Below the pieces are notes generated by a model. That model was not told the origin of the DNA, did not search any database, and worked only from the letters and a program-made list of their open reading frames with translations. The position numbers and the translations under genes were made by a program. Source: a virus. From it: DNA of 32,968 nt. Shown here in pieces: positions 1 to 32,968 of the stretch. How positions within the stretch are numbered: position 1 is the stretch's first letter; the number at the start of each line of letters is the position of its first letter. The stretch lies in the IMG/VR virus record IMGVR_UViG_3300021403_000038, positions 1 to 32,968 of that record; one strand, 5' to 3'.

Positions 1-95
1 GGGTCGAAGCCAGGAACCTGGCCCCCAGCCGCGGCGCCGAAGAATCTTGCTTGTGCCTTACTGACCGGCTTCTTGTACGGGCGCCCTCCGGGCAT
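1..95 (-). CDS. Partial phage protein with SKAQARFFGA motif, cut by left edge
   Basis: Only the first 31 codons are present. The frame starts at ATG 95, two bases after the capsid stop codon, and runs off the window. The visible N terminus is basic and contains KKPVSKAQARFFGAAAGG. Similar 'SKAQ-RFF/M-G' motifs occur in small phage head-region proteins of unknown function. Its place directly downstream of the major capsid gene suggests a head or head-completion protein, but that is inference from position. The rest of the gene would be needed to say more. Confidence 0.6.
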   Translation of the reverse strand, partial: MPGGRPYKKPVSKAQARFFGAAAGGQVPGFD

Positions 96-96
96 A

Positions 97-1101
97 TCAG
101 CCCTCGCCGCCCGTAGTCGCCTTCTGCTGGATTGCGAAGAATGGGTACCGCGACGCAGCGGTGGGCTGCATGCGGTTGATGGGGTTCGGCACGGCCCATG
201 CGAAGCGTGCGATGACACGGAGCGCAACCATGTCTTGCTGGAGGAGGTTGAAGATGATGGCGCCCGTGTTGTCCGAGATGACGCCGGTGTCAAACATTTC
301 CATCGAGATGTCTTCGCGAATCGCCAACATGCTCTGGTCCCACTGACCGCCGATCATGCTGTAGCCCGTGGCGCCCGTCTGGAACTCCGTGAGGCCCGCG
401 TTGTTGAAGACGATGGGCTCGCCGTAGAGACTGCCGGTGTTGATCGAGTTCTGCGGCCCCGTGTCGTCACCCAGCATGACGAAGGCGCCGGTGGTAGTCC
501 GCAAACCGCGGAGCTTGGCCTTGACCTGCTTGCGGGCCCAGAAGCCGCTCACGTCGTAGCCGTCGCTCTCCACCAGCCCCATCGCGACGTTCACGTCGGC
601 GAGGAAGTCTGGCGTGTTGGCGCCAGCGACCACGAGGTTGCCCGCGGCCGCGGCCTGAGTGACGATGGCCGGCGGGAACGTGCTGGGCGCCTGATTGCCG
701 AAAAAGACGGCCTCGTCCAACGCGACGCCGAACGCCTCGGTCACCTTCGGCTTGACCTGGCTCCAGAAGTCATAGTCCAGGTCATCCAGAAGGGTCTTCG
801 CCACCGGGATGATCACGGCCATCTCTTCCGCGTTCAAATACACATTGTCCCAGGCGAGGCTCGTGGTCTGCTTGAGGCCACGGTCGCGGGCGTCCAGTGA
901 GGCACCCGTGAGCCAGTACGCGATGGGCAGCTGGGTGAGGACCGGGATCCTCTGCTGGGCCCTCTTCATCGTCACATGCGGCATCAGTCGCATGGCGGCG
1001 GATTTCTCTTCCACCGACTGAACGATCTCACGCTGGACGTCTTCGGGGATAAGCGGGCCCGCACCTGGCGTGGCCCGCGAAGCGACTGAGTTGTACGGCA
1101 C
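97..1101 (-). CDS. Major capsid protein, HK97-like fold
   Basis: A protein of 334 aa that starts with GTG at 1101, preceded by AAGGA on the minus strand. It should form the icosahedral shell. Sequence and size fit the HK97-type phage capsid family: an N-terminal helix region (PEDVQREIVQSVEEKSAAMRL), then VTMKRAQQRIPVLTQLPIAYWLTG, an E-loop-like stretch around residues 60-100, and an A-domain-like C-terminal half (SMIGGQWDQSMLAIREDISME near residue 255). It has no long N-terminal delta region, which agrees with a separate scaffold gene just upstream (1134-1856). The assignment rests on family-like sequence and on position after the scaffold candidate. Confidence 0.85.
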   Translation of the reverse strand: MPYNSVASRATPGAGPLIPEDVQREIVQSVEEKSAAMRLMPHVTMKRAQQRIPVLTQLPIAYWLTGASLDARDRGLKQTTSLAWDNVYLNAEEMAVIIPVAKTLLDDLDYDFWSQVKPKVTEAFGVALDEAVFFGNQAPSTFPPAIVTQAAAAGNLVVAGANTPDFLADVNVAMGLVESDGYDVSGFWARKQVKAKLRGLRTTTGAFVMLGDDTGPQNSINTGSLYGEPIVFNNAGLTEFQTGATGYSMIGGQWDQSMLAIREDISMEMFDTGVISDNTGAIIFNLLQQDMVALRVIARFAWAVPNPINRMQPTAASRYPFFAIQQKATTGGEG

Positions 1102-1133
1102 GGTTGGCGGTCCTTATGGACGCGCCAGCCTGT

Positions 1134-1856
1134 CTAGTGGCGCGCCCGAATCTGACTTCGGAGGAGATCCGAAACGGTCTTGTCGGCCGCAGAAGGGGCG
1201 CCTGACCCGACGAATTCGGGTTCGCTCATACCTCTGCGGAATTCGTTCAGTACTTGCTTGCGGAAAGCCGGGTTGCGTCGGAGCTTGTCCTCAGCGACTT
1301 TCTCGCCTTCCCCACGCCAGTGTTTCTCGAGCGCTTTCAAGCTTTCGGTCACGAGCCGCTTGCGGCCCTCGAGCCCCATGCCCATGCCCTCTATGCCCAG
1401 AATGCGCGTGCGTTCGGCTTCAGGGACAGCCATGAACAGCGGGTCGATGGTGAAGCGGTCGTGTGTCGCGCCGATCTGGGTGAACATGTCCGAGACCTGC
1501 ATGTCGCCCTGAGCGATCTGCTCTGCGCGCCGCTCTTCTTCGACATACGCCCACGGATCTTCGTCCCGCAGCTTGCGCTTCCGTTCAGCGTCCGCTTGCG
1601 CAAGACGCTTGGCTTCGCGGCGATCCGTTTCCGCCTGAACGCGTCTGTCGAGTTCCTCCTGCGTCAGCGTGATCGCATCGGACGGTGGCGTTTGCGGTTC
1701 CGCCTCCTGAGGTTCGGGTTCCTCGCTCCCCCTCCCGCGGAACAACCGCTGGAGAAAATTACGGGAAGCTGGCTGGCTCGACTCAGAAACCGGTTCGGCT
1801 ACGCGCCCATCCGAGGATGGCTCTACGGCTGAAGGCTCTGGTTGTGTTGGCTGCAT
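1134..1856 (-). CDS. Scaffolding-type capsid assembly protein (candidate)
   Basis: A protein of 240 aa starting at ATG 1856 with AGGA nearby. The first 60 residues are Pro/Glu/Ser-rich and look disordered. A long charged helix follows (about residues 65-120, rich in E, R, K, A and Q), with a compact middle and a basic C-terminal helix ending in SDLLRSQIRARH. Charged, helical proteins with a basic C-terminal helix directly upstream of the capsid gene are usually scaffolds that direct procapsid assembly. No protease domain is visible. The call rests on composition and synteny, because scaffolds diverge too fast to recognise by sequence alone. Confidence 0.6.
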   Translation of the reverse strand: MQPTQPEPSAVEPSSDGRVAEPVSESSQPASRNFLQRLFRGRGSEEPEPQEAEPQTPPSDAITLTQEELDRRVQAETDRREAKRLAQADAERKRKLRDEDPWAYVEEERRAEQIAQGDMQVSDMFTQIGATHDRFTIDPLFMAVPEAERTRILGIEGMGMGLEGRKRLVTESLKALEKHWRGEGEKVAEDKLRRNPAFRKQVLNEFRRGMSEPEFVGSGAPSAADKTVSDLLRSQIRARH

Positions 1857-1883
1857 CGTAAATCCTGTCTAGCGTCGGTGCAA

Positions 1884-4178
1884 TCAGAACGCCGGTTTGT
1901 ACTGGCCCCACGCGTTCCACGAGGTGGGGATCATCGACTGGTTCGCCGCTATCTGGCGCGCGCGCTCCTGCGCCATCTGCTGCTGCAACTGGAGCATGGC
2001 ATCCTGGCCTCCCTGGAGCGCGTTCGCGGCCTGCGGGGCGAACGACTGCGACGGCACGTCCGGGGTCGGCGTGACAGCGCCCGCCACGGGTCCGGTGGCA
2101 GGCTGGCCGGCGGGTTGCTGGACCGTCTGCCCATACGACGGGTCATACAGTCCCGTCTGAAGGTTGCCCGCGGTAGCGCGCCCCACCAGCGTGTCGGGGA
2201 TGCCGCGCGCATTCATCGCAGCGGTGGAAGCCTGTGGGTTGAAGCCGGCAGGGTTAGTGACGTTCGCCGCGTCGAGCGCAGGATTACGGGACGCGTTCGT
2301 CATCACAGCCGTGTTCGTCACTGGGTCGAACGGTGCGGTCTGGAGCGTGGTCGGAGGCTGTGCGCCAGGCACGTACATGGCGCGATTCAGGCCTGCGGTG
2401 ATGTCCTGGGGTTGCTGAAGTGCAGTGGGCGTCCCTCCTCCTACCTTTGCTGCAGCTGTCGGGCTGATGTGCGCGAGCGCGTTCGCCGTGATCTGCTCAG
2501 CCTGTGCTGCGTAGTCAGGCGTGTCGTAAACCAGCGCGTTGGACATCTCCTGACCGCTGACAGGCCCGACGAACTTGCCCTGCCCGGTGGCGCTCGCGAT
2601 CTTACCCATGAGGTCGCCGAAGCCTGGTCCGACGCGGATCTCGTTCGACTGGGCTTGCAGGACCGGCGAGACGTTCGCCTGCGCGACCTGGAGGTTCTGA
2701 CGGTTCTCGTCCTGGGTCTTGTACTGCTGAGCCAGTTGGAGCTCTTGCTTGGCAGGCTCGATGTTCTGGTCCCAGTACTGGCTGAACTGCTTGTTGGCCT
2801 CGTCCTCGCTGAGTTGACCAGCCAGCACCTGCGAGTGCAGGTCTTGCTGCTTCTGGGTCGCTTGCGCCTGCAGTTGTCGGACGCGGTCCGCGGGACTGGT
2901 GGGTTGCCAGTTCGGGTTCTTCTCGAGCGGCAGCAGTTGCTGCGTCGTCGGATCGCGCCGCTGTGGCAGGAACTCGTCGCTCGAGGCAGCGCCGGTGACG
3001 GCTTGCGGCTGCGCGATCCCCGGGATCTTCTTGGTCGCAGGCGGCTCACCGTTCGGCCCCAGATCGTAGGTGTAGCCACCGTTGCCGTTGGCTGTGACCT
3101 GGATGAGCGTGTCGGGCGAGCCGGTGAGCGGGATCCAGATCTTGTCACCCTTGTTCGGCAACGCATTGGCGGCGCGCTGCGTATCAGGGTTGACAGCCTT
3201 CTGCGGGGTATCGAGGTCGTCGTGCCAGTCACCGTTCCTGAAGATCTGGTGCTTGGCGTACCCAGTGCCAGCGTCGACCCACTGCTCGTCGTTCTCTTTA
3301 GGCTGAGCAATTGCCTGTGCCAGGACCAACTGCCCGTTCGCGTCAGTGGTGTAGACGTTTTTGCCGACCGTCGTCGTGGTCTGGGCGACTGGCGTTGACC
3401 CGAGTTCGGGGATGTCTTCCCAGTCCTGGGTCTGTGCGTTCTGGCCGACGTAAACCTGCTTGCCGTTCTTGGTGACCTGTTTGACGCTGCCGGGTACGTA
3501 CTTGCCGGTGTTGACCTGCGGCGCATCAGGAATCGGCTGCATCGGCTTGCCGTCAGGACTCGTACCGACCCAGATCAGCGTTCCCTTGCCGTTATCGATC
3601 TGCTTGACGTCGTTCCAGCCCTTGAGCTCGCCGAGGTTCGGGGGCGACCCCGACATCTTCTCGAACGCGCCGGTCGAGGTGTTGGTGCCCCACAACTCCT
3701 TGTGCCCGTCGGCGAACGGAAGTTGCTGGATGTCCTTGTACCCGGGCTGGGTGGTGTTATCGAGCTTGCCCTGGTCGTCGAGGCCCTGAACGGCGTAGCT
3801 GTATTTGCCGCTGGCGTCCGGCGCCGATTTGCTGAAGTGGATCTTGTAGATTTGGTGCGTCTTATCGTTGACGACGCCGATTGTGTAGTCGTTGCCGGGC
3901 TTGGTTATGAACGGCTGTTGACCGTTCTTTGCGTTCTCCTCGTCCGACAGCAGTTTGTTGTACGCGGGGTTCGGAACCTGCGTTGCTGCCGCAACTGGCT
4001 GGTGACTGCTGCCCGCAATGTGCCAGGAACCGTCACCCATGTTTGAAGCGCGGAGCGCATCATTGATGGCGTACCAGTCATACAGATCCGAACCGGGGTT
4101 GTCGTACGGCCCTGGCTGCGGCTGAGGACCGGTCTGTCGTTGTGTCGTTGGAGCGGGTTTGTTCGTGACGTCGACCAT
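1884..4178 (-). CDS. Large predicted virion protein with WD/propeller-like repeats, function unknown
   Basis: A protein of 764 aa starting at ATG 4178 behind a clear GAGGAG site and 8 bp after the 2207-aa gene. I do not recognise the family. Residues about 70-400 contain repeated short beta-rich units built on 'KGTLIWVGTSPDGKP', 'NGKQVYVGQNAQTQDW', 'GKNVYTTDANGQLV' and 'KGDKIWIPLTGSPD', which resemble blades of a beta-propeller. Residues about 430-500 form a Gln-rich helical coil. The last 250 residues are Ala/Gln/Pro-rich and low in complexity, ending in TSWNAWGQYKPAF. Position between the giant ejection-type protein and the scaffold suggests a virion component, perhaps an internal or ejected protein. 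Confidence 0.55.
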   Translation of the reverse strand: MVDVTNKPAPTTQRQTGPQPQPGPYDNPGSDLYDWYAINDALRASNMGDGSWHIAGSSHQPVAAATQVPNPAYNKLLSDEENAKNGQQPFITKPGNDYTIGVVNDKTHQIYKIHFSKSAPDASGKYSYAVQGLDDQGKLDNTTQPGYKDIQQLPFADGHKELWGTNTSTGAFEKMSGSPPNLGELKGWNDVKQIDNGKGTLIWVGTSPDGKPMQPIPDAPQVNTGKYVPGSVKQVTKNGKQVYVGQNAQTQDWEDIPELGSTPVAQTTTTVGKNVYTTDANGQLVLAQAIAQPKENDEQWVDAGTGYAKHQIFRNGDWHDDLDTPQKAVNPDTQRAANALPNKGDKIWIPLTGSPDTLIQVTANGNGGYTYDLGPNGEPPATKKIPGIAQPQAVTGAASSDEFLPQRRDPTTQQLLPLEKNPNWQPTSPADRVRQLQAQATQKQQDLHSQVLAGQLSEDEANKQFSQYWDQNIEPAKQELQLAQQYKTQDENRQNLQVAQANVSPVLQAQSNEIRVGPGFGDLMGKIASATGQGKFVGPVSGQEMSNALVYDTPDYAAQAEQITANALAHISPTAAAKVGGGTPTALQQPQDITAGLNRAMYVPGAQPPTTLQTAPFDPVTNTAVMTNASRNPALDAANVTNPAGFNPQASTAAMNARGIPDTLVGRATAGNLQTGLYDPSYGQTVQQPAGQPATGPVAGAVTPTPDVPSQSFAPQAANALQGGQDAMLQLQQQMAQERARQIAANQSMIPTSWNAWGQYKPAF

Positions 4179-4186
4179 GGGACTCC

Positions 4187-7100
4187 TCAGTAAGCCGCCG
4201 AATTGTTGCGGAGACGGTCGTTCAGACTGCTGCCGTTCTGACGGATCTGACGCAGCACCTGCGATTCAGCCATGGCGCGTGCGCGGTCCATCGCATCCGA
4301 AATCATCTGCTTACGGATAGCAGTATTTCCGAAATTGCTCGAGCCCGAGTACTGATCCAGGTACTGGTTGAAGTACTGGTTCGTGAGCCGCTGGTACTCC
4401 ACCTGCTCTTCGCGGCGCAGCGGGATCTTCTGGATGTCCGACGGGACCGTCGACGGCTCGTAGTAGTCGCCGTACGAGCGCAGCTTCTGTCGGAGGTCGT
4501 TCGACAGCATCTGTTGCGGCTGACGTACGTCCTCCCACGACTGACCGCCGGTGGTGCGCACGAAGCGTCCAGCGAGGCCACCCACCAACGGAATGTTGCC
4601 CGCGTCGCCTGGTTGAGGCTGTCGTCCGCTGAGCGCATCGGTCGCCTCGAGTCCCTGCTGCCCGAGTCCGTTCAGGACGTCTTTGATCACGAAGTCGACC
4701 TGGGACGGGCGGATGCGATCAGTCTCGTGACCAGGGATCTGTGTGACGTACTGCTCGAGGAGGGGTGCCAGCGTTTTGCCGAGGTTCGAAGCGCTCGCGT
4801 CGCTGTACTGGTTCGCGATAGTCGCGCCGCGGAACAGGTCGTGGTTGAGCCCCAGCTGGAGCGCCGTATCGATGCCTGGAGGGAGCAATGCCTGGGCCAC
4901 ACTCGAGACCGACGTGCCGTAGCCGAGAGGGCTGAGCTCCTGTCCTAGCGCGCCAGCGAGATCGCTTGCTGACGAGACAGGACCGCCAGCCAATCGGTTG
5001 TACGCCTCGCGCCCCGCGGTCACGAACGGCATGAACTCGTTCGGGATCGCCAGGTGGATCTTCTGTGGCGTGCGGTTGCCTTGCGCGTCTTGTGGCTGGT
5101 CGCCGGGCAGCATGATGTCGATACCCTGATTCGTGAGGTAGTTCGGGTCGTCCTCGTAGTCTTTGGCGCGCTGCGGATCGGAACGGTTCCATGCCTCGGC
5201 TGCAGCCGCTGGTGCACCGAGAAGCGTCATACCCGCGTACAGCGCGCCGAGAGGGTTCTCCTCGACGAGACGCTTGAGTTGCGCCGGCGCCTGGAAGCCG
5301 ACGTTGAAGAACGGGACGAACTGGTTCAGCACGCGCGCGATGCGCCCACCACGGTCGAAATCCACCGACGCGTCCTTGGCGCGGAGCGCCGCCTGAACGT
5401 TGCTCTCGCCGCGCGCTTTGGCCTGTTCGAACGAGACCTGGCGCGGAATGTTCTCGAGCCGCTGGCCGAACGACTTCACGAAGCCGAACGCGGCATCATC
5501 CGCCAACTGGCGCAGGTCGCCCAGGTTGCGGACCGTGAATGCGTTCGGACGCGACAGCTTGCGGAGTGCCTCGGCGGTCGCCTCGGGCCCGCCGCCGCGG
5601 AACAGATCGCTCTGACCAACGCGACCACCCGCCTCGGAGAGTGCGCGCACGCCCTGGCCGGTCATGCGCCCAGTACCCAGTCCAGCCATGTTGTCGAGGA
5701 AGACGGTGATGAACCGACGCGTCGCGCTCGAGCCCATGCCCAGGTTCGTGTTGAGCCCCGCTCGAGTACCCATGCCGAGAGCCAGCGCGGCGGCGACCTT
5801 CTTGCCGCGGTCCGGGTCGTTCGGGTCTGTCATCGCCGCCGTGAGCGCTGCCGGGCCGAGGTTGAGTGCGGTGCTGCCCAGACCGCGCGTGGGGCGGAAA
5901 TCCCACTCGAAGCGACCGGTAGCCGGGTTCTTGCCGCCGACCGTGGGCCCGCCAAATGCCATCTCTTTGAGCACGGTCGACGCCGTGTCTCGCAGCATGT
6001 TGACGGGCAAGAACTTCGGGTTGCGCTGGATAGCCGTCTCGCGCACGAGCTTCGCCGGAAGCTTCATGTAGTTGATCCACTTGTTGTCGGTGCCCAGGCT
6101 GTTGTTCCTGATCGCCTCTTTGAGCAGCGGGTTGCTGGTGACGTACTCCTTGCGCTTGCCGTTGACCATGGCGACCACGGGTTGCTCGTTGCCCTTGAGC
6201 TTGTAATCGGGCTCGAGCAGCGGGCCATTCTTTCCACCAGCCGAGACGTACTCGTCCACGTTGTCGGCGATGCGCCTGAGCCCACCGTTGTCGGCGTTGA
6301 TGAACGCGTTCGTTCTCCGGTTGCGACCGATAGCGTTGTAGTGGTTGTAGACCTCGCGAATGGTGGCGCCCAGGTGGCTCTCGTGCTCGAGCGAACTCCC
6401 CTCTGGCGTGTAGCGCTGCAAGCCGTTGTTACGCACGCTGAAGCTACTCCCGCGACCCAGAGCTCCGACGTTGGGACGCTCGTCGCTCACGTAATCCACC
6501 ATGTTGGTGGGGGTGTGGAAGTCGTACGTGTCGAGCAGCGCGTCCCGTGCCTCTGGCGTCAGGATGCCCGCGTCAACGCGCTCGTTCAGCTGGCGCACGC
6601 GCACGTTGTGGAGCGCACGGTAGCCCTCCGTGAACTTGTCCCAGGTAGGCGTGCCCCGGTACCTGTCCTCCATCTCTTTCAGCCGCTGGATGACGTCGTC
6701 GTAGTGGATGGCATCGCCGGTGTATGGATCGCGCGAGACGCGACCGTGGAGTTGCGCCCAGCCCTGCGCCTCGGCGTACTTCGGCAGGTCCGCGTTGGCG
6801 ACGTCCACATCGCGCTGCGCTTTGTTGACCTTCTGGAAAGCACGCGCCAGCGTCTCGTCGAGGATGCGCTGACCTTCTGACTTGGCTTTCTGGAGCCGGT
6901 CCAGGTTAGCTTGCTCGTAGCGCAACCTCACCTGTGCCGCTGCGAGCTCTGGTGTAGCTGGTGGGTTGCGGCGGATCTTCTGGAGCGCCTTTATCACGTC
7001 GTTCGGCGTCGTGTCGGACGTAACTGGAATGCCGTGCTCGTCGGCGATGCGCCTGAGGTTGCTGGTCATGCGCGTCGGCACGCCACCGTCGGCGACCTTC

Positions 7101-10100
7101 TTGAGCAGATCCTGGGCTTCCTGTGACAGCGTCTGCCGCGCCTTCGCCGCTGCAGCCTCCGCGGCCTGGTTGACGTTCGTCTCGCGCGAGACGACGTTCT
7201 CGCCCAGAGCCGTGCGTATGCGCGACACGCGGTCCTCGGCGTACCCCACCTGGCGCCCCATGCTGGCGAGGCGCCGCTCGTACTGCGCCCGCACGGCGTT
7301 GCTCTGGCCCTTCGGCGCAATCGGGATGCTTTCGTCGCGCGCGGCGAGACGGTTGTACGCGGCGTTCGCACGCTTCGCGTCCGACTCGGCAACAGCCAGG
7401 TCTTTGATCTCAGGCACGCGGACGAGCTCGCCCTTCGACCCGAAAAGTGTGTCCGCGTGCGCCTTCGCTGCTGCGGCGTCGCGCGCGTTGACGTGCGCCT
7501 CGTCTAGCGCGTCCTGGGCGTCGCGTACCCGCTGGCCCGCGGCGTCGAGCCCAATCGACTGGCGTGTGCGGTAGCCGCTGCCGGCGTCGATGGCACGCTG
7601 ATCAGCGAGTGCCTGCGCGTGCTCTTGCTGCACCCTGCTGAGTTCAGCGTTCGCCTCGTCGAGACGCCGCGTGGTGCTGTCAGCGATGCCGCCCTCGAGC
7701 GCTTGCCGCTCCGCGATCTTGGCGAGGCCCTCGTTCGCAGAGCGGTCGGTGTGGAGCTCTACGAACTTGTCGAACTCGTCGAGTTCCTGCTGCGACATCT
7801 TCGTAAGCGATGGCGAGAGCATCTCCTCGAGGACTGACTCGGCCTGGTGCGTCGGATCGAGGCGCGTCAGATCTGCGACGCGCTGGTCGTCGCTGAGCGG
7901 GCCGACGCGCCTCGCGAGATCCTTCTGGACGTTGCCGAGGTCGGTGTTCTGGTCGAACCAGTTCCGAACGACGGAGTCCCATATCGACTGCAGCCCGTTG
8001 CGCTGGAGACCAGCACCAGTCGGGTTCGAAGCGGTCGTCGTGCTGCTGCCTGTTGCCGCGGCCTCGTCGAAGACATCGCCGGCTGTCGAGCTCGTCGGCG
8101 GCGACGGTGGTGGCGTACCACCGGTGGTCGTCGCTGTCCGCGCCGCTTCAGTGGCAATCGGCTCGCCGCCGCCGGACAGACGATCAATCGTCTCGAGACT
8201 CTTACCGAGGTCGTTCAGCGTCTGCGATGGATTGACGTAGATCCCGTGAGCCGACCCGATGTCCTGAATTTCCTGACGTATCTCTTGCGGCAGGGTGCTG
8301 ATCGGGATGTCCAGATCGGGGTTGTCAGGGTTCGCGCGTATCCCATCGAGGAGTTCCCTGCCTGCCTGCGTCAGTTTGGATACCGCACCCGTTCTGCCAG
8401 TGGCAGCTTCCGCGGCCGCGGTACGGAGCGGGTTGACGAGGTCTTCGGAGGTATGACCACCACCTCCCAGAATGCCTGGCACGGCGCCGAGGATGTCCTC
8501 GAGCGCGCCCGCGTCTGGGCCCTTGCTGAGCGGATTGAGTTCGCGGAGACTGCGACCTGGCTGCAGGAAGGAGATCGATCCGCCAGGACCAGGAAACGGA
8601 ATACCGCGCCGCTGGATATCCGCCAGCGCGCGGTTCGCAGCTTCCTCCAGGGTCTTGGGCGGACTGGTGTACAACCCCGTCGCCTGCTGGATCGCCCCTG
8701 GCTCGTGCGTGACCGGGTTCTCGAAAAGCCGGTCGATCATGTCGCTGCTCAGGTTGCGGAGGTCCAGGTTGCCGACGTCACCTGTGTCGGGGTTGAACTG
8801 GTTCTGAGTCTGCTGGTCCTCGTCGCGCCGCTGGTTGCCGCGGTCTCCACCACCTGGTGGTCCGCCCGGCGGCATGAGACCACCGGTGATCCCGCTGATG
8901 GCGCGCTGGACCGCGCTGGTGATGATGCCGCCGATGTCCTGCTGATCGTTCTTGAAGAGATCGAGGTAGGACCGCTGCGACTGAGTCGGAGTAGATGACG
9001 GTGCAAGCTCGTCTTGCTGGGGCGTGAACTGCGTCATCTGTTGCGATGGAATCTTCGGCTGCGGACTGAAGATGTTCGCCGCCTGCGTTTTGATCGCGTC
9101 AAGGTTGGCGATTGGGTCATCGCTCGTCTGTGTGATCTGCGTCGAAGGCTGCGATTGCGCTGGCGAAACGGTGGCAGCAGGGGCTTTTTTGCTGTTGTCG
9201 AGCGTGCGCTGGAGCAGGCCGACAGCGTCGTAGTCGCCGCCCGTGCCGCCGTACTTATCGGCGCCCAGCTTGATGTCAGGGCCGATACCCAGATGAAGAT
9301 GGGTGCCTGTGCCTTTGGCGTCGCCAGTGTCGCCGACGGGCATCAGGAACTGACCGGGGCTGACGCGGTCGCCGACCTTGACGGAGGGAGTGGCGTCGCC
9401 GTGCGCGTAGTAATACTGGAGCCCGTCATCGCCCTGGATCAGAACGGAGTTACCGCCAATCGAGTTGTAGCCCGACTCGACGACCTTGCCGCCGGTCATC
9501 ACGCTGACTGGCGTCCCGCGTGGAGCAAACAGGTCGGAGCCGCCCAGAACACTACCCCAGTGATCCTGAACCGGACCTTTGAAATCCGGTAACGGGAACA
9601 CGGTCGTCGGCTGATTCTGTGGCTGTGTCTGTGGCTGTGCCTGCTGCGTCACCGGAGCCGGCGTCGATGACTGGTCAGCGCCGGGGAGCGTGCCGTAGCC
9701 CGTCATCGTGTTCAGCAGGCGCGTGGGGTAGTCAGCCGAGTTCTCGGAGAGCGGCGCGTACGCGTGCGTCTGCGAGCCGTTCGGCCCCCACATCACAGAG
9801 CCAATCGTGTCCTGCCCTTTCGGGTAGTACTCGGTGGTGATCAGCTTGTAGAAGGCTTCCGCGCCAGTCAGCTTGTCGGGGTACTGGCCCCAACGCGTAC
9901 CGTTCGGTGTGCCGCCGTACGCCGCGTTGCTGATGTCCCAGATGTTGTTGTTCTTGGCCTGCCCTGGCGCAACCGTCGGATCGCCGTAGGCTGACTCGTT
10001 CTTGGCAACCGAGAGCGCAAACGCCGGGTCGACGTTGTACTTGACGCCCAGATCCCAGATCTGGCCGGCAATGTCCTGGAGCGGCGTGCCCTGGAGCGCG

Positions 10101-10810
10101 GCAACAGTCTGTGCACGCGAGATCGACGGACCCTGGTTGATCGGGACGTTGATCGATGCGGGAATCGATCCTGATGGCCCCGCAGATTTTGGACTCGTGA
10201 TCGTCACGCTGCTTGGTGTCGTCGGGGTGGTGGTGTCCGAGGCGAACGGTCCGTTCGGGGTGCCTCCGAATGGCCCCTGCGTTGGCGCTGTGGCCGCGAC
10301 CGGCGTGTAGATCGAGGACGGCTTCGGCAGCACCGTCGTCCCGCCCAGGGTTGGCACGTCGGGAACGTCCGGCACGGTCTGGATCGGCCTGGGCGGCAGC
10401 GTCGGCGGCGGGGTCGGCAGCGACGGCGCGACCGGCACAGGCGGAGCCGGCGGCGCGAACGGGGGTGGCGTCGTCGAAGGCGCCGGCGCCTGTGGCTGAG
10501 CGGGCAGCGTCGGCTGCATGGGCGCCGGCGCCGGCGTAGGCTCTGGCAGCGTCGGCTGCGGGATCGGTTGCGGCGACGGCTGAGGGATCGGCTGCGGGCG
10601 CGGCGGCGCAGGGAACGGCGCCGGCTGCGGGATCGGCATCGTTCCGCCGAGACCGCCAAGCGACCCGATCAGGTTGTTCGACGACTCGAGGAACAGATTC
10701 CCCGGCGGCGGCTGGCTCAGGCTATTGATGCGCTGAGACGTCTGGTTGAACCAGCGGTCCGCGGAGAAATTCGTCCAGCTTTGCTGCGGGACGTCCGGCA
10801 GATCAGGCAT
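4187..10810 (-). CDS. Giant polyvalent virion protein with lysozyme-like, M23 and LPD-type domains
   Basis: A protein of 2207 aa, probably packaged in the virion and delivered with the DNA. In order: a Pro-rich segment (about residues 55-160); a lysozyme/glucosaminidase-like domain (about 240-375) with FALSVAKNESAYG, Glu272 being the likely acid; an M23 (LytM) domain (about 405-515) with YYYAH and GTHLHLGIG; a Gly/Pro linker; a long Ala/Arg/Glu coiled-coil region (about 950-1350); and a C-terminal part with FDRGGRIARVLNQFVPFFN near residue 1823. That last motif is typical of 'large polyvalent protein associated' domains of ejected phage proteins. The first two domains would open peptidoglycan at entry. 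It overlaps no neighbour and uses ATG at 10810. The first M23 zinc-ligand His seems to be missing. Confidence 0.8.
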   Translation of the reverse strand: MPDLPDVPQQSWTNFSADRWFNQTSQRINSLSQPPPGNLFLESSNNLIGSLGGLGGTMPIPQPAPFPAPPRPQPIPQPSPQPIPQPTLPEPTPAPAPMQPTLPAQPQAPAPSTTPPPFAPPAPPVPVAPSLPTPPPTLPPRPIQTVPDVPDVPTLGGTTVLPKPSSIYTPVAATAPTQGPFGGTPNGPFASDTTTPTTPSSVTITSPKSAGPSGSIPASINVPINQGPSISRAQTVAALQGTPLQDIAGQIWDLGVKYNVDPAFALSVAKNESAYGDPTVAPGQAKNNNIWDISNAAYGGTPNGTRWGQYPDKLTGAEAFYKLITTEYYPKGQDTIGSVMWGPNGSQTHAYAPLSENSADYPTRLLNTMTGYGTLPGADQSSTPAPVTQQAQPQTQPQNQPTTVFPLPDFKGPVQDHWGSVLGGSDLFAPRGTPVSVMTGGKVVESGYNSIGGNSVLIQGDDGLQYYYAHGDATPSVKVGDRVSPGQFLMPVGDTGDAKGTGTHLHLGIGPDIKLGADKYGGTGGDYDAVGLLQRTLDNSKKAPAATVSPAQSQPSTQITQTSDDPIANLDAIKTQAANIFSPQPKIPSQQMTQFTPQQDELAPSSTPTQSQRSYLDLFKNDQQDIGGIITSAVQRAISGITGGLMPPGGPPGGGDRGNQRRDEDQQTQNQFNPDTGDVGNLDLRNLSSDMIDRLFENPVTHEPGAIQQATGLYTSPPKTLEEAANRALADIQRRGIPFPGPGGSISFLQPGRSLRELNPLSKGPDAGALEDILGAVPGILGGGGHTSEDLVNPLRTAAAEAATGRTGAVSKLTQAGRELLDGIRANPDNPDLDIPISTLPQEIRQEIQDIGSAHGIYVNPSQTLNDLGKSLETIDRLSGGGEPIATEAARTATTTGGTPPPSPPTSSTAGDVFDEAAATGSSTTTASNPTGAGLQRNGLQSIWDSVVRNWFDQNTDLGNVQKDLARRVGPLSDDQRVADLTRLDPTHQAESVLEEMLSPSLTKMSQQELDEFDKFVELHTDRSANEGLAKIAERQALEGGIADSTTRRLDEANAELSRVQQEHAQALADQRAIDAGSGYRTRQSIGLDAAGQRVRDAQDALDEAHVNARDAAAAKAHADTLFGSKGELVRVPEIKDLAVAESDAKRANAAYNRLAARDESIPIAPKGQSNAVRAQYERRLASMGRQVGYAEDRVSRIRTALGENVVSRETNVNQAAEAAAAKARQTLSQEAQDLLKKVADGGVPTRMTSNLRRIADEHGIPVTSDTTPNDVIKALQKIRRNPPATPELAAAQVRLRYEQANLDRLQKAKSEGQRILDETLARAFQKVNKAQRDVDVANADLPKYAEAQGWAQLHGRVSRDPYTGDAIHYDDVIQRLKEMEDRYRGTPTWDKFTEGYRALHNVRVRQLNERVDAGILTPEARDALLDTYDFHTPTNMVDYVSDERPNVGALGRGSSFSVRNNGLQRYTPEGSSLEHESHLGATIREVYNHYNAIGRNRRTNAFINADNGGLRRIADNVDEYVSAGGKNGPLLEPDYKLKGNEQPVVAMVNGKRKEYVTSNPLLKEAIRNNSLGTDNKWINYMKLPAKLVRETAIQRNPKFLPVNMLRDTASTVLKEMAFGGPTVGGKNPATGRFEWDFRPTRGLGSTALNLGPAALTAAMTDPNDPDRGKKVAAALALGMGTRAGLNTNLGMGSSATRRFITVFLDNMAGLGTGRMTGQGVRALSEAGGRVGQSDLFRGGGPEATAEALRKLSRPNAFTVRNLGDLRQLADDAAFGFVKSFGQRLENIPRQVSFEQAKARGESNVQAALRAKDASVDFDRGGRIARVLNQFVPFFNVGFQAPAQLKRLVEENPLGALYAGMTLLGAPAAAAEAWNRSDPQRAKDYEDDPNYLTNQGIDIMLPGDQPQDAQGNRTPQKIHLAIPNEFMPFVTAGREAYNRLAGGPVSSASDLAGALGQELSPLGYGTSVSSVAQALLPPGIDTALQLGLNHDLFRGATIANQYSDASASNLGKTLAPLLEQYVTQIPGHETDRIRPSQVDFVIKDVLNGLGQQGLEATDALSGRQPQPGDAGNIPLVGGLAGRFVRTTGGQSWEDVRQPQQMLSNDLRQKLRSYGDYYEPSTVPSDIQKIPLRREEQVEYQRLTNQYFNQYLDQYSGSSNFGNTAIRKQMISDAMDRARAMAESQVLRQIRQNGSSLNDRLRNNSAAY

Positions 10811-10812
10811 GG

Positions 10813-12384
10813 CTACTGGAGCCTGAAGCTACCCACACCTGCGCCCGAGGTGGCGTACTTGGGCAGTTGCTGCTTGAACAGGTTCGCAGCGTCGTCCTTG
10901 TTGTAGCCCTGCGACTCCCACACGCCGAGGAGCATTTGCTGCTGGCTGGGCTGCAGCGCGTTCCACGTCTGCGGCGCCATCTGGTTGGGCGCCACTAGCG
11001 CGCCCTGCATCTGCGTCAGGTCTTGCTGGCTCGAGGTGTTCGCCCCTGTCGCCTGGTTGTAGAGCGTGTTGAGGTTCGCGGCCTGCGGCTGCACGCCGGT
11101 GGTAGCTCCGCCTCCAGGGATGTACTGGCCCGCGGCAGCGGCGACGAGGTCTCTGGTGCCCTGCGGCGTAGCGCCCAGCACCTTCTGGTACTGCGCCCAG
11201 TCCGCGGGACCGCGCAGGCCCGACAGCAGGGTGAGGTAGTTGTTGCTGGCGGTCTGCTGGTTCTGCCACTCCGTGTCAGCCTGCTGCTGCGCGCGCAGCC
11301 ACTGGGTGTACGCCTGCTCGTTCGCGGCGAGCGTTTGCTGCCCCGCCTGGGGCGCGTTCACGCCAGCCTGACCCGTCTGGCCCGGCGCGGATGGCGCGTA
11401 GTACTGGCCGTACAGCGTCGACATGTCCTGGGCCTGCTGCCAGTACTGCTGCTGCGCAGTCAGCGTTTCCTGACCCTGCCCTGGCCCCTGGTTCGGTAGC
11501 TGACCGTTCGGCGACGCAGCCTGGATCGCCTTGTTCGAATCGGCAACCCACTTGTTCATGGCGGCTTGCCAGTCGCCGCCGTTCGCGGAGTAGTAGTTCT
11601 GCTGGGTCTGCGCGTCGAGGTCGGAGAACTTGCCGCCGGCTGCGTTGGTGCCTGGTGCGGAGATCGTCTGCGGCGCGTAGTACATGCCCGTCGCGCCCGC
11701 CGCAGCCAGGGCCATGTTCTGCTGGTTGGTGTTCAGGTCGGAGTACGTCTTGAGGGAGTCGAGCGTCTGCTGCGGCAGTTGCGACGGCGGCGCCGACTCC
11801 AACTGCGCTGCTAGCTGGAATGGCAGCGTGTTGAGCGTGCTCAGGTTGCCGTTCCAGCCCATGGCCGCGGCCTGCTGCGTGTTGACGCGCTGCAGTTGCC
11901 CCGTGCCCGTGACGTAGTCCAGCTGGTCGCCCTGGGTGGCGTAGTCGTACGTGCTGGGATCGATGCGCAGGAAGGTGCCTGGCGTCCACTGCGACTGCTT
12001 CGGAGCGACGTAATAGCCCGTCAGCCCGGCGGCGCTCTGCGCCGTGCCGGCCTGCCCCTGGAGTGCGCTCTGGGTCTGACCGGCGCCCGTCCCGGTGTAG
12101 CCGGGGATGTACGCGTTGTAGCCCAGCGACTGGGTGATCGCCGACGTCGGCGTGCCCGGTGGCGGCGCCTGCGGACCACCAGCACCCCAGGTGTACGGAT
12201 CGCCGCTAGGAGCGTAGCCAAACGTGGACGCCAGGTTGCCCCAGTACGCGACTGCAGCCTGTGCTTTCTGGAAGGCAACCGTGTCCGAATCGCCCGCCAG
12301 CTTGGACATGTAGTACGCCTGCTGAGCGTTGGTGCTCAGCCCGTTGTTGATCGCAGTAAGCGCGTTGGCGTTGACGCTTGGCAT
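10813..12384 (-). CDS. Gln/Ala-rich repeat protein, probable internal virion protein
   Basis: A protein of 523 aa starting at ATG 12384 behind GGAGGGGG inside the end of the preceding gene. It is very rich in Gln, Ala, Gly and Tyr and poor in Lys. An imperfect motif recurs: FGYAPSG (56), LTGYYVAPKQ (121), ATGMYYAPQT (231), LYGQYYAPSAPG (324) and AAGQYIPGGG (417), with the last three about 93 residues apart. Each is followed by a Gln-rich helical stretch. I do not recognise the family. It is encoded between the 287-aa protein and the giant polyvalent protein, so a virion or ejection role is likely. Nothing enzymatic is visible. Confidence 0.6.
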   Translation of the reverse strand: MPSVNANALTAINNGLSTNAQQAYYMSKLAGDSDTVAFQKAQAAVAYWGNLASTFGYAPSGDPYTWGAGGPQAPPPGTPTSAITQSLGYNAYIPGYTGTGAGQTQSALQGQAGTAQSAAGLTGYYVAPKQSQWTPGTFLRIDPSTYDYATQGDQLDYVTGTGQLQRVNTQQAAAMGWNGNLSTLNTLPFQLAAQLESAPPSQLPQQTLDSLKTYSDLNTNQQNMALAAAGATGMYYAPQTISAPGTNAAGGKFSDLDAQTQQNYYSANGGDWQAAMNKWVADSNKAIQAASPNGQLPNQGPGQGQETLTAQQQYWQQAQDMSTLYGQYYAPSAPGQTGQAGVNAPQAGQQTLAANEQAYTQWLRAQQQADTEWQNQQTASNNYLTLLSGLRGPADWAQYQKVLGATPQGTRDLVAAAAGQYIPGGGATTGVQPQAANLNTLYNQATGANTSSQQDLTQMQGALVAPNQMAPQTWNALQPSQQQMLLGVWESQGYNKDDAANLFKQQLPKYATSGAGVGSFRLQ

Positions 12385-13248
12385 TTAGGTGCCCCCTCCG
12401 TACTGAGCTCCCTGCTGCTGGTGGAGTTGCAGCGCGTACGCCGTCGCAGTGTCAGGCGTGTTGAAGATGCCCAGGTGCTGGCCGGTCTTGCGGTACTGGT
12501 TGATTGCGTCGCGGTTCGACAGGATCCGCCCGTCGTTGCTGACGGTGGGGATCAAGACCTCATTCCCGTCGTCGTCCTGGAAGGAAATCGAGCGCACGGT
12601 GCTGATCGTCCCGTCCGAGTTTCGCACGACAGGACGGTTGTTCAGATCGATGTTGCCGGGCTGCACCAGGCCCGGGATCCGCTCACTGGCCCCCTGTCCG
12701 ATGCGGCTCAGAGACTCCTGCACGCTGGGCGTAGGCGGCTGGTACTGCGACAGGGGCACCACCGCTTCGGGGCCAGCTTCGCCGATAAGCGCAAGCGTCG
12801 GCTTGGTGACGATGCCGCCCTGCGCCATGGCCGGCACAATCGGCGTGATGTTCGGCGCCGACGCGGTCTGAGCCCCTCGAGGCAGGTACGGAGCGGGAAC
12901 CGGTGAAGGTGGGGTTGGTGGCGGCGCCTGAAGCGGAGCTCCACTCGCCATGCCCGGAGGCGTGGGGAGTTTCAGGTCTGGATACGCCTTCAATACGGCT
13001 TTGTAGACCAGGGTAAACCCCTCGGGCCCGAGTCGCTGCATCTCCTCGGCGCGCCCCTGGACGTTGGGCGAGCCGTCCGGATTGAACAGTTGCGCCTTGT
13101 AGTACTCGAGCTTCTGCTCGTCGGTGATCTGGGCTGCGAACGGAGCCACCCCCTGCGGCGCCATGGCGGCAGCGATGCGCGTCGCCGTCTGATCGATCCA
13201 GACCGCGAGATCGTTCGCGACGGCGTCCAGCTGCGTTTGCTGCGGCAT
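12385..13248 (-). CDS. Virion-associated protein with tape-measure-like [11 protein letters not shown] motif
   Basis: A protein of 287 aa that starts at ATG 13248, overlapping the stop of the 33-aa gene (ATGA). Residues 1-95 are helical, and a Pro-rich linker follows. Around residue 140 it carries [19 protein letters not shown], a motif normally found near the C terminus of phage tape measure proteins. The C-terminal 90 residues ([52 protein letters not shown]) form a module I know from virion and lytic proteins of short-tailed phages. The whole is too short to be a tape measure. It is probably a structural or ejection protein, and its exact role is unknown. Confidence 0.6.
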
Positions 13249-13349
13249 CAGCGACTCTCCTTATGCCGCATCGCCAGAAACAGCGCACCGATGAGGACGA
13301 TGCCCCAGACGATGACGGACAGCCCGACCCATACCGTTCCTTCGTCCAT
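13248..13349 (-). CDS. 33-aa single-span membrane peptide between portal and virion genes
   Basis: The sequence reads [20 protein letters not shown] and continues through [13 protein letters not shown] to a TGA stop. It has a short acidic N terminus, one hydrophobic span (about residues 6-27) and a basic tail. Its ATG at 13349 overlaps the portal stop as TGATG, and its own stop overlaps the next start as ATGA, so translational coupling supports it despite its size. A tiny membrane peptide in the structural operon could be a holin, a spanin-like part or a virion membrane peptide. The sequence does not decide between these. Confidence 0.65.
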
Positions 13350-15484
13350 CAGCGACCTCCCGGTCCCTGGGGCAGCATGTTAGGCGGCGGCATGGGTACG
13401 ACCGGACCCCCCGGTATCCCGCCCGGAGGCATGCCTGGACCGCCGCCACCGGGAGGGGGAGGCGCGAGAGGCATACCGCGACCGGGCATGGGTACCGGGT
13501 TCGGCGGCATACCGCCGACCAGACCTGACGGGGGCGTGCCCGGCGTGCCTGGCATAGCGGTAGGCGCCCCGGCGGGGCCAGGTGGCTGCGGGGAAAGGCC
13601 AGCCATCTCAGCCGCGCTCGGGTTGCCAGGGGCGTTCAACTGCTTGGCCTGGATGGTGCCAAGCTTCTGGAAGACCGCATCGTGGATCGCTTGCTGGATC
13701 TCGGGCGATTGCTTGAGATCGTGCAACAGCCACGACTGCTCCACCTCGTCGGGGTTGCCGCCCGCCTCGGTCACCGCGTCTTCGTACGTGATTAATTTCA
13801 ATTGCATTTTTTCGCCGATGGAGCGGATCTGGATGATCTCGTTCGACGGCGTGGAGGGACTCAACTTGACGGTGTAGCGGTGGATACCGTCGAGGTCGTC
13901 CGGCCCGATGCCCAGCCACGAGCCCTTCGTCTGACCGGCGCCGCGGCCACCCTTCTTACCCTCCTGCTCGCCCCAGGCATACACCTTCTCGGAAACGCGG
14001 TTCTCGATCAGCCACGACTCGAAGCCGGTCCTGTCGGCGAGCGCGACCTCCCCGTTGGACACAATCGGGTTGAAGGCTAGACCAGCGAGGTACGCAGCCT
14101 GATTCAGAGCGTAGCCAGACTGGTCCGCTCCTACTGCGCCGCTGAACGCCGCTGGCATAGCCCGCTCGACGAGCGCCTGGATGTTCTGGAGCAACTTGCT
14201 CGCATCCTGGCCGGTGGTGGGCTGGTCGACTGGAGCGACGTCGAAGGGGTAGAGCATGCCCGGCTCGAGGCGGCGCACGCTCGCGTTCTCGCGGCCATCG
14301 ACGCCGTACGGCAGTCCGGGGATGGCGTTCGGGTTCTGGGTCTCTTTCCACGACGGGAAGCCGGTCAGGAACGCGGCGTTGCCCTGCACCGTCAGCAGGG
14401 AGTCCATCAGCCTGAACAGTTGCAGGTAGCCGAACAGGACGCTCAGCCCGGCGTGCTCCGGCAGTCTGCTGCCCGTGGTGATGCCGAGGGCATGAAAGTA
14501 GGGGCCTCGCAGCGTATGCAGGTACGGGTCGCCGTAGCTGTGACGGGTGACCTTGCAAAGAGTCGCCTTGTCATAGCCGCGGGACTGCTGGTTCGGCCCC
14601 TGCAGGCAGATTACCTGAACGTGCTCGTCCCAGGCTTCGATGCAGCGCAGGTTGCTGGAGCCGGCGCTCTTCATCACGCGCGCCCACTCCGGTCGCGCCA
14701 GCTGCGCGGCGACGGGATCGAAAGCGCTCTCGGACTGGCGCACGTTGCCGCTGGAGTCCAACTCCGCACCGAAGCGCTCGAGCGCTTCCAGGTACGGCAC
14801 GTCTTTGATCTCGACCACGGACGTGTAGCCGTTTTCGTTCTTCGTGTAAAAGAACGTCTCCGGCGGCACGTCGGTGGTAGCTATCGGATAGGGAAGCTCG
14901 AGCTTGAGGTTCTCGGTGTGCTGGTCGTACGCCATGTCCTGGGCGTGCTGATCCAGACCGTCGTCCTCGAGTTTCTTCTGGTACTTCTCGGCGTCGTCGA
15001 AGTACGTGTTCCACACAGCTTGCGTCCGCTCGAGCGTCTTGAGGATGCCCTCGCCTTTGACCGCGAGCGCCCACATGAACAAGCGCGTGAGCTGCCTGCG
15101 CGCCTCCTGTTCTTGACGCTGCCACGACGCCTCGAAGAAACGCTCTCGCCTGGTGGAGTTCTCCTGGTAGACGTCGCCGAAGCCGATGGGACGGAACCCC
15201 ACAGTCGGCATGTTCACGCTGAGGGCCGCGGCCACGTTCTGGGCGATGTGTAGCGCCAGCGGAGCTCTGACCTCGACAGCGGTCTTGCGGTACGCCTCGG
15301 GGATCTCGATAGGGAACTCCATGAACAGCGAAGCGTCGATGTCGGCGTACAGCGCGTTGCGGTCTTTGAAGTCGCGCTCCAGTTGATCGGCGAGCTCGCA
15401 CGTGAGCCGCTGCATCGTCTCCTCGTCACTCGAGGACTTCGAGCCGAAGCCGCCGTCGCTGGACTTACGCGAGATGACCGCCAC
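13349..15484 (-). CDS. Portal protein with long Pro/Gly-rich tail
   Basis: A protein of 711 aa, expected to form the dodecameric ring through which DNA is packaged and ejected. It starts with GTG at 15484, directly after the upstream TGA. Size, an N-terminal region with ADQLERDFKDRNALYADIDA and RAPLALHIAQNVAAALSVN, and a place downstream of the large terminase fit portals of short-tailed phages. Residues about 590-625 form the usual helical stretch. The last 80 residues are almost only Pro, Gly, Met and Ala (for example GMPPNPVPMPGRGMPLAPPP), a low-complexity tail not needed for the portal fold. The call is from family-like sequence and synteny. Confidence 0.75.
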   Translation of the reverse strand: MAVISRKSSDGGFGSKSSSDEETMQRLTCELADQLERDFKDRNALYADIDASLFMEFPIEIPEAYRKTAVEVRAPLALHIAQNVAAALSVNMPTVGFRPIGFGDVYQENSTRRERFFEASWQRQEQEARRQLTRLFMWALAVKGEGILKTLERTQAVWNTYFDDAEKYQKKLEDDGLDQHAQDMAYDQHTENLKLELPYPIATTDVPPETFFYTKNENGYTSVVEIKDVPYLEALERFGAELDSSGNVRQSESAFDPVAAQLARPEWARVMKSAGSSNLRCIEAWDEHVQVICLQGPNQQSRGYDKATLCKVTRHSYGDPYLHTLRGPYFHALGITTGSRLPEHAGLSVLFGYLQLFRLMDSLLTVQGNAAFLTGFPSWKETQNPNAIPGLPYGVDGRENASVRRLEPGMLYPFDVAPVDQPTTGQDASKLLQNIQALVERAMPAAFSGAVGADQSGYALNQAAYLAGLAFNPIVSNGEVALADRTGFESWLIENRVSEKVYAWGEQEGKKGGRGAGQTKGSWLGIGPDDLDGIHRYTVKLSPSTPSNEIIQIRSIGEKMQLKLITYEDAVTEAGGNPDEVEQSWLLHDLKQSPEIQQAIHDAVFQKLGTIQAKQLNAPGNPSAAEMAGLSPQPPGPAGAPTAMPGTPGTPPSGLVGGMPPNPVPMPGRGMPLAPPPPGGGGPGMPPGGIPGGPVVPMPPPNMLPQGPGGR

Positions 15485-15703
15485 TCAGGTCTCCTCGGGT
15501 CGATACGGGCTGATGACCTTGTCCGCGAACATGGTCAGGGCTGTCGCCGCTTCGGGCGTCGTCCAGTTGTTGACCGAGATGCGTACCAGCATGGCGACGC
15601 ACTTCTCGAGCATCTCGATGCGCTGGAGCATGTCCTGCTGGTTCTGGTAGCTGGAGTACGCCTGCTTCACCCATCCACGTCCATTCGGAATTGGTCTAGT
15701 CAC
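15485..15703 (-). CDS. Small helical protein in terminase-portal interval, unknown
   Basis: A protein of 72 aa starting with GTG at 15703, overlapping the preceding stop (GTGA) and ending directly before the portal start. The centre (residues 18-48, QNQQDMLQRIEMLEKCVAML) looks like an amphipathic coiled coil, and the C terminus contains TTPEAATALTMFADKVISPY. I do not recognise it. Tight coupling on both sides shows that it is translated as part of the packaging operon. A small structural or assembly accessory is possible. Confidence 0.65.
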   Translation of the reverse strand: MTRPIPNGRGWVKQAYSSYQNQQDMLQRIEMLEKCVAMLVRISVNNWTTPEAATALTMFADKVISPYRPEET

Positions 15704-15849
15704 TCGGAGACTTCCTGGCCCTTGAGCATGGCGTGGATCTCGCGCACGAGCGTGAGCAACTCCACGAAGAAGTCGTCGGTCTTCATGGCTTTGACCTTCT
15801 CGGAGTTCGCCGCGTCACTCAGAATCTGGGCCGCACCGTGCTCGTCCAT
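15700..15849 (-). CDS. 49-aa acidic helical protein, unknown
   Basis: The frame begins MDEHGAAQILSDAANSEKVK and ends LVREIHAMLKGQEVSE. ATG 15849 overlaps the upstream stop as TGATG, and its own stop overlaps the next GTG start as GTGA. That coupling is the main support. The protein appears to be two short helices with no cysteines or membrane span. Its function is unknown. Confidence 0.6.
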   Translation of the reverse strand: MDEHGAAQILSDAANSEKVKAMKTDDFFVELLTLVREIHAMLKGQEVSE

Positions 15850-16058
15850 CACTTCTCCGACTCGTCCAGTTGCTCGAAAGCGTTGTCATTGTCCAACGCG
15901 CGACGGATTCGGTTGCCGACCTGCATCCAGCCCAGCGGATCAACGACGAGTGGCCGCAGGGCATCGGCACTGTCCAGGCTTACGAAGGCGTGCATGTCGC
16001 CCACACGGACCTCGATGTAGTAATCGGTCGGGATGTCGGTCGAGATCGAGCGCGTCAT
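15849..16058 (-). CDS. 69-aa protein downstream of large terminase, unknown
   Basis: The chosen ATG at 16058 overlaps the large-terminase stop as ATGA. Longer in-frame extensions would run through terminase coding sequence. The N-terminal half looks beta-rich (DYYIEVRVGDMHAFVSL) and the second half helical and acidic (VGNRIRRALDNDNAFEQLDE). No family is recognised. Position and coupling indicate a co-translated accessory protein of the packaging module. Confidence 0.65.
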   Translation of the reverse strand: MTRSISTDIPTDYYIEVRVGDMHAFVSLDSADALRPLVVDPLGWMQVGNRIRRALDNDNAFEQLDESEK

Positions 16059-17380
16059 CCGAACCTCAGCTTCGTCGGTTCTTCGGGGCGGGGCGGCTGT
16101 GCTTCGGCACACAGTCCGTAGCGCAGCGCGTCAGGAGCGTGGTCTTCGGTCTTCTTGCCTTTGATCTCGTCAGCCACGTCCTCGGGATCGAGGGGATCCA
16201 CGACCATGATCGGCATGGTGCGTGCGAGATTGGGTGCCGCTCCGTGGAGCAACTGCAAGCGGGCTGGGCCGTCATCGTGAGCAATGGCGCGGCGACAGAT
16301 CGCCCAGCCCTGCTTGCGATTGTTCATGCCCGGATACACGGGATTGACGCCGTGAGCCCAGTACACCGCGGCGATGCTGGGCCGCTCCGACTCCTTGCGG
16401 AGGTTGAACATGCTGGGGTCGAGGATGCACAGGTTCAGCTTCTCGTCGCCGCTCAACTCCACAATCCGCTGGGCCTGCTGCTCGTCCCGGAGTCCAGCGG
16501 CGTAGAGCTCGCGGTAAATGTAGATGCGCCTGGTTTCCGGTTCTCTGGCGAACCAGAGGCAGCAGAACGGCGCGGCGAAGCCGTAGTCGACAGCGATCCA
16601 GCGGGGCCAGTGGGGCGGAATCTCGAAGCTGGGGCAGATGTGCACCTGTGGATCCCACTCGGTGAAGTACATGCCTTCAGCGGCGACCCACAGCCCGAGA
16701 CGTAGCCGCTGGTAGTTGAAGCCCTTCAGGGAGTCGAGGGTCTTCAGGTACTCCTTGCCGAAGCTCGTCCAGGTGCGGGTGGCGTGGTCGTACAGCACCG
16801 GATTGTCCTGGTGGGTGGACTCGATCAGCTGGGTATCGCCGTCGTTGCAGCGCTGCTTGAGCCAGTGCTCCGGAGCGGACGGGTTGCAGTCGGCGATGAT
16901 CTGCTGGTAGCTCAGCACGCCGTTTCTGAGTCCGCGGAGGAGCATGCTCCAGTCGTCTTCGTCGAGCTCCGTGGCTTCCTGAACGTAGACGAGATCGAAC
17001 TCCGTGGAGCCGATCTTGTCAGCGTCGTCCATGCCCACCACCATGACGGTGGCGCCCGACGGGTAGCGGTACTCCTGGTCGCCGGTGTGGAACTGCACCT
17101 GATTGGGATGTGGCAGCACCTTCGTCTCGAAGGTGGTCATCGCACTCTGCGTCAGGCTCTTGCGCGTCTTGCGGACAATCGCAGCGCGGATGGGCGCCTG
17201 CATGGCGATGAGGTTCAGTTTCTCGAGACAGGCCCTGGATTTGCCAGTCCCGGCAGGTCCAGCGAGGAGAACCTCCCGTTCGCGCGACCGAAACAAATCC
17301 AGAGCCGCTCCGAACGGCTGATAGGGACGCTCCTCAGGAGTGGAGGACTCCCCGCGCTCGATAGTAGCAGTCTTGCTCAC
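16055..17380 (-). CDS. terL: Terminase large subunit
   Basis: A protein of 441 aa. GTG 17380 was chosen because it overlaps the upstream stop as GTGA. The N-terminal ATPase half has Walker A GPAGTGKS at residues 41-48 and Walker B with catalytic Glu in FDLVYVQEATELDEDD (about residues 130-145). The C-terminal RNase H-like nuclease half has Asp candidates in WIAVDYGFA and LCILDPSMF and near the end in EDHAPDALRYGL. The enzyme translocates DNA into the procapsid through the portal and cuts genome ends. The small terminase candidate lies two genes upstream and the portal four genes downstream, as is usual for the packaging module. Confidence 0.92.
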   Translation of the reverse strand: MSKTATIERGESSTPEERPYQPFGAALDLFRSREREVLLAGPAGTGKSRACLEKLNLIAMQAPIRAAIVRKTRKSLTQSAMTTFETKVLPHPNQVQFHTGDQEYRYPSGATVMVVGMDDADKIGSTEFDLVYVQEATELDEDDWSMLLRGLRNGVLSYQQIIADCNPSAPEHWLKQRCNDGDTQLIESTHQDNPVLYDHATRTWTSFGKEYLKTLDSLKGFNYQRLRLGLWVAAEGMYFTEWDPQVHICPSFEIPPHWPRWIAVDYGFAAPFCCLWFAREPETRRIYIYRELYAAGLRDEQQAQRIVELSGDEKLNLCILDPSMFNLRKESERPSIAAVYWAHGVNPVYPGMNNRKQGWAICRRAIAHDDGPARLQLLHGAAPNLARTMPIMVVDPLDPEDVADEIKGKKTEDHAPDALRYGLCAEAQPPRPEEPTKLRFG

Positions 17381-17589
17381 TCGTAGCCTTCGAGCTTGTC
17401 CGCAATCAGCGAGAGGGACTTCCAGTCCTCGAGCAGGTGCTTGCCCCACACCTGCCTCATGACGTTGTCGGATTCCAGGAGGCGGGCAGCGTGACGGCAC
17501 ATCTCAGAGACCCACAGTTGGAAATCTTCATCAAACTGTGATGGTGGAGAGTCTTCAGAGTGAGATGGAGGGGGGTTGACTAGAGCCAT
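17377..17589 (-). CDS. 70-aa acidic protein between terminase subunits, unknown
   Basis: ATG 17589 is chosen because a good site (GGAGAGGA) lies just upstream. The longer open frame has no comparable signal and its extension is low-complexity. The N terminus is Pro/Ser-rich and acidic (residues 1-20). A helical part follows with LWVSEMCRHAARLLESDNVM and DWKSLSLIADKLEGYE. Its stop overlaps the large-terminase start as GTGA, so the two are probably co-translated. The function is not recognised. Confidence 0.65.
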   Translation of the reverse strand: MALVNPPPSHSEDSPPSQFDEDFQLWVSEMCRHAARLLESDNVMRQVWGKHLLEDWKSLSLIADKLEGYE

Positions 17590-17866
17590 CGCGCATCCTC
17601 TCCGCGGAGCTGTGGGTCGACCGTCGGTCCCCAGGTTTTGGTTTTGCTGGATCGAGGATTTTTGGAATGTGAGCCTGAGGATTCCGGGCGCGCGAGCCAG
17701 CGGGGGCACGTGGCACTGCCACCCCTCGCGCACGCGTGGACGCTCGAGCGCAACCCGCGGGCCCGCGTCCTTTGAGCGCTGATCCGCCGCTCGACTGACG
17801 ACGGACACTCGACGTCATACGTTTGTCCACATTAGTGGCACGACCCACAACATCGACAGTCGGACA
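17590..17866 (-). other. 277-bp gap between small terminase and the packaging genes
   Basis: No convincing gene is seen on either strand. The stretch contains T-rich patches (GGTTTTGGTTTTG, GGATTTTTGG at about 17634-17667) and GC-rich patches, unlike the end-to-end packing of the operon downstream. In phages the neighbourhood of the small terminase gene often holds the cos or pac site, so this is the best place in the window for one. That is inference from position; no defined site was recognised. Confidence 0.4.
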
Positions 17867-18409
17867 TCACAGCACCGATGACGGATCGACGCCGGCAATG
17901 GACTTGACTATCTGAGACACAGCGACGTCTACCTTTTCCCTGTAGGTCTCCGGTTTCCGGGCTCTGAGTAAGAGCATCAGTAACTGGTCTGAGTACTCGA
18001 TTTTGTGATCAGTACCCACCGGTTCGCCATGCCAGTAAGACGTTCGCTCATATGGCGTACCTTCAACGGCACGGCGCCATGCTTCGCGTTCGAGACGCTC
18101 CGTAGCCGCGGATTCTGCGATGTGGAATGCAGCCGCGAAGTCCGGATCGTGCTCTTGCCAGTAATAGACATTGCGTCGAGCTACGCCAGCTAGCTGACAC
18201 GCGTGAGAGACGTTCGCCCACTCGGCATAGCACGTCAGGAACGCATGCTTAGCCCGTGCAGATTGCGCAAGGGTATTCCGTGCCTGACCACGTACCTGAC
18301 GTCTCGACGTCGAATTTTGAGCGTTTCCAGGTGCCGATGACTGGTCATCCGTTCGTACGGTCGACTGGTCTAGCGAATGTTCGGATGAGCGTCTGACCAC
18401 GTTCGCCAT
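17867..18409 (-). CDS. terS: Terminase small subunit (HTH type), candidate
   Basis: A protein of 180 aa from ATG 18409; a TTG at 18436 would add nine residues but has no better ribosome site. The N-terminal 60 residues are polar and probably disordered. Residues about 65-110 hold a helix-turn-helix (FLTCYAEWANVSHACQLAGV followed by ARRNVYYWQEHDPDF) of the kind found in phage small terminases with a transposase-like HTH. A helical oligomerisation part follows, with AATERLEREAWRRAVEGT and DQLLMLLLRARKPETYREKV, the latter typical of this family. The protein should bind the packaging site and load the large subunit. It is the first gene of the minus-strand structural operon. Confidence 0.75.
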   Translation of the reverse strand: MANVVRRSSEHSLDQSTVRTDDQSSAPGNAQNSTSRRQVRGQARNTLAQSARAKHAFLTCYAEWANVSHACQLAGVARRNVYYWQEHDPDFAAAFHIAESAATERLEREAWRRAVEGTPYERTSYWHGEPVGTDHKIEYSDQLLMLLLRARKPETYREKVDVAVSQIVKSIAGVDPSSVL

Positions 18410-18496
18410 TCTCGACGTTCGAGCGCTGTTACGCAACTGTGCGCGCTTTTAACCGCGATTTAGGAGCTCTGAAACGGGCTGTAACGCCGGAAAGCC

Positions 18497-18525
18497 TTGA
18501 TTCGTATAGCAATCTGCTATATGGT
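18497..18525 (+). promoter_or_regulatory. Probable leaderless promoter of the Cys-rich operon
   Basis: TTGATT (18497-18502) is followed after 17 bp by TATGGT (18520-18525). An alternative extended -10, TGCTATATG, overlaps it. Either would start RNA only a few bases before ATG 18534, and no Shine-Dalgarno sequence precedes that codon, so the transcript would be nearly leaderless. Confidence 0.45.
18505..18521. promoter_or_regulatory. 17-bp perfect palindrome, probable operator
   Basis: TATAGCA-ATC-TGCTATA lies between the proposed -35 and -10 of the plus-strand promoter and in the divergent region before the small terminase gene. Each arm contains TGCTATA, so extended -10 elements could face both ways. 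A dimeric repressor here would block transcription in both directions. The 69-aa HTH protein at 20412-20621 is a candidate binder. Confidence 0.5.
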
Positions 18526-18533
18526 TCACCGCA

Positions 18534-19442
18534 ATGGCACCCACTACACAGAAGTCGACTGCTCGACTGACGCCGCTGAGCGGCGTGTACGGCTATAGCG
18601 AATTGCTTACACCCGATGGCTACAATCCGAAGACCAGGAAAGGCCGGGCCCGCGGCTATTCGACCGCGATCCTTCATTTCGCCCCGGCCAACCTGTCAGG
18701 GTACGAAGTCTGTTCGGACCGCTCAGCCGGTTGCACACACGACTGCTTGAACCTGAGCGGCCACGGCGCAATCGGCCTCGACGTCGAGACGGCCGTCTCG
18801 CTCACCAACACCAACGAAGTGCAGGATGCGCGCATCGCACGAACGCATCTTCTGTTCCGGCAGCGCGCCACATTCTTTTCTGAAATGGTGCTCGCCATCT
18901 CGACACACGTGCGTCGAGCTACGGCGCACGGACTGACGCCTACCGTCCGTCTCAACGGGACGTCGGATCTGCCATGGGAACGGATGCCGTTCACGGACGT
19001 CGATGGCGTTGAGTACGCGTCTCTGTTCGAGCGCTTCCCGGACGTGCAGTTTTACGACTACACGAAGCATCCGGCCCGGGCGATGCTCTCAGCGCTAGGC
19101 GCGCTGCCGGCCAACTACGTGGTGACGTTCTCGCGGTCCGAGACGAATGAGCGCATCGCGCTCGACGTCCTGCGCAATGGCGGAAACGTCGCTGTCGTGT
19201 TCAACGCTCGAACAGCACATGCGAAGCGGCCCGCGGATCCGCTCCCGGCCACGTGGCACGGATTCACAGTCGTCGATGGCGATCACGACGATCTTCGTTT
19301 TCTGGACCCCACCAACGTGGTCGTGGGTCTCCGGGCGAAGGGCCCGCGGGCGAAGCACGATACGTCCGGCTTCGTCGTCGACGTCGCATCCGACGCGTGC
19401 TCCAACGTCATCGCTCTGTCCACAGTCGCCCGGGCCGCGTAG
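18534..19442 (+). CDS. Phage Cys-motif protein of the DUF7227/GP88-like type
   Basis: A protein of 302 aa starting at ATG 18534 with no ribosome site. It resembles a phage family of unknown function: a conserved start (LSGVYGYSELLTPDGYNPKT), then GYSTAILHFAPANLSGYEVC with Cys60, Cys67 and Cys71 (C-x6-C-x3-C), then TVRLNGTSDLPWE (139-149), FYDYTKHP (173-180), VVTFSRSETNE (196-206) and a C-terminal VVGLRAKG...HDTSGFVVD. The strand-ending charged motifs suggest an alpha/beta barrel with a metal or cluster site near the cysteines. That structural reading is inference. It leads an operon of small Cys-rich proteins. The activity is unknown. Confidence 0.65.
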   Translation: MAPTTQKSTARLTPLSGVYGYSELLTPDGYNPKTRKGRARGYSTAILHFAPANLSGYEVCSDRSAGCTHDCLNLSGHGAIGLDVETAVSLTNTNEVQDARIARTHLLFRQRATFFSEMVLAISTHVRRATAHGLTPTVRLNGTSDLPWERMPFTDVDGVEYASLFERFPDVQFYDYTKHPARAMLSALGALPANYVVTFSRSETNERIALDVLRNGGNVAVVFNARTAHAKRPADPLPATWHGFTVVDGDHDDLRFLDPTNVVVGLRAKGPRAKHDTSGFVVDVASDACSNVIALSTVARAA

Positions 19443-19465
19443 GCCCGGACGCATACTTACCAGTA

Positions 19466-19480
19466 GAGAGGCACCCAATC
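19466..19480 (+). promoter_or_regulatory. Ribosome site within conserved GAGAGGCACCCA leader
   Basis: GAGAGGCACCCAATC directly precedes ATG 19481. The GAGAGG part can pair with 16S rRNA. The following GCACCCA also recurs before 20143 (plus) and GCACCC before 26093 (minus). Confidence 0.5.
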
Positions 19481-19741
19481 ATGACTATCGTTACCCTTGC
19501 GTCCGCAGCGCTCGACGCAAACGACCCTCGACGCGACGCGTGCGTCTACCAGTACTGCGGCCAGCTGGCGTCCTACGCTTGCACCGCGCCACACGGCGCC
19601 ACAGTCAATCTGTGCGAAGAGCACGCAACCGGCTTCGGACGCGTGTGGGGAATCGTACGCGAACTCGCAACAGATTCAGAGCACAGTGAGCCGTGCGATG
19701 ACGCCGGCTGTGGCGCGTGCTACGAAGCGACCCGGCCATGA
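19481..19741 (+). CDS. Small Cys-rich (zinc-ribbon-like) protein 1
   Basis: A protein of 86 aa. ATG 19481 is chosen over an upstream in-frame ATG because the GAGAGGCACCC site precedes it. Cysteines occur in pairs: ACVYQYC, LCEEHA and, near the C terminus, CDDAGCGAC. This pattern suggests one or two bound zinc ions. The family is not recognised. It lies 38 bp after the DUF7227-like gene, and its stop overlaps the next ATG as ATGA. Confidence 0.65.
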   Translation: MTIVTLASAALDANDPRRDACVYQYCGQLASYACTAPHGATVNLCEEHATGFGRVWGIVRELATDSEHSEPCDDAGCGACYEATRP

Positions 19742-19962
19742 GCCCCACCGTTCACTGCCAGTGTGGGCACGGGCCCAGCCGGCACTATCACCTTGACGGT
19801 ACGACCTCGTGCCGTATCTGCACCACGTGCCGTACGTATCGCCCGCGCTGTACCTCGCTGGCGTATAGCAAGGGTCACGGCGGTACGAAGTGGCCGGGCC
19901 AATGCACCCGGAACGCGCTAGGCACTAGCGGGCTGTGTCGCCAGCACGGAGGTCAGGCATGA
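19738..19962 (+). CDS. Small Cys-rich (zinc-ribbon-like) protein 2
   Basis: A protein of 74 aa starting at ATG 19738, coupled to the upstream stop (ATGA). It has nine cysteines and several histidines: HCQCGHGPSRHYH, SCRICTTC, RPRC, GQCTRN and GLCRQHG. The two C-terminal pairs (GQC, LCRQH) look like a finger often seen in small phage proteins ('CTRNALG-TSGLCRQHGG'). It probably binds two zinc ions. Target and function are unknown. Confidence 0.65.
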   Translation: MSPTVHCQCGHGPSRHYHLDGTTSCRICTTCRTYRPRCTSLAYSKGHGGTKWPGQCTRNALGTSGLCRQHGGQA

Positions 19963-20162
19963 GCCGGGCCTGGTTTTTCGTCGAGTTCACGTGCGGCCAC
20001 TCCACCCCGGTCCGGGGTGGGGATCGGCTGGTAGACCGACCCTGCAACGCGTGCGCCTCCTCGACTCCGGGCGAGGGCGCACGTTCTGAGACGCCCGAGA
20101 CTGCGGCCCGCTATATTTCCCCTGAAAGGCACCCAAACCCATATGAGCACCACCATCGATGA
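19959..20162 (+). CDS. Small Cys-containing protein 3
   Basis: A protein of 67 aa, ATG 19959, with an ATGA overlap upstream. The first half forms a compact C-G-H...C-x2-C unit (EFTCGHSTPVRGGDRLVDRP followed by CNAC), which fits a single zinc ribbon. The second half is polar and probably disordered. Its last 20 bases overlap the start of the next gene. No family is recognised, and its role is inferred only from grouping with the two Cys-rich neighbours. Confidence 0.55.
   Translation: MSRAWFFVEFTCGHSTPVRGGDRLVDRPCNACASSTPGEGARSETPETAARYISPERHPNPYEHHHR
20124..20142 (+). promoter_or_regulatory. Second copy of the GGCACCCA leader
   Basis: GAAAGGCACCCAAACCCAT precedes ATG 20143 inside the end of the previous gene. 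AAAGG is the likely Shine-Dalgarno part. The GGCACCCAA core matches the leader before 19481. Confidence 0.45.
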
Positions 20163-20415
20163 TCTGGCCGCGCGCCTAGCCAGACTCGAAGAGCGCCAGG
20201 GACTGGCGACTAAAGCCGACCTCAAGGACGTCGAGGTCAACATCCGCCGCGACATTGCCAGTCTCGCGACCGGTATCGGCACGGACTTACGCGCCATCCG
20301 TCAGGACATGGAAGGCATCCATGCGGATATGGCAGCCATGCGCGGCGACCTGACCGAAATCAAACGCCTGCTCGCCCGCGGCGTGTTCCGCTGGCCGTGG
20401 GAGAGACGCTCGTGA
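20143..20415 (+). CDS. Coiled-coil protein, unknown
   Basis: A protein of 90 aa, nearly all predicted as one amphipathic helix with regular charged heptads (DDLAARLARLEERQGLATKA, DIASLATGIGTDLRAIRQDM, DMAAMRGDLTEIKRLLARGV). It ends in a Trp/Arg-rich tail (FRWPWERRS). Such short coiled coils are common in phages and often form oligomers or pair with a membrane partner. The gene ends in a GTGA overlap with the HTH gene. No specific function can be read from it. Confidence 0.7.
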   Translation: MSTTIDDLAARLARLEERQGLATKADLKDVEVNIRRDIASLATGIGTDLRAIRQDMEGIHADMAAMRGDLTEIKRLLARGVFRWPWERRS

Positions 20416-20621
20416 GCATGCTGCCCACGCCCGGCGCCGCGGGTAGCGAGCTTCGGACCTGGCGAGCGCTTCAGGGGCTGACCCTGAAGCAACTTGCCGA
20501 GGCGCTAGGCGTGCATTGGATCACTGTCCAGCGCTGGGAAACCGGCGTGCTGGGCGTCCCGCCGTACCTGCACCTCGCACTGCGCGAACTTGAGAGGCAA
20601 CTGACCGATGACGCCGCTTGA
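20412..20621 (+). CDS. XRE-family helix-turn-helix DNA-binding protein
   Basis: A protein of 69 aa from GTG 20412 (GTGA overlap); ATG 20418 is an alternative. Residues about 15-60 form a classical five-helix XRE/Cro domain: LRTWRALQGLTLKQLAEALG with recognition helix WITVQRWETG, then PYLHLALRELERQ. There is no extra domain. It is a plausible regulator of the phage, and the 17-bp palindrome at the head of its own operon is a natural candidate site. The pairing is inference. Confidence 0.8.
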   Translation: MSMLPTPGAAGSELRTWRALQGLTLKQLAEALGVHWITVQRWETGVLGVPPYLHLALRELERQLTDDAA

Positions 20622-20757
20622 TTGGATCAACGCGTTCCTGAGCATCCCCGGGGCAATCGCCTCGGTGTTGCTGCAGTTCTGGCTACCGGCGTTCGTGCTC
20701 GCGCTCGCCGGCGGCATGATCTACTACGTGGTCCAGGCTGTCCGCGGCAAGCTGTAA
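20608..20757 (+). CDS. 49-aa membrane peptide
   Basis: It begins MTPLDWINAFLSIPGAIASV at ATG 20608, inside the end of the HTH gene, behind GAGAGGCA. A long hydrophobic stretch follows (about residues 17-42), ending with a short basic tail (VQAVRGKL). It has one, or possibly two, membrane spans. It is the last gene before the hairpin terminator. It could be a holin, an exclusion peptide or an anchor for the coiled-coil protein encoded two genes earlier. None of these is shown by the sequence. Confidence 0.6.
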   Translation: MTPLDWINAFLSIPGAIASVLLQFWLPAFVLALAGGMIYYVVQAVRGKL

Positions 20758-20793
20758 GCTGCACCTGTCGGGGTTTCGGTCCCGCGGAAGAGC

Positions 20794-20825
20794 GAACGAC
20801 CTCCTGTGTGAACAGGAGGTCGTTC
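20794..20825. terminator. Perfect hairpin between convergent operons
   Basis: GAACGACCTCCTG and its exact complement CAGGAGGTCGTTC enclose a 6-base loop. It lies between the end of the plus-strand operon (20757) and the end of the minus-strand operon (20831), where a bidirectional terminator is expected. There is no clear T tract on either side, so termination may need Rho. Confidence 0.6.
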
Positions 20826-20830
20826 TGCGT

Positions 20831-21043
20831 TCAGGCCCTCGGGATCGGCACGCGCACGAGCCGCCCGCTCAGGTTCAGCACGTGTACAGCACAGTCATTG
20901 CAGACCGTATCGTAGGGCTCGCCTAGCTCTTTGAGTGCGAGCAGCGCCGGCGCCACGTGCCGCAGCCCGCACAGCACGCACGCGTCCCAACGCTCAAGCG
21001 TCTCGCTGATGCGCCGCGCATCGTAGTCAGAACGATCAGGCAT
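20831..21043 (-). CDS. Small zinc-ribbon protein (two CxxC), last gene of its operon
   Basis: A protein of 70 aa from ATG 21043, which overlaps the end of the preceding gene by 8 bp. It has two knuckles, ACVLCG (Cys22, Cys25) and VCNDCA (Cys48, Cys51), about 23 residues apart, with a helix between. This is a typical single zinc ribbon. The tail is NLSGRLVRVPIPRA. Function unknown; it could bind nucleic acid or act as an adaptor. Confidence 0.65.
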   Translation of the reverse strand: MPDRSDYDARRISETLERWDACVLCGLRHVAPALLALKELGEPYDTVCNDCAVHVLNLSGRLVRVPIPRA

Positions 21044-21308
21044 CGTATCGAATCGACTGAGCCAGCCGAGTCTGCTTGTCTTCACGCTTCTTGCGCGCAG
21101 CTTCCTTGCGCTCGAACTCGGCACGCTGGATACCGGCGAGGACCTGGTCGTAGCCGCCGGCGCGCTCGAGCAAGCGGCGTGCCTCCTCGACAGCACCGAT
21201 GCGGTCCGTGCCCTCGCCGTACGCGGCGTGCGGGCAGACCCAGATCGCGTCCGTGATCTGCAAGAACCGGCACTTGAACTTGCACTCAGGCTTCACGTAG
21301 TGCTTCAC
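21036..21308 (-). CDS. 90-aa protein with N-terminal Cys motif and basic coiled coil
   Basis: GTG 21308 is chosen because GGAGGA lies immediately upstream; a farther GTG at 21326 has no site. The N terminus has PECKFKCRFLQITDAIWVCP, three cysteines plus a following His that could bind metal. The C-terminal half is a long charged helix (GIQRAEFERKEAARKKREDK). It overlaps both neighbours. The family is not recognised. Confidence 0.6.
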   Translation of the reverse strand: MKHYVKPECKFKCRFLQITDAIWVCPHAAYGEGTDRIGAVEEARRLLERAGGYDQVLAGIQRAEFERKEAARKKREDKQTRLAQSIRYDA

Positions 21309-21519
21309 GGATCCTCCTCCTGCCACTCACCGCGAGCATCTCTCGCATCACCGCAGACCGCGTCATCTGCACCTCTTCGCGCACGTGCATCAGATCGCCC
21401 ACACGTGCGAAGTTCTGGCGCTTGTATGCCGCCTGGGCCCAGCGCTCGAGTCGGACCATGTCGCGAGCAAAGCGGTTGCACGCCTGACGTAGCTCGAGGA
21501 CGTACTCGTCGTCATACAT
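21286..21519 (-). CDS. 77-aa helical protein, unknown
   Basis: ATG 21519 (MYDDEYVLELRQACNRFARD) is preferred, as it overlaps the end of the nuclease gene by only a few codons. The longer frame would extend into nuclease coding sequence. The protein is all helix and basic, with DLMHVREEVQMTRSAVMREM near its centre. No motif is recognised. It is retained because start and stop both fit the overlapping pattern of the operon. Confidence 0.5.
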   Translation of the reverse strand: MYDDEYVLELRQACNRFARDMVRLERWAQAAYKRQNFARVGDLMHVREEVQMTRSAVMREMLAVSGRRRIREALREA

Positions 21520-22261
21520 GGACGCGGGCCCTCGGCGTGGTGCGCACGTCACACACGTGCTCGTGGCCCCACTTCTCGCCGCATTGCGGACACGCGCCGT
21601 GCTTGCCGTGGCACTCGTAGTGATCCATGCGCACGTCCGCGGCGATGATCGCCATGCGCTCGAGCGCGTCGGTCATCTGTGCCACGATTTCGCCCGCGGT
21701 CCACTCGCGACGGAAGCGCTGCATCTGTCCCGTGACACGGTTGAGGACGATGTACTCAAAGGTGCCGTCGTACCGCGGCTCAGTCTCCCAGCGCGCCATC
21801 GTGTAGACCACGGGTTGCCAGATCTCTTTCTGCGCGCGCTCCTGCGACCACAGACCACGCGTGGTCTTGAAGTCGTACGTCACGCCATCAGAGCCCCACA
21901 GGTCGATGGCGCCGACGATGGGCGCGTCCAGGAGTTCGTTCGTGTCGATGCTGAAGCCGCGCTCTGGCGTGCCTTCCAGCTGGAGCTCCTGCACCTGCTC
22001 GATCAGGTCCATGCCCATGCGCGTCAGCCCCTGATCGACGTCGCCTAGCTCGAGCACGAACTCGCGCCACGCGGCACGGAACGCGCGGATGCCGTCATCG
22101 CCGCGGTAGTGCGCCTCGAGACCCATGTGCACCGCGCTGCCGAACAGCATCGCCTCGGATTTCTGCACAGGACACTCGTCGATGTAGCGCGCCTTCCAGG
22201 CCCCGGGGCATTGATCCCAAAGCATGAACTTCGACGCTGACCAATGCGAAACGACAACCAT
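21512..22261 (-). CDS. RecB/Cas4-like PD-(D/E)XK exonuclease with rebuilt N terminus
   Basis: A protein of 249 aa. The N terminus has SHWSASKFMLWDQCPGAWKA, the usual opening of phage RecB/Cas4-like nucleases. The core motifs follow: APIVGAIDLWG (first Asp), then VTYDFKTTRG (D-x-K). A helix with QPVVYTMARW and a C-terminal cluster CHGKHGACPQCGEKWGHEHVC come next; the latter probably binds zinc or an Fe-S cluster. Such enzymes resect DNA ends in phage recombination and replication. The gene's native start appears to lie at 22809, now separated by an HNH gene, and translation now starts from a second copy of the first exon-like segment at 22261. Confidence 0.8.
   Translation of the reverse strand: MVVVSHWSASKFMLWDQCPGAWKARYIDECPVQKSEAMLFGSAVHMGLEAHYRGDDGIRAFRAAWREFVLELGDVDQGLTRMGMDLIEQVQELQLEGTPERGFSIDTNELLDAPIVGAIDLWGSDGVTYDFKTTRGLWSQERAQKEIWQPVVYTMARWETEPRYDGTFEYIVLNRVTGQMQRFRREWTAGEIVAQMTDALERMAIIAADVRMDHYECHGKHGACPQCGEKWGHEHVCDVRTTPRARVHV
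22202..22261 (-). repeat. Inner copy (A) of the duplicated 5' end of the nuclease gene
   Basis: These 20 codons (MVVV, then SHWSASKFMLWDQCPG) open the working nuclease gene. They match the outer copy at 22750-22809 at 38 of 50 aligned bases. Nearly all differences in the shared 16 codons are silent, the one visible change being Ser to Thr. Confidence 0.75.
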
Positions 22262-22295
22262 CAGCGCGCCTGCCCCTTCGTAGACTGGGTAGCTC

Positions 22296-22775
22296 TTGTC
22301 TGAATCTTTGCCCTTTGAAGCGCTAGACCCCGTCCGTCTGGCGTATTACGAACGCTGTCTCGAAACGGCGTACATGCTGACGCGAGTCGCTTACCGGGAC
22401 GATCACTGGATCTGGCTTGGGGCGACAACTGTTGGCGGATACGGGTACCTGGGGCGGCGAACACGCCCCAACGCACTCGCCCACCGGTACTTCTACGAGC
22501 ACTTCGTTGGACCGATCCCTGAAGGACTGCACCTCGATCACGTTTGCCGCGTGAAGCTGTGCGTGAATCCGAATCACCTCGAGCCAGTGACCCAGGCCGA
22601 GAACAACCGCCGCGCAGTGCGTCACCCGCTAGCGTGCCCTCAGGGGCATGAATGGACGCCTGAGAACACAGAGTTCTGGCGCGGCTGGCGCAAGTGCCGA
22701 ACGTGTCATCGTGAACGCGAAGCAGCGCGCAAGCAACGGCTGAAGGCTCGCCCGGACACTGGTCCCACAGCATGA
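22296..22775 (+). CDS. HNH homing endonuclease (HNH_3 type), free-standing
   Basis: Up to 159 aa, on the strand opposite to its neighbours. The start is uncertain: TTG 22296 gives the full frame, and the first in-frame ATG is 22374. The domain is complete either way. WIWLGATTVGGYGYL, then LAHRYFYEHFVGPIPEGLHL, DHVCRVKLCVNPNHLEPVTQ and AENNRR form the ββα-metal HNH fold with His-Asp-His at LDHVC and Asn-Pro-Asn-His at the second His. A C-terminal zinc-like part (CPQGHEWTPENT, CRTCHRERE) follows. The last eight codons run into the antisense of the duplicated nuclease start. It is a selfish mobile gene inserted into the nuclease gene. Confidence 0.85.
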   Translation: MSESLPFEALDPVRLAYYERCLETAYMLTRVAYRDDHWIWLGATTVGGYGYLGRRTRPNALAHRYFYEHFVGPIPEGLHLDHVCRVKLCVNPNHLEPVTQAENNRRAVRHPLACPQGHEWTPENTEFWRGWRKCRTCHREREAARKQRLKARPDTGPTA

Positions 22776-22809
22776 ACTTGGTCGCGGACCAGTGCGATAA
22801 GAATGTCAT
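22750..22809 (-). pseudogene. Outer copy (B): displaced original 5' end of the nuclease gene
   Basis: It encodes MTFL followed by SHWSATKFMLWDQCPG from ATG 22809, which overlaps the stop of the methyltransferase gene as ATGA, the coupling used across this operon. After codon 20 homology to the nuclease stops, and the frame runs on antisense through the HNH gene to 22261. This is best read as the native start of the nuclease gene, cut off by the HNH insertion. Confidence 0.7.
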
Positions 22810-23357
22810 GCAATCCCCCACTGCTCAGCCATCGCTGCCGCCAGCCCCGGCAGCGTGCGCGAACGGTCTTTCCATCGGTGCGAACTGGGTGGCATCCAGT
22901 GCACCCGCGGCGTGCGTCCTTTCACGATGTCTGTTGCACGGAGCGGTGGCAGGTTCTTGAGCCACAGCGCTGTCGCCTTGACCTCGCCGTGCCCGAACCA
23001 CCACGGCTGCACGATCTGATCGCTTGGGCGCCACAGGCTGGTCAACATGCCGATGGGGTTCTCGATGGCGACGCGCGGAATAGGCGCGTCGTACAGCGTG
23101 CGCACGAACCGCACAGCCTCCATCTGTCGTTCCGTGCCGCGATGCCAGCGCGCGCCGCTACGCGCCAGATACGTGCACGGCGGGTGAAAGATCGCCAGAT
23201 CCCAGCCGTCGTCCAGGATCTCGAGCACGTCACCCTGGATGTGGAACAGGCGCCCGTCCTCGGCGGGCAGCAGGTCGCAACTCCACGCGTCATGTCGGCG
23301 ACGCTCGAACGCCTGACGCACCACGCCGCTGAACTCGCAGCCGATCAGGACTCTCAT
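22806..23357 (-). CDS. C5-cytosine DNA methyltransferase-like protein (phage orphan type)
   Basis: A protein of 183 aa from ATG 23357, which overlaps the preceding stop (ATGA); longer frames extend into that gene. It belongs to a compact phage family: SAM-binding motif I at MRVLIGCEFSGVVRQAF, acidic motif near HDAWSCDLLPAEDG, catalytic motif IV FHPPCTYLA, motif VI AIENPIGM, then a conserved WWFGHGEVKATALWLKNLPP. It lacks a separate target-recognition domain and is half the size of usual C5 enzymes, as is normal for this family. It may protect phage DNA from host restriction. No partner restriction gene is present. Confidence 0.75.
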   Translation of the reverse strand: MRVLIGCEFSGVVRQAFERRRHDAWSCDLLPAEDGRLFHIQGDVLEILDDGWDLAIFHPPCTYLARSGARWHRGTERQMEAVRFVRTLYDAPIPRVAIENPIGMLTSLWRPSDQIVQPWWFGHGEVKATALWLKNLPPLRATDIVKGRTPRVHWMPPSSHRWKDRSRTLPGLAAAMAEQWGIA

Positions 23358-23566
23358 CGCCCCTTCGCCTTCATCGCCAGCTTGACGTAGCCAGAGGGCG
23401 CCTCTTTGGCAGGGATCGAGTGCCAGGTACCCCACGGATCGCGGACGTTGACCCACCCCAACTCGCGGCCCCAGACAACCTTCGGAGGCCAGAAAACTTC
23501 CTGTATGGTGTCTTCACCTATAGGTGGAATACGCATACGGCTTTTTTCGAGGGGCTTAGTCGCCAT
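23354..23566 (-). CDS. 70-aa basic protein between primase and methyltransferase, unknown
   Basis: ATG 23566 follows GGAGG in the end of the primase gene and overlaps it by 11 bp. The protein is basic, with a Trp-rich beta-like centre (WPPKVVWGRELGWVNVRDPW) and a short helix at the end (YVKLAMKAKGR). No family is recognised. Coupling on both sides supports expression with the replication genes. Confidence 0.6.
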   Translation of the reverse strand: MATKPLEKSRMRIPPIGEDTIQEVFWPPKVVWGRELGWVNVRDPWGTWHSIPAKEAPSGYVKLAMKAKGR

Positions 23567-25496
23567 CCTCAGCCTCCTCGACGGGGCGCAGGAAGTACCT
23601 GTGTGGGTCACCTCTTTTGCCCTCGCCGGTACGCCCGATAGCGCGCTCTTTCATGAGTTCCCACAGCACGCGGCTGAGCATGCTGCGGTCACAGGCCAGC
23701 AGTTCACGCAGGCCGGTCAGGTCCAGCCCGAGGTCGGGGTCGACCGACAGGTTCGCCAGCACCTCGGAGCGCAGGTGGATCGCACGCACCACCTCTGGCT
23801 CGCCGATGGCGCGGTACTCGTACGGCTCTTCTGCCGCGAGCTCGAGCAGAGTCTGGTCGGGCGTCTCTTCGAAGCGCGAGATCGCCTCCAGCAGACGCTG
23901 GCGCTCCTTGCCCTCACGGTCGCCTGGTAGACGCTGCAGGTGGATGACCACGTCCACAGCGCCCGCATACGCGCTGCTCCCGCGGCCACTGTCGCCGACG
24001 TCGCCGCCGCTCTTGCGGTCGTGGCGGCTGACGAGCACAGCTAGCCCGTCCGCAGCCGCGGCCTGCAGCGGTTCCATCACGACCAGGGCACTGCCGCTCG
24101 AGTTCTCGCCGTCGCCGCGCACGCCACTGAACTGGCCCAGCGTGTCGACGATCAGGATGCCGGCTCCGACAGCCGCTGCCTGGCGCCGCGCCAGGTTGAC
24201 CACGTCTTCCCACTTCCAGCCCAGCACCTTCGACCACAGCAGCACGTGCAGGTCTTGACGCCCCAGGAGACCTGCGCGTTTCAGGTTCCTTTTAAAGGAG
24301 GGGCCCGACTGTTCGGTGAGGTACACGATGGGCGCGTAGCGCGTCGGCTGACCCAGCCAATGCTCGCCCTCGAGAATGCAGCGGCACAGTGCCGCGAGCA
24401 GGGTGCTCTTGCCTGCCTGCTTGACCTTGCCGTCGAGTTCTGTGATCAGCCCGCTGCCCAGCTGGCCGTGCGCGTACCAGCGGATCTCCTCGTCCTCGAT
24501 GTCGGCGAGCTCCGCGGCGGTCATGAACAGCCTGAGGTCGTCGAACTCGATCCTGGCCGGCTTCGGCTTGCCCACACGCGCGCGGCCTGGCCCCTGACCG
24601 GCTACGGCGCGGTCAACGATGACGCGGTAGCGCGCGTGCGCGTCGCGGCGGTTGGTGAACTTCGTCCAGCCCAGCGCAGCGTCGCGCGTCTCGATCAGAT
24701 CCTCGACGAACGCACGCGACAGTCCCGCTCCCAGGAGCATGACCGCCATGTACCACAGGCTCTGCGAGCGGTCGACGGTGCCGTCGGGGCGAGCATTAAA
24801 AAGGCGCCCGTGCCATCGCTCGAGCGCCTCGCCTCGGAGTTCGACTGGTGGTCCGTCAGGATCCGTGTCGTTGACGGGGGCCACCACACGCTGGCTCCGC
24901 TTATTCAGCAGGTCGACGGTCCACGTCGGCGCCGCATGGGTGCGCCAGTCGTCGTCCAACCCGTTGGACTCCCATGTGTACAGCCGTCCGCTACGGTGGA
25001 GCGACGGCGGCATGACCGCATAGCCAGCGCTCATCACGTCGTACTCGCCGCTGTGCGTGTCGCGGTACATGGCACAGCCCTCGGGGCGGGCGTACAGGTG
25101 GTGGACATGCCCCGGCCCACCACCTGACGCGAACCGCAGCGGCGACGGCAGACCGCCGCGGGCTGTGAACTCTGCGAACCATTCCAGACTGTCGGGTGCT
25201 ACGTCAACGAGTCCGGCGCGCGCGAGGTCGACGCCGATATTGGCGTGCGGCCAGACCCTCCACCAGTGGTGGATCACGTCGGGATCGCATGACGCGTCCT
25301 TGAGCCCGTGCATGGTCCGCGGGTGTTTGCCGATGGCATGTTTGTCAGGGTCGCCAGCATCGATGTGGTGGCAGTCACACTTCCCCTCGGCATCGGGCGT
25401 GTGGAGTGGGACCACAGGCCAGCCCAGCGCGGCGTAGAGCAATGCTGCTGCGCCGAGTGGGCTGACTCCGGTCAGGTCGTCAGTCGTTGTCGACAT
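23556..25496 (-). CDS. Primase-polymerase fused to RecA/DnaB-type ATPase (helicase)
   Basis: A protein of 646 aa from ATG 25496. Residues 10-190 form a PrimPol domain: LLYAALGWPVVPLHT, KHPRTMHGLKDAS, WPHANIGVDLARAGLVDVAP, and SGGGPGHVHHLYARP for the nucleotide site. Residues about 340-560 form a RepA-like AAA ATPase: Walker A GKVKQAGKST, Walker B GILIVDTLGQF, and a sensor segment VLVSRHDRKSGGD. A winged-helix-like C terminus follows. It should prime and unwind phage DNA during replication. The usual D-x-D of the primase site reads DVAPD (residues 98-102), so the second Asp is shifted. It heads the operon running to 20831 and is preceded by the conserved 30-bp motif. Confidence 0.85.
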   Translation of the reverse strand: MSTTTDDLTGVSPLGAAALLYAALGWPVVPLHTPDAEGKCDCHHIDAGDPDKHAIGKHPRTMHGLKDASCDPDVIHHWWRVWPHANIGVDLARAGLVDVAPDSLEWFAEFTARGGLPSPLRFASGGGPGHVHHLYARPEGCAMYRDTHSGEYDVMSAGYAVMPPSLHRSGRLYTWESNGLDDDWRTHAAPTWTVDLLNKRSQRVVAPVNDTDPDGPPVELRGEALERWHGRLFNARPDGTVDRSQSLWYMAVMLLGAGLSRAFVEDLIETRDAALGWTKFTNRRDAHARYRVIVDRAVAGQGPGRARVGKPKPARIEFDDLRLFMTAAELADIEDEEIRWYAHGQLGSGLITELDGKVKQAGKSTLLAALCRCILEGEHWLGQPTRYAPIVYLTEQSGPSFKRNLKRAGLLGRQDLHVLLWSKVLGWKWEDVVNLARRQAAAVGAGILIVDTLGQFSGVRGDGENSSGSALVVMEPLQAAAADGLAVLVSRHDRKSGGDVGDSGRGSSAYAGAVDVVIHLQRLPGDREGKERQRLLEAISRFEETPDQTLLELAAEEPYEYRAIGEPEVVRAIHLRSEVLANLSVDPDLGLDLTGLRELLACDRSMLSRVLWELMKERAIGRTGEGKRGDPHRYFLRPVEEAEDGD

Positions 25497-25521
25497 AGGC
25501 TGCGATGGTGGACACGTCCAT

Positions 25522-25551
25522 CTCGTCAGCGTTCGTCACCGACCTCGTCAG
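25522..25551 (-). promoter_or_regulatory. Conserved 30-bp upstream motif, copy 1 (primase unit)
   Basis: On the minus strand: CTGACGAG, five bases, then TGACGAACGCTGACGAG. It ends 25 bp before ATG 25496 and overlaps the stop of the upstream gene. The 8-bp direct repeats are 22 bp apart, two helical turns. No sigma-70 promoter fits inside it, so an operator or activator site is more likely. Confidence 0.55.
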
Positions 25552-26093
25552 GTATCCAGGAGATGCACGTCGGTGATCTGACCGTCGGGCACTTCGGTTT
25601 CGAACTGCGCGAGCGCGTCGATGACGGTCGCGCCTTCCACCACCACCGTGTCGATGATCACGCGCTTTGCGGTGATGCGCCAACGCTGCGCCGTAGCTGG
25701 AGTTGACTCAGCTGGTGGTGGGGGTGGGGTCGGCACAGGTCGGTGCCTTTCTTCCACAATCGTGGGTGACGTCGTCGTCAGCACGGGTTCCTCCTGTTGT
25801 CGTCGGGCGTTCCGCACGCGCCCGATCAGGCGCATGCAGTCCAGGCAGTACTTGTCAGTCGGGTAGCGCAGGGTCAGCGAGCCGCAGCGCTGGCATTCCC
25901 CAGTCGCTCCGTCGGGCGCGTAGGTGCCGATGAACAGACTCATCGGCATGTCCCACTTCTGCCCGTCGGAACGCTGGAGCACTACCTTGCCGCCGCCGGT
26001 AACCCTCACGACGTGTACGGGACCGTGCTTCGCCTCGCCTCCGTCGTCGCGCTTGCGCCGCCAGTGACTGCCTGGAGCGACGTTCGTGGTCAT
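25548..26093 (-). CDS. Three-part zinc-ribbon protein, unknown
   Basis: A protein of 181 aa from ATG 26093, directly behind AGAGAGGCACCC. Residues 1-60 look like a small beta barrel (HVVRVTGGGKVVLQRSDGQK). Residues 67-86 are a zinc ribbon (CQRC and CLDC) followed by a basic stretch. Residues 110-135 are Pro-rich, and 137-180 form a separate alpha/beta unit (ITAKRVIIDTVVVEGATVID). The layout suggests a nucleic-acid-binding adaptor, but no family is recognised. Confidence 0.6.
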   Translation of the reverse strand: MTTNVAPGSHWRRKRDDGGEAKHGPVHVVRVTGGGKVVLQRSDGQKWDMPMSLFIGTYAPDGATGECQRCGSLTLRYPTDKYCLDCMRLIGRVRNARRQQEEPVLTTTSPTIVEERHRPVPTPPPPPAESTPATAQRWRITAKRVIIDTVVVEGATVIDALAQFETEVPDGQITDVHLLDT

Positions 26094-26500
26094 GGGTGCC
26101 TCTCTGGGTGCTCAAGGATCTCCATGACGCGCTCGCGATCCCGCGGGCGCGCCCAGGTGGAGATGATTCGTGTGCACTGCTTGATGCGATCCAGCAGCGT
26201 GCGCTGTTCTGGTTCGAGCGTGTTCCTTTCGTCCTTCAACTCGAGAAAGAGCATCGTCGGCTCGCGAATCGCCCAGAGATCTGGGATGCCCTTCGCGATG
26301 CCGCGGTAGTTCTTGCGGTGGCAGTACTGGCAGACAATGACGTTGCTGGGGTTGTGGTTGAACCACCACCCCAGCGCGCGCATCGCCTCTTCGACTTGCT
26401 TCTGGTACTTCGCCTCGCTCAGGTCGCGATCAATCAGTTTTCGAAAGTCGCGCGAGTTGAGCGGCAGCTGTGCCAGGTCAAGCTTTGTGCGTCTGGGCAT
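26090..26500 (-). CDS. VRR-NUC-type PD-(D/E)XK nuclease
   Basis: A protein of 136 aa; ATG 26500 is chosen as the first start of the conserved region. A helix with LSEAKYQKQVEEAMRALGWW is followed by GIAKGIPDLWAIR (Asp74), TMLFLELKDERNTLEPEQ (Glu87, Lys89, Gln99), which is the classical VRR-NUC active site. A C-x2-C pair (VCQYCHR) lies in the inserted loop. Phage VRR-NUC proteins are thought to cut branched DNA such as Holliday junctions. Its stop overlaps the next ATG (ATGA). Confidence 0.85.
   Translation of the reverse strand: MPRRTKLDLAQLPLNSRDFRKLIDRDLSEAKYQKQVEEAMRALGWWFNHNPSNVIVCQYCHRKNYRGIAKGIPDLWAIREPTMLFLELKDERNTLEPEQRTLLDRIKQCTRIISTWARPRDRERVMEILEHPERHP
26094..26105 (-). promoter_or_regulatory. 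Third copy of the AGAGAGGCACCC leader
   Basis: On the minus strand AGAGAGGCACCC directly abuts ATG 26093. A further GCACCC lies just before it. Confidence 0.45.
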
Positions 26501-26660
26501 GAATGCGACAGGTGTGCACACGTCCGTGCGTGCATTCACGACCAGGATGGAGTCGACGCCAGCGGCGAACCGCACAACGGTTGCCGCACAGGGTGCGCTG
26601 ACGCCTGCCGGTAAGCGTCGGAAACAATACGCCACACTCGGCGCAACGCACCCAGCGCAT
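26478..26660 (-). CDS. 60-aa basic zinc-finger protein
   Basis: ATG 26660 overlaps the upstream stop as TAATG, and the end overlaps the nuclease start by 23 bp. It has the finger pattern RCAECG...LCGNRCAVRRWRRLHP (Cys6, Cys9, Cys25, Cys29), like the small phage and bacterial fingers with 'C-x2-C...C-x3-C-R' that bind nucleic acid. A second His/Cys cluster follows (ECTHGRVHTCRIHAQTH). It is strongly basic. The function is unknown. Confidence 0.6.
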   Translation of the reverse strand: MRWVRCAECGVLFPTLTGRRQRTLCGNRCAVRRWRRLHPGRECTHGRVHTCRIHAQTHKA

Positions 26661-26962
26661 TACTCTGGCAGGTCGAGGAACTTGAGGTGGTTGCGGATCT
26701 CGACGTGTGCCTGGTGCTCGGCGCGGATCTTCGCCAGGAAGTCAGACATCGCCTTGAGCGTCCGCTCGAGCACCTCGTCGCCGGGGTACTCCACATCCGT
26801 GGTTGCCAGGAGCACGACGTTCATGGTCATGCCCAGCACCGCCTCGAGGCGATCAACACGACGAAGCGTGTTGATCAGTGCGTAGAAGAGCTCCTCTTTC
26901 GTGACCGACTCCTCGTCGTACGTCTCGAGACTCTCGACCTCGAACGAGCCCTGGAGTTTCAT
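26660..26962 (-). CDS. 100-aa helical protein, unknown
   Basis: ATG 26962 overlaps the stop of the OB-fold-like gene (ATGA). The N-terminal 20 residues are acidic. The rest forms helices with a hydrophobic segment (MTMNVVLLATTDV) and a final amphipathic helix (LAKIRAEHQAHVEIRNHLKF). No motif is recognised. Close coupling to the ssDNA-binding candidate upstream suggests a replication or recombination accessory role. Confidence 0.6.
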   Translation of the reverse strand: MKLQGSFEVESLETYDEESVTKEELFYALINTLRRVDRLEAVLGMTMNVVLLATTDVEYPGDEVLERTLKAMSDFLAKIRAEHQAHVEIRNHLKFLDLPE

Positions 26963-27462
26963 GCCTGGACCTCTTCCTCTTCCTCGACGACGCGACGCTT
27001 CTTGGCAGGCTTCGTGTACGGCTTCTGGCGCAACACACGCAGCTTCTGGATGCCGTTTTTGTCGGCATACCATTCCAGGTCGGCGAGGCAGGTGCGGTCC
27101 ATGAGCACCTCCTCCCAGCCCTGCTCGTTCATCTCGCGGATCTCGTCGTCGGTCAGGCGATGACCCATCAACGCGTTCGCGACCTCGCGCGCCGGAGCGA
27201 CCTTGTTGGACTTGGGGTTGTCCCAGGTGGCGTCACCGGTGAACTGCCAGAGCTCGAACGGTTCTCCGCTCGTGTTATCCGTCACGACGACGCCGTCGTC
27301 CGGGTCGTAGACGAGGTACTTGAACACGAGCATCATCGCCTTGGGATTCTTGTCCCTGTATTGCGAGTCGCGCTCTTCCATCCCGATGCACTTCAGAATC
27401 CATTTCTGGCTGTCGTCGATGTCGACGTCGGGAGCGAAGGAGGCGTCAGGTGCCTGCGGCAT
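26959..27462 (-). CDS. Possible OB-fold single-strand DNA-binding protein
   Basis: A protein of 167 aa from ATG 27462 (TGATG overlap). A beta-rich core with KWILKCIGMEERDSQYRDKN, MMLVFKYLVYDPDDGVVVTD and FELWQFTGDATWD is followed by helices with VANALMGHRLTDDEIREM and a GWEEVLMDRTCLADLEWYAD segment. A Lys/Glu-rich tail ends in EEEEEVQA. This matches the layout of phage DUF669-type OB-fold proteins, in which an acidic tail recruits replication partners. The family call is tentative and rests on pattern and neighbourhood. Confidence 0.45.
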   Translation of the reverse strand: MPQAPDASFAPDVDIDDSQKWILKCIGMEERDSQYRDKNPKAMMLVFKYLVYDPDDGVVVTDNTSGEPFELWQFTGDATWDNPKSNKVAPAREVANALMGHRLTDDEIREMNEQGWEEVLMDRTCLADLEWYADKNGIQKLRVLRQKPYTKPAKKRRVVEEEEEVQA

Positions 27463-27674
27463 CAGACCAGCCCCTCTTCGATATGGTCGACGATCTCGTC
27501 GATGTCACCAGGGACCGCAACGCGCCCACCACAGGTGGTGAAGATCCAGACGCAGTCTGGCACTTGTCCGTTCACTTGCTCAACACGCGTCACGTTCGCT
27601 GGATTGATGAAGACGGAGTTACCGGCAACTGTCGTGAACGCAACGAAGCACTTCTGCTCGTTTCTGACGGCCAT
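27462..27674 (-). CDS. 70-aa FlbD-like beta-rich protein, unknown
   Basis: ATG 27674 follows an AGGA site. The small single-domain protein has VFINPANVTRVEQVNGQVPD, CVWIFTTCGGRVAVPGDIDE and a terminal helix IVDHIEEG. The pattern 'F-INP-V--VE...V-V--...E-V--I' resembles FlbD/YlzI-like small beta proteins of unknown biochemistry. The stop overlaps the next start (TGATG). Confidence 0.6.
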   Translation of the reverse strand: MAVRNEQKCFVAFTTVAGNSVFINPANVTRVEQVNGQVPDCVWIFTTCGGRVAVPGDIDEIVDHIEEGLV

Positions 27675-27718
27675 GTGGGGATTCCTGCCCTCCGCGGATT
27701 AGCGCCGCGGCGCACAAG

Positions 27719-27853
27719 TCAGTTGTTCAGCGCGCGGATAGCGAAGATCACGCTGCCGATCACGAGCACCACAAGCAGCACGTAACTCAGCAGCAGGGCG
27801 CCAAAAGCCAGCCACTCACCACAGGTGATGCGTGGCGCGGCGGGGTAGTTCAT
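27719..27853 (-). CDS. 44-aa membrane protein, holin candidate
   Basis: It begins MNYPAAPRITCGEWLAFGAL and continues through a very hydrophobic stretch to IFAIRALNN. One long membrane segment (about residues 14-39) leaves a short polar N terminus and a small basic tail. ATG 27853 overlaps the stop of the Rpf-like gene (ATGA), so both are translated together. A small membrane protein coupled to a secreted muralytic enzyme suggests a holin or pinholin. It is at the short end for holins, so the role remains inference. Confidence 0.6.
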   Translation of the reverse strand: MNYPAAPRITCGEWLAFGALLLSYVLLVVLVIGSVIFAIRALNN

Positions 27854-28287
27854 CGCAGCCCGAGACGCCTCGAGCACGCGGGCCATGCCGCCCAGCCCTG
27901 GACAGCGAGCCCACGCTGAGCGACGTCGATCTGCTGCTCGCGGCTGGCGAGATCGGGCCGCGACGCGTACCTCAACCCACCGTGGCGGCGCCAGAAGACG
28001 AGGTCTTCCTGCAACCCGCCGTAGTAGGTATTGCCGGTGTTAATGTGCCAGCGGGAGTTGGATTCGCATTCCGCCAGACGGTCCCATATCCCGTACTGCG
28101 GGACGGGCAGCTGGGCGGCGGGGGTCTCCACCGTCAGGTCCGGTTCGACATTGGGGAGTCCATCCCCCTGGTCGCTTCCGTCCACACCTGTCAGAAGATC
28201 CTCGCCGCCCATGTCCCCGTCGGCGCGCGCCACGGTGGTGTGCGCGACCGCAAGCACCAGCGCGACGAGTGCGAGTCGACGCGCCAT
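27850..28287 (-). CDS. Secreted Rpf-like transglycosylase (lysin)
   Basis: A protein of 145 aa from ATG 28287 (TGATG overlap). An N-terminal signal peptide (MARRLALVALVLAVAHTTVA, cut near ADG) is followed by an acidic linker and, from residue about 66, a resuscitation-promoting-factor-type transglycosylase domain: IWDRLAECESNSRWHINTGN with catalytic Glu74 (second residue of AECES), TYYGGLQEDLVFWRRHGG, and REQQIDVAQRGLAVQGWAAW ending in PAC. Two cysteines frame the domain as in Rpf proteins. It should cleave peptidoglycan glycan strands outside the membrane. Rpf domains are most common in Actinobacteria and their phages, the best host hint here. Confidence 0.8.
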   Translation of the reverse strand: MARRLALVALVLAVAHTTVARADGDMGGEDLLTGVDGSDQGDGLPNVEPDLTVETPAAQLPVPQYGIWDRLAECESNSRWHINTGNTYYGGLQEDLVFWRRHGGLRYASRPDLASREQQIDVAQRGLAVQGWAAWPACSRRLGLR

Positions 28288-28484
28288 CAGAGCAGCGACC
28301 CCATGTACACCTCAAGCGAGGTGAGCACGTGGTGCGGGCAAGCGAAGTACCGCTCGCGCGCCGCGGAATAGTGATCGTGCTTGGTGCCTGGCGCCGCCTC
28401 AATCTCTTCGACGACGTGGGGGCAGCAACAATTGTGCGTGTCGTACCCCTCGCGGATCTCGCCGTCTGCCGTCTGCGTCTGCAT
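28287..28484 (-). CDS. 65-aa Cys/His-rich protein, unknown
   Basis: ATG 28484 overlaps the upstream stop and its own stop overlaps the Rpf-like start (TGATG at both ends). It contains HNCCCPHVVEEIE, TKHDHYSAARERYFACPHHV, so four cysteines and five or more histidines that could bind zinc. No family is recognised. Confidence 0.6.
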   Translation of the reverse strand: MQTQTADGEIREGYDTHNCCCPHVVEEIEAAPGTKHDHYSAARERYFACPHHVLTSLEVYMGSLL

Positions 28485-28696
28485 CAGACGCCCAGGGCGA
28501 GCTCGAGGGCGTCGAGCGACTCCGCACTAGGCTCGACATCGACGCCAGCATTCGCCTGGTCGAGCGCGAAAAGGATGAGGGTGATTACCTGATCTTCGAG
28601 TCGAGAACGCCGACGCTGGCGAGCCAGCCGCTGCAGCGTTCTCCACCTCTCACTCCCGATGTCGTATTCGGTGAGTGTCAACCTGACAGCGGACAT
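28484..28696 (-). CDS. Small ribbon-helix-helix-like protein, possible regulator
   Basis: A protein of 70 aa from ATG 28696. A short strand (VRLTLTEYDI) is followed by a helix (ERWRTLQRLARQRR), the turn RSRLEDQ and a second helix (VITLILFALDQA). This layout is like ribbon-helix-helix repressors, although the sequence is not a strong match. The C-terminal 25 residues are acidic. It is the first gene of the unit that ends at 25548. A perfect inverted repeat covers its start codon and the conserved 30-bp motif lies just upstream, so autoregulation is plausible. Confidence 0.5.
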   Translation of the reverse strand: MSAVRLTLTEYDIGSERWRTLQRLARQRRRSRLEDQVITLILFALDQANAGVDVEPSAESLDALELALGV

Positions 28697-28714
28697 GAGC
28701 GAAGTGTGCTCATG
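28694..28714. promoter_or_regulatory. Inverted repeat over the start codon of the RHH-like gene
   Basis: CATGAGC, seven bases, GCTCATG. The left arm contains the start codon of the minus-strand gene. It could be an operator or, as RNA, a hairpin hiding the start. Confidence 0.45.
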
Positions 28715-28719
28715 CCCGC

Positions 28720-28749
28720 CTCGTCAGCGTTCGTCAGTTATCTCGTCAG
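28720..28749 (-). promoter_or_regulatory. Conserved 30-bp upstream motif, copy 2 (RHH-like unit)
   Basis: On the minus strand: CTGACGAG, five bases, then TGACGAACGCTGACGAG, identical to copy 1 outside the five spacer bases. It ends 23 bp before ATG 28696 and overlaps the stop of the upstream gene. Confidence 0.55.
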
Positions 28750-29376
28750 CATCGGCGCCAGGACGTGCAGCATGTGGCAGAACCGCAGTCCGTCACCCAT
28801 CACGCCGTCGAGACTGTCGACCATGACCGCCGTAGCGAGACCCGCGGCGACCAGGCCTACGATGGGGCGCCAGCGCACGAGTCCGTTCTCGAGCGCTTCC
28901 ATCGCAGCGAGCTTGCCGTTCAAGTAGAAATTCCCGTCCCTGAACGTCAGTTGCCCGGCGGCTACCTGGTCACCCGGCGCCAGCTTCCTGAACAGGGACT
29001 CGTCACTTTCAGCGGCATCGTCATCCTTGCGCTCGACTGGCGCAGCTTCAGCCCGCACCCCGCCTTCCCACGGGGGGCGTTGTCCCTTCCTGATCGGCCA
29101 CGGCACGAGCATGGGGTATTTCGCACGCGCGCGGCTGTAGGAGGTGATCGTTTTGGGCCCATCGTTGTTGGTGTACTTACGATTGAAGAGCGACTTGAGA
29201 TCCGCAAGCGTGAGCAGTCGATTCGTAGTGCGGTAATGGGACAGAGCGCATTCCCACACGCGCTCGATGATGACCCGCTTGAGCGGGGGTAACGCTTCGA
29301 GTAGATCGAAGCACTGCTGAGTCGAATACTGGGGGCGAATAGCTGGGAACATGACCGTTTGATGGAGCTCTTCCAC
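28738..29376 (-). CDS. Unrecognised protein with C-terminal hydrophobic segment
   Basis: About 212 aa from GTG 29376, which has GGGAGGG about 11 bp upstream. ATG 29352 (MFPAIRPQYSTQQCFDLLEA) is the alternative. The N-terminal 110 residues look like a helical, possibly winged-helix domain (LLEALPPLKRVIIERVWECA, LLTLADLKSLFNRKYTNNDG, then basic). The middle is acidic and polar, and the last 45 residues hold one hydrophobic span (IVGLVAAGLATAVMV). No family is recognised. It is the first minus-strand gene after the intergenic region facing the integrase unit, where phages often keep immunity regulators, but nothing proves that role. Confidence 0.5.
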   Translation of the reverse strand: MEELHQTVMFPAIRPQYSTQQCFDLLEALPPLKRVIIERVWECALSHYRTTNRLLTLADLKSLFNRKYTNNDGPKTITSYSRARAKYPMLVPWPIRKGQRPPWEGGVRAEAAPVERKDDDAAESDESLFRKLAPGDQVAAGQLTFRDGNFYLNGKLAAMEALENGLVRWRPIVGLVAAGLATAVMVDSLDGVMGDGLRFCHMLHVLAPMLTR

Positions 29377-29490
29377 TGCAGAAGAACCCTCCCGAGTTGG
29401 GGCTAGTAACCAGGGCAAGCCTCTCCCATGCCGCGGTTCTACTCCTCGCGGAACGCCTTCGACTCCCCCCGGTCAGGGCGTATACGGCTC

Positions 29491-29524
29491 CGTTCAGCAT
29501 GTGGGTCCTACTGAACGTCCGTTC
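29491..29524. repeat. Nested inverted repeats CGTTCAG / CTGAACG / CGTTC
   Basis: CGTTCAG (29491-29497) and CTGAACG (29511-29517) are exact inverse complements separated by 13 bp. A further CGTTC (29520-29524) forms GAACG-TC-CGTTC with the second arm. This could be a protein-binding site. Confidence 0.4.
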
Positions 29525-29541
29525 CATTGTTACCGTTTCGT

Positions 29542-29558
29542 TTTGTCCGGGTTTGTCC
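29542..29558. repeat. Tandem TTTGTCC repeat at one-turn spacing
   Basis: TTTGTCC-GGG-TTTGTCC repeats with a 10-bp period, so both copies would face the same side of the helix. This is a possible operator in the divergent region. Confidence 0.4.
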
Positions 29559-29675
29559 TTTTCCTCGTCACGCCGGGGATATGAAAGTTCAGTGACGAAT
29601 CATCTGAAGGCGCCAGGTTAACGGATCAATTACGGTTGTCCACCCATGAAAACCCTGAAGGTTCAAGGTTGTGAC

Positions 29676-29705
29676 CTGACTACGTAACAGACAAACGCTG
29701 ACAAG
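29676..29705 (+). promoter_or_regulatory. Conserved 30-bp upstream motif, copy 3 (integrase unit)
   Basis: CTGACTAC...AACGCTGACAAG on the plus strand, with GAC and AACGCTGAC in the same places as copies 1 and 2 and the 22-bp repeat spacing kept. It ends 23 bp before ATG 29729. Confidence 0.5.
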
Positions 29706-29728
29706 ATGTCGTCCCGTAACCCGGGACC

Positions 29729-29890
29729 ATGAAACCGAAACCGCTCGTCATCGAAGAGGTCTTCAACCCCAACTCTGTTGAAGGTCACCGCGCGCACATG
29801 GCAGCGCTCCAGACCCTGATCGAGATCATCCTGGACAACGACGCCAGGTACGGCGTGCCGGAGAAAGTAGACGCCCAGCCAGTCGCGTAA
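29729..29890 (+). CDS. 53-aa protein upstream of the integrase, unknown
   Basis: It begins MKPKPLVIEEVFNPNSVEGH and contains RAHMAALQTLIEIILDNDAR. It looks like a short strand plus one amphipathic helix. ATG 29729 follows the conserved 30-bp motif, and the stop lies 14 bp before the integrase ATG. The -10 of the integrase promoter begins directly after its stop. Small proteins beside serine integrases may be directionality factors, but this one has no HTH or other recognisable feature, so that is only a possibility. Confidence 0.6.
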   Translation: MKPKPLVIEEVFNPNSVEGHRAHMAALQTLIEIILDNDARYGVPEKVDAQPVA

Positions 29891-29896
29891 TACAAT
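29868..29896 (+). promoter_or_regulatory. Probable leaderless promoter of the integrase gene
   Basis: TAGACG (29868-29873), 17 bp, TACAAT (29891-29896). RNA would begin about one or two bases before ATG 29905, and no Shine-Dalgarno sequence is present there. Confidence 0.45.
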
Positions 29897-29904
29897 GGGC
29901 AACC

Positions 29905-31695
29905 ATGGCACCCAAGCAGTCTGCCGCCAAGCGGCGCGTGCACCTTGTTCCCCTGTCGCCTGTTGTCCGTGCTTCCCAGGACGTGCCCTACGGTCGCGTC
30001 AGCAGCGACATCCAGCACGACTCCCAGACAATCGAGACGCAGAAGCGCATCCTGCGTAAGGACATCACGAGCCGTGATGACCCCAACCTCCCGGTCGGCG
30101 AGCAGCGCAAGCTGGTCGACGAGTTCTGGGACGATCCGTGCAGCGGAACGATCCCCTTCGAAGACCGCCCCGAAGGCAAGCGGCTCGTCCGCAGCATCTG
30201 CGCCCGCGGCGACATCGACTGCGACGGCTCCTGCGGCGGCACCGGCATCGTCATTGACACGGTGTGGGTCACCAAGCTCGACCGCCTCGCGCGACGCCTG
30301 CTGATTCTGATCGAGATCGAGAAGTTCCTGCGCCTGCACCGCGTCGGACTGAAGTGCCTCGAGCACAACATCGATACCTCGAGCCCGACTGGCGCACTGA
30401 TTTTCACCATCCTGGGCGCGATTGCGCAGTGGGAACACGGCGTCATCCTCGAGCGCACCGCGAACGGCAAGCGCACCAAGACTGTGGAGGGCAGACACAT
30501 GGGTCGTAAATCCCTCGGGCTCAAGACGGACGAGCAAGGCTACCTCGTCATCGACGACGCGCTCGTCGGCCAGACCGGCAAGATGGCGTACCAGATCGTT
30601 CAGGAAGTCTTCGCCAACATCATCGACGGCTCCAGCATCGAGCGTGAGGCAGAGCGGTTCGGCATCACGCCGCGACGCATCCACCTGATGCTCCACAACC
30701 CGAGGTACCGAGGCGAGGGCGGCATGTACTGGGACGGCAACTGGATCGCCGCCGAGAGGAACAAGCCCCCGCAGCTGGTCTCGCCCGAGGACTGGGAACT
30801 GGCCCAGGAAAAGCTCGCTGACCACAAGCGCTTCGCGGCGCGCAATCGCAAGCGCGAGTACATCGTCTCGTCGCTGATGATTTGCCACGAGCCGAAGGAC
30901 AACGGCACCCCTTGCGGGCGCGTGTTCGTAGCTCGCACAGCGAAGGGCAAGTACGCGTACTACTGCTGCTACCGCAAGGGCTGCACCGCTCACCCGATCC
31001 GCGGCAACGACGTCGAGACCGCCGTGTGGACTGCGGTGCGCGAGCGGCTCGTCAACCCGGACGCGTGGCTCCAGCGCGCGCTCGAACAGGGAGGCCAGAC
31101 AGACAAGGTGCGCGAGCTTCGCTCAGAGCTCTCGGTCGTCATCGACAAGCTCTCGAAGCTGAGCACGCAACGACTGAGCGTGGCGCGCCAGACCGACGAA
31201 GGCGTCTATACCGAGGAAGAAAGCAGAGCGCGCCAGGCAGAGATCCGTGAGCAGGTCGAAAGCCTGACCGACCGCAAGACCACGCTGGAGATCCAATTAC
31301 GTCTTGTGAACAAGTCCCAGGCGACGCTGCGCCGCTCAGGGCTACAGTCGGTGGATATCGGTCCTGAGCTTGACCGCATCGAAGCCTGGTGCGAGTCGTC
31401 CGACCCCGAAGAGGTTCACCGTGGTCGGACGCAGAAGACCGCGCTGATCAGATCACGTATCGAACGCATCGAGGTGCGGAACGGCTCAGGCGGGCAACGG
31501 CTAACGATCTTCTGGAACGAGGACGAGCACGCCGACGAGTTGTCGCTTACGCCTCGTGGGTCAGCACAAGCGTTGTGTAATGAACAACCAATCCTGATCG
31601 TGACCGAACTCGATCTGCCCGCCCCGTGCGGTCAGGGTCGACGTACCGATCTCGAAACCTTGTCGAGCGAGGAGGCGTCCGGCATACTGGCCTGA
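29905..31695 (+). CDS. int: Large serine integrase
   Basis: A protein of 596 aa from ATG 29905. The N-terminal resolvase catalytic domain (about residues 26-190) has VPYGRVSSDIQHDSQTIETQ with nucleophile Ser33, VTKLDRLARR with the active-site arginines, and a helix near IFTILGAIAQWEHGVILER. The recombinase domain follows (about 200-300; GITPRRIHLMLHNPRYRGEG). A zinc-ribbon domain (about 320-370) has ICHEPKDNGTPCG and YYCCYRKGCTAH. A coiled coil (about 395-475, ELRSELSVVIDKLSKL) ends the protein. The enzyme recombines phage attP with host attB. It is followed by a strong terminator. The window as a temperate phage rests mainly on this gene. Confidence 0.92.
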   Translation: MAPKQSAAKRRVHLVPLSPVVRASQDVPYGRVSSDIQHDSQTIETQKRILRKDITSRDDPNLPVGEQRKLVDEFWDDPCSGTIPFEDRPEGKRLVRSICARGDIDCDGSCGGTGIVIDTVWVTKLDRLARRLLILIEIEKFLRLHRVGLKCLEHNIDTSSPTGALIFTILGAIAQWEHGVILERTANGKRTKTVEGRHMGRKSLGLKTDEQGYLVIDDALVGQTGKMAYQIVQEVFANIIDGSSIEREAERFGITPRRIHLMLHNPRYRGEGGMYWDGNWIAAERNKPPQLVSPEDWELAQEKLADHKRFAARNRKREYIVSSLMICHEPKDNGTPCGRVFVARTAKGKYAYYCCYRKGCTAHPIRGNDVETAVWTAVRERLVNPDAWLQRALEQGGQTDKVRELRSELSVVIDKLSKLSTQRLSVARQTDEGVYTEEESRARQAEIREQVESLTDRKTTLEIQLRLVNKSQATLRRSGLQSVDIGPELDRIEAWCESSDPEEVHRGRTQKTALIRSRIERIEVRNGSGGQRLTIFWNEDEHADELSLTPRGSAQALCNEQPILIVTELDLPAPCGQGRRTDLETLSSEEASGILA

Positions 31696-31729
31696 GCAGT
31701 GTGTTTGGGTGCCAACTCTACGCTCTGCG

Positions 31730-31761
31730 CCCCTGGCCTGTGAAGGTCAGGGGTTTTTTTT
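31730..31761 (+). terminator. Strong intrinsic terminator after the integrase
   Basis: CCCCTGGCC and GGTCAGGGG enclose a 6-base loop, followed by eight T. One G-T pair lies in the stem. Confidence 0.9.
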
Positions 31762-31767
31762 GCCCTG

Positions 31768-31799
31768 ACAAAACTGCGTTTTGTTACGAGTCCTATACT
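31768..31799 (+). promoter_or_regulatory. Promoter with ACAAAAC-TGC-GTTTTGT palindrome before the ParB-like gene
   Basis: A 17-bp perfect palindrome (31768-31784) precedes TATACT (31794-31799), a good -10. No good -35 is visible at 16-18 bp, where the palindrome sits instead, so an activator or repressor site is plausible. The -10 itself lies in the loop of a short dyad (AGTCC/GGACT). Confidence 0.5.
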
Positions 31800-31817
31800 C
31801 GGACTTGGCCCCCAGAC

Positions 31818-31904
31818 ATGAAGAAGCCACGCCGAGTCGCTCTGGCGTGGCTTCTTGCGAGGGGCCAGATCACAGCGTGGAAAGGGTCTAGCCCACATGG
31901 TTAG
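31818..31904 (+). CDS. Possible 28-aa leader peptide overlapping the ParB-like start
   Basis: An open frame begins MKKPRRVALAWLLARGQITA and ends with TAG 8 bp into the ParB-like gene. It would start about 12 bases after the proposed RNA start. It has no ribosome site. The overlap could couple it to the gene after it, or the frame may be accidental because the hairpin dictates much of its sequence. Confidence 0.25.
   Translation: MKKPRRVALAWLLARGQITAWKGSSPHG
31821..31856 (+). promoter_or_regulatory. 13-bp perfect hairpin in the ParB-like 5' leader
   Basis: AAGAAGCCACGCC and its exact complement GGCGTGGCTTCTT flank a 10-base loop. No T tract follows. As RNA it would lie about 15-50 bases into the leader and end 40 bp before ATG 31897. 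Confidence 0.55.
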
Positions 31905-32901
31905 CGTAATGGACGCACTGCCTCCCGAGGGGGATGAGGCAGAAGCGAGGGAACTCGTTAGCCGGCATCCCGTCAGACTTCCCACATACAAGCTCGAGCG
32001 CGTGCATGTGGCGACCCTGAACGTCGACTATGCCCCACATCACGGGACTGGGTACGCGAGGCCACTGTCGCCGTACCGGCTCAAGCAACTGCGCGAGGAG
32101 TGGGATCCGCTCGCCGTCGCAGCACTCACCATCTCGAAGCGCACCGACAACAGCCTGTGGATCATTGACGGTAACCACCGTCGCTACGTCGCGTACGAGA
32201 AGGGCATGCTGCAACTGCCAGCGCTGGTGCACTCGGGACTGAGCCGCGCCCAGGAAGCTGACCTGTATACCAAGCTTGGCACGGTCCTGGGGCAGACGCC
32301 ATGGACGCGCTTCCAGGCAAAAATCGTCTCGGGTGACGACGCGTCTAACGACATCATTCGCATCGCTCAACGCTTCGGGCTCGAGCTCGACGGTAGATAC
32401 AGCGCTACCGACGGGATCGTTCAAGCTGTGGCGCGCGTGGAATGGGTGTACGCCCGCGGCGGGCCGGATGCTCTGACCTGGGTGCTCGCGTTCCTGACCG
32501 AGGCGTTCAACGGGGATCGTCTGTCACTCGGTAGTCTCCAGCTGGAAGGAGCGTTCGGCTTCTATCTCAGGTACGCCGAACTGGTGAAGCGCAGCGAGGT
32601 CGTCCAGGTCATGGGCCCCAGCGGCATATGGTCTTGGCACAACCGTGCTCAGGCGCTCTACGACCACGTCGACGTCGGCCCACGAGCTAACACCTTCGGC
32701 CTGGCAATCGCCGAAATGGTCAACGACACACGCAAGAGGAATGGCGCCAAAGGCAAAGATCTCTTGCCCGCCTGGGAGAAACTCGGTCAGTTCGGTTCGC
32801 GCTTCCGCGACGTCAACTTCCGCGAGCGCGGCTACATGCAGTACTGGACGAGCCTGGGCGGCACCGGCACACTCGCGCCGCAACACCTGGGCGCCGCGTG
32901 A
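31897..32901 (+). CDS. ParB/Srx-type nuclease-like domain protein
   Basis: A protein of 334 aa; ATG 31897 has GGAAAGGG about 13 bp upstream, and longer frames begin inside the hairpin. Residues about 30-130 form a ParB N-terminal-like domain: LERVHVATLNVDYAPH, LSPYRLKQLREEWDPLAVAA, WIIDGNHRRYVAYEKGMLQL with the ParB-signature DGNHRR. The remaining 200 residues are helical (for example LTWVLAFLTEAFNGDRLSLG) and not recognised. Phage ParB-like proteins act in genome regulation, partition or DNA modification, and no ParA is next to it. It is transcribed from its own promoter. Confidence 0.75.
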   Translation: MVSVMDALPPEGDEAEARELVSRHPVRLPTYKLERVHVATLNVDYAPHHGTGYARPLSPYRLKQLREEWDPLAVAALTISKRTDNSLWIIDGNHRRYVAYEKGMLQLPALVHSGLSRAQEADLYTKLGTVLGQTPWTRFQAKIVSGDDASNDIIRIAQRFGLELDGRYSATDGIVQAVARVEWVYARGGPDALTWVLAFLTEAFNGDRLSLGSLQLEGAFGFYLRYAELVKRSEVVQVMGPSGIWSWHNRAQALYDHVDVGPRANTFGLAIAEMVNDTRKRNGAKGKDLLPAWEKLGQFGSRFRDVNFRERGYMQYWTSLGGTGTLAPQHLGAA

Positions 32902-32968
32902 ACCTCCACGTGTTCTCTCGAAGCTGGGTGGAGTACTTCGCCGCCGCCATGCTCTGGCTGACCACGCT
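32898..32968 (+). CDS. Partial CDS, cut by right edge
   Basis: Starts with GTG 32898, overlapping the ParB-like stop (GTGA). The visible 23 residues (NLHVFSRSWVEYFAAAMLWL, then TT) look hydrophobic or amphipathic. Nothing more can be said. Confidence 0.5.
   Translation, partial: MNLHVFSRSWVEYFAAAMLWLTT

Follow-up and report, generated by a model that had tools for sequence, protein, structure and literature searches.

Why should a phage nuclease gene open twice, with an HNH endonuclease gene lodged between its two starts? The question is raised by a stretch of viral DNA of 32,968 nucleotides (IMG/VR record IMGVR_UViG_3300021403_000038, positions 1 to 32,968), which is called the window below. 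The best reading, and a probable one, is that the locus holds a homing HNH element that carries a diverged replacement for the gene end that it cuts off.

A nuclease gene with two starts

The target is a PD-(D/E)XK exonuclease-like gene of 249 amino acids on the minus strand (positions 21,512 to 22,261), which matches PDDEXK_1 (PF12705, E=2.6e-12) and the exonuclease family phrog_69. Its first 20 codons, termed copy A (22,202 to 22,261, minus strand), encode MVVVSHWSASKFMLWDQCPG and are joined directly to AWKARY at the beginning of the nuclease body. A second version of these 20 codons, copy B (22,750 to 22,809, minus strand), encodes MTFLSHWSATKFMLWDQCPG, after which its translation diverges from that of the nuclease gene. 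The ATG of copy B overlaps, as ATGA, the stop codon of a small DNA methyltransferase gene that lies upstream in the operon (22,806 to 23,375, minus strand; phrog_757, E=3e-62). The two copies form a 52-nucleotide direct repeat (22,203 to 22,254 and 22,751 to 22,802) with 79% identity (41/52) and a spacing of 548 nucleotides. Where the encoded residues are identical, 8 of 12 degenerate codons differ between the copies.

The inserted segment between the copies comprises 488 nucleotides (22,262 to 22,749), in which a simple scan revealed no promoter and no terminator. Most of an HNH_3 endonuclease gene resides there (22,296 to 22,775, plus strand). This gene encodes 159 amino acids from a TTG start, is antisense to the target operon and belongs to phrog_826; its HNH_3 domain (PF13392, E=2e-13) scores 50.2 bits against a curated cut-off of 24.8. 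The stop codon is located inside copy B, such that the last eight HNH codons and the stop are antisense to that copy. In the opposite direction, the frame that begins at copy B is unbroken for 182 codons across the entire antisense HNH gene (22,261 to 22,809, minus strand), and its TGA overlaps the ATG of copy A as TGATG, so that it ends exactly at the new start. When the codons of the HNH gene were permuted synonymously 5000 times, this frame stayed open in only 0.48% of the permutations.

An earlier note on this DNA had described a nuclease gene that opens twice around a plus-strand HNH gene, with 38 of 50 aligned bases identical between the copies and the last HNH codons antisense to copy B. 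The repeat and both reading frames were recovered here, the domain matches confirm the two proteins, and the earlier base count is consistent with ours. Two nuclease starts do flank an HNH gene in the window. Elsewhere in the window is a gene for a large serine recombinase (29,905 to 31,695, plus strand; phrog_95, integrase), and because of its presence the phage is probably temperate.

Recurrence in other genes and phages

HNH_3 loci were gathered from IMG/VR, GTDB genomes and phage records, giving 238 distinct loci with flanks of 1.5 to 5 kb (shorter at contig ends). In each locus, the two flanks of the HNH core were compared in search of a repeat common to both. Among 107 HNH loci, the window had the highest flank-to-flank scores, with 48.2 bits for DNA (no mismatched control above 32.8) and 50.6 for protein (no control above 40), and in an unfiltered peptide scan it scored 104, compared with at most 55 in 200 control pairs. 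Because these scores exceed those of all mismatched controls, the repeat in the window is not due to chance. On inspection, the high-scoring mismatched controls of the 238-locus survey proved to reflect homologous flank genes or HNH zinc-finger repeats. C-terminal zinc-finger units are repeated in the HNH proteins of L350, L179, L223 and L262, and homologous genes are located on opposite sides of the HNH genes in L248 and L221.

Among all 238 loci, 11 reached a score of 48 or more (1.6 expected), with the window ranked first. Inspection of the survey matches produced nine further cases, seven of which are at the 5' end of the target gene and two at the 3' end. The 5' targets are a 416-amino-acid unknown gene (L164 and L215, counted as one case), a RusA-like gene (L172), a RusA gene (L337, PF05866), two other unknown genes (L308 and L218), a DUF5131 gene (L020, PF07505) and a P22-like portal gene (L261). 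The 3' targets are a Holliday junction resolvase gene (L225, phrog_2002) and a Sipho_Gp157 gene (L282, PF05565). A RecA-like gene in Gordonia phage Chidiebere, also affected at its 3' end, brings the total to ten further cases. Each copy is only ~10 to 20 codons long.

A stricter, anchored test compared the new gene start with the HNH frame. L215, L172 and L337 scored above all 20,000 mismatched pairs, and E=0.03 was obtained for both L308 and L020, with ordinary loci scoring at most 31. L218 and L261 are marginal, being close to noise on peptide score alone. For the target gene of L164, a search for relatives found none beyond L215, and no empty-site relative of L164/L215 was found.

Several candidates were set aside. 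The repeats of the DNA-level candidates L142, L175, L154 and L141 are weak, lack start or stop context or are of low complexity, and L258 and L158 have weak matches with an unconvincing shared start. L175, which was not counted, has a repeated MNMS-NASVI leader; the genes before and after its HNH gene (2,130 to 2,900 of that locus) share a start-region peptide (PE-R-MNMS-NASVI) that is possibly a common leader.

No duplication was detectable in about 96% of the surveyed HNH loci, and therefore the design is not the usual placement of the HNH family. The HNH proteins of the cases are dispersed on the HNH tree, with a median distance of 2.04 among cases and 2.09 among random pairs. Thus, the design arose, or was kept, in many lineages.

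Gordonia phage Chidiebere (MN586022.1) was the only positive among 18 annotated phage loci, taken from further down the hit ranking, that were examined. The sequence repeated across its HNH gene is located after the RecA-like gene. The HNH_3 gene itself occupies the gap between genes 104 and 105 (~76,064 to 76,537 of the record, or ~1,417 to 1,890 of L389) and is unannotated. Gordonia phages Schomber and Kabocha match Chidiebere over the full query length; for Hanem, Gray and ChisanaKitsune, the match extends over only 80% of the query, with 98-99% identity. When Chidiebere and Hanem are aligned, identity is 99.4% until the last RecA codons and 97.4% beyond the insert, and Chidiebere carries about 480 nucleotides that are missing from the empty Hanem.

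In Hanem, the RecA-like protein ends with AKRTAGTRKKLPRKK before the stop codon. In Chidiebere, it ends with AKRTGTKKLSRKKV before the stop codon, and the HNH gene follows. Thus, the tail AGTRKKLPRKK of the empty phage corresponds to GTKKLSRKKV in the occupied phage. The displaced native tail, GTRKKLPRKK, forms the C terminus of the Chidiebere HNH protein and is intact, including the native stop. This arrangement is the mirror image of that in the window, and it shows directly which end is new. About 55 nucleotides of the Chidiebere insert, just before the displaced tail, also have a less close match to the 3' region of RecA, as would be expected if the displaced end of an older donor had been partly replaced by recombination.

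At the level of sequence, these loci demonstrate insertion, displacement and replacement of a gene end, recurrence of this arrangement in other genes and phages, and a pair of isolates of which one is occupied and the other empty. Two related phages could also have recombined illegitimately, with the result that a foreign nuclease start and a neighbouring free-standing HNH gene came to lie beside the resident gene; the HNH gene would then be a mere passenger with no role in the duplication. Phage mosaicism is common, copy A is as diverged as a foreign ortholog would be, and most surveyed HNH loci lack any duplication, all of which would suit such an event. Yet copies flank an HNH gene in eleven loci, in different genes and always at the extreme gene end; copies from one HNH locus resemble each other far more than copies from different loci do; and Chidiebere and Hanem differ by exactly the HNH gene and the reworded tail. 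We therefore regard a chance recombination of this sort as unlikely.

The native and the replacement start

An alignment search of IMG/VR identified 23 contigs that carry the nuclease with 34-68% identity. The nuclease start is single and uninterrupted in all 23, the segment inserted in the window is missing, and no HNH match was found in the fetched flanks. A tblastn search with the nuclease against the phage database returned no match, and a search of genome contigs with the nuclease alignment found none. One relative (L030) has the same gene order as the window, namely primase, small gene, methyltransferase and nuclease, with an ATGA overlap like that at copy B, and the methyltransferase is also upstream of the nuclease in another (L027).

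Base composition and codon choice separate the two copies. GC3 is 0.56 in copy A as compared with 0.86 in the nuclease body, 0.81 in copy B and 0.65 in the HNH gene, and copy A has the highest AT3 among the 16-codon windows of the nuclease gene. In most cases, a relative has more codons in common with copy B than with copy A. Because of the ATGA context in L030, the GC3 values and the codons shared with relatives, comparison identifies copy B as the native start that was displaced and copy A as the newcomer.

Copy B had been taken for the native start in the earlier note, with the HNH gene as an insertion and copy A as a recoded replacement, and the relatives bear out each of these proposals. 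Two findings that it had named as contrary to its view, relatives in which both copies precede full nuclease genes and an HNH gene in an unrelated place with no copy B, did not turn up in the 23 contigs. Its derivation of the copies from two long-separated genes is uncertain: S5 and K11 are common to copies A and B and are present in none of the 23 relatives, and for this reason the donor of copy A may have been a fairly close lineage.

The same two shared residues would also fit a history in which the gene start was duplicated in tandem in a single genome, an HNH gene was then inserted between the copies and the copies diverged. However, synonymous change between the copies is nearly saturated with only one residue change in 15 compared codons, and the shift in composition is confined to copy A. 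Moreover, the empty Gordonia phages have no pre-existing duplication, and no tandem starts without an HNH gene were seen, which together make this course of events very improbable. It is hardly credible that copy A is native and that copy B arrived with the methyltransferase gene, since, although a small upstream gene directly precedes the nuclease without a methyltransferase in L028 and L034, the methyltransferase gene overlaps the nuclease start in L030 and it is copy B that has relative-like codons and body-like GC3.

The features of a native end displaced by a diverged replacement extend to the other cases. Nine cases were scored with no offset in the alignment, and in each of them half or more of the degenerate codons for identical residues differ (5/10 to 8/9); in L164/L215 nearly all such codons differ, as judged by eye after alignment with a one-codon offset. 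The GC3 of the gene body is matched by the displaced copy rather than by the joined copy in eight of nine comparisons (the L218 body was assessed by eye). In L164/L215, the GC3 of copy B is farther from that of the body than is the GC3 of copy A.

Proposed mechanism and known systems

Homing genes are usually thought to spare their hosts by residing in an intron, an intein or an intergenic gap, and free-standing phage HNH homing endonucleases are assumed to spread by cutting empty alleles. The HNH elements described here enter coding sequence and appear to bring the repair along, and they do so in various phage genes, whether at the 5' or the 3' end. The window does not fit a mobile group I intron or intein, for which splicing would restore the interrupted gene and no host sequence would be duplicated: its nuclease gene is made whole by a second copy of the start, and its HNH gene is antisense.

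We propose that a mobile HNH gene together with a diverged replacement was inserted after about codon 20 of the phage exonuclease gene. The HNH enzyme would cut the empty gene close to the insertion point, and repair templated by an occupied genome would copy in both the HNH gene and the replacement end, as a single module. This end would restore the host protein, and with most of its synonymous codons changed it would presumably no longer match the cut site. Because it is reworded, the rebuilt gene would escape recutting; without recoding, repair of the gene would recreate the target. Any module that rebuilds the sequence it cuts has to differ from that sequence if its carrier is to survive, and this would account for the strong divergence of the replacement in every case. 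The recoding may nonetheless be the simple divergence of a foreign ortholog rather than selected immunity. The new gene start was previously thought to be a separate repair patch, but it seems to travel with the HNH gene, given their similar composition in most cases and the Gordonia pair.

Beyond the HNH gene, the native end would persist as a stub. This stub appears, in most of the other 5' cases, to serve as the start of the HNH gene, which ends on the new start codon, so that element and target would be translated in series. In six of them (L164, L172, L337, L308, L218 and L020) the HNH gene shares the reading frame of the displaced native start and can therefore use the target's own start codon. 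The overlap between the HNH stop and the new start measures 4 to 16 nucleotides in these six, and it is exactly ATGA in L172, L337, L308 and L218. In the window, it is the frame of the stub that crosses the HNH gene antisense and reaches the new start. This open frame, coupled with the stop-start overlaps of the sense-fused cases, suggests that the element is built to hand translation to the restored gene.

Perhaps with even odds, phage HNH elements have repeatedly and independently formed self-rescuing homing modules, in which a reworded end evades the enzyme and translation is threaded between the starts. Such modules would be a natural counterpart of recoded-rescue drives.

The closest elements known, the mORFs with an inserted foreign C terminus, are present in fungal mitochondria, in Allomyces atp6, Glomus atp6, atp9, cox2 and nad3, Rhizopus atp9, and Mortierella cox2; the two Glomus atp6 ends have 63.5% DNA identity and 91% protein identity (PMC3630166). 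As in the window, an endonuclease gene is found in a host gene, a foreign and diverged end is joined, and the native end is displaced beyond the endonuclease gene (PMC3630166). However, the fungal elements are mitochondrial, affect the 3' end and, in Glomus, encode a LAGLIDADG or GIY-YIG nuclease (PMC3630166), whereas the window is a phage contig with an HNH_3 nuclease and an altered 5' end. Most of the phage cases likewise affect the 5' end, and the HNH reading frame often continues from the displaced start and stops on the new one. The arrangement had earlier been considered less familiar, but with a fungal mitochondrial 3' version and ten more phage-type cases it is not unique. The presence/absence polymorphism of homing elements is evident in the 23 relatives without the HNH gene and, in a related case, in the occupied and empty Gordonia phages.

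Free-standing phage HNH homing endonucleases, such as the T4 mob genes and the lactococcal Skunavirus HNHEs, resemble the present elements in that the HNH gene is located among conserved phage genes. Searches by term in a T4 mobile-DNA review (PMC2988022), a phage nuclease gene survey (PMC10448857) and a Skunavirus HNH study (PMC12724721) brought up no mention of duplicated gene ends. Engineered home-and-rescue and cleave-and-rescue drives (PMC7968924, PMC7951863) combine a nuclease with a recoded, uncut copy of the target, as proposed here. These drives are synthetic, Cas9-based and used in insects, whereas the natural element replaces just 10 to 20 codons. Our literature searches, which had partial coverage, found no phage description of the design. 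As far as they reach, the phage version, with an HNH gene at the 5' end that is fused in frame and whose stop overlaps the new start, is undescribed.

With the Gordonia phages as a culturable occupied/empty pair, an arrangement known as a curiosity of fungi moves into phages, where cutting, co-conversion and recoding-based immunity are open to measurement. It also becomes possible to test a naturally occurring analogue of the engineered "cut-and-rescue" drives. Annotators should be alert to short extra gene starts, odd HNH N termini and chimeric gene ends, which may mark the presence of such elements. One junction, that of L218 (about 1,917 to 1,965), has a frameshift as assembled, which leaves the replacement start out of frame with the remainder of the target and reflects either a sequencing error or a broken gene.
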